Under the pieces are notes generated by a model, which was given only the letters and a program-made list of their open reading frames with translations, made no database searches and had not been told where the DNA came from. Both the position numbers and the translations under genes were made by a program. Of a stretch of DNA of 64,000 nt, positions 1-64,000 are shown piece by piece. The stretch spans positions 2,189,501 through 2,253,500 of the forward strand of contig NZ_CP016953.1 in the NCBI RefSeq assembly GCF_001708305.1, given 5' to 3'. Position 1 is the first letter of the stretch. Each line of letters begins with the position of its first letter. Source of the DNA: Streptococcus himalayensis. Lineage in GTDB: Bacteria > Bacillota > Bacilli > Lactobacillales > Streptococcaceae.

Positions 1-13
1 CCTGAATTTTCAT
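1..13 (-). CDS. fruA: PTS fructose transporter FruA, first codons only (truncated by window edge)
   Basis: Only an ATG at 11-13 and the codons for M-K-I-Q are visible before the window ends. The ATG overlaps the stop of the 1-phosphofructokinase gene (ATGA arrangement), as expected for fruR-pfkB-fruA translational coupling in streptococci. The MKIQ start matches my memory of streptococcal FruA (PTS fructose EIIABC). The identification rests on context plus four residues. Confidence 0.6.
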
Positions 14-921
14 CGTTTTTCTACCTCAACTTTTTGATAAATTTCCTGAATATAATCGGCCGTTGCTAAATCATCTGAAAAGGTTGTCGCTGTTCCGCAA
101 GCCACTCCCCATTTAAAGGCTTCAAGCACATCTTTGCTACGCACAAATTCACCAGTAAAACCAGCCACCATCGAATCTCCTGCACCGACTGAATTTTTTA
201 CAATTCCTTTGATGGGTTTGGCAAAATAGGTACCTTCTTGAGTCACTAGAAGAGCTCCATCACCCGCCATTGAAATAATCACATGCTGTGCTCCTTTTGC
301 GAGTAATTCTCGTGCATAACGCTCAATATCGTCTAAATCTGCCAACTCTACACCAAAAATAGCTCCCAACTCATGGTTATTCGGCTTCACAAGTAAAGGC
401 TCATAAGTGAGGGCATCAATCAAAGTCTGACCTTCAAAGTCACACACAACCTGAGCACCTGTCTTTCTCGCCAAAGGAATCAACTCTTTGTAGACTTCAT
501 TGCCTAAATTTTTAGCACTAGAGCCTGCAAAAACAACCGTGTCATCCGCAGATAAGTTAGCTAAAAGCGCTTTTAAATCTGCCAACTTTTCCTCCGAAAC
601 AAATGGACCTGTGCCGTTGATTTCAGTTTCTGCATCGGCTTTTATTTTCACATTAATCCGTGTATCCTCTGAAACCTCCACAAAACGAGTCGCAATCGCC
701 TCTTCCGCTAGGGTATCTGTGATAAATTTTCCTGTAAAACCTCCGATAAAACCAGTTGCTGTACTGTCTATTCCCAGACGCTTCAAGACACGGCTGACAT
801 TGATCCCCTTACCCCCAGCAAAGGTATCGTCGCTCGACATGCGATTCACACTCCCGACTTCGACCTTATCCAAACGAACAATGTAATCGATAGACGGATT
901 GAGTGTTACGGTATAAATCAT
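10..921 (-). CDS. pfkB: 1-phosphofructokinase
   Basis: Phosphorylates fructose-1-phosphate, delivered by the fructose PTS, to fructose-1,6-bisphosphate in the cytoplasm. It is a PfkB/ribokinase-fold kinase of 303 aa, the usual length. The N-terminal glycine-rich GGKG motif is at residues 36-39 and the C-terminal signature GAGDS at 246-250, where D249 is the expected catalytic base. Its ATG overlaps the fruR stop by 4 bp (ATGA) and its own stop overlaps the next ATG (fruA), so the three genes are translationally coupled. The specificity call rests on the fruR/fruA neighbours as well as the family. Confidence 0.95.
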   Translation of the reverse strand: MIYTVTLNPSIDYIVRLDKVEVGSVNRMSSDDTFAGGKGINVSRVLKRLGIDSTATGFIGGFTGKFITDTLAEEAIATRFVEVSEDTRINVKIKADAETEINGTGPFVSEEKLADLKALLANLSADDTVVFAGSSAKNLGNEVYKELIPLARKTGAQVVCDFEGQTLIDALTYEPLLVKPNNHELGAIFGVELADLDDIERYARELLAKGAQHVIISMAGDGALLVTQEGTYFAKPIKGIVKNSVGAGDSMVAGFTGEFVRSKDVLEAFKWGVACGTATTFSDDLATADYIQEIYQKVEVEKR

Positions 922-1661
922 ACTTCTATAACCTCCGTTTTTTCTTTTAATAGTTGCAAAAGGGGTGACGCATTCTTCGTTGTAATCAAACTAGCTCGCT
1001 TAATAGGGGCAACCTTAGCGAAGGAAGAGTAGCCAATTTTTGAGCTATCTGCCAAAACATACGTCTTTTTAGCATTCTCTAAAATCGCTCGCTTAATTGC
1101 TCCTTCTTCCATATCTGGTGTCGAATAGCATTCTTCGCTAATCCCATTCATCCCTAAAAAAGCCTTGTCAAAATTTAATTGACCGATCTGATTTAAAGCC
1201 ATGCCACCAATGCTCGCATCCGTAGAACGTTTGACCATACCGCCGATAATCACCGTTGAGATTTGTTGCTCCACCAACTGCGTAGCATGATGAATAGAGT
1301 TCGTGACAACCGTCACTTGCTTAGCAGTCAATTCCCGGATGAGCAATTCATTGGTCGTCCCGGCATCAATAAAAACCACTTCTTGCTCACGAATCAGACT
1401 GGCTGCCTTTTGAGCAATCTTCTGCTTTTCGTGAACGTTTTTGATAGATTTTTCTTGATTGCTCTCCTCTTCTTGGAGAGAATGAAGGCTCTCTGCACCA
1501 CCATGAATGCGCCGAAGCTTACCCTCTCCCTCCAATTCATCTAAATCCCTACGAACAGTGGATTCAGAAGTCTGTAAAACCTGGGTTAGCTGCTCTAAGG
1601 AGACCACACGATGACGGCTGATTTCTGATAAAATCACTTGTTTACGTTCTGATTTTAACAT
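918..1661 (-). CDS. fruR: DeoR-family transcriptional regulator of the fructose operon
   Basis: DeoR-type repressor of 247 aa. Residues about 5-55 form the helix-turn-helix with the family motif STVRRDLDELE followed by RIHGGA. The rest is the sugar-phosphate-sensing DeoR C-terminal domain (GTTNELLIREL, NSIHHATQL, ADSSKIG). In this family fructose-1-phosphate is the usual inducer; that is family knowledge. It is the first gene of fruR-pfkB-fruA, with a good RBS (AGGAGGG) 5 bp before the ATG. Confidence 0.93.
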   Translation of the reverse strand: MLKSERKQVILSEISRHRVVSLEQLTQVLQTSESTVRRDLDELEGEGKLRRIHGGAESLHSLQEEESNQEKSIKNVHEKQKIAQKAASLIREQEVVFIDAGTTNELLIRELTAKQVTVVTNSIHHATQLVEQQISTVIIGGMVKRSTDASIGGMALNQIGQLNFDKAFLGMNGISEECYSTPDMEEGAIKRAILENAKKTYVLADSSKIGYSSFAKVAPIKRASLITTKNASPLLQLLKEKTEVIEV

Positions 1662-1673
1662 AAGCCCTCCTTC

Positions 1674-1687
1674 TGCAATCGTTTACA
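1674..1687 (-). promoter_or_regulatory. cre (CcpA) site at the fru operon start
   Basis: On the minus strand the sequence TGTAAACGATTGCA fits the catabolite-responsive element consensus TGWAANCGNTNWCA with one deviation. It lies immediately downstream of the -10 box and spans the expected transcription start, a position typical of CcpA repression. Confidence 0.7.
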
Positions 1688-1693
1688 GTATCT

Positions 1694-1721
1694 ATTATAT
1701 CTAAATTTCAAGCAAAGTCAA
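1694..1721 (-). promoter_or_regulatory. Promoter of fruR-pfkB-fruA
   Basis: Minus-strand -35 TTGACT (1716-1721), a 16-bp spacer and -10 TATAAT (1694-1699). The predicted start falls in the cre site. Confidence 0.8.
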
Positions 1722-1855
1722 GCATTATCTATCAAATTCTTTCAAAATATCTCATTTTTTAATGCATCCTAAATCTTGTTAACTAGAATTAAAACAAGCT
1801 ATTCACTTTTCACGGCTGATTTCAGGTCGTTGAATACTTCAAGCTCACATTAAAC

Positions 1856-2100
1856 CACGACAGATGCATGAAGAAAATCATTTATTGAAAAAGTTGTGAA
1901 AATAGTAAAACGCCTACTTTGATAACCTTATTTTAAAAAAAATTCGAAAGATTTTTGAGAAATTCTCTAGTTTTTCATCCTTTAATACTACATGAAAGTT
2001 TCTCTTTCGGCAATTACAGGGGCTTGGTTTTCAATATTTCAGAATAAAAAATCATATTTTAGAAATTATTTGGAAAAATTTTCTTCATGCGTTTGGCGTG
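1856..2100 (+). repeat. MITE-like repeat family A, copy 1
   Basis: A 245-bp element closely similar to 62227-62467 (same orientation) and 49300-49543 (inverted). The ends are inverted repeats of about 22 bp: left CACGACAGATGCATGAAG, and the right end read on the minus strand CACGCCAAACGCATGAAG. The interior holds GAAAGTTT-CTCTTTC-type dyads and no convincing ORF. It occupies much of the 662-bp fruR-rpsA gap. I see no other gene in that gap (the ORF at 1992-2231 is not conserved between copies). Confidence 0.85.
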
Positions 2101-2284
2101 ATACTGTCGAACACAAAAAGAGAGACGAACGATTGTTCTTCCCTCCCTATTTATACTCGTCAAAAATCAAAATCCAACCTTGTTCACTCACTTTGCTGAA
2201 CTCTAGTTCTACCTGCAGTTTCATTTCCTAGTCAGATTTTAGTTTTTATAGACTTCAATTCATGATACTTGCTAAACATCCTAT

Positions 2285-2314
2285 AGAAAAAAGGTTGAAA
2301 ATCTCTTCTCAACC
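2285..2314 (-). terminator. Rho-independent terminator of rpsA
   Basis: On the minus strand, stem GGTTGA/TCAACC followed by a run of six T, about 10 bp after the rpsA stop. Confidence 0.8.
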
Positions 2315-2323
2315 CTTAATTCA

Positions 2324-3529
2324 TTATAATTCGATATCACCGAAAAGGTCTGCCATTGAGAATCCAGTTTGTGTTTCTGGAAGTTCAAAGTCACGTTTTT
2401 CTTGACGTTTTGGACGACGTGGACGTGATTGACGTTTTTCAGCTTTCTCTTCGCCTTCAGCTTGTGCTGGACGCTCTTCCAAGGCTTTGATAGAAAGTGA
2501 TACACGTTCTGCATCAGCATTCACTTCAAGAACTTTAACAGTTACTTCTTGACCCACTTTAAGAGCATCTTTTGGATTTTCAACACGTTTGTGTGAAATT
2601 TGTGAAATGTGAACCAAACCATCGATCCCTGGCAACACTTCTACAAATGCACCAAAGTCTGTCAAACGTTTTACAGTTCCTTCAATCACATCACCAGCAG
2701 CTAATTTTTGCTCTACACCATCCCATGGTCCAGGCGTTGTCGCTTTCAATGAAAGTGATACTCGACCTTCTTCTTCGTTCAAGTCAAGAACTTTCACTTC
2801 AATTTCTTCACCAACAGACACAACTGATTTTGGAGATACATTACGCTCATGTGACAATTCTGTCAAGTGAACCAATCCATCTACACCACCAAGGTCAATA
2901 AAGGCACCAAAACTTGTGATACGAGCAACTTTACCAGTCACTACATCACCAACTGCCAATTTCCCAAATACTTCCGCACGTGCAGCAGCTGTTTCAGCTT
3001 CTACAACTTCACGACGAGATAAGATAAAGCGGCTTTCTTTTGGATCTACTTCCTTGATTTTTGCAGCAAATTCTTGACCTACAAAACGCTCAGTATTACG
3101 AACGAAACGAGTATCAAGCATAGACGCTGGGATAAAACCACGAAGTCCTTCAAACTCAACTGAAAGTCCACCTTTAACAGCACGAGTTCCTTTTACAGTA
3201 ACTACTTCTTCTTCACGACCAACTAACTTGTCCCATGCCTTGCGAGCTTCTAAGCGTTTTTTAGATACTAGGTAAGTCACTGTATCTGTGTCTTTTCCTA
3301 CTACCTGGCGAAGAACAAGCAACTCAAGTGTTTCACCTGGTTTAACAAGTTCATTGATGTCTGCATCACGATCGTTTGTCAATTCACGAAGTGTCAAAAC
3401 ACCTTCAACACCAGTTCCTGAGATTGCAACGTTAGCTTGGCTAGCATCAACTGTCAATACTTCAGCAGTAACGACATCACCTGGCTCGACTTGGCTAACA
3501 CTATTTAGCAAATCTTCAAATTCATTCAT
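2324..3529 (-). CDS. rpsA: 30S ribosomal protein S1
   Basis: RNA-binding protein of the small subunit that helps capture mRNA. It has 401 aa and four S1 OB-fold repeats at about residues 17-88, 105-171, 192-261 and 277-347; the last two carry the classical [12 protein letters not shown] / [13 protein letters not shown] cores. The basic tail ([14 protein letters not shown]) and acidic C-terminus follow. Firmicute S1 has four domains rather than the six of E. coli, so the length is normal. The start ATG has a strong GGAGGA RBS. A 7-bp hairpin lies just upstream. Confidence 0.96.
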
Positions 3530-3548
3530 CTAAAAAATCCTCCAACAA

Positions 3549-3566
3549 TCAAGCGTTCTCGCTTGA
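3549..3566 (-). promoter_or_regulatory. Hairpin directly upstream of the rpsA ribosome binding site
   Basis: TCAAGCG-TTCT-CGCTTGA, a perfect 7-bp stem with a 4-base loop, ends about 7 bp before the GGAGGA motif of rpsA. There is no T-run, so it is not a terminator. A translational control element is a reasonable guess but unproven. Confidence 0.5.
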
Positions 3567-3630
3567 CATACTTATTTATATTTTTCCTAAGCACCCGCAA
3601 CGACATGTCTATCTTTACCGTTTGTATCTA

Positions 3631-3657
3631 CAAAAATAAAATATCATCAGATATTTT
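3631..3657 (-). terminator. Terminator after the tRNA-Tyr/tRNA-Gln unit
   Basis: Minus-strand stem AAAATATC/GATATTTT followed by ATTTTTG, about 30 bp downstream of tRNA-Gln and upstream of rpsA. AT-rich, moderate strength. Confidence 0.55.
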
Positions 3658-3685
3658 ACCCTTTGTGTGATACTTTACCTAAGAA

Positions 3686-3757
3686 CTGGGGTAGCTGGAT
3701 TCGAACCAACGCATGAGGGAGTCAAAGTCCCTTGCCTTACCGCTTGGCTATACCCCA
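3686..3757 (-). tRNA. tRNA-Gln (anticodon TTG)
   Basis: 72-nt cloverleaf on the minus strand. Acceptor TGGGGTA pairs with TACCCCA plus discriminator G; the anticodon loop is CTTTGAC with anticodon TTG between GGGA/TCCC stems; the T arm contains GGTTCGAATCC. The CCA end is not encoded. Confidence 0.95.
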
Positions 3758-3941
3758 AAAATATCTAGATACCTTATCAACTCTTGCTAAACTTCAGTTG
3801 AATTCAAGCTAAATTCCCAACGAAAAAGAGACATAACTGTTCCAGCTTTAGCCGGATTACAGGTGTGGCTACCTTTAGGTATAAATTGTCTCTTGAACAA
3901 CGTTCAAATCGTCAATTTCTGCGGTCTTTGTATCTTAGATA

Positions 3942-4022
3942 TGGAGAGAGAGGGATTCGAACCCCCGAACCCGAAGGAGCGGATTTACAGTCCGCCGCGT
4001 TTAGCCTCTTCGCTATCTCTCC
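3942..4022 (-). tRNA. tRNA-Tyr (anticodon GTA)
   Basis: 81-nt cloverleaf with a long variable arm, as expected for tyrosine tRNA. Acceptor GGAGAGA/TCTCTCC plus A; anticodon loop CTGTAAA; T arm GGGTTCGAATCCC. It precedes tRNA-Gln on the same strand with a 184-bp spacer in which I see no third tRNA. Confidence 0.95.
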
Positions 4023-4074
4023 AGATAATCAACAAAGACTATCATATCATCTTTTACGAAAAAAAGCAAGCCTT

Positions 4075-4305
4075 TTATTTGCTTAAATTATAGGTTTCAA
4101 TCAAATTTTCGACTGCTTTTTCCAGTTTTCGATAAAAACTATCGGCATTTCCGTTTTTGACAATTGCAAATTGATTGTCTAATTCTGCAATTTCTCCAAT
4201 TGCTTTTTTACCAATCGACAGAATATAGCCATCGATGGTATCTGTCCCAAATTTGACTTTACCTTCGGAAATTTGAATTTCAATTTTTTTATCTTGTTTA
4301 CTCAT
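4075..4305 (-). CDS. DUF2969 family small protein
   Basis: A 76-aa cytoplasmic protein of unknown function, recognised as the short DUF2969 family of streptococci and lactococci (N-terminal KKIEIQI, then GYILSIGKKAIGEIAEL and VKNGNADSFYRKLEKAVENLI). It lies downstream of ilvE on the same strand, past a strong terminator, so it may have its own promoter. An AGAGAGGTAG-type RBS is present. Confidence 0.8.
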   Translation of the reverse strand: MSKQDKKIEIQISEGKVKFGTDTIDGYILSIGKKAIGEIAELDNQFAIVKNGNADSFYRKLEKAVENLIETYNLSK

Positions 4306-4340
4306 GGTTACTACCTCTCTTTAACTTCTCTATTTTACAC

Positions 4341-4377
4341 AAAAAAACTAGAGCTTGCAAGTACAAGCACTAGTTTT
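4341..4377 (-). terminator. Terminator of ilvE (overlaps its stop codon)
   Basis: Dyad AAAACTAG...CTAGTTTT with an inner CTTG/CAAG pairing. On the minus strand it is followed by seven T. The upstream arm includes the TAG stop of ilvE, so the hairpin begins inside the coding sequence. Confidence 0.85.
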
Positions 4378-5398
4378 CAGTCACTTTTACAATCCAACCT
4401 TCAGGTGCTTCAATATCCCCAAATTGAATGCCTGTTAGTTCTTCATAGAGCCTACGGGTAACAGGACCTACTTCTGTTTCGCTATAGAATACATGGAAGT
4501 CCTCACCGTGCTGGACCCCTCCAATGGGAGAGATAACGGCAGCTGTTCCACAGGCACCTGCTTCGATAAATTCTGGCAATTCATCCACCAAGACCTCACG
4601 CTCTACTGCTTTCATCCCTAAGCGATGTTCTGCTAGGTATAGGAGAGAATATTTTGTGATGGACGGAAGGATGGAAGGACTAATTGGGGTGACAAATTCA
4701 TTGTTTTTGGTAATCCCAAAGAAATTCGCTGAACCAACCTCTTCAATCTTGGTATGGGTCGCTGGATCAAGGTAAATCACATCTGAAAAGCCTTTTTTCT
4801 TAGCATATTGACCTGGTAAGAGAGAGGCCGCATAGTTCCCACCGACTTTTGCTGCACCTGTTCCATTCGGAGCTGCGCGATCATACTGGTCTTGAATGAG
4901 GAAATTGGTCGGTGCAAGCCCGCCCTTGAAATAATTCCCAACTGGCATGGCAAAAACGGTAAAGATATACTCCTCGGCTGGCTTCACGCCAATAATATCC
5001 CCAACACCAATCAACAACGGACGAAGATAGAGTGTGCCGCCTGTTCCATAGGGAGGTACGTACTCACTGTTTGCCCTTGCTACTGCTTTGCAGGCCTCTA
5101 CAAACATCTCAGTCGGTACTTGGGGCATTAAAAGACGATCAGCAGTCCGTTGCAGACGCTCGGCATTTTGGTCTGGTCGAAAGAGCTGAATGGATCCATC
5201 CTTTGTCCGATAGGCTTTCAAACCCTCAAAGGCTTGCTGTCCGTAGTGAAGGGCAGGCGAGGATTCAGACAGGTGAAGAGTTGCATCCTTTGTTAGGCTT
5301 CCTTCATGCCATTTTCCATCTTTATAGGTTACGAGATAGCGGTAGGGTAGTTTCATATAGGAAAATCCAAGATTTTCCCAGTCAAGTGATACGGTCAT
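4370..5398 (-). CDS. ilvE: Branched-chain amino acid aminotransferase
   Basis: PLP-dependent transaminase that interconverts leucine, isoleucine and valine with their 2-oxo acids. 342 aa, the normal length for the long fold-type IV class. The PLP lysine is K184 in AAKVGGNYAAS; conserved RPLLIGVG and ACGTAAVISPIG are present. It follows parC on the same strand but has its own promoter at 5592-5619 and a CodY-box-like site just upstream. It ends in a strong terminator. Confidence 0.96.
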   Translation of the reverse strand: MTVSLDWENLGFSYMKLPYRYLVTYKDGKWHEGSLTKDATLHLSESSPALHYGQQAFEGLKAYRTKDGSIQLFRPDQNAERLQRTADRLLMPQVPTEMFVEACKAVARANSEYVPPYGTGGTLYLRPLLIGVGDIIGVKPAEEYIFTVFAMPVGNYFKGGLAPTNFLIQDQYDRAAPNGTGAAKVGGNYAASLLPGQYAKKKGFSDVIYLDPATHTKIEEVGSANFFGITKNNEFVTPISPSILPSITKYSLLYLAEHRLGMKAVEREVLVDELPEFIEAGACGTAAVISPIGGVQHGEDFHVFYSETEVGPVTRRLYEELTGIQFGDIEAPEGWIVKVTEN

Positions 5399-5591
5399 AG
5401 ATTTCTCCTTTTTAAGAACCTATATTCATAAGCGAAGTCATTCTAATCGGGAGCTTATTTTACGATCATCAAGCCGTTTTTTTTGAAGGAATACTGACTG
5501 TATTTCGAAAAAAAGCAACGATGAGTAGCTAAAAATAAGCCCTGAATAGAGTTGCTGAGTTGTGAATACAGGTTCTAACTTTGTGCTTACT

Positions 5592-5619
5592 ATTGTACAC
5601 CATTTTTCGAGATTTTCAA
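5592..5619 (-). promoter_or_regulatory. Promoter of ilvE
   Basis: Minus-strand -35 TTGAAA (5614-5619), 16-bp spacer, -10 TACAAT (5592-5597). The transcript would carry a leader of about 185 nt. In it GCTTATTTT and AAAATAAGC can pair at long range. I see no T-box and no convincing leader peptide. Confidence 0.75.
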
Positions 5620-5630
5620 GTATTATTTTC

Positions 5631-5645
5631 AATTTTCAGACAATT
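5631..5645 (-). promoter_or_regulatory. CodY-box-like operator upstream of ilvE
   Basis: AATTTTCAGACAATT matches the CodY consensus AATTTTCWGAAAATT at 14 of 15 positions. It lies about 12 bp upstream of the ilvE -35 box. ilvE is a known CodY target in lactic acid bacteria. Confidence 0.65.
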
Positions 5646-5681
5646 TCATCAACAGAAAAACCAGCACGAGGCTGATTTTCC

Positions 5682-8132
5682 TTATACGATATAAGCATCG
5701 CTGACTTCTTCATCAGAGATAGTATCTGAAATAAAGCTGCCATTGCTGGTGCGTTCTGAGAAGGAAAGTTCTGAAAGATTGATTTCATGGTGCTTGCCGG
5801 AGTTTGAGATAACGTGTAACAGTTGACCATCGTCAGAGCTATCTCCTTGGTGGAATAAATCAACCTCAACTGCTTCTCCTTGCACCATTCCTGCAACAAA
5901 GACGCGGTGCGGTTTGGCCTTTAATTCACGCAAGACTTGCAAACCGCGATTGGCACGGCTGGTTGCTGGAATCTCCTCAACTGCTACTTTCTTCAATGCC
6001 CCTCGATGGGTCAAAAGATAGAAGGCCTTGCTGGATACAAGGAAGGCTGCTGCCACGGTATCATCTCCTTTTAGGTTAATCGCTTTGACACCAGCTGCCT
6101 TAGCACCAACAACTGGTACTTCCTCACTATTAAAGCGGAGAGCATAGCCATTTTTCGTGATAATCATGACATCTTCTAGCTGAGCCGGTGCCACAAATAC
6201 CACTTGATCCTCATCATTTTTCAATTTGGCAAATTTAAGGGATTTGGACTTATAGGTTCGCCAAGGACTGAACTCACTACGCTCGACACGCTTGATTTGT
6301 CCCATTTTGGTTGCAGCAATATAGATACCTGTATCAAAATTGTCTACTAATTCCGCATAGATGATTTCTTCACGAACTTCAAAATTGGAAATGGTCTGGC
6401 TGAGGTGTTCGCCAATTTCCTTCCACTTGATGTCAGATAATTCATGAACAGGTCGGTAAATAACATTTCCTAGACTTGTGAACAACAAGAGCTGTTGAGT
6501 CGTTTTTGCTGGGCTCATAAAGATTAAGCGATCATCGTCACGTTTACCGATTTCTTCTACAGTTGAAGCTGCAAAGGAACGAGGACTAGTACGTTTGATA
6601 TAGCCTGCTTTGGTAATGCTTACATAAGTCTCTTCTTCTACCACAAGACTTGCTGTGTCGATTTCAATGGTCTTAGCCGTATCTTGCAGTTCACTCAGAC
6701 GTGGATTGCCAAATTTCTTTTTCACCTCACGAAGTTCTTTTTTCATGAGATTATACATGGTACGCTCATCGCCGATAATAGCAGCCAAGTAGGCAATTTT
6801 CTCGCGAAGCTCTGCTTCTTCTTTCTCAAGAACGACAACGTCGGTATTGGTCAAGCGGTAGAGTTGTAAGGTCACAATCGCTTCTGCCTGCTCTTCGGTA
6901 AAATCATAGCTGATCTTGAGATTTTCCTTGGCATCCGATTTATTTTCGCTAGCACGAATAAGCGCAATGACTTCATCCAAAATCGAAATAACACGAATTA
7001 AGCCTTCAACAATATGTAGGCGTTTTTCAGCCTTTTCCTTGTCAAAGCGACTGCGAGCCAGAATGACTTCTTTGCGGTGGGCAATGTAACTGGTCAAAAT
7101 CGGAACAATCCCAACCTGACGCGGTGTGAAATTGTCAATCGCAACCATGTTAAAATTATAATTGACCTGTAAATCCGTATATTTGAAGAGATAATTCAAA
7201 ATCAAGTCACGATTGGCCTCTTTTTTGAGTTCAATGGCAATGCGCAAACCAGTTCGGTCGGATTCATCACGAACTTCCGCAATCCCAGCTACCTTATTAT
7301 TCACACGAACATCGTCAATTTTCTTGACTAGAACAGACTTGTTGATTTCATAAGGAATTTCTGTGACAACAATTTGCTCCTTGCCACCTTTTAACTGCTC
7401 AATTTCAGTCTTAGACCGTACGACAACGCGCCCTTTTCCGGTTTCATAGGCTTTCTTGATTTCATCGCGCCCTTGGATAATCGCTCCGGTTGGAAAATCA
7501 GGTCCCGGCAAGAATTCCATAAGTTTGTCCACCTTGGCAGTTGGATGGTCAATCATGTAAATCACGGCATCAATAACTTCTGCAAGATTGTGCGGTGGAA
7601 TGTCCGTTGCATATCCAGCAGAAATCCCTGTCGCCCCATTGACCAAGAGATTTGGAAAGGCCGCAGGCAATACAGTCGGCTCTTTCTCTGTATCATCAAA
7701 ATTCCAAGCAAATGGTACGGTTTTCTTTTCGATATCCTCTAGCAGAAAGCCCGCCATTTCAGACAAGCGTGCCTCGGTATATCGCATAGCAGCTGGCGGA
7801 TCACCGTCCATAGAACCATTGTTTCCATGCATTTCGACCAAAATCTCACGATTTTTCCAGTCCTGACTCATACGAACCATGGCATCGTAAATCGATGAAT
7901 CACCATGCGGATGGAAATTCCCCATGATGTTTCCGACAGACTTAGCTGATTTTCGATAGGATTTATCAAAGGTATTGCCATCCTTATTCATGGAATAAAG
8001 AATCCGCCGTTGCACAGGCTTCAAGCCATCTCGAATGTCTGGCAAGGCCCGCTCCTGAATGATATATTTGGAGTAGCGTCCAAAACGCTCTCCCATAATG
8101 TCCTCAAGGGACATGTTTTGAATGTTACTCAT
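5682..8132 (-). CDS. parC: DNA topoisomerase IV subunit A
   Basis: Breakage-reunion subunit of topoisomerase IV, the chromosome decatenase. 816 aa, family length. Winged-helix region with HPHGDSSIYDAM (residues 74-85), active-site tyrosine Y118 in AAMRYTEARL, and a C-terminal beta-pinwheel (GYIKRTSPRSF, GYALRFN). The quinolone-resistance positions S79 and D83 carry the susceptible-type residues. No clear Shine-Dalgarno lies in the usual window before this ATG; a palindrome AGGCTTTAAGCCT lies there instead. The start is kept because MSNIQNMSLEDIMGERFGRY is the conserved streptococcal N-terminus. Confidence 0.97.
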   Translation of the reverse strand: MSNIQNMSLEDIMGERFGRYSKYIIQERALPDIRDGLKPVQRRILYSMNKDGNTFDKSYRKSAKSVGNIMGNFHPHGDSSIYDAMVRMSQDWKNREILVEMHGNNGSMDGDPPAAMRYTEARLSEMAGFLLEDIEKKTVPFAWNFDDTEKEPTVLPAAFPNLLVNGATGISAGYATDIPPHNLAEVIDAVIYMIDHPTAKVDKLMEFLPGPDFPTGAIIQGRDEIKKAYETGKGRVVVRSKTEIEQLKGGKEQIVVTEIPYEINKSVLVKKIDDVRVNNKVAGIAEVRDESDRTGLRIAIELKKEANRDLILNYLFKYTDLQVNYNFNMVAIDNFTPRQVGIVPILTSYIAHRKEVILARSRFDKEKAEKRLHIVEGLIRVISILDEVIALIRASENKSDAKENLKISYDFTEEQAEAIVTLQLYRLTNTDVVVLEKEEAELREKIAYLAAIIGDERTMYNLMKKELREVKKKFGNPRLSELQDTAKTIEIDTASLVVEEETYVSITKAGYIKRTSPRSFAASTVEEIGKRDDDRLIFMSPAKTTQQLLLFTSLGNVIYRPVHELSDIKWKEIGEHLSQTISNFEVREEIIYAELVDNFDTGIYIAATKMGQIKRVERSEFSPWRTYKSKSLKFAKLKNDEDQVVFVAPAQLEDVMIITKNGYALRFNSEEVPVVGAKAAGVKAINLKGDDTVAAAFLVSSKAFYLLTHRGALKKVAVEEIPATSRANRGLQVLRELKAKPHRVFVAGMVQGEAVEVDLFHQGDSSDDGQLLHVISNSGKHHEINLSELSFSERTSNGSFISDTISDEEVSDAYIV

Positions 8133-8203
8133 AGTAAGATAGAAGGCTTAAAGCCTATTTGATTCCTTTCCTTAGATTAAAAAGGTATTTATTCTGTTCG
8201 TGT

Positions 8204-8815
8204 TTAAGATGACAGATTTACCGTTTGATACAAGCTGTAACCTTCGTAGTAATAACTGTGGTCAATCCCTTTCATATACAGTTCTCGACTTGTAATATCA
8301 TCTGTTAATGCCTGTTTTAATACATGCTTCATTTCCGTATCTCGAATAGGGCTTCTTTCCATAGCAAGTAGGTAATCTTCTTTATCAACTTTCGACCAGT
8401 CAATCACCTGTCCTAACTCAACTTTTAACAGGTGGTCTAACCAAATACGCATACTTCGGCCATTTCCCTCACGAAAAGGATGGGCAATATTCATTTCCAC
8501 ATACTTCTCCACAATCTCTTCAAAAGTAGATTGAGACATCTTTTCGATATGATCAAGCGAGGTCTGTAAATACATGACCGGCGCAAAACGGAAATTTCCT
8601 TTCGCTAGATTAACTGTCCGCACATGACCAGCAAATTCATAGATTTCCTCAAAAAGAAAATGATGGATAAATAAAAGTGTCGCAACAGTCCCTGCTGGTT
8701 TATCAGCTATAAGATTTTCTTCAAATAAACGTTTGGCACGAATTTTACTGATTTTTTCTTCCTGTCTAGCCAATTCGAGAGAATCTGTTATTTCCAATCT
8801 ATTTTCTAAAACCAT
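8204..8815 (-). CDS. Fic-domain AMP-transferase with C-terminal inhibitory motif (class III type)
   Basis: 203-aa Fic/DOC protein. The catalytic loop is HPFREGNGRSMR (residues 112-123) with H112 and the GNGR anion-binding nest intact, so enzymatic competence is likely. The flap region (KGNFRFAP) is present. Near the C-terminus S187-Y-Y-Y-E191-G192 matches the autoinhibitory (S/T)xxxE(G/N) motif, which places it with single-chain class III Fic proteins such as the Neisseria enzyme. It lies between parE and parC on the same strand, 71 bp before parC. A 16-bp-stem inverted repeat at 8871-8909 lies about 55 bp before its ATG. The RBS is weak. Target not shown by sequence. Confidence 0.9.
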   Translation of the reverse strand: MVLENRLEITDSLELARQEEKISKIRAKRLFEENLIADKPAGTVATLLFIHHFLFEEIYEFAGHVRTVNLAKGNFRFAPVMYLQTSLDHIEKMSQSTFEEIVEKYVEMNIAHPFREGNGRSMRIWLDHLLKVELGQVIDWSKVDKEDYLLAMERSPIRDTEMKHVLKQALTDDITSRELYMKGIDHSYYYEGYSLYQTVNLSS

Positions 8816-8870
8816 AATTGCTCACTTTCTGACATAACTTTACATGCCCACATTTCAAATGGAAGACAAC

Positions 8871-8909
8871 ACTTAAACAACTAAAACGATATTTTTTAGT
8901 TGTTCAAGT
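8871..8909 (-). promoter_or_regulatory. Large inverted repeat upstream of fic
   Basis: Two 16-bp arms (ACTTAAACAACTAAAA and TTTTAGTTGTTCAAGT, one mismatch) around a 7-base loop. There is no T-run in the minus direction. It could be an operator or an mRNA hairpin before the fic start. Confidence 0.5.
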
Positions 8910-8957
8910 TAGTGAGGCAGCTAGCTTGACCGCCCGATAGCGGTAAACGTGCTAACA

Positions 8958-9060
8958 GGGAGTGGGACTCAATCGTGATTTCGAAGAAATCGATTTTGTC
9001 AATTTCGCTTTCTCATTTTTAGGCTCAAGTATTAACAGTCCACTGGACTGTCCCAGCCTC
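8958..9060 (-). repeat. Structured GGCTGGGAC / GTCCCACTCC intergenic element after parE
   Basis: On the minus strand it opens with GAGGCTGGGACAGT and closes with AGTCCCACTCCC, so the ends can pair. Two further perfect hairpins lie inside: CAGTCCACTGGACTG (9036-9050) and GATTTCGAAGAAATC (8977-8991). The same GCTGGGAC core appears in the mltG terminator at 32528. It probably folds as an extended 3' structure after parE. Confidence 0.5.
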
Positions 9061-9074
9061 TATTAAGTACTGCA

Positions 9075-11018
9075 TTAAAACACCGTCGCTTCTTCCAAGG
9101 TAAACTTGACGTTATCTTCAATCCACTTGCGGCGAGGTTCAACCTTATCTCCCATGAGGACCGATACTCGGCGTTCCGCTCTTGCTAAATCTTCAATAGT
9201 CACACGAATCAGCGTACGGGTGTCAGGATTCATGGTGGTTTCCCAGAGCTGGTCTGCGTTCATCTCTCCAAGGCCCTTGTAGCGTTGCAACATGGCACCC
9301 TTGCCGAAGTCCTTGCGGAGTTGCTCCAGTTCATTATCCGACCACGCGTAGGCAATTTTTTCCTGCTTACCTTTTCCCTTACTCATCTTATAAAGTGGCG
9401 GCAGTGCAATATAGACCTTACCAGCCTCCACTAAGGGACGCATATAGCGGTAGAAAAAGGTTAAGAGGAGTGTCTGAATATGAGCTCCATCCGTATCCGC
9501 ATCGGTCATGATGATAATCTTGTCGTAATTGGCATCTTCCAGATTAAAGTCCGAACCAACACCAGCTCCAATGGTATAAATCATGGTATTGATTTCTTCA
9601 TTTTTGAGAATGTCTGCCATCTTAGCCTTGGCGGTATTGATAACCTTTCCTCGAAGGGGCAAAATAGCCTGAAATTTGCGATCTCGTCCTTGTTTGGCAG
9701 ATCCGCCGGCTGAATCTCCCTCGACCAGATAAAGTTCGTTTTTGGCTGCATTTTTGGACTGGGCTGGGGTTAATTTCCCTGATAAGAGGCCCTTATCCTT
9801 CTTGTTTTTCTTACCATTTCGGCTTTCATCGCGGGCTTTGCGTGCTGCTTCTCTCGCATCTCTTGCCCGAATGGCCTTGCGAATGAGATTAGAAGCTAAT
9901 TCGCCATTTTCCAAAAGAAAGAAGGTTAATTTTTCAGATACGATACTATCAACTGCTGGACGAGCAAGGGGGCTGCCTAGCTTGTCCTTGGTCTGTCCTT
10001 CAAACTGCAAATGCTCCTCAGGTACCAAGATCGACAGGACAGCTGCCAGACCTTCTCGGTAATCGGATCCTTCCAAGTTTTTGTCCTTTTCCTTGAGAAG
10101 ACCTGTTTTTCTAGCATAGTCATTCATGGCCTTGGTAATGGCAGTCTTAAGCCCTGTCTCATGCGTTCCACCGTCTTTGGTACGAACGTTGTTGACAAAG
10201 GAAAGAATATTATCTGAATAGCCATCATTATACTGAAGCGCCACTTCAACTTGGAATCCACTCTCTTCCCCATCGAAATACAGAACAGGTGTCAAGGTTT
10301 CCTTGTCTTCATTCAGATAACTAACGAAATCCTGCACGCCATTTTCATAGTGGAATTGGCTTTCTTCTCCTGTCCGCTCATCCAGTAGGGTCAAGGTTAC
10401 TTGTTTCAAGAGAAAGGCTGACTCATTTAACCGCTCCGCAATGGTATTGTACTTGAAATCAGTCGTTGAAAAAATACTGCTATCTGGCATAAAACGAACC
10501 TTAGTGCCAGACTTAGACTTGGGAGCTGTCCCAACCTTTTCCAGTCCTGTTACCGGTTTACCACCAGTTTCAAAACGCTGGCGATACACAGCTCCGTCAC
10601 GTGTAATTTCCACTTCTAGCCAACTAGATAGGGCATTCACTACAGAAGAGCCTACACCATGTAAGCCTCCTGAAGTCTTATAACCACCCTGACCGAATTT
10701 ACCTCCGGCATGAAGCACTGTAAAAATAACCTCTACTGTCGGAATCCCCATGGCGTGCATCCCAACGGGCATACCACGCCCATGGTCCGATACACTCAGG
10801 CTACCGTCTTTATGAATGGTGACATCAATCTGGTCTCCAAATCCTGATAAGGCTTCATCGACTGCATTGTCCACAATTTCCCAGACCAAATGATGGAGTC
10901 CAGCCCCGTCGGTTGACCCAATATACATCCCAGGACGTTTCCGGACCGCATCCAGCCCTTCTAAGACTTGAATCGCATCATCATTGTAATTGTTAATATT
11001 GATTTCCTTTTTTGCCAC
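9075..11018 (-). CDS. parE: DNA topoisomerase IV subunit B
   Basis: ATPase subunit of topoisomerase IV. 647 aa. GHKL ATP site: EIVDNAVDEA, DHGRGMPVG (residues 78-86), and the lid GGYKTSGGLHGVG around Y113. Toprim domain: YLVEGDSAGGSAKQGRD and DADTDGAHI; PLRGKVINTAKAKMAD is the quinolone-associated stretch. The start is GTG at 11016-11018 with an AGGAGG six bases upstream. The usual streptococcal neighbour plsY is absent upstream; a fic gene lies downstream before parC. Confidence 0.97.
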   Translation of the reverse strand: MAKKEININNYNDDAIQVLEGLDAVRKRPGMYIGSTDGAGLHHLVWEIVDNAVDEALSGFGDQIDVTIHKDGSLSVSDHGRGMPVGMHAMGIPTVEVIFTVLHAGGKFGQGGYKTSGGLHGVGSSVVNALSSWLEVEITRDGAVYRQRFETGGKPVTGLEKVGTAPKSKSGTKVRFMPDSSIFSTTDFKYNTIAERLNESAFLLKQVTLTLLDERTGEESQFHYENGVQDFVSYLNEDKETLTPVLYFDGEESGFQVEVALQYNDGYSDNILSFVNNVRTKDGGTHETGLKTAITKAMNDYARKTGLLKEKDKNLEGSDYREGLAAVLSILVPEEHLQFEGQTKDKLGSPLARPAVDSIVSEKLTFFLLENGELASNLIRKAIRARDAREAARKARDESRNGKKNKKDKGLLSGKLTPAQSKNAAKNELYLVEGDSAGGSAKQGRDRKFQAILPLRGKVINTAKAKMADILKNEEINTMIYTIGAGVGSDFNLEDANYDKIIIMTDADTDGAHIQTLLLTFFYRYMRPLVEAGKVYIALPPLYKMSKGKGKQEKIAYAWSDNELEQLRKDFGKGAMLQRYKGLGEMNADQLWETTMNPDTRTLIRVTIEDLARAERRVSVLMGDKVEPRRKWIEDNVKFTLEEATVF

Positions 11019-11141
11019 AAGGAACCTCCTGTGTTGTTCATCCTTACTATCTTACAGGTTTTTTTCTATTTTTGCAAATGCCAATCGGTTTAAAAAGCTT
11101 ATCTCCGAAACCCAAGAACAAAAATCCGCCCTATCTGTGAG

Positions 11142-11318
11142 CACGACAAATGCATGCCGAACATGTCATTTTCAGATAACTTTTTTACTATGAAATTTTA
11201 TGATAATCCAGATGAAAACAGTGATGAACTAGCACACATCTGTATATGACCTGAAAATGTTAAAACATATATGTCTTTAGAAAATACTTGCATGTATTTT
11301 TTTCTTTCCTGCGGTGTG
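11142..11318 (+). repeat. MITE-like repeat family C, copy 1, with 9-bp target duplication
   Basis: A 177-bp element flanked by perfect 9-bp direct repeats ATCTGTGAG (11133-11141 and 11319-11327). The left end CACGACAAATGCATG equals the end of family A; the right end read inward is CACACCGCAGG. The interior is similar to the inverted copy at 34267-34452 (shared blocks TTTTCAGATAA, TGAAATTTT, TGAAAATGTT, TAGAAAA). It fills most of the parE/DUF1694 gap; no gene seen. Confidence 0.7.
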
Positions 11319-11359
11319 ATCTGTGAGAAGAAAGGCTGGTTTTTTATCGCCATTTTTGT

Positions 11360-11365
11360 TATACT
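11360..11365 (+). promoter_or_regulatory. Extended -10 promoter of the DUF1694 gene (leaderless start)
   Basis: TGTTATACT (extended -10) is followed by six bases and then the ATG at 11372. Transcription would begin at or next to the start codon. No Shine-Dalgarno is present. Confidence 0.65.
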
Positions 11366-11371
11366 AAAACC

Positions 11372-11827
11372 ATGACAGATCTACATGAATTCATCCAACA
11401 ACAGGCTGCAGGTGGGCTAAAAGTGAAGCCCGATGAACAGCGAAAATTTCTGGAAACCTTTGAAGAGCGGGTAATTGTCGATGCGACCTTGGAAGAGATT
11501 AACAATCCGCTGTTAAAAGAGTATTTCTCCCACATACTTACAGCGATTAAGGCAGATTTTCAGCCTGTTTTGGTCAAAATCTCTCCAATGATGACAACCA
11601 AGGATCAATTGTTTTATCTCAAAACTGCCCAAGATTTGGGCTGTGAATCAACGATTGTCAGCGAAGATTGCCAGTCTCCTTTGGGACTCGTTATTCATAC
11701 AGACCATGCTGTGGAAATAGAAGACAAGGATATGATGACTCGCTATGCTCCTCTCTTGTTACCAGCAGAAGAAAAGGCTACACAGAAAACTAAAAAACTT
11801 TCCTTTTGGAAAAAATTATTTCAATAA
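11372..11827 (+). CDS. DUF1694 (YueI-like) family protein
   Basis: 151-aa cytoplasmic protein of the YueI/DUF1694 family, function unknown. Family hallmarks are the N-terminal repeat of short acidic helices, FLETFEERVI and the VIVSEDC-like core (here STIVSEDCQSPLGLVIHTD). It is monocistronic between divergent parE and convergent glycerate kinase. The start is fixed by the -10 box only six bases before the ATG, which leaves no room for a leader. Confidence 0.8.
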   Translation: MTDLHEFIQQQAAGGLKVKPDEQRKFLETFEERVIVDATLEEINNPLLKEYFSHILTAIKADFQPVLVKISPMMTTKDQLFYLKTAQDLGCESTIVSEDCQSPLGLVIHTDHAVEIEDKDMMTRYAPLLLPAEEKATQKTKKLSFWKKLFQ

Positions 11828-11847
11828 TCACAAAAATCAGCGATCCA

Positions 11848-12960
11848 TCATTCGCTGATTTTTAAGATATTGCCAATATTACGAGCCGTACGAATCACAT
11901 TTTCCTTGGCATGAAGCAAGGTCTCCTCTAAGCTTTCCACTTGTCTAAGAATGGAAAAAGCTGCTTTTATATTCTCGATTGGAAAAGCTGGAAGGTCTGC
12001 TCCCAAACTGCCACAGATGGCAAGGACTGGCACATGCTTAGGAGCTCGTCTTGCCACACCAAAAGGTGCCTTTCCCCTGATAGACTGACGATCCATCTTG
12101 CCTTCGCCGACAATCAAGAGATCAGCCTTCTGGCACCGCTCCTCAAAATCGAGCAAATCCAAGCATACATCAATGCCCGAGACAATCTTGCCCCCAGCAA
12201 AAGCGACTAAGCCTGCGGTCACTCCTCCTCCAGCCCCCGCTCCTGCTAGGGATAACACGTCGGAATAAAAGGTGCTGTAAAATTGTTCCATCGCCTGATC
12301 CACAGCAGGCATGAGAAAGGAGGGCAAACCTTTTTGTTCTCCAAAGACATACGTTGCCCCTTCAGGTCCACACAAGGGATTGCAAACATCGGTTAAAATC
12401 TGAAGTTCAAGTTGAAAAATCTCCTTTGGCACACATTCTGAGGATACGCGTGCCACACGCCCCAGCGAACTCCCTTTGGCCTGCAAACGATGACCGTCCT
12501 CATCAAAAAATGCATAGCCAAGACCAGCTGCAAGGCCCAGACCCCCATCATTTGTCGCAGAACCACCGACACCGACCAAGACTTTTGTCACACCGTCTTT
12601 GGCCAAATGAACCAATAATTCTCCCAATCCTCTCGTTTCTAAGGCTAGGGGATTTCGTTTTTCTCGTGGAATGAGGCCCAAACCAACCAAATCTGCCATT
12701 TCAAACAAGGCTAAGGATCCTTTTCGTCCATACGGCATGACTACCTGCTCTCCAAAAGGACCAGTCACAAGGAGTTCCTGACGTTCTGCTCCTAAAACCT
12801 GATTTAAACTAGCAATCGTTCCTTCCCCTCCATCGCCCACAGGCATGAGATCAAATGTCGCTGTCGGCAGAGCCTCAGACAACCCGGTCTGGATACAAAT
12901 CGCCACTTCCTCAGCTGTCAAGCTCTCCTTAAAGGAATCTGGGGCAATCAAAATATGCAT
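11848..12960 (-). CDS. glxK: Glycerate kinase
   Basis: Phosphorylates glycerate with ATP (GlxK/GarK family). 370 aa, family length. N-terminal IAPDSFKESLTAEEVA, GDGGEGT, then GVGGSATNDGGLG (about 130-142) and the C-terminal VGEGKMDRQSIRGKAPFGVA motif are all present. It is the last gene of the minus-strand run from efeO. It starts 6 bp after serB, so the two are probably co-transcribed. Confidence 0.92.
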   Translation of the reverse strand: MHILIAPDSFKESLTAEEVAICIQTGLSEALPTATFDLMPVGDGGEGTIASLNQVLGAERQELLVTGPFGEQVVMPYGRKGSLALFEMADLVGLGLIPREKRNPLALETRGLGELLVHLAKDGVTKVLVGVGGSATNDGGLGLAAGLGYAFFDEDGHRLQAKGSSLGRVARVSSECVPKEIFQLELQILTDVCNPLCGPEGATYVFGEQKGLPSFLMPAVDQAMEQFYSTFYSDVLSLAGAGAGGGVTAGLVAFAGGKIVSGIDVCLDLLDFEERCQKADLLIVGEGKMDRQSIRGKAPFGVARRAPKHVPVLAICGSLGADLPAFPIENIKAAFSILRQVESLEETLLHAKENVIRTARNIGNILKISE

Positions 12961-12966
12961 GGGGGC

Positions 12967-13617
12967 CTACTTTCTCTTCACAGATTGAATCAGATGCCAG
13001 ACCTGATACAAATCGTATTCGTTAATCTGATACGGAGCGGCTTTTCGCACCACAGGCTTAGCGTTAAAGGCAATTCCAATTCCTGCTGTCTGAATCATCG
13101 GTAAATCATTTGCCCCATCGCCCACGGCAACCGTCTGAGAAATGGCTAGCTGATTTTCCCTTGCCCAGTGCAGAAGACACTCCTTCTTGGTTTCTTTGGT
13201 GATAATCTCACCCAGTACCTGCCCTGTTAGAAAACCATCTTTGATTTCCAAGCGATTGGCCATGACATAATCAATCCCTAATTGGCTAGCGATGCTGTCC
13301 ACAGTTTCGTGAAAACCACCCGATACCACGCCAATTTTATAGCCCTCATGCTTGAGCCTGTCAATCAATTCATGGGCCCCCTTGGTCACATGAACCTTAT
13401 CCAAGACCTCCTCAAAAATACTTTGGGGAAGACCCTTTAAAAGCGCTACACGGGCATAAAGAGCCTCTTTAAACTCTAATTCCCCTCGCATAGCTCGCTC
13501 AGTAATCCTAGCTACCTGCTCTCCAACACCCGCTGCTTCTCCCAGTAAATCAATGACTTCTTCTTGAATAAGGGTGCTATCCACATCCATAACCAAAAGA
13601 CCTGTTACTGCTGTCAT
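12967..13617 (-). CDS. serB: Phosphoserine phosphatase
   Basis: HAD-family hydrolase for the last step of serine synthesis. 216 aa. Motif I is DVDSTLIQEE (nucleophile D11, acid D13), motif II is VVSGGFHE, and motif III/IV is VAVGDGANDLPM. The start overlaps the tatA stop by 4 bp (ATGA), so it belongs to the efe-tat transcript. Confidence 0.95.
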   Translation of the reverse strand: MTAVTGLLVMDVDSTLIQEEVIDLLGEAAGVGEQVARITERAMRGELEFKEALYARVALLKGLPQSIFEEVLDKVHVTKGAHELIDRLKHEGYKIGVVSGGFHETVDSIASQLGIDYVMANRLEIKDGFLTGQVLGEIITKETKKECLLHWARENQLAISQTVAVGDGANDLPMIQTAGIGIAFNAKPVVRKAAPYQINEYDLYQVWHLIQSVKRK

Positions 13618-13790
13618 TTATCCTTACCTTCTTCTTTTTCTTCACCATTTTCCATGGCTTTTTTAAAGGATGAGATCATTTTACCAATCGATTCGCCCAA
13701 CTCTGGTAAGCGTTTTGGTCCAAAAATCAAGAGGGCGCCCAAGACCAAGATAATCATTCCCGGTGCACCAATATCACGTAAGATTCCCAT
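13614..13790 (-). CDS. tatA: Sec-independent translocase component TatA
   Basis: 58-aa pore-forming subunit of the Tat exporter. A single N-terminal membrane helix (GAPGMIILVLGALLIFGPK) is followed by the FGPKRLPELG hinge and an amphipathic helix (SIGKMISSFKKAM). The start is taken at 13788-13790 because AAGGAGAACCTAATATG gives an ideal RBS. An upstream in-frame start would overlap tatC. No TatB gene is present, so TatA probably serves both roles as in other minimal Gram-positive Tat systems. Confidence 0.93.
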   Translation of the reverse strand: MGILRDIGAPGMIILVLGALLIFGPKRLPELGESIGKMISSFKKAMENGEEKEEGKDK

Positions 13791-13791
13791 A

Positions 13792-14511
13792 TTAGGTTCT
13801 CCTTTTTTCTTTTTTTCGATAGAGCCATTTACTGATACCGACACTTACTTCATAGATGAGGATAAGGGGAACCGTCATGGCTAAATCACTTGTAAAATCA
13901 GCTGGCGTGATAACTACTGCAATCACCAGCAAGGTAAAGTAGGCATGTCTTCTATATTGTACCAAAAATCGTGGACTAAGGACACCAAGGGAGGTCAAAA
14001 ATGCCACTAAAACAGGTATTTCAAACAAAACAGCCATCGGGATTGTCGTATGCAACAAGAAAGCCAGATAATTTTGTGCTGTTAATTGCGTATCAAAGAG
14101 CCCATCCCCAAAGGACAAAAGAACCTGTAAAAGAGCTGGGCTGACCAGATAAAACCCAAATAGTAAGCCCAAGACAAAGCAACAAAAGACCGCTGGGATG
14201 TACCAGAAAATACTTCTGGCTTCTCCTTTATCAAGTGCTGGAACTACAAAAGCCCAAACTTGATAGGTCAAAAACGGCAAGGTCAGCGTAAAGGCTAGGA
14301 GGCTGGCTATATTGATATAAATCCATAATATATCGTTAGGACCCAAAACAATCAATTTCTGAGAAAATCCCTGAGTCAAAAACTGGTAAATACTTCTCGA
14401 AAAACAGAGACTGATCAAAAAACTAACGAAGAAAAAAGATAGGGTCCACATAAAGCGACTTCGAAATTCGGTCAAATGCTCGACAACGGTTAGTTCTTGT
14501 TTAGTGTGCAT
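13792..14511 (-). CDS. tatC: Sec-independent translocase component TatC
   Basis: 239-aa polytopic membrane protein that binds twin-arginine signals. N-terminal VVEHLTEFRSRFMW matches the conserved HLxELRxR. Six hydrophobic segments follow, with FEIPVLVAFL and VITPADFTSD characteristic of TatC. The stop is 1 bp before the tatA start, and the 5' end overlaps efeU. Confidence 0.95.
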   Translation of the reverse strand: MHTKQELTVVEHLTEFRSRFMWTLSFFFVSFLISLCFSRSIYQFLTQGFSQKLIVLGPNDILWIYINIASLLAFTLTLPFLTYQVWAFVVPALDKGEARSIFWYIPAVFCCFVLGLLFGFYLVSPALLQVLLSFGDGLFDTQLTAQNYLAFLLHTTIPMAVLFEIPVLVAFLTSLGVLSPRFLVQYRRHAYFTLLVIAVVITPADFTSDLAMTVPLILIYEVSVGISKWLYRKKEKRRT

Positions 14512-16198
14512 GATGTTCTCGATTCTTCCACGTTAAGCAAGCAATCAAGAGGATGAGAAAGACCTGTGGTAGCAGAATTTCTAGACTTGGATACAGACCG
14601 ATCACATCTATTGTAGGAATACCTCTCACTACATGACTCGGGAGGATATTGGTCAATTGTAAGGCATGGATACTAACTCCCAACATCTTAAAGGCCAGGG
14701 CATAAATCAGCCAAGTCAGATAGAAAAATACCTTATGTGGCTTGATTTTGCTCGTTGTTTTCAGCATGACAACAGCCAAGAGTAAAAGGACTAAAAAGGC
14801 TAGACCAATTCCTAATAGAAAGTCATTGAGGCTAATCTTTGGTAGGATACCTGCATAAAAGAGAATGGTTTCTGCCCCCTCACGAAAGACCGCTAGAAAA
14901 CTCAAAGCAAACATTGAAAGGAAACTACCGCTTGCCGTCACCACCTGCATCTGCTGCTCCATATAGGCATTCCACTTCTTGACAGAAGATTTACTATGGA
15001 GCCAAATACCAATGACAACCATCATCACAACCGCAACAATCCCCACCAAGCCCTCAATGATTTCACGATTGGCACCAGAGGAGAGCCTTGGGAAAAATTG
15101 GTGCAAGGCAATCGCCAACAGGGCACTGGCTAATAAACCGACGACAGCTCCGCCATAAACCCAAAGCAAGCCTTTTTTCTGCTTGCTCGCTTTTAGAGTA
15201 GAGACTAGAGCTAGCACGATGAGAAGAGCCTCAACTCCCTCCCGCAGAAGGATTAGCATCGCATCGAAGACAGTGTAGCTGGCTGAGGGATCAATGCTTG
15301 CCAAATCCGCAATCAGTTGGGCGAGCTTTTCTTGATAAGCCGCTTCGTCACCGCGTACCATGATAACGGGCGACTCACTCTCGACCCGAGTATAAAGACT
15401 TGGATTCCGTGTACTAACATCTCCTTCAATGGTCGGCCAAATGGTGATAAATTCCTTCATCAGAGAAGCCCCTTTGGTCTTATCACCCGCTTCAAAAGCA
15501 GTTTGTGCTTGCTTGAGCAGATCAATCCCATCTGTTAAGGTTACATCCGTTGCAGCTGTAGCTACCTTTTGACCAGCTACAAAGGCTTGAATAGCATTTT
15601 TTAAATCATCAAATGATGTTTGAATACTGCCATAGTCTACAGGTTCTGTTTCAATACTACTGCGTAAGAAAGAAATGGCTGTTTCAATTTTTCCGTAATG
15701 CCCTGTGCTAGTATCACGAACAATGCCTTCATTCACTGTCCACGTACTATTGAGTTTTTTGTAGTTCTCCTTGACACTGTCAATCTCCTTGCGCTCAATC
15801 GCTTCCTGCAAAAGGTCAAAGGCAGGAGATAACTTGTTCATCAGTTTTTCTTTTTCAGCAGTGACATCAACAGGATGTTGTTCCGCCTCAAAGTCCAACA
15901 AGGCTTTAGAAACAGCCACTAGTTTTTCTTCTGTCGGTTCTTGTTCCAATTCCGCTAGGCGGTTGGTCACCATCTGACCAGCCTTGGAATCATAGTTATC
16001 GACCTGTGTGAAATCTTCCTGCAACTGAGCAATCAACTGCTCTGCCCTTTCCTTATCCCCTTTGTTCAAGGCTGTGGTCGCATCTGTAATCGTGATAAAG
16101 AGATGACTATAGGAATCCTCTGCCGAAACAGGTCTTGCAAAAAAGACGAAAGCAAGTAAGGCAAGGAGTGCCAGTTTATTCAAATAAGGCTTGACCAA
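14501..16198 (-). CDS. efeU: FTR1-family ferric iron permease (EfeU) with long extracytoplasmic N-domain
   Basis: 565 aa. Signal peptide (residues 1-26, cut near VSAED), an extracytoplasmic helical domain to about 305, then seven membrane helices. Two iron-binding REXXE motifs are present, REGVE (319-323) and REGAE (439-443). It imports iron together with EfeO and EfeB. Its start overlaps efeB by 23 bp, and tatC begins inside its 3' end. Confidence 0.93.
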   Translation of the reverse strand: MVKPYLNKLALLALLAFVFFARPVSAEDSYSHLFITITDATTALNKGDKERAEQLIAQLQEDFTQVDNYDSKAGQMVTNRLAELEQEPTEEKLVAVSKALLDFEAEQHPVDVTAEKEKLMNKLSPAFDLLQEAIERKEIDSVKENYKKLNSTWTVNEGIVRDTSTGHYGKIETAISFLRSSIETEPVDYGSIQTSFDDLKNAIQAFVAGQKVATAATDVTLTDGIDLLKQAQTAFEAGDKTKGASLMKEFITIWPTIEGDVSTRNPSLYTRVESESPVIMVRGDEAAYQEKLAQLIADLASIDPSASYTVFDAMLILLREGVEALLIVLALVSTLKASKQKKGLLWVYGGAVVGLLASALLAIALHQFFPRLSSGANREIIEGLVGIVAVVMMVVIGIWLHSKSSVKKWNAYMEQQMQVVTASGSFLSMFALSFLAVFREGAETILFYAGILPKISLNDFLLGIGLAFLVLLLLAVVMLKTTSKIKPHKVFFYLTWLIYALAFKMLGVSIHALQLTNILPSHVVRGIPTIDVIGLYPSLEILLPQVFLILLIACLTWKNREHHAH

Positions 16199-17408
16199 TG
16201 TACTCTCCTTTTTTTACGCCAGCAAAGCAAGCAAATAAACCACTTCCGACATGGGTGATATACTCGTTCATCTTATCCATATTTCCCAAATTGTTTTGAA
16301 TGGTGATAAATTGCTCTGGATTTTTTTGGAAAGAAATAAACAGTAAGCCTGAGTCAAACTGACCTGTTTTTTCATCAATTCCATCTGAATACGAATAAGA
16401 GCGACGGTAGATTTCAACACCTGTTTCCTTTGCTAGTCTGACATGAGAATCAACGGGCACAAGTGGCTCGCCCTTATCGTCTTTTAAGTCCAAATCAACT
16501 TCATCAAACTCATCTTTCTTTCCAAAGGGTGCACCGCTTTCCTTGTAGCGACCAAAGGTATTTTCCTGTTCATTGAGGCTGGTTCTGTCCCATGTTTCCA
16601 GAAACATTTGGATACGGCGGACTGCCATATAGGTGCCTCCCCGCATCCAGTTAGAATCCTCACACCAGATGATATCCTGAAATTGCTCTTTTTTCGTCGC
16701 ATTTGCCGTGCCATCTTTAAATCCAAACAGGTTGCGTGGCGTCTCTTTGCGGTTACCAATCGCTGCAAAACCAGCTTGACTCCATTTCATGGTTACGAGG
16801 CTGCGACCTTTTCGGACGAGATTTCGGACAGCATGAAAGGCCACTTGTGCATCGTCAGCACAGGCTTGGATAACAATATCCCCTCCAGTATAGGCTTCCT
16901 TGAGCTGATCCCTTGGAAAGACTGGCAAAGCTCGAAATTCTTTTGGTTTCTTACTTTCCAATCCTAGCTTGGTCAAGAAAGCGGGTGAAATCCCAAAAGT
17001 AAGGGTCAGGCGGTGAGGATTCAGGCCAACCGTTTCCCCTGTATCAAATGGTGGAAGATAGCCATTATCTCCATCTTCTTTTACTAGCTTTCCAGTCACT
17101 AATTTCTCACTGTAATCTGTCCAATCCTTGAACATCTGAATGACTTCAGCCTTGTCTGTTGAATGCAGGTCAAGTACAACAAAATACACATTTTTCTGGG
17201 TCGGAGTCACGATTCCTGCCTGATGTTCTCCATAAAAAGAAATGTCTTCTTGTCCGTCTGATTTTGCAATTTCGTCTGTCACTTTATGCGCGAAAAAAGC
17301 AGACGCACCTGAGGCACCGAGCGCAAGCCCAGCTCCTCCTATACCTGCTTTTTTTAAAAATTCGCGACGATCCATTTTCTTCTCAAACCATTTTTCGTCT
17401 TTTGTCAT
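16176..17408 (-). CDS. efeB: Tat-exported Dyp-type heme peroxidase (EfeB)
   Basis: 410 aa. The twin-arginine signal MDRREFLKKAG (R14-R15) is followed by a hydrophobic stretch to about residue 41. The Dyp family motif GFKDGT is at 229-234, with the usual distal Asp. A proximal His lies near 323 (DSHVRL). In EfeUOB systems this secreted enzyme acts in iron acquisition; the exact reaction is debated. It is the evident client of the adjacent TatAC. Confidence 0.95.
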   Translation of the reverse strand: MTKDEKWFEKKMDRREFLKKAGIGGAGLALGASGASAFFAHKVTDEIAKSDGQEDISFYGEHQAGIVTPTQKNVYFVVLDLHSTDKAEVIQMFKDWTDYSEKLVTGKLVKEDGDNGYLPPFDTGETVGLNPHRLTLTFGISPAFLTKLGLESKKPKEFRALPVFPRDQLKEAYTGGDIVIQACADDAQVAFHAVRNLVRKGRSLVTMKWSQAGFAAIGNRKETPRNLFGFKDGTANATKKEQFQDIIWCEDSNWMRGGTYMAVRRIQMFLETWDRTSLNEQENTFGRYKESGAPFGKKDEFDEVDLDLKDDKGEPLVPVDSHVRLAKETGVEIYRRSYSYSDGIDEKTGQFDSGLLFISFQKNPEQFITIQNNLGNMDKMNEYITHVGSGLFACFAGVKKGEYIGQALFE

Positions 17409-17411
17409 TTC

Positions 17412-18269
17412 TTACTTCCCGTCCAAGATAATCCCCATTTGAGACAGTGGCTCACCGAGTTTGGTCACAGCCTCAGCTAGTTTTTTGGTGTCTTCCTTAC
17501 TCAAATCTGTGTAGAGTTTATAATGCGTATCATCTGTCATGTATTGATCCAGCAGACCATTCACATTCTTGAATTCTTTTTCAAGAGTCGTAACAAGACT
17601 AGCATCTTTATTCTCCAAGCTTGGCTTAAAGAGTTCAAAAATCTTCTCTGCTCCTTCAATGTTGGCTTTGAAATCATATAAGTCTGTGTGGGAATACACT
17701 TCTTCTTCCCCGGTAATCTTGCTTGTAGCTACTTCGTTGAGCAAATCAACGGCTCCTGTCAACATCATCTCAGGTGTCACTTCAACAGTCGCAATTTTCG
17801 CTTTTAATTCCTTGATGTCATTGACCAATTGATCCGCATACTGTTCCGTACCTGTTGTGGTATTTTCTTCCCAAAGAATCTTTTCAATGCGGTGGAAACC
17901 TGACCAACCTTCCTCAGTCTTATTCTCTTCCATGTAGTCAACCAAGCGGAAATCAATTTTCACATCTGATTCGCCAAAGCTTTCTGCAATCGGTTCTGAA
18001 CGCTCATAGGCCATCCGAATGACTGGATAGACTTTCTTCGCTTCTTCTAATTTGCCATCTTTGAGTAATTGGGCAAAATTTTCCGTATCGGTCAACAATT
18101 GTCCAATCTGCTCTTCTACAAATGCCTTGTAATCAGCCGTTGCTTTGTCCAATGCTTGTTGACTCACTTGAACCATTGTGCTTTCACTTGTTGCCTGCTT
18201 TTCTTGTGTTGCAGGTGTGCATGCGGTCAATAAAGCTACCGATACTAAAACAATACCAAGTTTTTTCAT
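17412..18269 (-). CDS. efeO: Iron uptake lipoprotein EfeO/EfeM (imelysin-like)
   Basis: 285-aa surface lipoprotein with lipobox LLTAC (cysteine at residue 17). The body is the imelysin/M75-type helical domain (GFHRIEKILWEE, the HxxE-type iron-binding motif, near 145-155). The cupredoxin domain of some EfeO proteins is absent, so it is EfeM-like. It is the first gene of efeO-efeB-efeU-tatC-tatA-serB-glxK. RBS AAGGAG. Confidence 0.93.
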   Translation of the reverse strand: MKKLGIVLVSVALLTACTPATQEKQATSESTMVQVSQQALDKATADYKAFVEEQIGQLLTDTENFAQLLKDGKLEEAKKVYPVIRMAYERSEPIAESFGESDVKIDFRLVDYMEENKTEEGWSGFHRIEKILWEENTTTGTEQYADQLVNDIKELKAKIATVEVTPEMMLTGAVDLLNEVATSKITGEEEVYSHTDLYDFKANIEGAEKIFELFKPSLENKDASLVTTLEKEFKNVNGLLDQYMTDDTHYKLYTDLSKEDTKKLAEAVTKLGEPLSQMGIILDGK

Positions 18270-18301
18270 AGAAACTCCTTCTTTAGTTTTAACATGTTTC
18301 T

Positions 18302-18329
18302 AGTATAGCACAGTTTTTCTCATTTTCAA
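18302..18329 (-). promoter_or_regulatory. Promoter of the efe-tat operon
   Basis: Minus-strand -35 TTGAAA (18324-18329), 16-bp spacer, extended -10 TGCTATACT (-10 at 18302-18307). AT-rich dyads lie just upstream, including a weak CodY-like AATTATCAGACAATT at 18332-18346. Confidence 0.75.
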
Positions 18330-18454
18330 AGAATTATCAGACAATTTAATAATTAGGAATAATTCTAAAAAAGTAAGAACCCAATTCTAGGTCACTGAAA
18401 AAGTCAGCATGATAGAAACGATAACAAATAATCTAAAAATCTAGAATAGCAAAA

Positions 18455-18513
18455 TAAAAACCGAATGATGGAACCTTAATCTCTTTTGAGAAAGCACCAT
18501 CATTCGATTTTTA
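18455..18513 (-). terminator. Terminator after the MFS gene
   Basis: 10-bp stem CGAATGATGG / CCATCATTCG with A-rich and T-rich flanks on both sides, so it may act in both directions. Confidence 0.85.
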
Positions 18514-18580
18514 TCACATTATTGATTATCAAAAAGCTTGTTCAACGAACCCATCAAACCCCTACTTTTTTACATACGAG

Positions 18581-19747
18581 CTAAGCAATGGTTTCTTTTT
18601 TCTCAATCAGGACAATGGTCCACATCATCAATAAGGTTACAAGGAGTAAAATCAGCACCAAAGGATGCCATGAACCAAAGCGAGAATAGCTATACCCCAA
18701 AAAGACTGGTCCTGTCGCTGCAATCAAGTACCCGCCTGTTTGAACCATACCAGAAAGCTGGGCAGTAGCCTGAGTTGTGCTGGTTTTGAGGGATAGCGAG
18801 AGCATCAAATAAGGAAAGAGCACACTGACTGAAGCCCCAAGGAGCAAATGAATCACGAGCCACATCATAAAATTCCCTGGCGCAATGAGAATAAGGAGCA
18901 AGCCTACAACCATGATAGAAGAGACACCAAGCATGACTTTTGCCCGCTCTTCTTTTTTCAATCGCGCAACGATTGTCGGCGTTACCATAGAAATGGGAAT
19001 ACTGATAAAGCTAAAAATACCAGCTAAAATGCCAGCCTCAGAGCCGGTCAAACCAGCCGTTCTCGCCATCGTTGGCAACCATGTTAACTCTGTATAGTAA
19101 ATAAGAGACTGAAGACCGCCAAAAATCAGAAAAATCCATGCTGTTTTATTGGTCCACATCGAGGGAAGAACAACTCCTTCTTTTTTGCGTTTTGCTCGAC
19201 TTTGTCTGCTTAGGTTGGGCAACCAAACAACCAAGGCTAGACCAATCACCGCTGTTAAAAGAAGGATAAACGTCTTCCAAGAACTAGCGGATACAGCCGG
19301 CACAGCCACAACCGAACCAACCGTCGCCATAGCTCCCATTGTAGTGATGTAAAGCGTCGTGTAACGACCGACTTGCTTTGGAAAATAAGTCGAAACCAAA
19401 CTGGGCAATAAAACATTGATCACTGCAATCCCTGCCCCCAACAACATAGTTCCTATAAATAAAAATGGTAGATTGACAATTCTCATCACAGACCCTAATA
19501 ACATCGTAGTTAAGACCAGAGTGATCAGCCATTCATTGCCGAACTTCTTAGCAAGGAGCGGTGCCAAGGAGGAACACAGGGCAAACATGATGAGGGGAAG
19601 CGAGGTCAAGATGCCTAATTGACTGACAGGCACCCCCAGTCCTGTCGCAATATCTGTTAAAATAGGCGGAATAGCCGTAATAGGCACCCGCATCACAGCT
19701 CCTAGCATAATCAAGCCAAGAACGATGGGTGTTGAATTCTTCTTCAT
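18581..19747 (-). CDS. MFS transporter, CynX/NimT-like
   Basis: About 388 aa with 12 predicted membrane segments. It resembles the cyanate/nitroimidazole (CynX/NimT) branch of the major facilitator superfamily (opening GLIMLGAVMRVPITAIPPIL, and LGAGIAVINVLLPSLV). The substrate is unknown. The ATG at 19745-19747 is preferred; an in-frame GTG three codons upstream (19756) overlaps the likely RBS. Monocistronic, ending in a strong terminator. Confidence 0.8.
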   Translation of the reverse strand: MKKNSTPIVLGLIMLGAVMRVPITAIPPILTDIATGLGVPVSQLGILTSLPLIMFALCSSLAPLLAKKFGNEWLITLVLTTMLLGSVMRIVNLPFLFIGTMLLGAGIAVINVLLPSLVSTYFPKQVGRYTTLYITTMGAMATVGSVVAVPAVSASSWKTFILLLTAVIGLALVVWLPNLSRQSRAKRKKEGVVLPSMWTNKTAWIFLIFGGLQSLIYYTELTWLPTMARTAGLTGSEAGILAGIFSFISIPISMVTPTIVARLKKEERAKVMLGVSSIMVVGLLLILIAPGNFMMWLVIHLLLGASVSVLFPYLMLSLSLKTSTTQATAQLSGMVQTGGYLIAATGPVFLGYSYSRFGSWHPLVLILLLVTLLMMWTIVLIEKKETIA

Positions 19748-19893
19748 ATCTCTCACTTTCTCTGGATAAAATAGGGATAGGCGAAATCTAATCTCAACAC
19801 AATCAAACTGTCTTACTCCCTACCATCTCATCAGCTTCAGAAACCTGAGCTAAAAATTTTCCTACTATTACTCTATAAAAAATCAAAATCTGA

Positions 19894-19944
19894 CTAGGCT
19901 CCACAATTGAGAATTGTGAAAGGTGATCGATAAAACTAGCCTAG
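19894..19944 (+). promoter_or_regulatory. Nested hairpin in the glmM-MFS gap
   Basis: Outer arms CTAGGCT/AGCCTAG enclose a perfect inner hairpin CACAATT-GAG-AATTGTG. It lies in the 328-bp stretch between the MFS start and the glmM stop, where I see no gene. Function unknown. Confidence 0.4.
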
Positions 19945-20028
19945 CTTGTATCCTAAAGACCGTAGGTAAAACTAGAGGTTACGCTGGGAGTGAACAACGT
20001 CAGATGTTGATTGTTGACGAGTATAGGG

Positions 20029-20065
20029 ACAAAAAAGGAAAAGGTTGAGTAAGAACAACTCAACC
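20029..20065 (-). terminator. Terminator of glmM
   Basis: Stem GGTTGAGT/ACTCAACC followed on the minus strand by TTTTCCTTTTTT, 10 bp after the glmM stop. Confidence 0.85.
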
Positions 20066-20075
20066 TCACACTGTC

Positions 20076-21428
20076 TTACTCAATGCCAATTTCCTTGCGG
20101 ACAACTTCTACAATCGTATCCACATAGTAATCAACTGCTTCATCAGTCGGCGCTTCTGCCATGACCCGAAGAAGAGGCTCTGTTCCACTTGGTCGCACTA
20201 AGATACGACCATTTCCAGCCATCTCTTCTTCCATTTGTTCAATAATGGCTTTAATAGCAGGAACTTCCATCGCCTTATCTTTCATGGCGTTTTCCACACG
20301 GATATTGACTAATTTTTGTGGATAAATCATCACTTCACTCGCTAATTCAGAAAGGGTTTTGCCTGTTTCTTTCATGATTTTAGTCAACTGAACCCCACTT
20401 AATTGTCCATCTCCTGTGGTATTATAATCCATGATGACCACATGTCCAGATTGCTCACCACCTAGATTGTAGCCAGATTTTCGCATTTCTTCGACTACAT
20501 AGCGGTCTCCGACAGCCGTCACTGTCTTGCGAATGCCTTCGCGATCCAAGGCCTTATGGAAACCGAGATTAGACATTACGGTTGTGACGATCGTATTTTG
20601 AGCTAACATTCCTTTTTCAGCCATGTACTTCCCAATGATATACATGATTTTATCACCATCCACGATGGTTCCCGTCTCATCAACAGCAATCAAGCGGTCG
20701 CTATCCCCATCAAAGGCAAGACCAATCGCTGCCCCACTTTCTTTGACCAAATCTTGAAGGGCTTCAGGATGGGTAGAACCTACCTGATGGTTGATATTCA
20801 AACCATCTGGAGTTTCACCAATGACACTGAGTTCTGCTCCAAGGTCTGCAAAAATTTGTCGAGCACTGGTTGCTGCAGCACCATTTGCAGTATCCAAGGC
20901 CACATGCATGCCATCCAAAGCAAGACCTGTGGAAACAAGGTATTGTTGGTACTTACGCAAACCTTCTGGATAATCCATAACGTGCCCTAAACCTTGAGCA
21001 CTTGGACGAGGAAGGATATCTTCTTCAGCATCTAAAAGGGCTTCGATTTCCAACTCACGGTCGTCATCGAGCTTATAGCCATCTCCACCGAAAAACTTAA
21101 TCCCATTATCAAGAGCAGGATTGTGGCTGGCTGAAATCATCACGCCCGCACTCGCTTTTTCAGATTTCACGAGATAGGCCACTGCCGGCGTTGCAATAAC
21201 TCCTAATTTATAAACTTGAATACCTACAGACAAAAGCCCCGCAATCAAGGCGTGCTCCAACATTTCTCCGGAAATCCGAGTGTCACGCCCGACAAAAACC
21301 CGCGGAACATCTTGTTCATGCTGACTCAAGACGTAGCCTCCAAAACGACCTAATTTAAAGGCCAGCTCTGGTGTCAACTCAACATTGGCCTCACCGCGAA
21401 CCCCGTCCGTTCCAAAATATTTTCCCAT
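20076..21428 (-). CDS. glmM: Phosphoglucosamine mutase
   Basis: Converts glucosamine-6-phosphate to glucosamine-1-phosphate for UDP-GlcNAc synthesis. 450 aa, normal length. The phosphoserine loop is ISASHNP with S101; the Mg site is FDGDSDR; the sugar loop is GGEQSGH; the phosphate loop is [12 protein letters not shown]. It is the third gene of cdaA-cdaR-glmM, a conserved Firmicute cluster in which GlmM can modulate CdaA. Confidence 0.97.
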
Positions 21429-21452
21429 TTTTTATAATTTTTCCTTTCAACA

Positions 21453-22202
21453 CTAATGTGAACTGCTGGATGATGTGGTGCTGAAATCAGACGAGCTACT
21501 TGAGCTGGAACTGATCGTTTTCACCGTCACCTTAACAGTCGTTTCAAGCGGTGTGACCACACTTGATAAAATTTCACGATTTTCATCAACCGCCTGCAAG
21601 GATAGGGTGGCAGAGTAATTCCCTGAAATCACCTCGTTAACAGGCAACAGGGCCTCGACATGGTCAATCCGCTCCAAAGTCGCTTCATCGCTGGTGACAA
21701 CAACTTCCTTCTCGCCCAAACTAATCGAATCAATCAGAATGCCTGACGCTACTTGAGTCGGCTCATAGCTGAATTTGACTTTCACCGTTTTACTAGCCTT
21801 CTTCCCAATCCTGACACTTATTTTATCGGGATTCAGGGTAGCTGTCAAGCCGCTCGGCAAATTCTCAATCTTCAATGGCACTTCTATGGTCCCATCTCCC
21901 TTGCCTGAGAGATCCGCTACCACCTTAAATCTGCGGGTGCTCTCTTGCATCTCGCTGGCTAGCGTCAAGCGATTTGAACCCGTCAAGACTACAGAAACAT
22001 CCGTTGATAGACCACTGACAAAATACTCATCACTATCATAACGCGTCTCAATCGGTACATTTGGCAAGGTATTGGTATAGGTCTCTGACTTGGTCTGACG
22101 TGCATTGGTATTATTTTGGTAATTACTGGAGCTTGCATAGATAAATAGAACTAGGGCAAAAAAGAGGGAGGAGATGATATACCAGATTTTTTTTGCTTTC
22201 AT
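21453..22202 (-). CDS. cdaR: YbbR-domain regulator of c-di-AMP synthesis (CdaR)
   Basis: 249 aa with one N-terminal membrane helix (about residues 5-24) and extracytoplasmic YbbR-like beta repeats (residues about 50-225). It ends in a serine-rich tail. In Firmicutes it binds and modulates CdaA. The start overlaps the cdaA stop by 4 bp. It is shorter than B. subtilis CdaR, which has more YbbR repeats. Confidence 0.92.
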   Translation of the reverse strand: MKAKKIWYIISSLFFALVLFIYASSSNYQNNTNARQTKSETYTNTLPNVPIETRYDSDEYFVSGLSTDVSVVLTGSNRLTLASEMQESTRRFKVVADLSGKGDGTIEVPLKIENLPSGLTATLNPDKISVRIGKKASKTVKVKFSYEPTQVASGILIDSISLGEKEVVVTSDEATLERIDHVEALLPVNEVISGNYSATLSLQAVDENREILSSVVTPLETTVKVTVKTISSSSSSSSDFSTTSSSSSH

Positions 22203-23047
22203 ACTTTTCCTCCTTTAATCCATTTTTTGTACCAGGATTGCGTTTTTGGCTGTTCATTCAATAAGACTTTGCGCAATTCCGCTTCAAATTCATCTAAGCT
22301 TAAATCATGTTTGAAAACACCGTTATGGGTCACAGAAATGCCACCTGTTTCTTCTGAAACGATAAAGGTAAAGGCATCTGATACTTCGGACAAACCAATA
22401 GCAGCCCTGTGTCTGGTCCCAAATTCCTTTGAGATACCAGTGCTTTCTGTCAGCGGCAAATAGGCACAAGAAACTGCGATTTTATGATTGGCCACAATCA
22501 CAGCCCCATCGTGCAAAGGCGTATTGGGAATAAAAATATTGATCAACAATTCTCCTGAGATATCCGCATCTAACGGAATGCCAGTCGATATATATTCCTG
22601 CAAAGTTCGACTTCCCTGAATAGCGACCAAGGCCCCAATTTTACGCGGGCTCATATAAGCAACGGATTTGACAAAGGCTTGGATCATCTTTTCTTCTACA
22701 CTAATAGGTGCCGTAGCAAACAGCTCTGTGGCTCTCCCCAACCGCTCTAATCCCGTCCGAATCTCTGGCGTGAAAATCACAACCGCAGCGATGGCTCCAT
22801 AGGTAATCACTTGGTTAATAAGCCAGGATACCGTCACAAGTCCTATCGCATTCGCTAGAATTTGTGCCAAAATAAAAACCAGCACTCCACGCACTAAAAT
22901 CATGATTTTCGTGCCTGCAATGGCCTTTGAAAAATGGTACAACAACCAGGTAACTATCAAAATATCAATAACATTGATGATTAAACTCCAAGGACCTGAA
23001 AATAGACTCGCCCAATACTGTAAATTGGACAATTGTTGAAAATTCAT
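22199..23047 (-). CDS. cdaA: Diadenylate cyclase CdaA
   Basis: Makes c-di-AMP from two ATP. 282 aa: three N-terminal membrane helices (residues about 12-95) and a DAC domain with DGA at 180-182 and RHR at 212-214. The ATG at 23045-23047 is chosen because AAAGGAGG lies just upstream. A longer TTG-started version would run through this RBS. Divergent from murT. Confidence 0.95.
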
Positions 23048-23089
23048 ACCGCTTTGCCCCTCCTTTACCAAAAAAACAATCTACACACT

Positions 23090-23095
23090 ATTATA
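23090..23095 (-). promoter_or_regulatory. Extended -10 promoter of cdaA-cdaR-glmM
   Basis: TGCTATAAT on the minus strand, about 43 bp before the cdaA ATG and back-to-back with the murT promoter. Confidence 0.6.
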
Positions 23096-23161
23096 GCATG
23101 TTTTGAGAAAGATTTCTCTCCTTTTAGATTTATTTTCCTACAAAAGAAAGCCTTTTTATGG

Positions 23162-23167
23162 TACAAT
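23162..23167 (+). promoter_or_regulatory. -10 box of murT (leaderless start)
   Basis: TACAAT followed by six bases and the murT ATG at 23174. No Shine-Dalgarno. The -35 region is weak. Confidence 0.6.
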
Positions 23168-23173
23168 ACCTCT

Positions 23174-24517
23174 ATGAAGATAAATACAGTATTTGGAAAA
23201 CTAGCGGGAAAAACTTCCCAAGCAATTTTAAAACAACTCGGACGTGGCTCTACCCTTCCCGGGAAAATTGCCCTTCATTTTGACAAGGATATTCTACAAA
23301 GTCTAGCGGCAGACTATGAAATCGTAGTCATCACAGGAACCAACGGAAAAACCCTCACCACAGCCCTGACAGTCGGTATTTTGTCAGAAGCTTTTGGGAC
23401 AGTCGTGACCAATCCTAGCGGTGCCAATATGATTACTGGCATCACCACCACTTTTTTGAGTGCAAAAAAAAGTAAGACTGGAAAACCTATTGCGGTTCTT
23501 GAAATTGACGAGGCCAGCTTGTCACGGATTTGCGACTACATCAAACCAAGCCTCTTTGTTCTGACAAATATTTTCAAGGACCAAATGGACCGTTACGGAG
23601 AAATCTACACAACCTATCAAATGATTTTAGATGCTATCCGAAAAGTGCCTTCTGCAACGGTTTTGATGAACGGAGACAGTCCCTTGTTTAACTCGGTTTC
23701 CTTAGACAATCCAATCCAATATTATGGCTTTGATACACAAAAAACAGAGCCGCAATTGGCTCATTATAATACCGAAGGTATTTTATGTCCTAAGTGCGAC
23801 CACATCCTCAAATATCGCTTAAATACCTATGCCAATCTTGGAGATTATAGCTGCCAAAATTGTAGCTTTGCTCGCCCAGCCCTTGATTATAAGGTGACGC
23901 AACTCAGCAAATTAACCCACCAAAGTTCTGACTTTGTGATTGATGGGCAAGCCTATCACATCAATATCGGTGGTCTCTACAATATCTATAATGCCCTTGC
24001 AGCCGTTTCAATTGCCCAATTTTTCAAGGTAGAACCACGTATTATCAAACAAGGCTTTGAAAAAAGTCGTGCTGTCTTTGGTCGCCAAGAAACCTTCAAG
24101 CTTGGTCAAACGGAATGTACCTTAGTCCTTATTAAAAATCCTGTCGGAGCAACTCAGGCTCTAGAAATGATTAGCCTTGCTCCCTTTTCCTTTAGTCTAT
24201 CGGTTCTCCTCAATGCTAATTATGCAGATGGGATTGATACTAGTTGGATTTGGGATGCAGAGTTTGAACGCATCATGGAAATGGAAATTCCTGCAATCAA
24301 CGCTGGAGGTGTCAGACACTCAGAAATCGCAAGACGTTTACGGGTAACAGGCTATCAACCTGAGCAGATTACTGAACATGCAACGATTTCAGAGATTCTA
24401 GAAACCATTAAGACACAAGAAACCAAACACGCCTATATTCTAGCCACCTACACAGCCATGCTGGAAATACGCGAATTACTAGCAGAACAAGGTATCATTA
24501 GAAAGGAGATGGACTAA
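23174..24517 (+). CDS. murT: Lipid II isoglutaminyl synthase, MurT subunit
   Basis: 447-aa Mur-ligase-like subunit that, with GatD, amidates D-glutamate in the lipid II stem peptide. P-loop GTNGKT (55-60). The inserted zinc ribbon has C205, C208, C227 and C230. The C-terminal DUF1727 region is present. Start chosen at 23174 ([13 protein letters not shown], the conserved N-terminus). The ORF extends upstream, but that extension runs over the promoter. The stop overlaps the gatD start. Confidence 0.95.
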
Positions 24518-25311
24518 TGGTTTATACTTCCCTACAATCTCCAAAGGATAAAGAATATTCTTACGAACTCCGCATTGCCCATCTCTATGGTGATTTGATG
24601 AACACCTATGGAGACAACGGCAATGTACTTATGCTTAAATATGTTGCTGAAAAATTAGGAGCCAAGGTTCAAGTGGATATCGTCTCGCTCAAAGATGAGT
24701 TCGACCAAGAATTTTATGACATAGTCTTTTTCGGTGGTGGCCAAGACTATGAGCAGTCCATCGTGTCGCTTGATCTGCCTAGTAAAAAAGAGAATCTTCA
24801 ATCTTTTATTGAAAACAATGGCGTTGTCATGGGAATCTGTGGCGGATTTCAGCTTCTCGGTCAATACTACATTCAGGCTTCTGGTCGTCGCATCGAAGGC
24901 TTAGGAATTTTAGGTCACTATACGCTCAACCAACACAATAACCGCTATATTGGAGATATTAAAATTCACAATGAAGAATTTAATGAGACTTATTATGGCT
25001 TTGAAAACCACCAAGGTCGAACCTTCTTATCAAGCGATGAAAAACCACTGGGTAAGGTCATCTATGGCAATGGAAATAATCAAGAAGATGGTACAGAAGG
25101 CGTTCATTATAAAAACGTATTCGGAAGCTACTTCCACGGTCCAATCCTCTCCCGTAATGCCAATTTAGCTTATCGCTTGGTCAGTACAGCCTTGAAAAAT
25201 AGATACGGTACAGAGCTTCCCCTCGCCTCATTTGATGAGATTTTATGGCGGGAAACCCCTGAAGAATATGGCGATGTCAAAAGCAGAGCTGACTTTAAAG
25301 AACAAGACTAG
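24517..25311 (+). CDS. gatD: Lipid II isoglutaminyl synthase, glutamine amidotransferase subunit GatD
   Basis: 264 aa, class I (triad) glutaminase of the CobB/CobQ type that supplies ammonia to MurT. Nucleophile C108 in [10 protein letters not shown]; the catalytic His lies in [10 protein letters not shown]. An RBS (GAAAGGAG) lies inside the murT 3' end, and the A of its ATG is the last base of the murT stop codon. Confidence 0.95.
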
Positions 25312-25319
25312 GAGATTTT

Positions 25320-25601
25320 ATGAAAAACTACATTCGCTACATTCTACTACTCGTAACCATTCTCCTGATAGCTGGATTATCGGTTGCGAACTTTGAAACA
25401 GTCCAGGTTAATTATCTCTTTGGTGAGTTCAAGTTACCTTTGATTATCTTAATCTTACTATCCGTTTTATTGGGTTCCTTGGGAACCTTTCTCATCAGTA
25501 TGCCTAAAAACTTCTCCTTACAACAAAAGCTTAAGAAAACGCAAAAAGAATTGCAGACAGCTCAGCAGCCACTAGAAAGCAAAAAAGAAGAACAAGCCTA
25601 A
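25320..25601 (+). CDS. LapA-domain (DUF1049) membrane protein
   Basis: 93 aa with two membrane helices (residues about 5-24 and 40-62) and a charged coiled tail (QQKLKKTQKELQTAQQ). This is the usual layout of LapA/YrvD-type small proteins; function in Gram-positives unknown. It follows gatD by 8 bp with a GGAG RBS, so it belongs to the murT-gatD transcript. Confidence 0.75.
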   Translation: MKNYIRYILLLVTILLIAGLSVANFETVQVNYLFGEFKLPLIILILLSVLLGSLGTFLISMPKNFSLQQKLKKTQKELQTAQQPLESKKEEQA

Positions 25602-25623
25602 TCTCACAAAATCCATAAAAAAA

Positions 25624-25660
25624 CTGATTTTCTATCCTAACCAGAAAATCAATTTTTTTA
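25624..25660 (+). terminator. Terminator of the murT-gatD-lapA operon
   Basis: Stem GATTTTCT / AGAAAATC followed by TTTTTTTA. Confidence 0.8.
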
Positions 25661-25761
25661 TTTTCCAATCTCTGAACCCTCTTTCTAGCTAGAATTCCCA
25701 AAGAGATTGACAAGCCCTCTTTCCTAAAACTTCCAATACTTATTTTGAGGATATTTGATAC

Positions 25762-26709
25762 ATGATACACTACATAGAATCCACACTGGGCGAATATCTC
25801 TCGCTCATGCCCTATCACCACTACTATTTCATTCCCATCACTTCCCTGTCTCCACAGTCAATAGACGCTCGTTTTATCATCTGCTTTAAGGCAGATCATC
25901 AACTCTCTGTTGTCAATACGAATGATAAACAGGGAGCTAGCTCAACGTTTCATTTAGCAACTTTCTTTGATAAAGAAACTATTCTAGCTGGTATCGCTGC
26001 TGTTCCCATTGCCTCACTGCATACCGTTCACATTTTTGAATACCCTCAAGAATTAGAGCAAATTTATTCTGTTCCCAAGCTTACATACCTGATTGATACC
26101 TACTATCGGCATCCGTCTGTCATGGATTATCTCAAAACAGATATACACAATGCCAAACAGATTGAAAAGCTAGAGCAGGAGGCTATTCTTCGTGAAAAAA
26201 TAACAACAGACTACGATCCTTTTCGTTACACCACGAGAGCTGATAAAAAAGACAATGCTCAGGATGAAACATTGACTGTTATTGCTGCCAAGGACTACGA
26301 AGGTATTCAAAATTTCCAGCCTTTTCTCCTATCAAAACGAGGTAGCAAGGTGTTGAGCGTGCCTGCCAGCTATACTGATTCTGTAACCAAAGAAACTGCT
26401 ACAATTGAAATTATGGGATGGTATTTTTACGAGAAACAATTGAAAATCAGCTGGAAACCCAAACACACTCGTAAAAGTCGGTGGCGTTCTTCCCTCTTAT
26501 CAGTAGATATTCGCTCAGGAGACTACTTTTTTCAAGGTGAAGTCTTCAAACATAAGACCGCCCCTATCTTTTTAAAACATTTGGATTTCGGGCACCGCAT
26601 TTCAGCAATCTATCAGGAAGATATTCAAGTACAATTCCAAAGGCTCATTCAACTCATTGACAATCAAAAACGCAAAGCTCTACTGCGCAGAGTCGAACTT
26701 CGCCGATAA
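25762..26709 (+). CDS. Unrecognised 315-aa cytoplasmic protein
   Basis: I do not recognise the family. There is no signal peptide or membrane helix. The N-terminal half is hydrophobic-beta rich (YFIPITSLS, ARFIICFKADHQ). The central segment 130-180 is charged and helical (KQIEKLEQEAILREKIT). The C-terminal part is strongly basic (KPKHTRKSRWRSSLL, NQKRKALLRRVELRR), which would suit nucleic-acid binding, but that is only a guess. RBS GAGG ten bases before the ATG. It stands alone between the murT operon and the insertion island. Codon use looks like the neighbours. Confidence 0.65.
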   Translation: MIHYIESTLGEYLSLMPYHHYYFIPITSLSPQSIDARFIICFKADHQLSVVNTNDKQGASSTFHLATFFDKETILAGIAAVPIASLHTVHIFEYPQELEQIYSVPKLTYLIDTYYRHPSVMDYLKTDIHNAKQIEKLEQEAILREKITTDYDPFRYTTRADKKDNAQDETLTVIAAKDYEGIQNFQPFLLSKRGSKVLSVPASYTDSVTKETATIEIMGWYFYEKQLKISWKPKHTRKSRWRSSLLSVDIRSGDYFFQGEVFKHKTAPIFLKHLDFGHRISAIYQEDIQVQFQRLIQLIDNQKRKALLRRVELRR

Positions 26710-26796
26710 GTCAGACCTTCGAAAATCTTACATCATCAAAAATCTATTTTCATGGGCTAAGATGATCATTGACATGTCATGACTGTAAAGATTAAA

Positions 26797-26827
26797 ATCC
26801 CAGCTTGCTTGAAGGACGAGCTGGGAT
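26797..26827 (+). terminator. Hairpin after the 315-aa gene
   Basis: Perfect 9-bp stem ATCCCAGCT / AGCTGGGAT with only a short T-run (GTTTG). A plausible weak terminator. Confidence 0.5.
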
Positions 26828-26847
26828 GTTTGACTATACATTCGAAC

Positions 26848-27001
26848 TAATACTCAATAAAAATTCAACGTTAGCATTTTTATCACTTTCTTAGATGATT
26901 TAGAAATAAGTTCCCTTTTTTCTATCTTCATTTCATTTACTGAAGTAGCATCCTATTTGCTTCACTTAGCTTGTTTTATTTTTTAGATAAAAAGCTATTT
27001 T
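26848..27001 (+). repeat. BOX-like repeat family B, copy 1 (divergent)
   Basis: Begins TAATACTCAATAAAAATTC and contains the family block GTTAGC...TTTCTTAGATG. It is directly followed by copy 2. Related to 56495-56668 and 60674-60815, which lie on the minus strand. No coding capacity. Confidence 0.65.
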
Positions 27002-27173
27002 TATACTCAATGAAAATCAAAAGTAGCGATTTTGGGCCTTTCTTAGATGTTTCCTACCCCTTTTTTATCACTGTTCTTTTCATCTGCTGAAAAAAGCATC
27101 CTGTTTAACTTATTTAGCCCACTTCATTTCATAGAAAAATAAATTTTTATATATGCACATCTGTTTTTGAAAT
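27002..27173 (+). repeat. BOX-like repeat family B, copy 2, interrupted by IS630
   Basis: Begins TATACTCAATGAAAATCAAA, which I recognise as the terminal sequence of pneumococcal BOX elements, but the interior differs from boxA/B/C. It runs to TTTTTGAAAT, where the IS630-family element starts at a TA. The terminal AAATGAGTATTA reappears after that element (28268-28278). Confidence 0.7.
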
Positions 27174-27213
27174 TATACTTAACAAAAATCAAATTCTGAT
27201 GTATAATAGTCCT

Positions 27214-27720
27214 ATGAACGCTACACAAGAACAAATCACAGAACTCAAATCAGCTCTCAAGGCTAAACACCTCTCTGCCTATCACAAACGGATTCAAGCG
27301 GTCTATTTACGCTCTCAAAAGTTGACCTACAAGGCCATTTCTGACTTAATCGGTTTATCTCATGATACGATTTGGCGTTTGGTGAAAAAATATGAACAAG
27401 AAGGCCTCTCTGCCCTTACCCATGATGCACGAGGGGGGCGTCATCGTTCTTATCTTACTTACGAAGAAGAAAAAGCATTCTTAGAAGAACAGTTTGTTGG
27501 TAGTGCTTCAGGACAATTTGTCACTATTGCAGAAATGCACGAGGCTTATCAAACTAAAATTGGGAAACAAACGACGCGAGAAGGGTTTTATGCACTGTTG
27601 AAGCGTCACGGTTGGCGCAAAGTAACACCAAGACCTGAACACCCTAAAAAGGCAGATGCCAAAACGATTTTGGCGTCTAAAAATAAAATCTACCTTCAAG
27701 AAGACGAGAAAGCGCTTTAA
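27214..27720 (+). CDS. IS630-family transposase, N-terminal ORF
   Basis: 168 aa: helix-turn-helix domain (LTYKAISDLIGLSHDTIWRL) plus a second winged-helix segment. No catalytic residues; those are in the following ORF. Promoter TTAACA-17 bp-TATAAT ends six bases before the ATG at 27214, so the start appears leaderless. An upstream ATG at 27199 would overlap the -10 box. Reading continues into the DDE domain only after a +1 (or -2) frame change near the A-run at 27674-27690. Confidence 0.8.
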   Translation: MNATQEQITELKSALKAKHLSAYHKRIQAVYLRSQKLTYKAISDLIGLSHDTIWRLVKKYEQEGLSALTHDARGGRHRSYLTYEEEKAFLEEQFVGSASGQFVTIAEMHEAYQTKIGKQTTREGFYALLKRHGWRKVTPRPEHPKKADAKTILASKNKIYLQEDEKAL

Positions 27721-28261
27721 GAATAGTAGACGTTACCAGAAGGTCAGACTCATGTACCAAGATGAAGCAGGATTCGGACGGATTAGTAAAATTGGGAAGT
27801 CTTGGGTGCCAAAAGGAGTACGACCTCATGTTCACAGCCACTATATTCGAGAATATCGCTACTGCTATGGAGCTGTCGATGCCCATACGGGGGAATCTTT
27901 CTTTATCATTGCTGGGGGATGTAACACCGATTGGATGAATGAATTTTTAAGACAACTGTCCCAAGCCTACCCTAATGACTATATCTTACTCGTGATGGAT
28001 AACGCCGTATGGCATAAATCACGGACGTTAGAGAAACCTACCAACATTGGCTTTGAGTTCATTCCACCTTATACGCCTGAGATGAATCCCATTGAACAAG
28101 TCTGGGCTGAGATTCGTAAGAGAGGTTTCAAGAATAAGGCCTTTAAGACGCTTGACGATGTCATTAGCAAGCTGCAAGAAGTGATTCAATGTCTGCATTG
28201 GTCTGTGTTAAAACCCATTGTTCATAGAAATTGGCTCTTTTCAGATTTTGATGTTAAATGA
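27656..28261 (+). CDS. IS630-family transposase, DDE catalytic ORF
   Basis: Second reading frame, overlapping the first by about 65 bp. It contains the full DDE triad in MYQDEAGFG, LLVMDNAVWHKS and NPIEQVWAEI. The ATG at 27656 is probably not used. The region is more likely expressed by frameshift or transcript slippage at an A-rich stretch, or the element has suffered a one-base insertion. I cannot separate the two from one copy. Confidence 0.8.
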   Translation: MPKRFWRLKIKSTFKKTRKRFKNSRRYQKVRLMYQDEAGFGRISKIGKSWVPKGVRPHVHSHYIREYRYCYGAVDAHTGESFFIIAGGCNTDWMNEFLRQLSQAYPNDYILLVMDNAVWHKSRTLEKPTNIGFEFIPPYTPEMNPIEQVWAEIRKRGFKNKAFKTLDDVISKLQEVIQCLHWSVLKPIVHRNWLFSDFDVK

Positions 28262-28288
28262 GTATTAAATGAGTATTACAATGCAATA

Positions 28289-28296
28289 AGTACGAT
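28289..28296 (+). repeat. Target duplication of the IS66 element, left copy
   Basis: AGTACGAT, identical to 30524-30531. Eight bp is the IS66-family duplication length. Confidence 0.9.
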
Positions 28297-28381
28297 GTAA
28301 CCGCCCCATAACGAGGTGTCTATGATATTTTCCACGCCTCTAGTATACTGTTATCAGAAAACAGAACTGGAGGCTATTGTG

Positions 28382-28567
28382 ATGTCACAACCTATTGTTC
28401 CTTTGGAAACGCCCCAATCTCGTCGTTTTGATAAGAAAAACAAAAACGAGATGGTGCTGAAAATGCGTATTGGAAAAGTTGAACTAAGCTTGTTCCAATC
28501 TCTTCATCAAGAAACACTGGAAACTATTTTAGATAAGGTACTTGCTTATGAGCATTCAACTCAGTGA
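28382..28567 (+). CDS. IS66 accessory ORF (TnpA position)
   Basis: 61 aa, first gene of the IS66 element. ATG at 28382 chosen for the GGAGG eight bases upstream. A longer frame starts near the terminal repeat. Its 3' end overlaps tnpB. Role in IS66 transposition poorly known. Confidence 0.65.
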   Translation: MSQPIVPLETPQSRRFDKKNKNEMVLKMRIGKVELSLFQSLHQETLETILDKVLAYEHSTQ

Positions 28568-28898
28568 TTTAGGGCAGGTCTATCTGGTTTGTGGCAAAAC
28601 GGATATGAGACAGGGGATTGATTCGCTGGCTTATCTGGTAAAAAGTCAGTTCAACCTTGATCCCTTTTCTGGTCAAGTTTTTCTCTTCTGTGGCGGCCGC
28701 AAAGATCGTTTCAAGGTCCTTTATTGGGATGGACAAGGTTTTTGGCTACTCTACAAACGATTTGAAAACGGCAAACTCACTTGGCCTAATGATGAACATG
28801 AGGTCAAAGCCTTAACTTCCGAGCAAGTAGACTGGCTGATGAAGGGATTTTCGATAATGCCTAAAATAAAACCTACAAAAAGTCGTGATTTCTATTGA
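28548..28898 (+). CDS. tnpB: IS66 family TnpB protein
   Basis: 116 aa with the IS66 Orf2 signature: VYLVCGKTDMRQGIDSLAYL, FLFCGGRKDRFKVLYWDGQGF and the C-terminal WP..E.EV. Intact. ATG at 28548, overlapping the previous ORF. Required in trans for IS66 transposition according to family knowledge. Confidence 0.9.
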   Translation: MSIQLSDLGQVYLVCGKTDMRQGIDSLAYLVKSQFNLDPFSGQVFLFCGGRKDRFKVLYWDGQGFWLLYKRFENGKLTWPNDEHEVKALTSEQVDWLMKGFSIMPKIKPTKSRDFY

Positions 28899-28947
28899 AA
28901 TCATGGCTTTCTTTTCGGTATAATAAAGAAAACTGGAGGGTGAGACT

Positions 28948-30459
28948 ATGGAAGAGTTATTAGCCATTATTAAACAACAAGCAGCTGTTAACCAACAACT
29001 CACAAATGAACTTGCTCTTCTTCGTGAACAAGTAGCTTACTTAACTCAAAAACTTTATGGCAAGTCATCAGAGAAAGTTGCGTATCAACCTGGTCAGCTA
29101 AGTCTCTTCGAAGAAGAACCACTTCCTGAAGAAGACGCTGACTTACCCAGGTGACACAGAAACGATTACCTATAAACGTAAGAAAACCAAGGGAGTTCGT
29201 CAGGCTGTTTTCAGTCAGTTTACTCCAGAGATGGTTCATCATGAACTAAAAGGCGAAGACTGCACTTGTCCAGACTGTCATGGTCAATTGAAAGAAATTG
29301 GTTCTTGTATTCAACGGCAAGAGTTGGTCTTCATCCCTGCACAATTGAAGCGGATTGACCATGTCCAACACGCTTACAAGTGCCAGAACTGTAGCGAGAA
29401 GAATTTTAACGATAAGATTATCAAGGCTCCTGTTCCGAAGGCTCCTTTGGCACATAGCCTAGGGTCAGCCTCCATTATTGCCCACACCATTCATCAGAAA
29501 TTCAATCTCAAGGTCCCCAACTACCGCCAGGAAGAGGATTGGAACAAGCTTGTCTTGCCAATCACACGGAAGGAAGTCGCCAACTGGCACATCAAGTCTA
29601 GTCAGTATTATTTCGAGCCGATTTATGACCTTCTGCACGAGAAATTACTAGAACAGCCTGTTCTCCATGCGGATGAGACTTCTTATAGGGTCTTGGAAAG
29701 TGATAGTCAGTTGACTTATTATTGGACCTTCTTGTCTGGGAAGCATGAAGAACAGGGAATCACTCTTTATCATCACGATAAAGGGCGGAGTGGCTTGGTT
29801 GTGAAGGAGTTTCTTGGAGATTATACAGGCTATGTACATTGTGATATGTGGTCGGCCTATAGGCAGTTAGAACGAGCTGAGTTGGTTGGTTGTTGGGCTC
29901 ATGTCAGAAGATCTTCTTCGAGGCGACGCCTAAAAAGGCAGACAGGACTTCCTTGGGTGCTAAGGGATTAGCCTATTGCGACCGTCTATTTGCCTTGGAG
30001 AATGATTGGGCAGATTTGTCTAGCGAGGAGCGACTACATAAACGCCAGACAGAGTTAGCCCCTTTGATGGATGAGTTCTTCGACTGGTGCCGCAATCAAT
30101 CTATTTTACCTGGGTCAAAACTTGGTCGTGCGATAGAGTATAGCCTTAAGTATGAAGAACTATTCAAGGCAGTTCTTCAAGATGGTCGCTTGGTTCTATC
30201 CAATAATGTAGCAGAACGCGCTATTAAGTCCTTGGTCATGGGACGGAAAAATTGGTTGTTTTCCCAAAGTTTTGAGGGAGCTAAAGCAACTGCCATTATC
30301 CTGAGTTTACTGGAGACAGCTAAGAGGCATGGTCTTGATTCAGAGAAATACATCACTTATCTTCTAGACAATCTACCAAACGAGGAGTCACTCGCAAAAA
30401 AGGAGATTCTAGAGGCTTATTTACCGTGGACTGAACGAATTCAGAACAACTGCAAATAG
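28948..30459 (+). pseudogene. tnpC: IS66 transposase TnpC, two frameshifts
   Basis: Coding continuity runs through three frame segments: 28948-29154, about 29150-29910, and about 29905-30459. The first break is in TTACCCAGGTGAC, where one extra C would explain it. The second is at GTCAGAAGATCTTC, where one base is missing from the expected VRRKFFEATP. Together they show the coiled N-terminus, zinc-binding CPDCHG/CQNCSE region, DDE core (VLHADETSYRV, GYVHCDMWSAYR) and the C-terminal NNVAERAIKSLVMGRKNWLF. Confidence 0.9.
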
Positions 30460-30523
30460 AAAAGTTCCAGAGTCAAGCAAGACTTTGGAACTTTTTCAAT
30501 ATACCTCGTTATGGAGCGGTTAC

Positions 30524-30531
30524 AGTACGAT
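30524..30531 (+). repeat. Target duplication of the IS66 element, right copy
   Basis: AGTACGAT, identical to 28289-28296. Confidence 0.9.
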
Positions 30532-30534
30532 TAG

Positions 30535-30542
30535 CATTTTTG
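30535..30542 (+). repeat. Target duplication of the ISL3 element, left copy
   Basis: CATTTTTG, identical to 31957-31964. It begins only 3 bp after the IS66 duplication ends. Confidence 0.9.
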
Positions 30543-31956
30543 GGCTCTATAATATCTGTAGTGGGTAAATCCACTGTAGAGATTATGGAGCCTTTTTCAG
30601 TGTAGAAAAAAAGTCCCATATGACCTATAATGAAAAGCGATAAAACCATCATTTAGAAAGACTCATATGGAACAACTAAATCTTATCACAAATTTTCTCA
30701 AAATGAAAGACAAAAATATCACGATCACTAATGAATGCGACATGGGAACTCACTTAGAACTCCACGGTCACTTGGATTACACAGCCCCTAAATGCCCTTC
30801 CTGCAAGGGACAAATGGCTAAGTACGACTTCCAGAAAGCCTCTAAAATCCCCTACTTAGAAACTGCTGGCTACCCGCTACTTATCCGCCTTCGAAAGCGT
30901 CGTTTCAAGTGCAAGGAATGTGGGAAAATAGCGGTCGCTGAAACTCCTATTGTTAAGAAGAACCATCAAATCTCTGTCGCTGTCAACCAGAAAATCACAC
31001 AATTACTCATCGAAAATCAAGCAATGACACATATCGCACACAGACTTTCCATTTCAACATCTACAGTTATTCGAAAACTCAATGAGTTTAAGTTTGAAAC
31101 GGATTGGGATAAGCTTCCAGAAGTCATGTCCTGGGATGAGTATGCCTTCAAGAAAGGGAAAATGAGCTTTATCGCTCAAGATTTTGACACAAATAACATC
31201 ATCGCTATTCTTGATGGAAGAACGCAAGCTACCATCCGAAATCACTTCCTACGATACCCTAGACAGGTCAGAAACCGCGTTAAATTCATCACTATGGACA
31301 TGTTTAGCCCTTACTATCAACTAGCCAAACAACTTTTTCCTCATGCTAAAATCGTGCTGGATCGCTTCCACGTTGTGCAACATTTAGCTCGTGCTATGAA
31401 CCGTGTCCGCATACAAATCATGAATCAATTCGATAGAAAATCCCAGGAATACCGTGTCTTAAAACGCTACTGGAAACTGGTACAACAAGATAGCCGTAAA
31501 CTCAGTGATAAACGATTTTATCGCCCTACATTTCGCATGCATTTGACCAATAAGGAAATCTTAGACAAGCTCCTATCCTACTCAGATGAGTTACGACAAC
31601 ATTATGAACTCTATCAACTTCTTTTATTCCATTTCCAAGAGAGGAACTCAGAGCATTTCTTTGACCTAATTGAGCAAGAAAGAGCCACTGTTAACCCTAT
31701 TTTCCAGACGGTATTTAAGACCTTTCTAAAGGATAAGGACAAGGTTTTAAACGCTTTGGAATTGCCTTATTCCAACGCTAAATTGGAAGCTACCAATAAT
31801 CTTATCAAAGTCATTAAACGAAATGCCTTTGGTTTCAGGAACTTTGAAAACTTCAAAAAGCGGATTTTGATTGCCTTAAACATCAAAAAAGAGAAGACCA
31901 AGTTGGTCCTCTCTAGATGTTAGCTGACATCTACCCACTACAGTTGACAAAGAGCC
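30543..31956 (+). mobile_element. ISL3-family element, apparently intact
   Basis: 1414 bp. Ends GGCTCTATAATATCTGTAGT (left) and GGCTCTTTGTCAACTGTAGT (right, read inward), both continuing GGGTA. Flanked by the 8-bp duplication CATTTTTG. The left end also folds on itself (GGCTCTATAAT...ATTATGGAGCC). One intact transposase. Confidence 0.93.
30667..31923 (+). CDS. ISL3-family transposase
   Basis: 418 aa, full length. N-terminal zinc-finger CPSCKG/CKECGK (residues about 41-85), helix-turn-helix MTHIAHRLSISTSTVIRKL, and the DDE domain: MSWDEYAFKKG, ITMDMFSPYYQLAKQLFPHAKIVLDRFHVVQ and the terminal glutamate in SNAKLEATNNLIKVIKRNAFGFRNF. No frameshift, so probably active. Confidence 0.95.
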   Translation: MEQLNLITNFLKMKDKNITITNECDMGTHLELHGHLDYTAPKCPSCKGQMAKYDFQKASKIPYLETAGYPLLIRLRKRRFKCKECGKIAVAETPIVKKNHQISVAVNQKITQLLIENQAMTHIAHRLSISTSTVIRKLNEFKFETDWDKLPEVMSWDEYAFKKGKMSFIAQDFDTNNIIAILDGRTQATIRNHFLRYPRQVRNRVKFITMDMFSPYYQLAKQLFPHAKIVLDRFHVVQHLARAMNRVRIQIMNQFDRKSQEYRVLKRYWKLVQQDSRKLSDKRFYRPTFRMHLTNKEILDKLLSYSDELRQHYELYQLLLFHFQERNSEHFFDLIEQERATVNPIFQTVFKTFLKDKDKVLNALELPYSNAKLEATNNLIKVIKRNAFGFRNFENFKKRILIALNIKKEKTKLVLSRC

Positions 31957-31964
31957 CATTTTTG
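31957..31964 (+). repeat. Target duplication of the ISL3 element, right copy
   Basis: CATTTTTG, identical to 30535-30542. Confidence 0.9.
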
Positions 31965-31974
31965 AGCCAATAAC

Positions 31975-32003
31975 ACAAAAAAGACGGGTTCTCCCATCTT
32001 TTT
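31975..32003 (-). terminator. Terminator of greA
   Basis: Minus-strand stem AAGATGGG-AGAA-CCCGTCTT followed by T residues. Confidence 0.8.
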
Positions 32004-32005
32004 CT

Positions 32006-32488
32006 TTATACAGTTTTTTCAACTTTCAAGATTTTCACTTGATAGCTACCAACAGGGGTTTCAATCGTTGCGGTATCCCCTGTCTTTTTCCCAATCAAGG
32101 CATGACCAATTGGACTTTCATTTGAGACTTTATTGACAAAGGCGTCTGCTCCTGCAGCCCCAACGATATGATAGACTTCTTCTTCAGACTCACCAATTTC
32201 TTGGAGAGTCACTGTCTTTCCGATCGCTACCTCGTCTTGAGCTACGGAGTCACTATCCACAATCTCGGCATAACGAATCTTCGTTTCCAAGCTCGAGATT
32301 TGTCCTTCTACAAAAGCTTGTTCATCTTTTGCTGCTTCGTACTCACTATTTTCAGAGAGGTCTCCATAAGAACGGGCAATCTTAATCCGTTCGACAACCT
32401 CAGGACGTCGAACTAACTTCAACTCCTCTAATTCTTTTTCTAATTTTTCCTTTTCTGCAAGGGTCATTGAATACGTTTTTTCTGCCAT
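32006..32488 (-). CDS. greA: Transcription elongation factor GreA
   Basis: 160 aa, standard length. An N-terminal coiled-coil carries the GreA/B signature ([24 protein letters not shown]) whose acidic tip enters the RNA polymerase channel to stimulate transcript cleavage. The C-terminal FKBP-like domain has [13 protein letters not shown]. Start at [10 protein letters not shown]; an upstream extension would be non-conserved. Follows mltG past a terminator. Confidence 0.96.
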
Positions 32489-32514
32489 GTAATTTCTTCT
32501 TTCTATTTCTTCTT

Positions 32515-32549
32515 GTAAAAACAAAGGCTGGGACATGGTCCCAGTTTTT
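32515..32549 (-). terminator. Terminator of mltG
   Basis: Perfect 7-bp stem CTGGGAC-CAT-GTCCCAG, then CCTTTGTTTTT on the minus strand. Confidence 0.8.
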
Positions 32550-32551
32550 GT

Positions 32552-34189
32552 TTATTGTTGTCCTTGTTGCAACTTACTATTGACATGCTCTTGAACATTC
32601 TTTTCATGCTCTTCATAAGTATTTGCAAAATAAACAGCTCCGGTCGTTACATCTGCTACAAAGTAGAGATAATCTGATTTGTTTTGGTTGATGGTGGCAT
32701 CAATAGCTGCCTTACTTGGGCTATCCACTGGCCCAGGCATCAAGCCGGTTTGGTTGTAAATATTGTAGGGTGAATCGATATTTGTATCAATTCCTGCATC
32801 TTCTGCCAAGGTTGTTTTTTGACCAAGTTTTCCTTGTGCATACAAAATCGCGATATTACTTTGTAGAGGCATTCCTTGATTGAGACGATTGTAGAAAACT
32901 CCTGCAATATCCTTGCGATCTTGGTCTGTCGATCCTTCTTTTTCGACGAGCGAAGCGAGAGTCAAGACATCGTTAACAGTCAAGTTTTTAGCTGCTAAAC
33001 CTTCATAATAAGCTGACATGGTCTGATCCATGGCACCTAGCATCTCCTCAATCAAGCTTTCAACCGTTGTTTCTTCCTTGATGTCATAAGTAGCTGGGAA
33101 CAAATAGCCTTCTAAGCGGTATTTCACACCATTCTCCTTGGTTGGCAAGGTAGCAAGAAGGGTTGGGTATTTGCCTGCTGCTTGAGCAATGAAAGCATCA
33201 TCTTGGACTTTAGCTAGAAAGGCTTCTGCGCTGACCTTATCCTTGACTTCTTTTAACTCTCCAATTGCTTGTGCTATCTGGTCAATCGTGTACCCTTCTG
33301 GAATGGTTAACTTAGCTAAAGCTGGTGTAACTGCTTCTTCTGTTCCGCCTTCTTGGAGGGCTTTTGCGATACTGTCTGTATCCATGCTCTTTCTCAAGTT
33401 GTAAAAACCTGATTTAAAGGCCGCATAGTTTTTAAATTTCGCATAGAAATTAAACACCTGACCGTTTTTAATCAATCCTTCTTTTTCAAGAATCTTCCCA
33501 ATTTCCTTGGTGCTAGACCCCGCAGGAATCTCTACGGTGACAAATTCTTTGCTGTCTGCATCAACTGGCTGCAAGGCAGAATGCACATAGTAGGCAAAGA
33601 AAGCACCCGTCGCGATAATGGCAATCGTTAAGAGGGCAAACACCGTTCCAACAATTTTTTTAGCAATATTGTTTTGGCGTTTTTGTTTGGTTTCCTTGGC
33701 TGCACGCTGCATGCGAGAAACAGATTTTTCAGCTGGCTTTGCTTCTGGTTCTCTCAAGGCACCCGTTGGAATAGGCTCTTTTACTTCAATGCCATTCGAT
33801 GTAATTTCTGCCCCATCTCCCTTATAAGAAACAGACACCGGTGTTTTTAAGGTATTGTATTCCTTATCGTCCACTACGGGAGCTGGTTTTGGCTCTATCT
33901 TTTCTTGATAAGACGGTATCGGCTCTTCTGTTTCTGGTGCAACAAATTCCGCAGTTTCCGTCACGATGGGCTCTGACCAGTCTTCTTTACCTTCTGCAAT
34001 CGACACTTTAGGTTCTTCTGTAGCTTCAGAATGAGCTTCATGTAGAAAATTTGCAATTCCTAATTTTTCTTCCAGATTCCCAACTTCTTCTGGTTTTTCT
34101 GGTAGCTCATTTCCCTTAGCTCTAGCCAAGTCACGCAAAATCTGCTCTTTAAAACTTAGCTTTTCTGTATCTTGTGAATTATCAGACAA
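32552..34189 (-). CDS. mltG: Endolytic murein transglycosylase MltG
   Basis: 545 aa. The long cytoplasmic N-terminal region is acidic (to about 175) and typical of streptococci. A membrane helix follows at about 182-203 (KIVGTVFALLTIAIIATGAF), then a LysM-like segment and the YceG catalytic domain with the glutamate in LASLVEKEGS. It cuts nascent glycan strands during peripheral wall growth. A TTG start at 34187-34189 is chosen because AAGGAGG lies eight bases upstream; the longer GTG start at 34219 would include that RBS. SLSFKEQILRDL-type N-terminus (here EKLSFKEQILRDL) agrees. Confidence 0.95.
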   Translation of the reverse strand: MSDNSQDTEKLSFKEQILRDLARAKGNELPEKPEEVGNLEEKLGIANFLHEAHSEATEEPKVSIAEGKEDWSEPIVTETAEFVAPETEEPIPSYQEKIEPKPAPVVDDKEYNTLKTPVSVSYKGDGAEITSNGIEVKEPIPTGALREPEAKPAEKSVSRMQRAAKETKQKRQNNIAKKIVGTVFALLTIAIIATGAFFAYYVHSALQPVDADSKEFVTVEIPAGSSTKEIGKILEKEGLIKNGQVFNFYAKFKNYAAFKSGFYNLRKSMDTDSIAKALQEGGTEEAVTPALAKLTIPEGYTIDQIAQAIGELKEVKDKVSAEAFLAKVQDDAFIAQAAGKYPTLLATLPTKENGVKYRLEGYLFPATYDIKEETTVESLIEEMLGAMDQTMSAYYEGLAAKNLTVNDVLTLASLVEKEGSTDQDRKDIAGVFYNRLNQGMPLQSNIAILYAQGKLGQKTTLAEDAGIDTNIDSPYNIYNQTGLMPGPVDSPSKAAIDATINQNKSDYLYFVADVTTGAVYFANTYEEHEKNVQEHVNSKLQQGQQ

Positions 34190-34220
34190 ATGCCTGTCCT
34201 CCTTGTTTATAATCCTCACT

Positions 34221-34249
34221 ATTATATCTTAAAAGCAAAATAAATGCAA
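34221..34249 (-). promoter_or_regulatory. Promoter of mltG
   Basis: Minus-strand -35 TTGCAT (34244-34249), 17-bp spacer, -10 TATAAT (34221-34226). Confidence 0.75.
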
Positions 34250-34266
34250 TATCAAACGCTTTCTCC

Positions 34267-34452
34267 TCACGCAGTATCCACAAAGAAAACTCATGCAGTG
34301 TTTTCTAGCTACCTACATTTTTGAACATTTTCACGATATCTATTGATTTGGATTTATTTGCATCTACATTGTAAGAAAATTTCATGATAAAAAATATAAT
34401 TTTTATGAAAAAACCTTATCTGAAAACAATCGTTTTTTCATGCGTTTGTCCT
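34267..34452 (-). repeat. MITE-like repeat family C, copy 2
   Basis: 186 bp, inverted relative to 11142-11318. Read on the minus strand it starts AGGACAAACGCATGAAAAAA and ends CTGCGTGA. Near-duplicate 9-mers flank it (GCTTTCTCC at 34258-34266 and GCTTTTCCC at 34453-34461), consistent with an old 9-bp target duplication. Confidence 0.55.
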
Positions 34453-34475
34453 GCTTTTCCCCATCAGAAATCTCA

Positions 34476-34973
34476 TCAAGGGCTAACCGTTTCCCAGACC
34501 AAGTCATACCAGACTTCTTCTGCATATTGCGAACTCGACACCCCTTCGTTGATAAAGCCATGCCGCTCATAATAGGCAATCAAGTAATCATGACAGGTCA
34601 GATTAATCCCTAACCGACCGTCTCTTGTCGCAACTGCCTTCATGGCATTAATCAAGGCTTTCCCTATTCCCGATCCTTGGGAAGTTGGAGAAATCGAGAG
34701 ACTCGTGATGGAAATATAGCCTCCTACCTGCTCACTCGTATCGATGACACTTACAGTAAAGGACAAATCCTTGAGATGACGTTCCCGTTGAACAGGTCCT
34801 TCCAGGTAACCGAGGAGCTCGTTGCCCTCTTCTGCCACTAAGAAACTCGTTTTACAATGTTTAAGATGAGCTTCTAGAACCTCTTGACTCATGGCCTCCT
34901 CTAGGCTAAAGTTTTCGCGTTCAATCGCTACTATAGCCGCTAGATCCTCTATTCTTGCCTGTCTAATCTTCAT
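34476..34973 (-). CDS. GNAT family N-acetyltransferase
   Basis: 165 aa. The GNAT acetyl-CoA fold has motif A SLSISPTSQGSGIGKALINAM (Q/R-x-x-G-x-G/A as QGSGIG) and a C-terminal AYYERHGF. Substrate unknown. Last of the murC-GNAT-GNAT group; its start overlaps the previous gene by 11 bp. Confidence 0.85.
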   Translation of the reverse strand: MKIRQARIEDLAAIVAIERENFSLEEAMSQEVLEAHLKHCKTSFLVAEEGNELLGYLEGPVQRERHLKDLSFTVSVIDTSEQVGGYISITSLSISPTSQGSGIGKALINAMKAVATRDGRLGINLTCHDYLIAYYERHGFINEGVSSSQYAEEVWYDLVWETVSP

Positions 34974-35382
34974 CGTGCCTCCTCAAAGGATGATGCCATA
35001 CCATGGTCACTTGGAAAGTTTTTTCATCCATCTGCTCTTCAAAGCCATTCATCGCAAAATACTGCTCCTGTCCTCTCGGATGCAGCCAAATTCCATCCCA
35101 GTTCCTATCTAGGGCTTGCTCTTTCAAGGCTGCTAGGCACAGAGTCCCAATCCCTTGTCGCTGATAACGTGGTAAAACTCCCAAACACTCAAGGCGGAAA
35201 TGGTTATCTGAGACCTGCCCAAAAAGAAAAGCAACATGTTCCCCATTCAAATTGAATAGAAATCCAAGCTTTCCAGCTATATCTGCATCTAGCAAGGCAG
35301 TCTCAGCAAAAATCAAGCTATACAAACGCTTGATTTCTTCCCAATCTGCTACTTCTTGGATAGTCCACGGCTTATTGGACAT
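34963..35382 (-). CDS. GNAT family N-acetyltransferase
   Basis: 139 aa. Motif A is [21 protein letters not shown], followed by the C-terminal FAMNGFEE. It overlaps the murC 3' end by 11 bp and is thus translationally coupled. This gene commonly follows murC in streptococci; substrate unknown. Confidence 0.85.
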
Positions 35383-36706
35383 TGCTGGTTAAATTTGCAA
35401 GGAGTTGCTCAAAGGAATATTCATAGGTTTGAATATCTCCCGCCCCCATAAAGACATAGACGGCATCCGTATGCTCTAGCAGAGGAGATACATTGTCAAC
35501 TGTAATGACTTGATTTTTCTTGATAATCTTCTCGGCCAAGTCTTCAACCTTAACATCTCCATGATCTACTTCACGGGCAGAGCCATAAATCTGCGCCAAG
35601 TAAACCGCATCTGCCTGATTCAAAGCTGCTGCAAACTCATCTAGCAAGGCAATGGTGCGTGTGAAGGTATGGGGTTGGAAAATACCAATGATTTCCTTAC
35701 TAGGATATTTTTGACGAGCCGCATCCAATGTTGCGATGATTTCCGTTGGATGATGGGCAAAATCATCAATAATCGTGGTTCCATTGACAATCTTCTCTGT
35801 AAAACGGCGTTTCACTCCTGCAAAGCTCACTAAATGCTCTCTCACTAGATCTAGGTCAAATCCTGACACATGAAGCAAACCAATGACAGCCGTTGCATTC
35901 ATGACATTGTGGCGACCAAAGGTCGGAATTTTAAATTCTCCCAACTCTTGACCACGGAAAGAGACTTTAAAGCTAGAGCCTGTCGTAGAGCGTAATAAAT
36001 CATAGGCAACTAGGTCATTGCCCTCTTCAAAGCCATAGTAGTAAATCGGAGCTTGAGCAGTAATTTTTCTAAGCTCCTCATCCTCCCCATAGAGGAATAG
36101 CCCCTTTGTAACCTGCTTGGCATAGTCGTCAAACGCATGAAAAACATCTTCCAGACTTGTGAAATAATCCGGATGATCAAAATCCACATTGGTAATAATC
36201 GAATACTCTGGATGATAGGGCATGAAGTGACGCTCGTATTCATCAGACTCAAAGACGAAATATTTTGCTTGACTAGAGCCGCGTCCCGTCCCGTCTCCAA
36301 TTAAATAACTGGTATCGGTGATGTTGGACAAGACATGAGATAGCAGACCCGTTGTTGAGGTTTTCCCGTGGGCACCCGCCACTCCAAAACTGATAAAGTC
36401 ACGCATGAACTCTCCTAAAAATTCATGGTAGCGACGGTAAGGAATGCCTGCCTTGTCCGCATAAGCAATCTCTACGTTATTGTCCGGACGAAAGGCATTG
36501 CCTGCAATCAATTCCACTTCTGCTGTAATATTTTTTTCATCAAAGGGAAGAATTGGAATCTCTGCTAGTTCAAGACCACGCTGGGTAAAATAATATTTCT
36601 CCACATCGCTCCCTTGAACCTTGTAGCCCATTTGGTGCAACATCAAAGCAAGGGCACTCATACCTGAGCCCTTAATTCCAATAAAATGATAGGTTTTTGT
36701 CATCAT
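35372..36706 (-). CDS. murC: UDP-N-acetylmuramate--L-alanine ligase
   Basis: Adds L-Ala to UDP-MurNAc, the first peptide step of wall precursor synthesis. 444 aa. N-terminal dinucleotide-like [18 protein letters not shown] loop [10 protein letters not shown] (about 114-123), central [11 protein letters not shown], and the C-terminal [10 protein letters not shown] and [10 protein letters not shown]. All Mur ligase motifs are intact. Confidence 0.97.
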
Positions 36707-36712
36707 GTCTCC

Positions 36713-37312
36713 TTATTTCTTCTCAAAACGGGTCAGATTAAGCTCTTGAGCCCTTGCTTGTTGCCGTTTTTCCTGCTTGGTTTCTGGATTATAAATCTGA
36801 CTTTTTTTCAAAAAATCATAGTTACTTTGCTTATTTGAGGAAGTCTTTTCTACTGGTACTTCTTCTACATCCGAAAGTTCCGCCAAAATATACTGCTTTT
36901 GGCTTAATTTTTGCCCATATTTCGCAAATTCCCCAGGCTTTTCCTTTTGAAAATGGGCTGTCGGTTGAACCTGTGCAGTTTTTTTAGTGCTACGACTAGC
37001 AAAACCATGGGACTTACTCGTCACATTGCTGGTTAGATAAGCAGCTGACCGTTTTTTCTTTAAATCTTCACGCGCTTTTTCTCGTGCTAATTCTCCGTAA
37101 GTTTTCTCTCTTTGAGGATTCGTTTCTTGATTATGAGCTTGCGATGGTGCCATCTTCCCTTCAGCAATCGGTTCCCACTCTAAATAATTGCGATCCACAT
37201 AGTCTCCTAGGATATTACTAATAAAATCTTGTTCATCATAGAGATTCATAAAAGGCATCTCCGTCAGCATAATATCCTCATCTGCTACTATTGGAAAAGT
37301 TCTTTCTCTCAT
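36713..37312 (-). CDS. Conserved streptococcal protein of unknown function upstream of murC
   Basis: 199 aa, cytoplasmic, low complexity, rich in Lys/Arg/Gln/Ser. N-terminal acidic part (ADEDIMLTEMPFMNLYDEQDF), then a charged segment TYGELAREKAREDLKKKRSAAYLTS. No domain recognised. ATG at 37310-37312 is chosen because AAAGGA lies nine bases upstream; an alternative TTG at 37333 would use the RBS as codons. It has its own promoter and leads the murC transcript. I recall a similar gene at this spot in pneumococcus. Confidence 0.7.
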   Translation of the reverse strand: MRERTFPIVADEDIMLTEMPFMNLYDEQDFISNILGDYVDRNYLEWEPIAEGKMAPSQAHNQETNPQREKTYGELAREKAREDLKKKRSAAYLTSNVTSKSHGFASRSTKKTAQVQPTAHFQKEKPGEFAKYGQKLSQKQYILAELSDVEEVPVEKTSSNKQSNYDFLKKSQIYNPETKQEKRQQARAQELNLTRFEKK

Positions 37313-37336
37313 ACGTCCAATTCCTTTCAACACTTC

Positions 37337-37364
37337 ATTATAACCTATTGCACCATTTTTTCAA
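37337..37364 (-). promoter_or_regulatory. Promoter of the murC group
   Basis: Minus-strand -35 TTGAAA (37359-37364), 16-bp spacer, -10 TATAAT (37337-37342). It abuts the stop of the upstream SNF2 gene. Confidence 0.75.
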
Positions 37365-37365
37365 G

Positions 37366-40300
37366 TTATTCAGCTGAAATTCCCAAAATTTCTCGAATTT
37401 CTGCCACGCTAAGGCTCCCTCTTGATTCGGTTCCGTCTAAAATCGTAGAGACCAGGTGGCGTTTGTTTTCTTGCAATTCCTGGATTTTCTCTTCAATTGT
37501 CCCTTGGGTAATCATGCGATAGACTTCGACATTGCGCTCCTGCCCCATCCGATGGGCACGGCCAATAGCTTGGGCTTCGACTGCTGGATTCCACCACAAA
37601 TCCACCAAGATAACGGTGTCTGCCCCTGTCAGGTTTAGCCCTACGCCACCTGCTTTTAAGGAAATCAAAAACGCATCCTTATCGCCATTGTTAAAGGCTG
37701 TAGTCATCTCTTGACGCTCCTTGGCTGGAGTTGAACCAGTGATTTTAAAGGAAGACATGCCCAGTGTTTGCAGTTCTTGCTCGATAATGTCTAGCATGCC
37801 TCTAAATTGTGAGAAAATCAATACACGGTGATTGCCATCTTGCAGCTGCTCCAGTAGCTGCCGTAAGCTTTCTAATTTCCCACTTTCGCCATCGTAATCC
37901 TCCAAAAAGAGCGACGGTGTGTCACAAATCTGACGCAGACGCATTAAACCAGACAAGATTTCCATTTTGCTACGATTGAGCTCCTCATCTGTCGCTAACA
38001 TCACTTTCTCCTGCATCTGCTTGAGTTGAGCTAGATAAATGGCTTTTTGGCTATCGGCCAATTCATTTCGATAAACCACTTCAATCAAATCTGGTAATTC
38101 TTGCAGCACATCTTCTTTCTTACGACGCATAACAAAGGGCTGGATAAATCGAGCCACTTGTTCTGCTGGCAATTTCAAAAATTCTTTTTTAGTCGGCAAG
38201 AGACCTGGTAACACAATCTGAAAAATCGACCATAGTTCACCCAAATGATTTTCAATCGGCGTCCCTGAAAGGGCAAATGTCGTCCCCACATCAAAGGAGC
38301 GCAGGTGCTGAGCAATCTTTGTCTGAGCATTTTTCATAACCTGAGCTTCATCTAAAAAGAGGTAGTGAAAGCTAATCTTGCTATATTCCTCCACATCTTG
38401 TCTAAAGGAAGCGTAGCTTGTTATCACCACTTGATGATTTTCAGCAATGAGATTGTCCCGGAGAGGTTTTAAGCCATAAACCACTGCCACGTCCACCTGA
38501 GGTGCAAATTTTCTAAATTCATCCGCCCAGTTATAAATCAGACTGGATGGTGCTAAAATCAAGACCTTGGTGTCCTCTTTTAACTGACTGGTTAAAAAAC
38601 TGATGGTCTGAAGGGTCTTTCCCAACCCCATATCGTCTGCTAAAATTCCTCCAAATCCATAGTGATGAAGCATGTTCATCCATTTGACACCCGTCTCTTG
38701 GTAGTCTCGCAACTCTGCTTTTACACAAAGTGTAGGCAGAGAAAATTCCTCTGGATGGGTTAAATCATGAGCTAGACTTTTAAATTCCGCTGAAAATTGA
38801 ACCTTGTCCTGACCTTGAAATAATTCAGAGAGCTGATACGCGGCAATTCGGTGTGTCTGTAAGACGCCATCCTGATTTTTCTTGGCTCGTAAATTTTGGA
38901 GGGTTTGACTGATTTTCTTGGTTTCCTCATCAAAAATCAGGACCTTGCCCGAGCGACTGACAAAGAAATTCTGCGACTGAAACAGAGCTTCTAAAGCCTC
39001 ATCGACCTCCCCCTTATCAATCCTGTCAAAATCAAAGCCAATATCCAGCAAACTGCCGTTTGTTGTCACGGTAATCGTTGGTCTTTCAACCTGATACAGG
39101 GCTGAAAAATCGTCTGTTAGCTCAACTTCTCCCAACTCTTCAAACAATGGCAGTATTTCGTGGAAAAACGGATAGACTTCCTTTGCTTCTAAGGAAGGAC
39201 GTTGGCTCAAAAACTGACCTTCAAATCCTGCTAAACGAGCCTGTTCAAAGACCCTTTGCTCCAGATGAAAATCACTCGCAAACGGCAAGTCCTCCAACTC
39301 TTTCTGGCTACGCACTACAACGTCTCCATAATCAAAAGAAATAGCAAGCGACAGACGATGTTCGTTTCCGATATCAAAGAAAAAGCGAGGCTTGAAGGAT
39401 TGAATTAAGAGATTTTGCGGAGCAGTAACCTTCCCTATCTTTCGAAATTCTACTAGACTGGCTGCAAGCTTGGCTTGGTCTGCTGGGTCAAATTGCAAGC
39501 GTTTTTTCCCATCCTCATCCGTCTGTAATTCTCTAAGAAGCTTGACCATGTGCACTTGTTCAGGATTGAGCTGGTAAAAGCCATTTTCATAAAATAAAAA
39601 CTGGTCCTCATAAAAGAACTTGACTTTTTCTTCTGACATGCTCAATTCAAAGTAGGATGAATAAGCTTCTACCTCAAACTGATAAATACCTGAGTCTTCA
39701 TGCAGGTCTTGGAAGGTCAGCCATTCATAATCATAGACACTGTATTCTAAATGAAACTGCGTCAAATTCATCAGAAGCGTCACCCCCTCTTCAAACAAAC
39801 TCGCAGGGAAATAGAGGTGCCGCCCAGCATTGGCAAAGATAAATTCATCATCTGACAAGAGACCTCTTAAAAAGCCCAGCAAATCACGGCTTGCCTCATC
39901 AAACATGGCTAAGCGAAGCGGCTCATAATAATTTTTCCCAATCTGGTAGTGCCCTTCCTTCTCCAAAACTCCTAAAAAAGCCCTGATGTCACGGATAACA
40001 TAGGAACGTTCATCTGGCAAACGACTGATGCGTACTGTCCACAAAAAGGTTCCTGAGTAGCTATCCTCATGCCCCACCGCTGATAACTGATAGAGCTCCT
40101 CAGCTGGCTCAGGTAAAATCTTATCCAAAAATAAGCTCCCGAAAGACACCTTGGTATGGGTTTCTTCGCTATCAGATACCTCGCTAGCTAAACTTTCAAG
40201 CAAGACCTTGCCTTCCTCGTTATTTTTCAGAAAATATTCCAAACCTGCTAAGTGCGCACAATAGCCCTTCTTTTGAAATAAATCACAGGCACAAAAAATA

Positions 40301-40446
40301 GCCTCGTCTTCTAAACTATACCGCAGTTGCTGATCCTCAACACGACTATAAATCAGCTGTTCCTTCACTTCTACGATATCAATTTTTCCACCCTCATAGA
40401 GCGCAATCCCTTCGGTACGAATTTTCCCTGGAATTAATTTTGCCAT
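37366..40446 (-). CDS. SNF2-family DEAD/DEAH-type ATPase with SWIM zinc finger
   Basis: About 1026 aa. N-terminal SWIM-type zinc motif (CDLFQKKGYCAHL), a long middle region, then a SNF2 translocase core from about residue 580: ILADDMGLGKTLQTISFL (motif I), FLDEAQ (II), ALSGTPIENHLGELW (III), LKAGGVGLNLTGAD (V) and QAIGRAHRMGQ (VI). Common in streptococci beside murC; presumed nucleic-acid translocase, cellular role not established. Start at 40446 (MAKLIPGKIRTEG) with AAAGGTGG upstream. Confidence 0.93.
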   Translation of the reverse strand: MAKLIPGKIRTEGIALYEGGKIDIVEVKEQLIYSRVEDQQLRYSLEDEAIFCACDLFQKKGYCAHLAGLEYFLKNNEEGKVLLESLASEVSDSEETHTKVSFGSLFLDKILPEPAEELYQLSAVGHEDSYSGTFLWTVRISRLPDERSYVIRDIRAFLGVLEKEGHYQIGKNYYEPLRLAMFDEASRDLLGFLRGLLSDDEFIFANAGRHLYFPASLFEEGVTLLMNLTQFHLEYSVYDYEWLTFQDLHEDSGIYQFEVEAYSSYFELSMSEEKVKFFYEDQFLFYENGFYQLNPEQVHMVKLLRELQTDEDGKKRLQFDPADQAKLAASLVEFRKIGKVTAPQNLLIQSFKPRFFFDIGNEHRLSLAISFDYGDVVVRSQKELEDLPFASDFHLEQRVFEQARLAGFEGQFLSQRPSLEAKEVYPFFHEILPLFEELGEVELTDDFSALYQVERPTITVTTNGSLLDIGFDFDRIDKGEVDEALEALFQSQNFFVSRSGKVLIFDEETKKISQTLQNLRAKKNQDGVLQTHRIAAYQLSELFQGQDKVQFSAEFKSLAHDLTHPEEFSLPTLCVKAELRDYQETGVKWMNMLHHYGFGGILADDMGLGKTLQTISFLTSQLKEDTKVLILAPSSLIYNWADEFRKFAPQVDVAVVYGLKPLRDNLIAENHQVVITSYASFRQDVEEYSKISFHYLFLDEAQVMKNAQTKIAQHLRSFDVGTTFALSGTPIENHLGELWSIFQIVLPGLLPTKKEFLKLPAEQVARFIQPFVMRRKKEDVLQELPDLIEVVYRNELADSQKAIYLAQLKQMQEKVMLATDEELNRSKMEILSGLMRLRQICDTPSLFLEDYDGESGKLESLRQLLEQLQDGNHRVLIFSQFRGMLDIIEQELQTLGMSSFKITGSTPAKERQEMTTAFNNGDKDAFLISLKAGGVGLNLTGADTVILVDLWWNPAVEAQAIGRAHRMGQERNVEVYRMITQGTIEEKIQELQENKRHLVSTILDGTESRGSLSVAEIREILGISAE

Positions 40447-40547
40447 AACTACCACCTTTTATCAATCTTCTCATTATACCATACCTTAGACGAAAAAGAA
40501 AAAAATCTTGAAGCAATGAAAAGATTGATGTCTTCTTATCAAATAAA

Positions 40548-40589
40548 CAAAAAATGATCCTGTCCTTCCTGGAAAGAAGAACAAAATCA
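40548..40589 (-). terminator. Terminator of the GNAT gene at 40626
   Basis: Minus strand: 14-bp stem (TGATTTTGTTCTTC with GAAGGACAGGATCA, using G-U pairs), 7-base loop, then TTTTTTG. Confidence 0.8.
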
Positions 40590-40625
40590 TCTGTTTATCA
40601 TTCGATTTTCCTGATAAAACGATCG

Positions 40626-41063
40626 TTATAAAGGCAAGGTCATAAGATTTGTATGTGATGTTGGATACGTATAGGCAACGCAGTCTAGCTCATCTACTGC
40701 CTTAAATCCTAAGGATTCGTAGAAAGCCATTGTCTTTTCTTCTCTGCCTGTCAAGAGATGCAGTTGGTAAATAGTAGGATAGCTGGCTAAAAGCATTTCC
40801 ATCAGCCTTCGTCCAATACCCCTTCGTTGATAGTCTGATAAGACTAGAATATCTTGCACAAAGAGAATGGAAGCAGCATCTCCCACAGCTCGTAACAAGC
40901 CTACGAGCTTTTCTTGATCAAAGGCTGCAATAACTAGTAGGCTGTTTGCTAAGGCCTGTTCTAACATCTGGGGTTGTTGGGTATAATTGGTCCATTCAAC
41001 CGCCCTGTACAATTCAAGAACAGCTGTTATATCCAATTTTGCTTGTTTCACATAGGTAATCAT
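40626..41063 (-). CDS. GNAT family N-acetyltransferase
   Basis: 145 aa. Motif A DILVLSDYQRRGIGRRLMEML and C-terminal FYESLGFKAV are typical GNAT. Substrate unknown. RBS AAAGGAGAAGAGG. It is preceded in the same frame by a 12-codon mini-ORF (41091-41129), separated by a single stop codon. Confidence 0.88.
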   Translation of the reverse strand: MITYVKQAKLDITAVLELYRAVEWTNYTQQPQMLEQALANSLLVIAAFDQEKLVGLLRAVGDAASILFVQDILVLSDYQRRGIGRRLMEMLLASYPTIYQLHLLTGREEKTMAFYESLGFKAVDELDCVAYTYPTSHTNLMTLPL

Positions 41064-41090
41064 CCTCTTCTCCTTTTCTTTTATAGGATT

Positions 41091-41129
41091 TTAGAAAGAA
41101 CATGCTGTATCCAAATTCCTGATCCCCAT
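41091..41129 (-). CDS. Possible 12-aa leader peptide upstream of the GNAT gene
   Basis: MGIRNLDTACSF-stop, with a perfect AGGAGG (41135-41140) five bases before its ATG. The ATG sits in the loop of a small hairpin (TTCCT/AGGAA). It ends 27 bp before the GNAT ATG and in the same frame. It could be an attenuating leader or a remnant of an older N-terminus. Confidence 0.4.
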   Translation of the reverse strand: MGIRNLDTACSF

Positions 41130-41186
41130 AGGAACCTCCTTATTTACTGGTATATAATAGCCGTTTTTATTTGCTATACTACGAAA

Positions 41187-41705
41187 CTACGAGCCATTTG
41201 GCAAAATAATCGTCTCTAGCAATTCTTCTTCCTCTCTAATTCGACGCCACAAAGTGATAGTATAAAAAGGTGCAAGAAATAGTGCTGTTAGCCATGAGTG
41301 ACATAGGAGGGTTAGACCGACTAGTTCCGGAATAATATTCAGATAGTAATTAGGGTGTTTGATGATGCGAAAGAGCATGTGGTCATTATAAGTATGTCCC
41401 TTAGCAATCATTAACTTCACTGTCCAAATCTCTCCCAAGATAGACTGTACAAGATACAACATACACATGGAAAATACAAGTAATCCAATCCCGATTATCC
41501 CAATAAAATCTAAACGGATATGTTGGACGAAAGCCATTATGATACTAAAAAGATAAAATAAAATATGTAGAAGAGTTAAATATTTAGTATTTTTAACTCC
41601 ATATTCTCTTCCACCATTCTTCAAAATCATTCGTTCATGCTGAACAGAAATCTTTAAAAACCATAGTCGTAATAAAAATACAACGACAACAATGCTAATA
41701 ACCAC
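41187..41705 (-). CDS. Isoprenylcysteine carboxyl methyltransferase (ICMT)-like membrane protein
   Basis: 172 aa with about five membrane helices. The C-terminal ICMT/PEMT-type motif RIIKHPNYYLNIIPELVG ... RRIREEEELL is recognisable; it binds S-adenosylmethionine in characterised members. The physiological substrate in bacteria is unknown. Separate from the flanking genes. Confidence 0.78.
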   Translation of the reverse strand: MVISIVVVVFLLRLWFLKISVQHERMILKNGGREYGVKNTKYLTLLHILFYLFSIIMAFVQHIRLDFIGIIGIGLLVFSMCMLYLVQSILGEIWTVKLMIAKGHTYNDHMLFRIIKHPNYYLNIIPELVGLTLLCHSWLTALFLAPFYTITLWRRIREEEELLETIILPNGS

Positions 41706-41840
41706 TATATCTTCTCCTTATGTTAATAGATTATGCCTTTTATTATAAAAAACAAAGATTATAGGGTCAATAGCTTCCGTATATTTTACACCTTGCAGAG
41801 ATGAACCTTAGATAGTCTATAGTTTTCCTACTCCACACCC

Positions 41841-42443
41841 TTAGTGATGGGGCATTTTATAGCCTTTATATCCACAATACATACTCCAAACAATCGCTGA
41901 AATTGTAAAGACAATCAAAACCACGATAGATACGATTGGTTCAAAAAATAGACTAAGGAGAAGAGCGACTGCGCCTCCTATAAATAGATAGGCTGTTTTC
42001 TTACGATCTGCTAGTGTCTGAGAAGCAGTCGTAGTCGCTACATCTTTTGGCATGTAATTCCCCATAATCAGATACACTCCTGCTAAGAAAGCGACGACTA
42101 GGCGGCGAATATCTAGTTCATTTCCTAAATTCACCAGTAGAATACTGGTCGTTACAAGTGTCATAACGATAGGCATCACCCATTTCCCTACCTTAACAAC
42201 AGGAACCTGACCATTTTTAGTGACATCAAGAGCGATGCACAAGAAAACATGAAAGAGAAAGGCTAGTAAAGGTATAAAAATCAACGACATCCATTTGCTA
42301 CTTGTTTGATTTGCAACGTTATCCGCTCCAAAATGAGTATGAAGTACAGCTGGTAGTTGTCCATAGTAAAGGGAGACAAGAACCAATGGTATCAAGAAAA
42401 GAGAGCTTGTCACCAACAGTAGTTTCCAATCAATTTTTTTCAT
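41841..42443 (-). CDS. SdpI-like DUF1648 membrane protein
   Basis: About 200 aa, six membrane segments. The N-terminal DUF1648 part (LVSLYYGQLPAVLHTHFGADN) and a C-terminal SdpI-like pair of helices are present. In B. subtilis SdpI is immunity to the SDP toxin and sensor for SdpR. The start at 42441-42443 follows a GGAGGAG that lies inside the 3' end of the ArsR-type gene, so the two are coupled. No SDP-toxin gene (sdpABC) is visible here. Confidence 0.82.
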   Translation of the reverse strand: MKKIDWKLLLVTSSLFLIPLVLVSLYYGQLPAVLHTHFGADNVANQTSSKWMSLIFIPLLAFLFHVFLCIALDVTKNGQVPVVKVGKWVMPIVMTLVTTSILLVNLGNELDIRRLVVAFLAGVYLIMGNYMPKDVATTTASQTLADRKKTAYLFIGGAVALLLSLFFEPIVSIVVLIVFTISAIVWSMYCGYKGYKMPHH

Positions 42444-42708
42444 CTTTTTCTCCTCCAAAGCTAGCAATCCAAACTAGCACTTCTTCAAATACAGTGTAAT
42501 TCAGCCGATAATAAATAAAATTTTTCTGCTTTTCTTCTAAAATTAAGCCCGCCTTTTTCAAGACAGATAGATGATGTGAGACTGTTGCACCACTCAAGTG
42601 AAAGAGTTCTACAATCTCACCAGCCGACTTGGGACCTGCCTTTAGGCTATCTAAAATCTGCCTCCGAATGGGCGCCGAAATCGCCTTTAATGTTTCTGAT
42701 AAACCCAT
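42430..42708 (-). CDS. ArsR-family repressor, SdpR-like
   Basis: 92 aa winged-helix protein: ISAPIRRQILDSLKAGPKSAGEIVELFHLSGATVSHHLSVLKKAGLI. There are no ArsR-type cysteine metal sites, which fits the SdpR branch. ATG at 42706-42708 with AAAGGAG five bases upstream. It lies just downstream of a 34-bp perfect palindrome that overlaps its promoter, so autoregulation is likely. Confidence 0.87.
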   Translation of the reverse strand: MGLSETLKAISAPIRRQILDSLKAGPKSAGEIVELFHLSGATVSHHLSVLKKAGLILEEKQKNFIYYRLNYTVFEEVLVWIASFGGEKDEKN

Positions 42709-42721
42709 ATTGTCTCCTTTC

Positions 42722-42755
42722 ATATTCTATTTAGAAATATTTCTAAATAGAATAT
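42722..42755 (-). promoter_or_regulatory. Operator: 34-bp perfect palindrome before the sdpR-like gene
   Basis: Two 17-bp arms (ATATTCTATTTAGAAAT and its exact reverse complement) with no spacer. It begins 14 bp upstream of the ATG and covers the transcription start and part of the -10 box. Confidence 0.85.
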
Positions 42756-42780
42756 TACTCCTTTTGCAGTGCATTGTCAA
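42752..42780 (-). promoter_or_regulatory. Promoter of the sdpR-sdpI-like pair
   Basis: Minus-strand -35 TTGACA (42775-42780), 17-bp spacer, -10 TAATAT (42752-42757), overlapping the palindromic operator. Confidence 0.8.
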
Positions 42781-42811
42781 GAGTTATTTAGAAAAAATTC
42801 GAAATAGTTTC

Positions 42812-42853
42812 AAAAAAGAAAACCAGCTCCAACTATTTCAGCTGAAACTGGTT
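42812..42853 (-). terminator. Terminator downstream of the DEAD-box helicase
   Basis: Minus-strand stem AACCAG ... CTGGTT with an inner TTCAGCTGAA palindrome, followed by TTCTTTTTT. The 200 bp between it and the helicase stop hold hairpins but no gene. Confidence 0.65.
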
Positions 42854-43034
42854 CGATTATTTCCTTCATAGGTCTACTTGTTACTTGAATAGCAGACTGA
42901 CTAAATCTTGAGCTTTGCTGAACCTGAAGAACAGTCGCTAAAGAAATCCACTAATTTGTTAAAATAAACTGGTTCACTGGACATCTAAAGAAATCTGCCG
43001 GATTAACCTCGCTTTCGAATGTCTAGGCTCGGGC

Positions 43035-43059
43035 TAAAATAATCCACTGGATTATTTTA
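43035..43059 (-). promoter_or_regulatory. 25-nt perfect hairpin starting at the helicase stop codon
   Basis: TAAAATAATCCA-(one base)-TGGATTATTTTA, 12-bp arms. The first arm begins with the TAA stop of the helicase gene. No T-run follows, so it may stabilise the 3' end or serve another role. Confidence 0.5.
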
Positions 43060-44625
43060 CTTATCTCCCTTATTGCGGATGACGAAGCCTGTCTTTTTCT
43101 CGCTAGAGATGCGTTTGCGTGGTTTTTTATTGTCTTTTCCAAAGCGGTCGCGGTCATTAGAGCGGCGTTTTTCCTTGTAATCTCTGCGGCCACCAGAACG
43201 ACGGTCATCTCCACGGCGGTTGTTTGACGATCTACCGCCTTTACCAGACGACTTGCCTCGTCCTCCGCCCTTATCACCTGGGACATACTTAAATGGCAAT
43301 GGTTTTTCACGCGCAATTTCTACTTCTGGCATGGATTCAGGATCTTGTACCGTCAAGCTCAAGATGTACATCGCCAATTCTTCTGGTGAAAATTCGCTGG
43401 CTAATTTGATTGCATCCTTCCCAAATTTATCAAAGTTTTTGCGAATGCTTTCATCGGCAAAATCACGTTCGATTTTCTTCAGTGCAATCTTTTTCTTAGC
43501 TTGGAAGGCTTCTTCTGCTGTCGCAGGTTTCATGCCTGTCATGCGTTTTTTGGTCAAATCTTCAATAATCTTGAGATAGCCCATTTCATTTGGCGATACA
43601 AAGGTAATGGATTGACCAGATTTTCCAGCACGACCTGTCCGGCCGATACGGTGAACATAGCTTTCTGGGTCCTGCGGAATATCATAGTTATAGACATGCG
43701 TCACGCCTGAAATATCTAAACCACGAGCTGCAACATCCGTTGCAACAAGGACATCAAGACCGCCCGTTTTGAAATCACGCAGAACACGGAGCCGCTTGCT
43801 TTGATCCAAGTCGCCATGAATTCCTTCTGCACGAAAACCTCTGATTTTCAATCCACGGGTCAATTCATCCACACGCCGCTTGGTCCGACCAAATACAATC
43901 GACAATTCTGGCTGATCGACATCCATGAGACGAGTCATGGTATCAAATTTTTCCTGCTCTTTGACACGAACATAGTATTGATCCACTAATTCCGTGGTCA
44001 ATTCTTTGGCTTCAATCTGAATATGCTCAGGATTTTTCATAAATTGAACGCCAATTCGCTTGATCGGAGCTGGCATAGTCGCTGAAAAGAGAAGGGTTTG
44101 GCGTTCTTCTGGAACACGAGAAATAATAGATTCAATATCTTCCAAGAAGCCCATGTTGAGCATTTCATCTGCTTCATCAAGGATAAGGGTTTCCACATGA
44201 TTGAGTTTCAAGGCCTTGCGTTTAATTAAATCAAGAAGACGACCTGGCGTTCCAACGACAATGTGCGCACCTGTTTTCAGTGCCTTGATTTGTTTTTCAA
44301 TACTCGAACCACCGTAGACTGAGCGTACTTTGACCCCCTTACCTCGTCCAAAACGAAAGAGCTCTTCCTGACTTTGAACTGCTAATTCGCGCGTTGGTGC
44401 AATCACTAAGGCTTGCACAATCAGCTCATCTGTGCGAATTTTTTCAAGAGTTGGCAAACCAAAGGCAGCTGTTTTTCCTGTTCCTGTCTGTGCTTGACCG
44501 ATAACATCCCTTCCCTCAAGGGCAAGGGGAATGGTCTTCTCTTGAATGGGGCTGGCTTCCACAAACCCTGCTGTTTCAATTTCTGCTAGCAAGTCAGCAG
44601 ATAACTGTAATTCATTAAATTTCAT
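43057..44625 (-). CDS. cshA: DEAD-box RNA helicase CshA-like
   Basis: 522 aa. Q motif and AQTGTGKTAAFGLP (motif I), PTRELAVQ (Ia), DEADEMLNMGF (II), SATMP (III), IVFGRTKRRVDEL (IV) and HRIGRTGRAGKSG (VI). A basic Arg/Gly-rich tail (residues about 440-522) suits RNA binding. The CshA type acts in mRNA decay and cold adaptation. Preceded by a leader of about 250 nt with an internal hairpin. Confidence 0.95.
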   Translation of the reverse strand: MKFNELQLSADLLAEIETAGFVEASPIQEKTIPLALEGRDVIGQAQTGTGKTAAFGLPTLEKIRTDELIVQALVIAPTRELAVQSQEELFRFGRGKGVKVRSVYGGSSIEKQIKALKTGAHIVVGTPGRLLDLIKRKALKLNHVETLILDEADEMLNMGFLEDIESIISRVPEERQTLLFSATMPAPIKRIGVQFMKNPEHIQIEAKELTTELVDQYYVRVKEQEKFDTMTRLMDVDQPELSIVFGRTKRRVDELTRGLKIRGFRAEGIHGDLDQSKRLRVLRDFKTGGLDVLVATDVAARGLDISGVTHVYNYDIPQDPESYVHRIGRTGRAGKSGQSITFVSPNEMGYLKIIEDLTKKRMTGMKPATAEEAFQAKKKIALKKIERDFADESIRKNFDKFGKDAIKLASEFSPEELAMYILSLTVQDPESMPEVEIAREKPLPFKYVPGDKGGGRGKSSGKGGRSSNNRRGDDRRSGGRRDYKEKRRSNDRDRFGKDNKKPRKRISSEKKTGFVIRNKGDK

Positions 44626-44796
44626 CTATCCTTCTTTCTAAGAGAGTGGAGTTATCTTTGTCGTTTCGCCTCCGCAAGGTTGTCGAAAGTCTATGACAAA
44701 CTCGACATTACTGCGCTCAAATACTTTTTTATAAAAGGATTTGAAGAGGCCAAACAGATATTCCACTCTAAACACCAATGGGACAGTAGCCCTCGT

Positions 44797-44832
44797 CTAA
44801 AAAAGAAAACTGTCTACGTAGGACAGGTTTTT
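44797..44832 (-). terminator. Terminator-like hairpin inside the cshA leader
   Basis: Minus strand: CCTGTCCTACGTAGACAG followed by TTTTCTTTTTT, about 100 nt after the likely promoter and about 170 nt before the cshA ATG. It could terminate transcription early (attenuation or a small RNA). Confidence 0.55.
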
Positions 44833-44905
44833 TAGACATCACTCTGGTGCAAGAAGTGGAGCTTTTTTCCCAATATTTACAATCTTGTTGCATTGCAACT
44901 TCTCT

Positions 44906-44911
44906 AGTATA
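44906..44911 (-). promoter_or_regulatory. Extended -10 promoter of the cshA leader
   Basis: TGTTATACT on the minus strand. No strong -35. A palindrome GTTGCAATGCAAC follows at the start of the transcript. Confidence 0.55.
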
Positions 44912-44976
44912 ACACAAATCTCAGAAATAGATAGCTTTTTATCCTTTTATTTCAAAGAGATTTCGTTTTCAAACTT

Positions 44977-45005
44977 TTGACAGAAGAAAAAGGATGTAGT
45001 ATAAT
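44977..45005 (+). promoter_or_regulatory. Consensus promoter of the 207-aa gene
   Basis: TTGACA (44977-44982), 17-bp spacer, TATAAT (45000-45005). A perfect sigma-A type promoter. Confidence 0.9.
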
Positions 45006-45032
45006 GCCAAAAAAAGAGAAAGAAGAAGGTCT

Positions 45033-45656
45033 ATGAAACGTCAAAAAACAAGAAAAAAGAAGGGAAAATTCCTTCGTACAATTCTCATCATTTCAGCCCT
45101 ACTCCTTACGGCCAGCATTTTTCTCTACCAAAATGGTCGTATCGCTGGACAATGGCATAGCCCAAATCTAGAACAAATCGCTCGTCAGAAAATCCAAGAA
45201 GAGCTGAACAAGCAAGTGGAAGGACTTGGAACAGAACTTGACCTTACCACTCTATTAAAGCAACAGCAAGTCATCTTAGAAGTCAAAGACGATAGAGCGA
45301 CTCTCAAGCTCACTGCTACTTTGGACAAAGAAGCCCTCCTTGCTAGCATAGGAATTTCAGCGGATTCTTTTCTTGCAGAAACCTTGACTGCGACTCTCGA
45401 GCAGGCCATGACCACCACCCTGCAAAACCAAGGAATTCACTACGATAGCGCCAAAGGAACCCTTTCCACCACACTCTTTGAAGGGCAGCTCAATCCCCTT
45501 TTTCATATCATCACGATTGAAACCATCACTACCGCTCCTTGGACAGGCTTAGAAACCACTGGCCTCAAAGAGGGCAGCGTCATTCCTTACTGGCGTTCTG
45601 GCTCTACCATTTCCTTTGCTGGAAATCATGACTATCGCTTCAACAAACTTCCCTAA
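45033..45656 (+). CDS. Membrane-anchored protein of unknown function
   Basis: 207 aa. Very basic cytoplasmic start (MKRQKTRKKKGKFLR), one membrane helix (about 15-33), and an extracytoplasmic domain with many Thr and alternating beta/helix pattern (QKIQEELNKQVEGLGTELDLTTLLKQQQ). No lipobox or LPXTG. Family not recognised. It has a consensus promoter and a strong terminator, so it is a well-expressed single gene rather than a shadow ORF. Confidence 0.75.
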   Translation: MKRQKTRKKKGKFLRTILIISALLLTASIFLYQNGRIAGQWHSPNLEQIARQKIQEELNKQVEGLGTELDLTTLLKQQQVILEVKDDRATLKLTATLDKEALLASIGISADSFLAETLTATLEQAMTTTLQNQGIHYDSAKGTLSTTLFEGQLNPLFHIITIETITTAPWTGLETTGLKEGSVIPYWRSGSTISFAGNHDYRFNKLP

Positions 45657-45662
45657 CCTCTC

Positions 45663-45696
45663 AAAAAGAGTTGAGCCACCATGCCCAACTCTTTTT
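45663..45696 (+). terminator. Bidirectional terminator between the 207-aa gene and corA
   Basis: Perfect 11-bp stem AAAAAGAGTTG / CAACTCTTTTT, T-run on both strands. Confidence 0.9.
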
Positions 45697-45697
45697 C

Positions 45698-46609
45698 CTA
45701 TGATTGTTTATTGGCTGCCCATTTCAAGAGCTCTGCCAAGACTCCCCACAAGACAATGCTAATAATGACGATATACATCCAAGCATGGTCATTTTCCATC
45801 CATGGCAATGGCACATTCATGCCAAAGAAACCTGTAATCACGGCTAATACCGCTAATAAAATCGAGATAATCGTTAGCAAGGTCAAGTTATCGTTTAAAT
45901 TATTATTCAAAACATTATTGTAGGAGCTAGACAGCTGTTGCAGGACTTGTGAGACCAAGTCTGTCATCGCAACCAACTGACGAGCTTCAATCATGGCATC
46001 TTCAAACTGTTCGGTTTCTACCTCATCAAATGCGCGATAAATAGCATGTCCTTTGATGTGTTCTAACAGCATGAGATTTTGCTTAGCAGCTGCCAACAAA
46101 TAGACCGTACTGGTTTCTAAGTCCGATAAGGCAAACAAGTGCTTTTTCGTTGTCTTTTGGCGTAAAAGACTGTTAATCTCATCCTTGGTCTTATCCATTC
46201 TTTCGATAATCGGATAATAGGAATGACTAATCAACTCAATACTGGCAAAGAGAAATTTATAGACAGAAATAGAGTCATGACGCTCTAGATAGTCCATCAT
46301 ATTGTTTACCACATAAGCATTGTCTTCGTCCGTAATCGTAATCAAACGATTTTTTTGTACGATGAAGGTCATAGGAATGGTTTCATAATAGTCCTTTTCT
46401 CGCTCCACATCAAGAACATTATAGATAAAAACAACCGTTCCATCTTCACGATTGTAATCCATGTGCGCTCGCTCATGTTTATCAAGGGCGTATTCAATCG
46501 TTTCTCGATCAATGTCGTATTTCTGATAATCATCAGGAACTCGCGCGAAAGTAGCCGCATCGAGATTAATCCAAGACATCCCATTTTTCAAATTTTTTTC
46601 AATAAACAT
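45698..46609 (-). CDS. CorA-family magnesium/metal transporter
   Basis: 303 aa. Large cytoplasmic N-domain, then two C-terminal membrane helices with the pore signature GFFGMNVPLPW (GMN). Acts as a pentameric Mg2+ (or other divalent) channel. Start taken at 46607-46609 because AGGAGAG precedes it; a longer frame would overlap the upstream yitT-like gene. Confidence 0.92.
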   Translation of the reverse strand: MFIEKNLKNGMSWINLDAATFARVPDDYQKYDIDRETIEYALDKHERAHMDYNREDGTVVFIYNVLDVEREKDYYETIPMTFIVQKNRLITITDEDNAYVVNNMMDYLERHDSISVYKFLFASIELISHSYYPIIERMDKTKDEINSLLRQKTTKKHLFALSDLETSTVYLLAAAKQNLMLLEHIKGHAIYRAFDEVETEQFEDAMIEARQLVAMTDLVSQVLQQLSSSYNNVLNNNLNDNLTLLTIISILLAVLAVITGFFGMNVPLPWMENDHAWMYIVIISIVLWGVLAELLKWAANKQS

Positions 46610-46623
46610 CTCTGTTCTCTCTC

Positions 46624-47223
46624 CTAGGAAGTTGGGTTGCTTTTCTTCGCCAATGCTAATAAAGCATCGAGCGTTCGGCTGATAATGACAATCATCACCA
46701 GCGTATAGAAGGTCTTGAGCCAACCAATTTTAAGTGCCAAAGGCAGCAAGACCAAAATATCTATGGCGAGAATAACCTTAGCAACCTTCCACCCCCAATA
46801 TTTTTCACATAAAAGAGCGATGATGTCACTCCCTGCCGTTGTCCCTTGACCCAGCAACACCATGGCCAAGGAAATCCCCGTCAATATCCCTGCTGGAAAC
46901 ATAGCAATATAGGGAACTTGATAAAGTCCTTGAAGGGATTTCGTCCCTTCCAAGGACAAAGACATCATGACAATGGATAAGAGGGTATATATCACGCGCT
47001 TCTTATCCAAAAATGTATAGGCTAACACCAACAAAACAGCATTAAAGATAAAACTGGTCAGCCCAACACTCCACCCAAAAACATAGTAGAGAAGCAGAGT
47101 CAACCCTGTAATTCCCCCTTCTCCAAATTCATTGGGAATCACAAAAAGATTGATATTGATGCCAAACAGAATGGAGCCTAGAATAACCAAGGCTGTATTT
47201 TTGAGTTCTTCTTTTCTCATCAT
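46624..47223 (-). CDS. YitT-family membrane protein
   Basis: 199 aa, about five to six membrane helices, of the YitT/DUF161 type: ILGSILFGININLFVIPNEFGEGGITGLTLLLYY and GQGTTAGSDIIALL are characteristic. No C-terminal DUF2179 domain. Function unknown. 14 bp upstream of corA, probably co-transcribed. Confidence 0.85.
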   Translation of the reverse strand: MMRKEELKNTALVILGSILFGININLFVIPNEFGEGGITGLTLLLYYVFGWSVGLTSFIFNAVLLVLAYTFLDKKRVIYTLLSIVMMSLSLEGTKSLQGLYQVPYIAMFPAGILTGISLAMVLLGQGTTAGSDIIALLCEKYWGWKVAKVILAIDILVLLPLALKIGWLKTFYTLVMIVIISRTLDALLALAKKSNPTS

Positions 47224-47230
47224 CCTTATC

Positions 47231-47611
47231 TTAACCTAGCACCGCTTCGGCAAGAGCCTGCTGAATGGCAATAACACTTTTATCACTCTTAAATTGCAGA
47301 GTTTCAGCAGGTTCTACACCAGATGAAATCCAGATTTTCAACTCAGCATCCAGGTCAAAATGCCCAGATGTTTCAACTTCAAAACGAGAAATGGAACGAT
47401 AGGGAATAGATTTATAGGACGTTTTCTTTCCGGTCATTCCTTGTTTGTCTACCAAAATCAAGCGCTTATCGGTAAAAACGATTAAATCACGAATTAGGCT
47501 AAAGGCTTCATTTACCTGTTCTGTCGGTAATAAAACCGCCTCTAGTTGTGCTTCTACTCTTGCTGCATCCGTTTGACCAGCATTCCCCATTAAACCAGAT
47601 AATAGTCCCAT
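47231..47611 (-). CDS. Bacterial PH-domain (YvbH-like) protein
   Basis: 126 aa, one bacterial pleckstrin-homology domain: IRDLIVFTDKRLILVDKQGMTGKKTSYKSIPY RSISRFEVET, shown here in two pieces. Cytoplasmic. Function unknown. Lies 7 bp before yitT and 15 bp after prfC on the same strand. Confidence 0.82.
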   Translation of the reverse strand: MGLLSGLMGNAGQTDAARVEAQLEAVLLPTEQVNEAFSLIRDLIVFTDKRLILVDKQGMTGKKTSYKSIPYRSISRFEVETSGHFDLDAELKIWISSGVEPAETLQFKSDKSVIAIQQALAEAVLG

Positions 47612-47626
47612 TTTAAGCCTTCTTTC

Positions 47627-49171
47627 TTACATCTTTTCTTCTAGTACCACATCTGGATACTTGTCCGCAAACCAACGGAGGGCAAAGTCATTTTCAAAGA
47701 GGAATACAGGATGGTCAAAGCGATCCTTGGCAAGAATATTACGGCTAGACGACATCCGCTCATCCAGCTGTTCTTCCGAAATCCAACGCACCGTCTTTTT
47801 CCCCATTGGAGTCATCACAACTTCTGCATTGTATTCATTTTCCATGCGGTGTTTAAAAACTTCAAACTGGAGCTGACCAACGGCCCCCAGCATATACTCG
47901 CCTGTCTGATAATTGGTGTAAAGCTGAATGGCCCCCTCTTGCACCAACTGTTCAATTCCCTTGTGGAAGGATTTTTGTTTCATCACATTTTTGGCAAAAA
48001 CTTTCATGAAAATTTCAGGAGTAAAGGTTGGCAGGGGTTCAAATTCAAACTTGTTTTTTCCAACCGTTAGCGTATCACCAACTTGGTAGGTTCCTGTATC
48101 ATAGACCCCAATAATATCACCTGCTACTGCATTTTCAACATTCTCCCGTGCCTCAGCCATAAACTGGGTGACATTAGACAGCTTAGCTTTCTTTCCTGTA
48201 CGAGTAAGATTGACATCCATCCCACGCTCAAATTCACCAGAAACAATGCGGACAAAAGCAATTCGGTCGCGATGACGAGGATCCATGTTGGCTTGGATTT
48301 TAAAAACAAAACCAGAGAAGTCATTAGATAAGGGCTCGACTATCTCACCGTCCGTTTTCAAATGCCCATGCGGTTCTGGTGCGAATTGCAAGAAGGTTTC
48401 AAGGAAGGTTTGCACCCCAAAATTCGTTAGGGCCGAGCCAAAGAAAACCGGTGTTAGCTTTCCTTCTAAAATAGCACTTTCTGAAAATTCATTTCCCGCT
48501 TCGCTCAAAAGTTCAATGTCCTCTAAGACTTGAGCATAGAAAGGATTGCTTCCAAAGAGCGCTTCTCCCTCATCAAAACTGGCAAAGCGTTCCTCACTAC
48601 GATAGAGTTCTAACCGCTTGTTATGCAAGTCATACAAGCCCTCAAACGATTTTCCCATACCAATTGGCCAATTCATTGGAAAACTTGCAATCCCAAGAAC
48701 TTCTTCCAATTCTTCCAAGAGATCAAGTGGCTCACGACCGTCACGGTCCAATTTATTGATAAAGGTAAAAACTGGGATATTACGGTGTTTTACGACTTCA
48801 AATAATTTCTTAGTCTGAGCCTCGATCCCCTTTGCGGAGTCAATCACCATGACCGCCGCATCAACTGCCATCAGCGTCCGATAAGTATCTTCTGAGAAGT
48901 CCTCGTGTCCTGGGGTATCTAAGATATTAACCCGCTTGCCATCGTAGTCAAACTGCATCACAGAAGAAGTCACTGAAATTCCCCGCTGTTTCTCAATATC
49001 CATCCAGTCAGACTTAGCAAAATTTCCTGTCTTTTTTCCCTTAACCGTACCAGCTTCACGAATTTCCCCACCGAAGTAGAGCAACTGCTCTGTAATCGTT
49101 GTTTTCCCCGCATCCGGGTGGGAAATAATGGCAAAGGTACGGCGTTTTTTTATCTCATCTTGTAATGTCAT
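47627..49171 (-). CDS. prfC: Peptide chain release factor 3
   Basis: 514-aa translational GTPase that recycles RF1/RF2. G1 [12 protein letters not shown], switch [11 protein letters not shown]3 [12 protein letters not shown]4 NKLDRD, followed by the EF-Tu-like domain 2 and the RF3-specific C-terminal domain. Intact. Confidence 0.96.
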
Positions 49172-49299
49172 CTTTTTTTCTCCTTATCATCCTTGTATCT
49201 ACCTGCGTTTCTCACTTCCTACATTGGATGTCTCCTTTTCTCTAACCCATCTAGTATAGCTAATTTCAAGGATTTTTTCAATCATTTCAGCACACTTCT

Positions 49300-49543
49300 C
49301 ACGACAAACGCATGAAGAAAATTTTTCAGAATTATTTCTAAAATGTGATTTTTTATTCTGAATTATTGAAAACCAAAACTCGTAATTGCCGAAAGCGAAA
49401 CTTTCATGTAGTATTAAAGGATGAAAAACTAGAGAATTTCTCGAAAATCCTTCGGATTTTTTGTAAAATAAGGTTATCAAAGTGGGCATTTTGGCGTTTT
49501 CACAACTTTTTCAACGAATGATTTTCTTCATGCATTTGTCGTG
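49300..49543 (-). repeat. MITE-like repeat family A, copy 2 (inverted)
   Basis: 244 bp. Both ends carry the best-preserved inverted terminal repeat: CACGACAAACGCATGAAG at the left and CACGACAAATGCATGAAG read inward from the right. The interior is the reverse complement of copies at 1856 and 62227. It fills the centre of the 617-bp prfC/TIGR02206 gap; the rest of that gap shows only a terminator. Confidence 0.88.
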
Positions 49544-49664
49544 CCGATTTCTATTCACTCAGTACCTTCATTTCTTAAAATTTCAACCAATCGGCTCAAT
49601 GTTCATAGAAGAACGAATAGTCACTACTTTTCATATATTATTTAAAAACAAATGACAAATCGCT

Positions 49665-49709
49665 AAAAACCGCAGAAAGTGGAGTTAATAGCCTCTCTCT
49701 GCGGTTTTT
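49665..49709 (-). terminator. Terminator after the TIGR02206 gene
   Basis: Perfect 12-bp stem AAAAACCGCAGA / TCTGCGGTTTTT, T-rich on both strands. Confidence 0.85.
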
Positions 49710-49788
49710 GATTTCTAAACTTCCAACTGGGCAACTCTTTTACGACTGATGTCTGTCAACACTAGCACATAGAAAAGAGTGATACCAC

Positions 49789-50496
49789 TCAGCCCAGCTC
49801 TTCATCCACCCTTTCACTCCACCTTTGCTCTTCTAGGGTACGCCAGAACTTCAGTCCCTTAAATACTGAACATAAGGCCACGATAAAGACTAGCGTCATG
49901 ATCAGATAATTGAGAAACAATCCGTGATTGCCAACTAAGGGTGGCTGGCGTAAGAAGCCATAATCGCCCCCGGTCAAGATATCTACCAGCAATATCCCAA
50001 GATTAAGAATGACCGTGATTTCCACGATATGACGCTTGGTTAAGTGCAAGGCTTTTCGGCGTTGCAGATAAATCAAGGAAGAGCCCAACAAGGCCACATG
50101 ACCACAAATAAAGGAAAAGATAGTCACATGAAACCAAGGAAAGGGATCAAAGACTGGATAGAGAAGGGCAACAATAGAACCAAAAACGCCAATTCCTGCA
50201 AAGTATTCCTTGTAAAGCCACTCGTCTGGCATGAGTAGCAAGGCAAACATGGCCATCCGGCAATGATAAAGCGGTAAACTCTCTGATATAGGCGTTCTCG
50301 TCCAGATATACCAGCCATAGAGGGTCAGGAGTTGTATCACTTGCAGACCTTTGAACGCAAACAAGCAGGACTGTTTTTGATAAGCCTTCATAACCCCATA
50401 TATCACTCCTACTAAGAGCAAGGCCAAGCACGCATGATCTACAAGCGTCAATTGCGGCGGCTCTGTCTGAACGGCTGTAAAAAATTCCTCTATCAT
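49789..50496 (-). CDS. TIGR02206-family (YwaF-like) integral membrane protein
   Basis: 235 aa with six to seven membrane helices. The LPLYHCRM motif and VFDPFPWFHVTIFSFICGH are typical of the YwaF/TIGR02206 family. Function unknown. Followed by a strong terminator. Confidence 0.82.
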   Translation of the reverse strand: MIEEFFTAVQTEPPQLTLVDHACLALLLVGVIYGVMKAYQKQSCLFAFKGLQVIQLLTLYGWYIWTRTPISESLPLYHCRMAMFALLLMPDEWLYKEYFAGIGVFGSIVALLYPVFDPFPWFHVTIFSFICGHVALLGSSLIYLQRRKALHLTKRHIVEITVILNLGILLVDILTGGDYGFLRQPPLVGNHGLFLNYLIMTLVFIVALCSVFKGLKFWRTLEEQRWSERVDEELG

Positions 50497-50535
50497 CGTT
50501 TCTCTCCTTTATAGTCCTTCCACTCATTCGAACTC

Positions 50536-51147
50536 TTAATCAATCATTTGAGGTTTTCTCCCCTGATAAATCTCCCAACACCATGTGATTTGCTCACCTG
50601 TTATCCGTGTTTGCGACAAGACTGGCAAGTCATCTATCTCAAAAAATCGCAGCTCTGCAATCTCATGATTGGGCTGAAAAGCTCCTTCTAAAAGCTCACA
50701 AGCAAAGACACATTTCATAAATTGCTGCCCTTGAAATTGATGACGATTCGTATCAAAAATCGCCAATAATTCCTTGACATCCGCTGTAAATCCTGTCTCT
50801 TCTTTCACTTCTTTGGCTACATTTTCTCTTAGAGATAAGCCGATCTCTGCAAATCCACCTGGCAAGCTCCAATCGTCTTTGCCCACTCCTCTTACCAAGC
50901 AAATCTGATTTTCTTTAACGATAAAGGCACGGACATCTAGCAAAGGGGTCGCATAGGAGCGAGTCGGGCGGAGCAAATCACCCACCTCTTGAGGGTCTAA
51001 ATCGGTCATAGACTCCAATAACTGGTGCAACTCTTTTTCAATCTCTTCATAGCGTTCCTGATCAAAAGGATTGCGACTAAAAGAAAGACCTGTATGGGTG
51101 ATTGCCAGTAAGCGTTGGAGAGCCAAGGCCATGTGTTTAGCGTCCAT
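50536..51147 (-). CDS. Nudix hydrolase with N-terminal NUDIX_N domain
   Basis: 203 aa. A helical N-domain of about 60 aa precedes the Nudix fold. The Nudix box GGFAEIGLSLRENVAKEVKE followed by ETGF lacks the first glutamate of Gx5Ex7REUxEExGU (Leu instead) and has Lys for Arg. The EVKEE metal-binding part is intact. Both changes are common in this YjhB-like ADP-ribose-pyrophosphatase branch. It overlaps the murF 3' end by 11 bp. Confidence 0.88.
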   Translation of the reverse strand: MDAKHMALALQRLLAITHTGLSFSRNPFDQERYEEIEKELHQLLESMTDLDPQEVGDLLRPTRSYATPLLDVRAFIVKENQICLVRGVGKDDWSLPGGFAEIGLSLRENVAKEVKEETGFTADVKELLAIFDTNRHQFQGQQFMKCVFACELLEGAFQPNHEIAELRFFEIDDLPVLSQTRITGEQITWCWEIYQGRKPQMID

Positions 51148-52510
51148 TTTCCAATCTTTCTACCAATAGGGCTAGATTCATGCTGTTACTGCCTTTGAGA
51201 AGGACTTGATCCTTTGGATGCAATGTCTCAGCAACAAGGGCACAAAGCTCCTCAAATTCATCCTTCTCTTCATCCTTGACAAAGTAATGAAGCGCTTCTG
51301 GAGCAAACCGTTCTTTTGCCTGATTGTACAAGGCTGCCATATCTTTTCCATATAAAAATAGCTGAGAAATGCATTCAGGATCTAGAGTATTAATCACGGC
51401 TGCATGCATGGCGAAAGACTCCTCCCCCAACTCCTTCATATCTGCCAAGACAGCTAGCTTTCGCCCCCCTGGATTGGCAGGAATGCTTGAGAAAGTCTCT
51501 AAAATCAAGCGCATCGCCGTTGGATTGGCATTGTACACATCTGACAGTAAATCGGCTCCATTCTGGGCTTTTTTCCACTCAGTCCGATTGCGGGTCAAGC
51601 GTAACTGCAGAAAGGCCGCGACAATCTCCTCGTCACTAATGCCCTCTTTTTTAGCAACATAGGCTGCTAGCATAGCGTTGGTGGCGTTGTATTTTCCAGT
51701 CACAGGGAGGGTGATTACGTTCTCCATTTCATTCCATGAAAAATGCAAACTTTCTTTTTCCTCCACCAATTCACGCAGATACAAATCTCCCCCTTGGCCA
51801 AATCGTATCACTTCTTGGTCCTGCGGGAGATACTCCTCGATAATGGCATCTGTAGGAACCAAAAGCAGTCCTCCTTTTGCCATCCCATCTGCGATTTGCA
51901 ATTTCCCTTGAGCAATTTCAGAGCGATTCTTGAAAAATTCCAGATGGGCTTCTCCTACCAAGGTGACGATGCCCACTTTTGGCCGAGCCAACATCGACAG
52001 CAAATGAATGTCGCCCAAATGGTCCTGCCCCATTTCCAGAACTAGCTTTTCAGTTCCTTCTGGCATGTGCAAAATGGTGTAAGGAAGACCAATTTCATTG
52101 TTGTAATTCCCTTGAGTTTTATAGGTTTTAAAGCGACTGGATAGGAGATGGGCCAGCATGTCCTTGGTCGTTGTTTTCCCATTTGAACCCGTCACCGCAA
52201 AAACATCAACCGCCATTTTTTCGAGGTAATAGTGGGCTAAGTACTGCATAGCGGCTAATACATCATCCACTAAAATATAAGGGACATCTGATAAGGATTT
52301 TTCTGACAAGGTTGCTGCAGCTCCCTTCTCAAAAGCCGTTGAGATAAAGTCATGTCCATCTCGCACACCTTTTAAGGGCAAAAATAAATCTCCATCTTCA
52401 ATCAAGCGGCTATCAAACTCAGCTTTTTTAAATACCTTATCCTCAAACACCGTCACATCATTTTTGGCTTTCACTACACGCGCCACTTCATACAAGCTTA
52501 ATTTCATCAT
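51137..52510 (-). CDS. murF: UDP-MurNAc-tripeptide--D-Ala-D-Ala ligase
   Basis: Adds D-Ala-D-Ala to the precursor. 457 aa. ATP loop AVTGSNGKTTTKDML (about 105-118), NEIGLPYTIL, the HLEFF region, and the C-terminal DVYNANPTAM. Extended -10 (TGATATAAT) about 40 bp upstream. It lies downstream of ddl, whose product is its substrate, with a terminator between. Confidence 0.97.
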   Translation of the reverse strand: MMKLSLYEVARVVKAKNDVTVFEDKVFKKAEFDSRLIEDGDLFLPLKGVRDGHDFISTAFEKGAAATLSEKSLSDVPYILVDDVLAAMQYLAHYYLEKMAVDVFAVTGSNGKTTTKDMLAHLLSSRFKTYKTQGNYNNEIGLPYTILHMPEGTEKLVLEMGQDHLGDIHLLSMLARPKVGIVTLVGEAHLEFFKNRSEIAQGKLQIADGMAKGGLLLVPTDAIIEEYLPQDQEVIRFGQGGDLYLRELVEEKESLHFSWNEMENVITLPVTGKYNATNAMLAAYVAKKEGISDEEIVAAFLQLRLTRNRTEWKKAQNGADLLSDVYNANPTAMRLILETFSSIPANPGGRKLAVLADMKELGEESFAMHAAVINTLDPECISQLFLYGKDMAALYNQAKERFAPEALHYFVKDEEKDEFEELCALVAETLHPKDQVLLKGSNSMNLALLVERLENGR

Positions 52511-52576
52511 TCTTCACCTTCTAGTCTATACTTTCTCCATTATATCATAGAACAGTCGAAAGATTGGTAATAAAGG

Positions 52577-52612
52577 CAAAAAGGAGAGAGAACATCTGTC
52601 CTCCGCTCCTCC
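52577..52612 (-). terminator. Probable terminator of ddl
   Basis: Minus-strand GGAGGAGCGGAGG...CTCTCTCC followed by TTTTTG, directly after the ddl stop. The stem is imperfect. Confidence 0.5.
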
Positions 52613-53655
52613 TATAATAAATGTTTCTCTCGTTTTTCAAAAACTTCTTTGGCCAACTCTACCAAACGCTCGATAAGATTTGGATAGCTGAGCCCCATAT
52701 TTTCCCATAGAAGAGGATACATGGACCACTGGGTGAAGCCCGGCATGGTATTTAGCTCATTGAGGAAAACCTCACCTTTTTTCGTGTAGAAGAAATCACA
52801 ACGCGATAAGCCTAAGCCCCCCAAGGTACGAAAGGCTATTTCTGCATTTGACCGCATAGTTGCGGCCACCTCATCAGAAATCTTAGCTGGAATATCCATG
52901 GTGATTTTATTATCAATATACTTGGCATCATAGTCATAAAAATCCACATCCTTGACCACTTCACCTGGCAAAGTGCTCTTCACATCGTAATTTCCAAGCA
53001 GTCCCACCTCAATTTCTCGAGCTTCCACCCCTTGTTCGACAAGGACGCGGCTATCATATTGAAAGGCAAGAGCCAGTGATTCACGGAGTTCTGCTTGATT
53101 TGTTGCCTTTGAAATACCGACACTAGAGCCCATATTGGATGGCTTGGTAAAGACAGGATAAGAAAGTTCCCTTTCGATTTCTAGGATTTTTTGATCCAGA
53201 TTATCCCCTTCAATCACCGCCACATAAGGAACTTGAGCAATACCAATTGACTCTAGCACGCGCTTGGTACTAATCTTATCCATGGCAACGCTTGAGGATA
53301 GCACATTTGTGCCAACATAGGGCATTTTTAAAACTTCTAAAAATCCTTGAATCGAGCCATCTTCGCCCATCGGACCGTGAAGAACGGGAAAGACCACCGC
53401 TCCCTTTTCATAAATATCACTAGGTTTAATTTCTTTATCCCAGTCAATGGTTTGATTAGTCATCAATTTCTCATCGCTAGGAGTTTGGTCAAATTCTTGG
53501 GTCTTAATAAACTGTCCTTGCTGAGTGATAAAATACGTTTTGACCAAGAATTTATCATAATTCACAGCCCGCATGACACTTTCTGCTGATAAGACAGACA
53601 CTTCTCGTTCTGCACTCCGCCCACCATAAAGCAGGATTAGGGTTTCTTTTGCCAT
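52612..53655 (-). CDS. ddl: D-alanine--D-alanine ligase
   Basis: 347 aa, ATP-grasp ligase. N-terminal [34 protein letters not shown]-site [13 protein letters not shown], and the C-terminal [17 protein letters not shown]. The binding-pocket Tyr/Phe that distinguishes D-Ala from D-Lac ligases was not evaluated. ATG at 53653-53655 chosen for AAAGGAGACAAAA upstream. Follows recR. Confidence 0.97.
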
Positions 53656-53671
53656 TTTTGTCTCCTTTATA

Positions 53672-54268
53672 TTACAATTCTGTTCGGTTTTCAATTGCGC
53701 GAAGCAAGGTTACTTCATCTGCGTATTCGATGTCAGATCCGACGGCTAGTCCACGTGCCAAGCGGGTCACCTTGATGCCAGCTGGTTTGAGAACTCGTGA
53801 AATATACATCGACGTTGCCTCACCGTCTGCAGTGGCATTCGTTGCAACAATGACCTCTGTCACTTCACTATCCATCAACCGCTCAATCAAGCTCTTGAGG
53901 TTGATGTCATCAGGACCTATCCCATTCATCGGCGAAATCAAGCCGTGCAAAACATGGTACAAACCGTGATATTCTTGGATATTTTCCATAGCAGAGACAT
54001 CTCGACTATCTTCAACGATTAAAATCGTAGTTCGATCTCTTGACGTATCTTGGCAAATGGCACAAGGATCGTCATCGGTTAAATTCCCACAAATCGCACA
54101 ATAGGTCAACTCTCGTTTGGCTGAGAGTAAATTTTTCGCAAAATCATTGACATCATCATCACTCATCCCAATCGTGTAAAATGCCAGCCTTGTCGCTGTT
54201 TTAATCCCAATTCCGGGTAATTTTGAAAAGCTATCAATCAATTTAGCAATCGGTGTTGGATAAAGCAT
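53672..54268 (-). CDS. recR: Recombination protein RecR
   Basis: 198 aa. Helix-hairpin-helix [16 protein letters not shown]4 zinc finger [16 protein letters not shown], Toprim domain [17 protein letters not shown], and C-terminal [19 protein letters not shown]. Acts with RecF/RecO in gap repair. Between pbp2b and ddl, the common streptococcal order. Confidence 0.97.
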
Positions 54269-54278
54269 AGCTTCCTTT

Positions 54279-56330
54279 CTAATTCATAGGGTGTTTGCTT
54301 TGGTAGAGGTTGATAATTTCCCGCGTCATCGTATGACTGACTGTTGAAGCTAGGTCTGTATTATGGGGAAAAACCACAGCTACTGCAATCTGAGGATTGT
54401 CACTTGGAGCGTAGGCGACCACGTTGGTATTGACAGCCTGCTGCCCTCCATTGACAAAGGTTTCGGCAGTTCCTGTTTTGGCACTGATAGACACCGCCTC
54501 GCCTTGGCCGATCGTCTTTCCGGTTGCAAAGCCATTTTCTCCATGAACTGTTCGATAAAATCCTTGCTGAATCAGCCCCATCTCTTCTGGAGTAATCGGA
54601 ACTCTCCCCATCTCCTTGGACTCCACTGTCGAAATCAAGTCTCCCAAGCCACCCGTTTCATTATTTCCATAGATGCCCTCAACCAAATGAGGGGCTACTC
54701 GTACGCCATTGTTAGCGACAGTAGCTGCATATTGAGCTAACTGCATAGGCGTGTAGTTGTCAAATTGTCCGAAGGCATTGGTTAAATAATTGGCAAAGGT
54801 AAAGTCTCTGGGAACAAAACCTTCTGATTCGCCTGGTAAATCAATCCCTGTTGAGGTTCCCAAGCCGTATGCCGCAAACGTTGCCCGCAATTTCTCCATA
54901 GAGGCATTCAAGTTGGTCAAATCGATCTTCATATTTTCCTGATAAGGTGTACCCATCAGAGCAAGAGCCAACTGCACCATATAGGTATTGGAAGAATATT
55001 CCAAGGCTTCTACCGCTGTAATTGGCCGCAGCCCATACTGCGTAAACCAAGAAGTGATGGGTTCTCCGCCTCCAAAAACGATGGGCTGATCTGTCAAGAC
55101 TTGATTGCCAGAAATCGCTCCATGCTCCCAGCCCGCACTCAGAGTTGCTCCCTTGACCACAGACCCTGGTACAAAGACATTGGTAATACTCCCTAGAGCA
55201 TCTGGCCGAACATCGCCTTTCTCTAGATCATGTTTCATGCCTGCCATCGCAAGAACGGCTCCTGTAGTTGGATTCATCGCCACGGCATAGACCCCTTCTG
55301 AATAGGTGGCATTGCCCGCTGCAATCTCCGAGGTCAAATGCTTTTTCAAAATCTCTTCGACCCCATTTTGGAAATCCAAATCAATGCTCAGTTTGATATT
55401 TGAGCCTTTCTCGCCTTCAGCAATCGTGTCTACACTCTCTAGATTTCCATTTTTATCCAAATGAATCTCCTTGACAGAGCGTTTTCCCTGCAAAAACTCT
55501 TCATAGGTCTTTTCTAAATAGCTCGTTCCCACGCGATCATTCAAAGAATAGCCTTTTTTCAGGTACTCTTTCGCTTCTTCTGCTGGCAATCCTGCCTTTT
55601 CACTAGAAACACTTCCGACAATCGAAGCTAGGCTAGTCTCTAAAACTTTTCTGTCCCACGAAACGGTAACACTGATGCCTGTTAATTCCTTACTCCTTGC
55701 AGCAAGATGCGCAACCTGCTCTGGACTCAAAGGATCCGTTTCCAGTATTCCTGTTTGGAAATTTGCAACCTTGTTCATCTGATTAAATAGAAAAATAACC
55801 TTTTTTTCTTGGTCTGAGTAGTGGAATTGCTTAGGATTAACACTCTCGACTGCCGCCTGATAAATCTCACTTTCTGGCAGCTGATTGCCATCGGTATCCA
55901 ATCGCTTCTGTTTTGGAAGTTTGGCGACCACACCCCGATACATGTCTGGATCTGCCAGATAATAATCAATTTGCTGGCGTTCTGTCACCTGAATATCTTT
56001 AACGCTGATATAAGATAAAAGCTTTTCTGCCAATTCCTTCATCTCAGCAGCCGTCATTTTATTGCTCCGCGTAAAGGAAACCACCTGCTTGGTCGTATTT
56101 TCCACCAAGGGTTTACCACTGGCATCATAGATTTGACCACGGACGGAACTGTGGCTGATTTTGAGCTGGCTGGCTGTTGCTAATTTTTTATTATAAAATT
56201 CTTGATTGAGAACCTGCATATAGCCCAAGCGTGCAAGTAAAATCCCAAACAAGATCATCACAATCCCAAAGAGTAAATTAAGTCGTTTGGGAATGGATGT
56301 CCTATCAAACTCTCGTTTTTTCGCTGTCAT
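54279..56330 (-). CDS. pbp2b: Penicillin-binding protein 2B (class B transpeptidase)
   Basis: 683 aa. Cytoplasmic start, one membrane anchor (about 19-38), PBP dimerisation domain, and transpeptidase with SVVK (active S390), SSN (446-448) and KTG (618-620). It is the essential elongation transpeptidase in streptococci. The residue after SSN is Thr (T449), the penicillin-susceptible type; pneumococcal low-affinity alleles often have Ala there. No mosaic signal can be judged without comparison. Confidence 0.95.
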
Positions 56331-56409
56331 ACCTTCCTCATACTGATTTTCTATCTATTCTATTTTACCACAAAAAAGAAAAAGAGAAGTAGACTTTCTT
56401 TGAAAATCC

Positions 56410-56476
56410 CACGACAAACACAGGAAGAAAATCATTCATTGGAAAAAACATGAAAATCGCAAATGATTGTCTTCAT
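56410..56476 (+). repeat. Family A remnant (internally deleted)
   Basis: Starts CACGACAAACACAGGAAGAA and continues AAATCATTCATTGGAAAAAA like the left 47 bp of family A. It then jumps to a short AATGATTGTCTTCAT that resembles the right end. About 67 bp. Confidence 0.6.
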
Positions 56477-56494
56477 CTCAAATTTCACCTCTTT

Positions 56495-56668
56495 TACTTA
56501 ACATCAAACAGATACCTATTTATTTTTGTTGTGAAATGAGATAGACTAAGTAAGCCAAACAGAATGATTTTTTAGCAGATGAACAGGATAGGTATAAAAA
56601 TAGGTTATTTAGGTTCGAACCATCTAAGAAAGTCGCAAAAATGCTAACTTTGATTTTGGATAAGTATG
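56495..56668 (-). repeat. BOX-like repeat family B, copy 3
   Basis: Inverted relative to copies 1 and 2. Shared blocks include CATCTAAGAAAGTCGCAAAA and GCTAACTTTGATTTT. The end TACTTAACATCAAACAG resembles the IS630 left end TACTTAACAAAAATCAAA. It sits between the family A remnant and the telA terminator. Confidence 0.65.
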
Positions 56669-56702
56669 ACCAATCATCTTTTTTCACCATCCCCTCCTCA
56701 CG

Positions 56703-56745
56703 AAAACAGGAAGTGAAAACGTCACCTCTCTTCACTTCCTGTTTT
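56703..56745 (-). terminator. Terminator of the xpaC-telA pair
   Basis: 15-bp stem AAAACAGGAAGTGAA / TTCACTTCCTGTTTT; the last bases overlap the approach to the telA stop. Confidence 0.88.
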
Positions 56746-56747
56746 AT

Positions 56748-58016
56748 TTATGACGACACTTCCTCATCAGAAACTTCTTTTTGCACTTCTTTTCCTTCAT
56801 TTAAGAGGGCAGCGATAATCTTTTGATCCCGTAATTTGACTGAGTCATTGATAACTTCAGCTGATTTAATGACCGCTGTTTCCAACTGTTGACGCTGTCT
56901 GCGACCATTTTCAATAGCTGCAATAATTCCTTGATTCTGTGCCACAAGACTCTCTGCCAACTTGGTGACAGAATCCATTGTCATAGTTGGATTTTGGGCT
57001 GATTTTTCCAAATTTGGAATAGCTTCCTTGCTCGTTTCCGCGAGCAGTTGGAGGGCAGCATTATTCGCATTGACAATCGCATCTGCTGTCATACCAGATT
57101 TGACCGACTGTTGGAGCATACCCAACTGAGCCAAGGAGAGCTTCATGGTCGGGATAGTATTGCGGCGGAGCATGCCTAACTTCTGCCGCATGTCCGAAGA
57201 CACCTTGACCAAGTTTCGCATCTGCGGCGTTGTTGCCCAGGCTACGTAGAGACGGCTCACATATTCTGTATGTTGCTGCTCCAAGGTATTAATGACCTCC
57301 GTCATTCGGGCCAATTCCTGCGATTTGACTTGGTAATCCACCGTAGTCGTATCAAGAGTAGCTATTTCTTCCTGTAAATGTGCTGCTTGTGCTGTCCCCT
57401 CTTGTTGAATGGCTTCCACAAAGGAAATGACCCCCACCAAATTCTCAATTGATTTGGTATTATCTTCAATGAGCATCTCAGCTGAAACAATATTGCGAAT
57501 CAAGCTCTCTTCCTGCTTGACGACTGTCGCTGCCATCGAGTCCATCTTTTGCTCAATATTTTTAGAATCAAAATAGAGTTCCTGTAAACTATTTTTCCCT
57601 TGGTGGAATAACTTTTGCAAGAGATTTGGTTTCTTATCCAACTCAGCTGGCTTAGCATCCTTATATTTGCTGACAAAGCCATTTAATTCTCGATTGGTTT
57701 GAAGCAAGAGCTCATCCACTTCAGGCAATTCTAATTTCTTTTGCTCTGCCAAAATGCGATTTACCGTCTGGTTTACCTCTTCAACCGCTCCTTGACCAAA
57801 GTCCAACAGGGCATTTTGATCGGTTACAAATTGCCCCAAAAGAGCTGGGGCTTTGCTAGCAATCGCCACCTGCTGCTCTGGTTTTAATTTTTCAAAAAAG
57901 GAAAGGGATTGTGGCTTTTCGTCAGTTGTGCTCGCTATAATCTCTGTCGTCTTATCTGTCTTGCTCAGACTACTAGCTGCAATCTGGTCAATATCAAAGT
58001 TAAATCCATCACTCAT
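56748..58016 (-). CDS. TelA-family toxic anion resistance protein
   Basis: About 422 aa, mostly alpha-helical, TelA/KlaA family (VEAIQQEGTAQAAHLQEEIATLD, LYVAWATTPQMRNLVKVSSDMRQKLGMLRRNTIPTMKLSL). The family was named from plasmid tellurite resistance; chromosomal copies are linked to envelope-stress tolerance. It overlaps the XpaC-like gene. Two adjacent ATG codons (58014-58016 and 58017-58019) share a GGAGGAG RBS, so the start is uncertain by one residue. Confidence 0.88.
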   Translation of the reverse strand: MSDGFNFDIDQIAASSLSKTDKTTEIIASTTDEKPQSLSFFEKLKPEQQVAIASKAPALLGQFVTDQNALLDFGQGAVEEVNQTVNRILAEQKKLELPEVDELLLQTNRELNGFVSKYKDAKPAELDKKPNLLQKLFHQGKNSLQELYFDSKNIEQKMDSMAATVVKQEESLIRNIVSAEMLIEDNTKSIENLVGVISFVEAIQQEGTAQAAHLQEEIATLDTTTVDYQVKSQELARMTEVINTLEQQHTEYVSRLYVAWATTPQMRNLVKVSSDMRQKLGMLRRNTIPTMKLSLAQLGMLQQSVKSGMTADAIVNANNAALQLLAETSKEAIPNLEKSAQNPTMTMDSVTKLAESLVAQNQGIIAAIENGRRQRQQLETAVIKSAEVINDSVKLRDQKIIAALLNEGKEVQKEVSDEEVSS

Positions 58017-58824
58017 CATCGTCTCCTCCGTCGTCTTTCGTCTTGTGCTTGATAATCCGCAAACTAATCTCAAAATCGCGCATATCCGCTTCATTGAGCT
58101 GCTTAAGCGTCTCATCTAAGTCCAGATCAAACTGCTTCATCGCATCCACCGCAGCTGCTATCCGCTCCTCAGCATGGTAATAATTCTTTGGTTCAGCCAG
58201 CATTTTCTGATACCCTTCCAAGATATCTTCAAATCGCTCCATCTGCATATGATGAACCGCCATCAATTCTTCCTTATTGCCACTTTCAGATTGCTCAATT
58301 TTCTCTGTAATGGTCTGATGGTCCACTCGAATATTGCGGATAATCTGCCGCACCTCCTCGGGCAAATCTGTATGAATAGCCTTTTGAGTAACATCTCCCA
58401 TTTTAGTCATGGTCGTAGCCATCTCTTCACGGACATTATCAATCTTCTCAAAAATACGCTTCGCCACTGCTGGCTCAATCTCAGACTTCAAACGCTCTGT
58501 CTGCCCTTCAATAGTGGTCAAATTGCTTTCAATGTCCTCTGCCAAACGCAGATAGCCAGTTTCATCACCCTTTTTTTCATAGGTTTCTAACCGCTTAATT
58601 TTTCGATCTGTACTTGCAATCAAGGTTTTCAAATCATCAATTTGAGTCGTCAATTGCAACTCTTGACCAGCCTTATTTTTCTTGTAGAGGAGATAGCCTC
58701 CACCTGCTAGACCTATAAGGATTAAAATCGGGATAAAATATTCCACAATCAAGCCAATCACAATTATAAAGGCTAGAAAAGCCCAGCCATTAAAGGAGCT
58801 CTTTGCATTCCTTCTTTTTGCCAT
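58009..58824 (-). CDS. XpaC-like protein (5-bromo-4-chloroindolyl phosphate hydrolysis family)
   Basis: 271 aa: two close membrane helices (about 12-45) then a long cytoplasmic helical domain with coiled-coil character (IDDLKTLIASTDRKIKRLETYEKK) and a C-terminal acidic DDGGDDDE. XpaC/YceG-type partners regularly precede telA, as here (overlap of 8 bp). Despite the family name, hydrolase activity is unproven. Confidence 0.82.
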   Translation of the reverse strand: MAKRRNAKSSFNGWAFLAFIIVIGLIVEYFIPILILIGLAGGGYLLYKKNKAGQELQLTTQIDDLKTLIASTDRKIKRLETYEKKGDETGYLRLAEDIESNLTTIEGQTERLKSEIEPAVAKRIFEKIDNVREEMATTMTKMGDVTQKAIHTDLPEEVRQIIRNIRVDHQTITEKIEQSESGNKEELMAVHHMQMERFEDILEGYQKMLAEPKNYYHAEERIAAAVDAMKQFDLDLDETLKQLNEADMRDFEISLRIIKHKTKDDGGDDDE

Positions 58825-58954
58825 ACACGCTCATCCATTTCTACCCAGTTTCTCTTGGTCATTCCTAGATTAGACCAAGATTTATTCCCTCTTATTCTAC
58901 CATAAAATCTTTAGAAAGCGTAGTCATTTTCCTAAGACCAGGAAAATTTCTTGG

Positions 58955-58986
58955 CAAAAAACAACCCTAACAGGTGTTAGGATTGT
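58955..58986 (-). terminator. Terminator of gpmA
   Basis: 12-bp stem ACAATCCTAACA-CC-TGTTAGGGTTGT on the minus strand, then TTTTTT. Confidence 0.88.
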
Positions 58987-58993
58987 CCTTTGA

Positions 58994-59686
58994 TTATTTA
59001 CCTAAATAATATTCAGATACTACATTCAATTTTTCGTCAAATTCGAAGACAAGTGGTGGGAAGTTTGGAATTTCCACATCCATGATTTCGTCATCTGACA
59101 AACCTTTGATATGTTTCACAAGAGCGCGGATTGAGTTTCCATGTGCCCCTACGAATACGTTTTTACCACCTTTTAACGCTGGAGCAATTTTATCTTCCCA
59201 GAATGGAAGGGCACGCTCAAGTGTTACTTTCAAGTTTTCAGCATCTGGAATTACTGAATCATCAAGGTGAGCATAACGACGGTCTGTATGTGCTGAATGC
59301 TCATCATCTTTTGCCATATCTGGAGGCAATACATCGTAAGAACGACGCCAGATGTGTACTTGCTCATCACCGAATTGTTCAGCTGCTTCTGCCTTGTTTT
59401 TACCAGTCAAACCACCGTAGTGACGCTCGTTCAAACGCCATGATTTTTCAACTGGAACCCACAATTGGTCTGCTGCTTCAAGAGCAAGGTTAGTTGTTTT
59501 AATCGCACGTTTCAAGACTGAAGTGTAGGCTTGGTCAAATTCGATACCAGCTTCTTTGATCAATTTACCAGCGTCGATTGCTTGTTGTGTCCCTTTTTCA
59601 GACAAGTCAACATCTGCCCAACCTGTGAAAAGGTTTGCTTTGTTCCATTCAGACTCACCGTGGCGAGCAAAGACTAATTTTACCAT
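58994..59686 (-). CDS. gpmA: 2,3-bisphosphoglycerate-dependent phosphoglycerate mutase
   Basis: 230 aa, glycolysis (3-PG to 2-PG). Phosphohistidine motif [10 protein letters not shown] (H9), [12 protein letters not shown], and the second His in [12 protein letters not shown]. Strong RBS and codon use typical of highly expressed genes. Monocistronic. Confidence 0.97.
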
Positions 59687-59798
59687 TTATTTGGTTCTCC
59701 TTTGATTTTTGAAAACTGCCATGCAGTTACTATTCTATTTTACAAAAATTTTTTCAAAAAATCTAGTCTAAACAAACGATAAAACGATTTCAGCTAGA

Positions 59799-60254
59799 TT
59801 ATTTCCCAGCACAATTCGGACAGATCCCATACATTAAAATCTGTGTTTTGGTCACTTGATAACCTGTCTGTGCCTCCACTTCACGTCTCAAATCAGGCAT
59901 TTCCCCATCTTCAAAATCCGCAATCCGTCCACAACTCTCACAAACAATGTTCAGATGTTCGTGTCCCATAAAATCAAAATAAGTCGTTTTATCGTTGCTG
60001 ATTTTGATTTCTTCCACAAATCCTTCTTCAATCAATACCTTAAGATTATTATAAACCGTCGCTAGACTCATACTTGGAAATTCTGGCAACAAATCCTGAT
60101 AAATCTTCTCTGCACTTGGATGTTCACGACTCTGAATCAGATAAGCAATCACAGCTTTTCTGGTTTCTGTAATCCGAATTCCCTTGTCTTTCAAATGTTG
60201 AATGACTTCCTGATAATCTTCTTGATGCCTGTCTACTATAAAATGACCTTCCAT
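59799..60254 (-). CDS. perR: Fur-family regulator, PerR-like
   Basis: 151 aa. Winged-helix DNA-binding half (RITETRKAVIAYLIQSREHPSAEKIYQDL, SLATVYNNLKVLIEEG), metal half with FDFMGHEHLNIVC, and two structural CxxC pairs (CESCG, CPNC). The Asp in TTYFDF, rather than Glu, suits iron-based peroxide sensing. In streptococci the single Fur-family protein is usually PerR, controlling peroxide and iron genes; whether it acts on the efe operon here is not shown. Confidence 0.85.
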   Translation of the reverse strand: MEGHFIVDRHQEDYQEVIQHLKDKGIRITETRKAVIAYLIQSREHPSAEKIYQDLLPEFPSMSLATVYNNLKVLIEEGFVEEIKISNDKTTYFDFMGHEHLNIVCESCGRIADFEDGEMPDLRREVEAQTGYQVTKTQILMYGICPNCAGK

Positions 60255-60283
60255 ATCTGCACCTACTCATTTCTTTCATGACT

Positions 60284-60289
60284 ATTATA
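60284..60289 (-). promoter_or_regulatory. Extended -10 promoter of the perR-like gene
   Basis: TGGTATAAT on the minus strand about 30 bp before the ATG. Confidence 0.6.
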
Positions 60290-60344
60290 CCATGAATAGG
60301 CAAGGGTGACTATCTCAAAGTTCTCAAATGTCCCAATCTAGCAC

Positions 60345-60660
60345 CTAAACTCCTCTGACAAGATGAGCAATATTGAAATTCTGCCCCCTATCATCAACCA
60401 TTTTCTGTAACACATAAAGGATTTTTTCTTTTGACAGGTTTCAATGCTATTTTTCTTCACTGCAAGAGCAATTCATCCATCTCCTCTCGTAATTTCAAGC
60501 TACTTTCTTCAAGCATTTTCTTCATATAATCTTCCAATTATACTCGAATATCTCCATAAAAAATCGCTTGTCCTTGCTTAATCTTACATGAAACAGTATC
60601 AATAAATCCAGTAGCTGTCCTACCTACACAAGTTTTTTGTGTTAATCTACTATTTTGGTT
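60345..60660 (-). pseudogene. Degraded gene remnant of unknown family
   Basis: Minus-strand reading gives NSRLTQKTCVGRTATGFIDT followed by VSCKIKQGQAIFYGDIRV, an in-frame TAA, then LEDYMKKMLEESSLKLREEM and a TGA. A frameshift then gives SKEKILYVLQKMVDDRGQNF to a final TAG. The run of protein-like sequence across stops suggests a decayed gene in this 676-bp gap. I do not recognise the family. Confidence 0.4.
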
Positions 60661-60673
60661 TTTCTTTTTTCTC

Positions 60674-60815
60674 TAATACTCATTTCAAAAACAGCTATCA
60701 CATATCTAAAAGCTCATTTTTGCTATAAAATGAAGTGGACTAAGTCAATCAAACATGATACTTTTTCAGTTAAGAAAGTCACAAAATCGCTAACTTTGAT
60801 TTTCATTGAGAATAA
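60674..60815 (-). repeat. BOX-like repeat family B, copy 4
   Basis: 142 bp. Right end reads inward TTATTCTCAATGAAAATCAA; left end TAATACTCATTTCAAAAACA. Shares AAAGTTAGCGATTTTG and the CATGTTTGATTGACTTAG block with the other copies. Best candidate for a complete element. Confidence 0.72.
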
Positions 60816-60873
60816 CTCGCTTCCAAAAAATAATGGTTGCTCCCATTTGCTCATAACTGCCTCAAAATACAAT

Positions 60874-60922
60874 AAAAAAGCCTACTGCATAAGCTCAAAA
60901 GCTTGATACAATAGGCTTTTTT
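60874..60922 (-). terminator. Terminator of hup
   Basis: Outer stem AAAAAAGCCTA / TAGGCTTTTTT, with inner AAGCT/AGCTT pairing; T-run on the minus strand. Confidence 0.85.
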
Positions 60923-60930
60923 CGATCAGA

Positions 60931-61206
60931 TTATTTTACAGCGTCTTTAAGAGCTTTTCCAGCTTTGAATGCTGGAACTTTAGAAGCTGCGATAGTGATT
61001 TCTTTACCAGTTTGTGGGTTGCGACCTTTACGGGCTGCACGCTCACGCACTTCAAAGTTACCAAAACCAATCAATTGTACTTTTTCACCAGCTGCAAGAT
61101 AATCAGCTACTGCTGCAAATACAGCATCAACTGCTGCTGCTGAGTCTTTCTTTGTCAATTCAGTAGCTTCAGCTACTTTTGCAATCAAATCTTGTTTGTT
61201 AGCCAT
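60931..61206 (-). CDS. hup: DNA-binding protein HU
   Basis: 91 aa nucleoid protein. Helical dimerisation half ([21 protein letters not shown]) and the beta-arm motif [20 protein letters not shown] with I/[15 protein letters not shown] at the end. Consensus promoter and strong GGAGG RBS suit high expression. Confidence 0.97.
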
Positions 61207-61242
61207 TGTTAATCCTCCAAAATAATTTATCTAACGAATACT

Positions 61243-61271
61243 ATAATATCTTAAAAACTCCCCTAGGTCAA
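61243..61271 (-). promoter_or_regulatory. Promoter of hup
   Basis: Minus-strand -35 TTGACC (61266-61271), 17-bp spacer, -10 TATTAT (61243-61248). Confidence 0.8.
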
Positions 61272-61313
61272 GCCTAAGATACGTTTTTTCAGTTTTTTTC
61301 AAAAATTCAGATT

Positions 61314-62147
61314 TTAGTCATAGCGGACCAAAACAGCCCAAGCATTTTCGCCTGTATGGGTCTGAATAATGGAGCCTGTTTCCAAAATTGCGATATCGTT
61401 TTCTACATAGGATTGTAGACTTTCTTTCATTTCATTGGCAAATTCTGGACCACCTGCATAGGAAATCCCAATCTCTGCAATCGTTTTACCAGTCAAAGAA
61501 TTTTCAAAGTCTGCTAGCCATCTCTTGAACGTTTTCACGCCACGTCCCTTTATAATCGGTTGCAATTCATGATTTTTCATTTGCATGACTACACGAATGT
61601 TTAGCAGTGAACTAAGCAAGCCTGTCACACGCCCGATACGGCCACCCTTTACTAGGTTTTCAAGAGTGGAAACACCGATATATAGTTCTGTTTTGTCTCG
61701 GACATCCTCGATTTTACTCAGAATATCCTCCAAGGAAGCTCCGGCCTTAGCCAACTTAGCAGCTTCAACAACTTGGAATTTCAAAGCTTGGTCTGTAAAA
61801 GAACTATCTAAAACCGTCACCTGACTATTGGCCAAAATCGCTCCTTGCCTAGCCGCTTCGACCGTTCCAGAGAGAGCATGTGACATGTGAATCGAGATGA
61901 TATGCTCGGCTTCTTCCCCCAAGGTTTCAAAAATCTCAGCAAAGACACCGACTGGAGGCTGACTTGTTTTGGGAAGGTTTTTACTTCCCTGCATGAGGCG
62001 GAGAAATTCACCTTCTTGCAAATTCGCATCCGAATAAACCACCCCATCCACCATGACCGATAAAGGAGCAATCGTAATTCCTAGCTCTTCCACTAACTGC
62101 GGTTCAATCGTGATAGACGAATCCGTTACAATTTTAATAGTTGTCAT
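61314..62147 (-). CDS. DegV-family fatty-acid-binding protein
   Basis: 277 aa. DegV fold: [79 protein letters not shown]. Members bind fatty acids and can act with fatty-acid kinase FakA (FakB role); no fakA is seen here. ATG at 62145-62147 with AGGAAAG upstream. A longer frame extends upstream through the promoter and is not real. Confidence 0.9.
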
Positions 62148-62180
62148 ATCTTTCCTACTTTTAAATGTTCTATCATCCTC

Positions 62181-62186
62181 ATTATA
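62181..62186 (-). promoter_or_regulatory. Extended -10 promoter of degV
   Basis: TGGTATAAT on the minus strand, about 33 bp before the ATG. The family A repeat lies 40 bp upstream of it. Confidence 0.6.
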
Positions 62187-62226
62187 CCAAAAAAATTGAT
62201 TTTTGGGTATCAAAGACTTATCTCTC

Positions 62227-62467
62227 CACGACAGACACATGAAGAAAATCATTCGTTGAAAAAGTTGTGAAAACAGCAAACTCCTACTTTGATAACCTTA
62301 TTGTAAAAAATTCGAAGGATTTTCGAGAAATTCTCTAGTTTTTCATTCTTTAATACTGCATGAAAGTTTCGCTTTCGGCAATTACGGGTCTGGATTTTCA
62401 ATATTTCAGAATAAAAAATCATATTTTAGAAATAATTTGGAAAAATTTTCTTCATGCGTTTGTCGGG
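62227..62467 (+). repeat. MITE-like repeat family A, copy 3, with 9-bp target duplication
   Basis: 241 bp, same orientation as copy 1. Starts CACGACAGACACATGAAG; right end read inward CCCGACAAACGCATGAAG. Flanked by perfect direct repeats TTATCTCTC (62218-62226 and 62468-62476; a following C extends the match to 10). This is the clearest evidence that the family has transposed. It fills most of the 385-bp degV/phosphatase gap. Confidence 0.88.
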
Positions 62468-62532
62468 TTATCTCTCCTATGCCTACTTCCACCATGTGAA
62501 AAAACAAAGTTAGGATAAAAGAGCCAGACACT

Positions 62533-63264
62533 CTAGTCATCGTCCACTCGAAAACCGTCATTTGGAATGGCGTAGTGCTGGGCAATCTGACCGTCGGTAA
62601 AGAGAATTCCATGCAAAACACCGCCATAGACAGCACCACCATCCATCCCAATCTTTCCATCAGCGGTCTGCCATAATTTGGAACTCTCCATAGGCTCTCC
62701 AGTCAGATAAGTAGTTGGGGTATGTCCAAAAACAATCCCTTTTCCAGTTTTGTTTTCTGCTTCATGGAAAGGGGCTCGCAGCCAGACTTTTTGATAATCA
62801 GTCGTCTCTTGCCAATTGTCCAAGGTCAAATCAAGACCAGCATGAACAAAAATCAGCTGCTCCGTCTCCACATGAAAAGGCATTTGTCGGATAAAAGCAA
62901 CCAAGTCCCCTGCTTCATTCCTGACCCGCTCGGCATCCAACACACTGTCTACTGGAGCATCCAAGGGACGGCCTAAGATCGAGTTAATGGTCGTATCCCC
63001 ACCATTTCGTTTGTAATGGTTATAACGCTCCTCTGGATTGTCTAACCAGGCAAGAAACATGTATTCGTGATTACCAGACAAGCAAATAGCACCTTTGCTA
63101 TCCACCAAATGCTTGACACGCTCCAGCACCGCTCGGCTATTTTCCCCGCGGTCAATTAAATCTCCTAAAAAGATCAACTGGTCCTGTTCATTCCAATGCT
63201 GGAGGACCAACTCGAGCATACCAGCTTTTCCATGGACATCTCCGATGACAAAATAGTTAGGCAT
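62533..63264 (-). CDS. PrpE-like metallophosphatase (calcineurin-like)
   Basis: 243 aa. Motifs GDVHG (8-12), GDLIDRG, SGNHEYM and FVHAG, FGHTPT line the two-metal site of PPP-type Ser/Thr phosphatases and diadenosine-tetraphosphatase relatives. Substrate unknown. Ends just after the family A repeat; lies 8 bp downstream of recN. Confidence 0.87.
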   Translation of the reverse strand: MPNYFVIGDVHGKAGMLELVLQHWNEQDQLIFLGDLIDRGENSRAVLERVKHLVDSKGAICLSGNHEYMFLAWLDNPEERYNHYKRNGGDTTINSILGRPLDAPVDSVLDAERVRNEAGDLVAFIRQMPFHVETEQLIFVHAGLDLTLDNWQETTDYQKVWLRAPFHEAENKTGKGIVFGHTPTTYLTGEPMESSKLWQTADGKIGMDGGAVYGGVLHGILFTDGQIAQHYAIPNDGFRVDDD

Positions 63265-63272
63265 CTTTCTTC

Positions 63273-64000
63273 CTACCCTTTCTTTAGGAGCTCCTTTGCC
63301 TGAGTGAGTGCAGCTTCTGTCACATTTTCACCCGCCAACATCTTAGCTACTTCCTCAATTCGTTCCTCAGTCGTCAAGAGACGAACACGGGATACCGTTG
63401 AGTGGTCATCGCTGATTTTTTCAATAAAGAACTGATAATCTGCAATGGCAATGACTTGTGGCAAGTGGGAAATGGCAAGAACCTGCCCATGGCTCCCAAT
63501 TTTGTAAATTTTCTGGGCAATGGCTTGGGCGACACGGCCAGACACCCCTGTGTCCACCTCGTCAAAGACGATACTGGTCTTACCTTCCTTGCGTGAGAAA
63601 GCAGATTTAATCGCCAACATCAAGCGAGACAATTCTCCTCCACTAGCCACCTTAACCAAGGGTTTGAAATCCTCACCAGGGTTTGTTGAAATATAAAATT
63701 CAACCTGCTCATTTCCCTCACGACCAAATTTAGCCTTGCTAAAGCGAACCTGAAAATCAGCCTTCTCCATATAAAGGTCTTTCAATTCCTGTTTGATTTC
63801 TTGCTCCAAGCCTTCTGCCAAGAGATGACGAGCAGTAGCTAATTCTCCAGCTAGGCGAATCAATTCTTTTTCACGTTTTTTTAATTCACTTTCAAGATGC
63901 TCAGAGGAGACGTCCGTTCCTGTTAGGAGTTGGTATTCCTTGCTAATTTGCTCCAGATAGTCTAAGACATCATCGACTGTGCCTCCGTACTTACGGCTAA
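63273..64000 (-). CDS. recN: DNA repair protein RecN, C-terminal part (cut by window edge)
   Basis: The frame stays open to base 64000, so the 5' part lies beyond the window. Visible: end of the coiled-coil (SRKYGGTVDDVLDYLEQISK), then the ABC-type C-terminal half with the signature KVASGGELSRLMLAIKSAF, Walker B TSIVFDEVDTGVSG and ISHLPQV. RecN is an SMC-like protein of double-strand-break repair. Confidence 0.95.
   Translation of the reverse strand, partial: SRKYGGTVDDVLDYLEQISKEYQLLTGTDVSSEHLESELKKREKELIRLAGELATARHLLAEGLEQEIKQELKDLYMEKADFQVRFSKAKFGREGNEQVEFYISTNPGEDFKPLVKVASGGELSRLMLAIKSAFSRKEGKTSIVFDEVDTGVSGRVAQAIAQKIYKIGSHGQVLAISHLPQVIAIADYQFFIEKISDDHSTVSRVRLLTTEERIEEVAKMLAGENVTEAALTQAKELLKKG

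What the first reader, a model, noticed from the sequence alone, without database searches (positions are those of the whole stretch)
8204..11018. Fic AMP-transferase gene lodged between parE and parC, whose products resemble known Fic targets
Seen: the fic gene lies between the topoisomerase IV subunits on the same strand, with an intact HPFREGNGRS catalytic loop and a self-inhibitory SYYYEG motif. The ParE ATP lid has the tyrosine (Y113 in GGYKTSGGLHGVG) that corresponds to the residue AMPylated by FicT toxins in GyrB/ParE. Known: FicT toxins and the class III Neisseria Fic modify type II topoisomerases. Inference: this Fic may tune or poison the topoisomerase IV encoded around it, a target-linked arrangement I have not seen described in streptococci. 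A 16-bp inverted repeat before fic could be its control site.
Basis: partly seen in the sequence, partly recalled or inferred. Interest (0 to 1): 0.8.

Follow-up and report, generated by a model that had tools for sequence, protein, structure and literature searches.

The report
Fic gene in streptococcal defence slot
A self-inhibited enzyme of a family that tags proteins with AMP sits between the two genes of an essential DNA-untangling machine, in a place where many streptococci swap phage-defence genes in and out, so its position by its presumed target looks like a feature of that place rather than a special link.

Summary
An intact class III (NmFic/EfFIC-type) fic lies between parE and parC on one strand, with H112, SYYYEG/E191 and ParE Y113 as stated. 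It is not a one-strain accident. In 70 of 80 Streptococcus genomes with NmFic-like sequence, fic lies behind parE on the parC side (46 whole, 24 broken), with strong purifying selection among whole copies (median dN/dS 0.05). Target linkage fares worse. The parE-parC interval is a variable slot even without fic: at least 1 kb in 51 of 70 fic-less genomes surveyed. Cargo includes restriction-modification, AbiH, AbiD, GmrSD and PARIS-like genes. Tight spacing to parE belongs to the slot: other first genes start within 40 nt of parE in 55 of 74 loci, fic in 25 of 35. Two old fic lineages occupy the slot and swap within related flanks. In 124 fic loci outside Streptococcus no parE/parC/gyrase gene was found in the flanks held. 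PADLOC models the family as a candidate (PDC-S04). Best reading: a mobile, autoinhibited AMP-transferase, probably a dormancy or abortive-infection effector that may AMPylate GyrB/ParE, parked in a streptococcal defence slot. Activity, target and defence role were not testable here.

The parts
8204..8815 (-). fic: class III (NmFic/EfFIC type) AMP-transferase, 203 aa
   Evidence: NF046029 299 bits; 5nv5 E 1.9e-77; PADLOC PDC-S04 E 6.6e-99
8456..8482 (-). catalytic loop HPFREGNGR, residues 112-120
   Evidence: kept in 46 of 48 in-slot streptococcal frames of at least 190 aa
8240..8257 (-). C-terminal inhibitory motif SYYYEG, residues 187-192 (Y188 and, just after it, Y193 match NmFic Y183/Y188)
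9075..11018 (-). parE, topoisomerase IV subunit B
   Evidence: TIGR01058 1159 bits
10680..10682 (-). ParE Tyr113, ATP-lid tyrosine of the kind that Fic toxins AMPylate
   Evidence: motif identical in the 30 ParE loci examined
5682..8132 (-). parC, topoisomerase IV subunit A
   Evidence: TIGR01061 1204 bits
8871..8909 (-). 16-bp inverted repeat with 7-nt loop between parE and fic; single copy in the genome at the cut-off used
   Evidence: (terminator-like)
8958..9027 (-). dispersed short repeat in the parE-fic spacer; 22 other places in the genome match parts of this spacer

Best explanation
The gene encodes a stand-alone class III Fic AMP-transferase held inactive by its own C-terminal helix (E191). 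It is mobile accessory cargo in a genus-wide exchange slot between parE and parC, where streptococci also keep restriction-modification, abortive-infection and other accessory genes. The slot lies directly behind parE, so whichever gene comes first probably rides on the parE transcript. Alleles and occupied or empty versions are swapped by homologous recombination in parE, parC or neighbouring cargo. When inhibition is lifted (by analogy with NmFic/EfFIC: monomerisation and auto-AMPylation at the tyrosines equivalent to Y188/Y193, or a metal switch), the enzyme AMPylates a housekeeping protein, most likely the ATP-lid tyrosine of GyrB and/or ParE, and causes reversible growth arrest that works as stress dormancy or abortive infection. 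Shown here: identity, motifs, slot, allele replacement, purifying selection. Inferred: activity, target, trigger, defence role, co-transcription, recombination as the route.
For: NmFic equivalog HMM above cut-off; best matches among solved structures are class III Fic proteins, NmFic among them; catalytic and inhibitory motifs kept together in 45 of 48 in-slot frames. In-slot in 70 of 80 genomes. Slot variable without fic: at least 1 kb in 51 of 70 fic-less genomes. The first non-fic gene behind parE falls in a cluster whose representative hit a restriction-modification, AbiH, GmrSD or PARIS-like family in 26 of 74 loci. Gap of 40 nt or less: 55 of 74 other first genes (two of the 74 are parC itself), 22 of those 26 defence-family genes, 25 of 35 fic. 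Two fic lineages; one clade of all in-slot fic rejected, p-AU 2.9e-40 on a quick tree. G260 against G250: upstream blocks 90-98% and downstream 71-95% identical, fic body 50-75%. dN/dS median 0.049 over 203 pairs. Family matches PADLOC PDC-S04 and is on plasmids: 777 of 72,556 records at 60-80% identity. Of 8 genomes with fic elsewhere only, 4 have it amid restriction-modification-like genes (labels by cluster and by reading the sequences).
Against: I found no assay of activity, target or phage protection for this protein. Family identity is not target identity: the tested S. pneumoniae class III Fic modified neither GyrB nor ParE detectably. Of 74 first-slot ORFs, 48 were not in the counted defence families (2 of these are parC). 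Among the 104 non-Streptococcus loci clustered, few neighbours recur and I recognised restriction-type genes only in a minority. Of 50,697 phage records only 2 hold a relative above 50% identity. Two whole in-slot copies (G262, G136) carry changed catalytic residues and one frame (G025) lacks the inhibitory motif. The 40 fic-less loci were chosen mostly for long intervals, and the loci are not independent.
Confidence: 0.6

Rival explanations
1. One reading: fic is kept beside parE because its product tunes or poisons the topoisomerase IV encoded around it (target-linked regulation).
For: 24 of 46 in-slot frames start 9-31 nt behind the parE stop, in the S. suis clade, relatives of the window, G012 and G030/G031. 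Two separate fic lineages ended up in the same interval. Related Fic proteins AMPylate ParE/GyrB.
Against: Other cargo hugs parE just as closely; none of 124 loci outside Streptococcus showed a parE/parC/gyrase gene in the flanks held; 13 of 46 frames lie 1.9-3.7 kb away; close relatives G083/G283 lack it with near-identical parC starts; 24 of 70 in-slot copies are broken.
Confidence: 0.12
2. Neutral or selfish passenger: a mobile gene that keeps arriving in a recombination-prone interval and decays, with no benefit to the host.
For: 24 of 70 in-slot copies are truncated or interrupted; patchy presence among near relatives; plasmid carriage.
Against: dN/dS near 0.05 among whole copies, none of 203 pairs at or above 1 (pairs not independent); catalytic and inhibitory motifs kept together in 45 of 48 frames.
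Confidence: 0.15
3. The same Fic in the same slot, but its target is not a topoisomerase (for example another ATPase or a phage protein).
For: Target specificity varies between Fic proteins; streptococcal Sp0496 did not detectably modify GyrB/ParE; no EfFIC target came up in the passages read.
Against: NCBIfam equivalog to NmFic, which AMPylates E. coli gyrase (passage) and is listed with gyrase Tyr109 (passage).
Confidence: 0.3

Closest known systems
EfFIC of Enterococcus faecalis (PDB 5nv5 and others, code assignment recalled; PMC6408439, start of abstract and passages seen)
   Same: Class III single-domain Fic with inhibitory Glu in the C-terminal helix; 5nv5 is the best sequence match among solved structures
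   Different: Its gene neighbourhood was not examined; the AMPylation/deAMPylation metal switch is shown for EfFIC, not for this protein
NmFic of Neisseria meningitidis (PDB 5ckl, 5cgl by molecule name)
   Same: SYYYEG motif and both auto-AMPylation tyrosines at equivalent positions (Y183/Y188 there, Y188/Y193 here); E 1.2e-57
   Different: Different phylum; gyrase is its reported target; adjacency to parE/parC was not tested for it
VbhT and P. fluorescens Fic-1 (class I Fic toxins)
   Same: Same catalytic motif class; reported to AMPylate GyrB/ParE ATP-lid tyrosine
   Different: Inhibited by a separate antitoxin protein; here inhibition is in cis
ant-like gene in the parE-parC region of viridans streptococci (PMC3323274, passages seen)
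   Same: Accessory gene between parE and parC, present in pneumococci with recombinant parE and parC
   Different: An ant-like gene; the restriction, abortive-infection and fic cargo is not mentioned in the passages read
SoFic of Streptococcus thermophilus (PMC11514479, passages seen)
   Same: Fic-domain gene treated as an anti-phage system in a streptococcus
   Different: The passage ties SoFic to a class II Fic; the words parE, parC and topoisomerase do not occur in that main text

Membership tests
Class III Fic AMP-transferase (NmFic type) | HPFx[D/E]GN[G/K]R catalytic loop | tested here: met
   HPFREGNGR at residues 112-120
Class III Fic AMP-transferase (NmFic type) | inhibitory [S/T]xxxE[G/N] in a C-terminal helix of the same chain | tested here: met
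   SYYYEG, S187/E191, 12 residues from the C terminus; the helix itself is inferred from EfFIC/NmFic
Class III Fic AMP-transferase (NmFic type) | single Fic domain of about 200 aa; equivalog model above cut-off | tested here: met
   203 aa, one Pfam domain; NF046029 299.2 bits against 230
Class III Fic AMP-transferase (NmFic type) | auto-AMPylation tyrosines of the inhibitory helix (NmFic Y183, Y188) | tested here: met
   Y188 and Y193 present; both kept in 47 of 48 in-slot frames; NmFic positions from a review
Class III Fic AMP-transferase (NmFic type) | AMP transfer to GyrB (or ParE) | not testable with these tools
   Needs biochemistry
FicTA toxin-antitoxin (class I) | separate antitoxin gene carrying the inhibitory motif next to the toxin | tested here: not met
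   No same-strand ORF of 60 aa or more lies between parE and fic or fic and parC (shorter ORFs not listed); the motif is in cis
   0 of 45 other Lactobacillales loci and 0 of 79 named loci, flanks 1.5-6 kb or to the contig end
   Gap of 40 nt or less: fic 25 of 35, other first ORFs 55 of 74
Defence-gene hotspot (conserved core flanks, variable defence cargo) | conserved flanks with cargo of differing kind, part of it of known defence families | tested here: met
   Enrichment over other intergenic intervals was not tested
PADLOC candidate PDC-S04 | full-length profile match | tested here: met
   PDLC04842, E 6.6e-99, residues 1-200
PADLOC candidate PDC-S04 | protects against phage | not testable with these tools
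   Needs plaque assays; that PDC stands for phage defence candidate is recalled

The most novel reading that the evidence does not exclude
The slot behind parE gives an AMPylating defence effector the transcript of its own target. A topoisomerase-directed Fic, co-transcribed with ParE at a fixed dose, acts as a latch that halts decatenation and replication when phage or stress lifts its inhibition, and its two old allele classes are kept in circulation by selection. Target linkage would then be real, though exploited through a general slot.
Probability: 0.1. Interest if true: 0.75.

Novelty: new member of a known kind. Interest (0 to 1): 0.45.

Why it matters
It shows why gene neighbourhood can mislead: a Fic lies next to its family's favourite target, yet the position is explained by a cargo slot. 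The slot itself deserves attention: behind an essential quinolone-target gene, streptococci exchange restriction, abortive-infection and Fic genes, and recombination there could move defence cargo together with parE/parC alleles. It also makes the role of stand-alone class III Fic proteins testable by simple deletions and phage assays.

Tried and rejected
Target linkage as the cause of position: not favoured after the cargo-gap control and the outside-genus search. One single origin of all in-slot copies: rejected by the AU test on a quick tree; the same test for each lineage alone did not finish. Chance insertion in one strain: rejected. Class I toxin-antitoxin pair: no antitoxin gene of 60 aa or more. 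fic as part of a fixed two-gene module with the RelA_SpoT-domain or DUF1232 neighbour: both recur (21 and 29 of the 80 loci clustered) but also occur without fic, so not adopted. Inverted repeat as operator: no evidence. PARIS-like label: rests on AriA-type hits of one ATPase in L290; the other ATPase, in L202, had only weak hits, and the partner ORFs had none. BifA, a streptococcal Fic in print, is a different RhuM-Fic protein (PMC6529018, passages).

Full report
What is there. One search gives parE 9075-11018, fic 8204-8815 and parC 5682-8132, all on the minus strand. Fic is a 203-aa single-domain protein, an NmFic equivalog by NCBIfam. Its best matches among solved structures are 5nv5 (E 1.9e-77; EfFIC, code assignment recalled) and, among others, NmFic 5ckl (E 1.2e-57). 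The inhibitory motif is at the C terminus, so it is class III; the residues matching NmFic Y183 and Y188 are Y188 and Y193 (NmFic numbers from a review, passages seen). The genome is a Streptococcus by inference: its same-genus genome G255 has a contig of the same length and hit position as the S. suis YS56 contig.

How common it is. One search covered 284 genomes of the genus; 118 had a match at E 1e-3. The handle limit forced me to drop G179, a fragment. For the other 80, located parE and parC (79 of 80 each), and one search found fic behind parE on the parC side, same strand, in 70 of 80. In one of these (G037) parC is 136 kb off. Of the other ten, G255's contig ends after fic, G125 had no parE match at the cut-off, and eight carry fic elsewhere. 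G037 also has a second, interrupted copy on another contig. By the search's reading 45 of the 70 are full-length without a stop and 25 are truncated or interrupted; one of the 25 (G248) holds a whole 204-codon frame, so 46 are whole and 24 broken. Of the whole ones, G262 and G136 have changed catalytic residues. dN/dS among in-slot frames has a median of 0.049 over 203 pairs with dS 0.05-1.2, maximum 0.38 (pairs are not independent).

The slot. Maps of fic-bearing intervals and of 40 fic-less loci (mostly chosen for long intervals) show cargo of many kinds. Of 70 fic-less genomes taken in handle order (204 were searched), the interval is at least 300 bp in 62 and at least 1 kb in 51; the median of the 69 measured is 1632 bp. 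Representative cargo hits: type IIG restriction-methyltransferase and specificity subunit; Eco47II endonuclease, cytosine methylase, GmrSD, streptomycin adenylyltransferase, RelA_SpoT and DUF1232; AbiD; AbiH, a second GmrSD_N protein, DndB, Abi_2 and RES; an AriA-like ATPase; a transposase. Nine of the twenty cargo proteins scanned, and the L290 partner ORF as a tenth, had no hit in either library. An ant-like gene in this interval has been in print at least since 2004 (PMC3323274, passages).

The control that decides. If fic sat behind parE because of its target, it should be coupled to parE more tightly than unrelated genes. One search measured the gap from the parE stop to the first same-strand ORF of at least 100 codons, taking the earliest start codon, in 109 of 112 loci. 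With fic first, 25 of 35 gaps are 40 nt or less; with another ORF first, 55 of 74 (two of the 74 are parC itself). Of the 26 first genes in the counted defence families, 22 lie within 40 nt: five AbiH-like at 18 nt, two AriA-like at 23, restriction genes mostly from -14 to 23. Tight coupling thus belongs to the slot. Target linkage also predicts recurrence elsewhere, but none of 79 named loci (L032-L110, chiefly Clostridia, flanks up to 6 kb), 25 Lactobacillales loci (1.5 kb) and 20 further ones, 11 from other Streptococcaceae (up to 6 kb), shows a ParE-, ParC- or gyrase-like match. Some flanks are cut by contig ends. Results on the other side: in the S. suis clade fic starts 22-24 nt behind parE with a plausible ribosome site, so co-expression with parE is likely there, and two fic lineages reached the same place.

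Evolution. The tree has two old fic lineages in the slot (window type and the common S. suis type; window against G249 58% identical). One clade of all 48 in-slot rows is rejected (p-AU 2.9e-40, quick tree); the test for each lineage alone did not finish. The two types are interleaved among close relatives: ParE identity to the window is 98-99% in G160, G177 and G027, while Fic identity is 80, 80 and 54%. In G260 against G250, 60-nt blocks are 90-98% identical up to the start of fic, 50-75% in its body and 71-95% in the next gene, with the spacer and first codons nearly shared. That looks like allele replacement by recombination inside a stable neighbourhood. G083 and G283, with parC starts 97.7-97.9% identical to the window in DNA, have an interval of about 260 bp and no fic.

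The spacer. The window's 262-nt gap (measured from the last matched ParE codon) is longer than in G028 (21 nt from the stop). It holds a dispersed short repeat (22 other places in the genome match parts of the spacer) and a single-copy 16-bp inverted repeat that folds well (z -4.83) and looks terminator-like. It may uncouple fic from parE; a control-site role is unproven.

Likely function. The family matches PADLOC candidate PDC-S04. Plasmids carry it: 777 of 72,556 records match at 60-80% identity (1634 at any level, which includes distant Fic families). Phage records rarely do: 6 of 50,697 match, 2 above 50% identity. Of 8 streptococcal genomes with fic elsewhere only, 4 (G059, G080, G218, G280) have it amid restriction-modification-like genes and one (G081) beside mobilisation-like genes (labels from clusters and sequence reading). 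I infer a mobile, autoinhibited growth-arrest effector, plausibly defence-related. The topoisomerase target rests on family precedent: Fic-1, FicY and, weakly, S. aureus Fic modify ParE or GrlB (PMC7479194, abstract and section 17), and NmFic modifies gyrase (passages). Against it, S. pneumoniae Sp0496 did not detectably modify either subunit, though it is a different Fic.

Print check. By title and abstract, the listings showed no paper on fic between parE and parC of streptococci or on this interval as a defence slot. The library holds only open-licence papers; of the papers I opened I saw abstracts, passages and one section, not whole texts.

Noticed in passing
L268, L275, L272, L274: In four of eight streptococcal genomes with fic only outside the slot, it lies amid restriction-modification-like genes; in two it follows HsdR/HsdS-like ORFs and precedes an N6-methyltransferase (labels by cluster and reading).
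   Followed up: partly
L228:1647-2207, cluster 5: A RelA_SpoT-domain protein of about 186 aa recurs in the parE-parC slot and also beside the out-of-slot fic of G231 (21 of 80 loci clustered); it weakly matches PADLOC PDC-S33.
   Followed up: partly
window 8958-9027: Dispersed short repeat in the parE-fic spacer; 22 other places in the genome match parts of this spacer.
   Followed up: partly
G000:C1:250251-250538: A second, distant Fic-family gene (40% identity over query residues 44-129, 211-codon frame) elsewhere in the window's genome.
   Followed up: no
L277:6001-6606: In one Enterococcus faecium plasmid a fic of this family lies downstream of a vanA cluster, between insertion-sequence transposase genes and a recombinase gene.
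   Followed up: no
L199, L200, L230 (1547-2887), L248, L284, L295, L298, L304, L308: Nine cargo ORFs from slot loci, each of a kind found first behind parE, have no Pfam or PADLOC hit at E 1e-3: possible undescribed defence genes.
   Followed up: no
L213 (G025): A 195-codon in-slot fic frame that groups with the window type in the tree but ends without the inhibitory motif and has an end resembling the other lineage.
   Followed up: no
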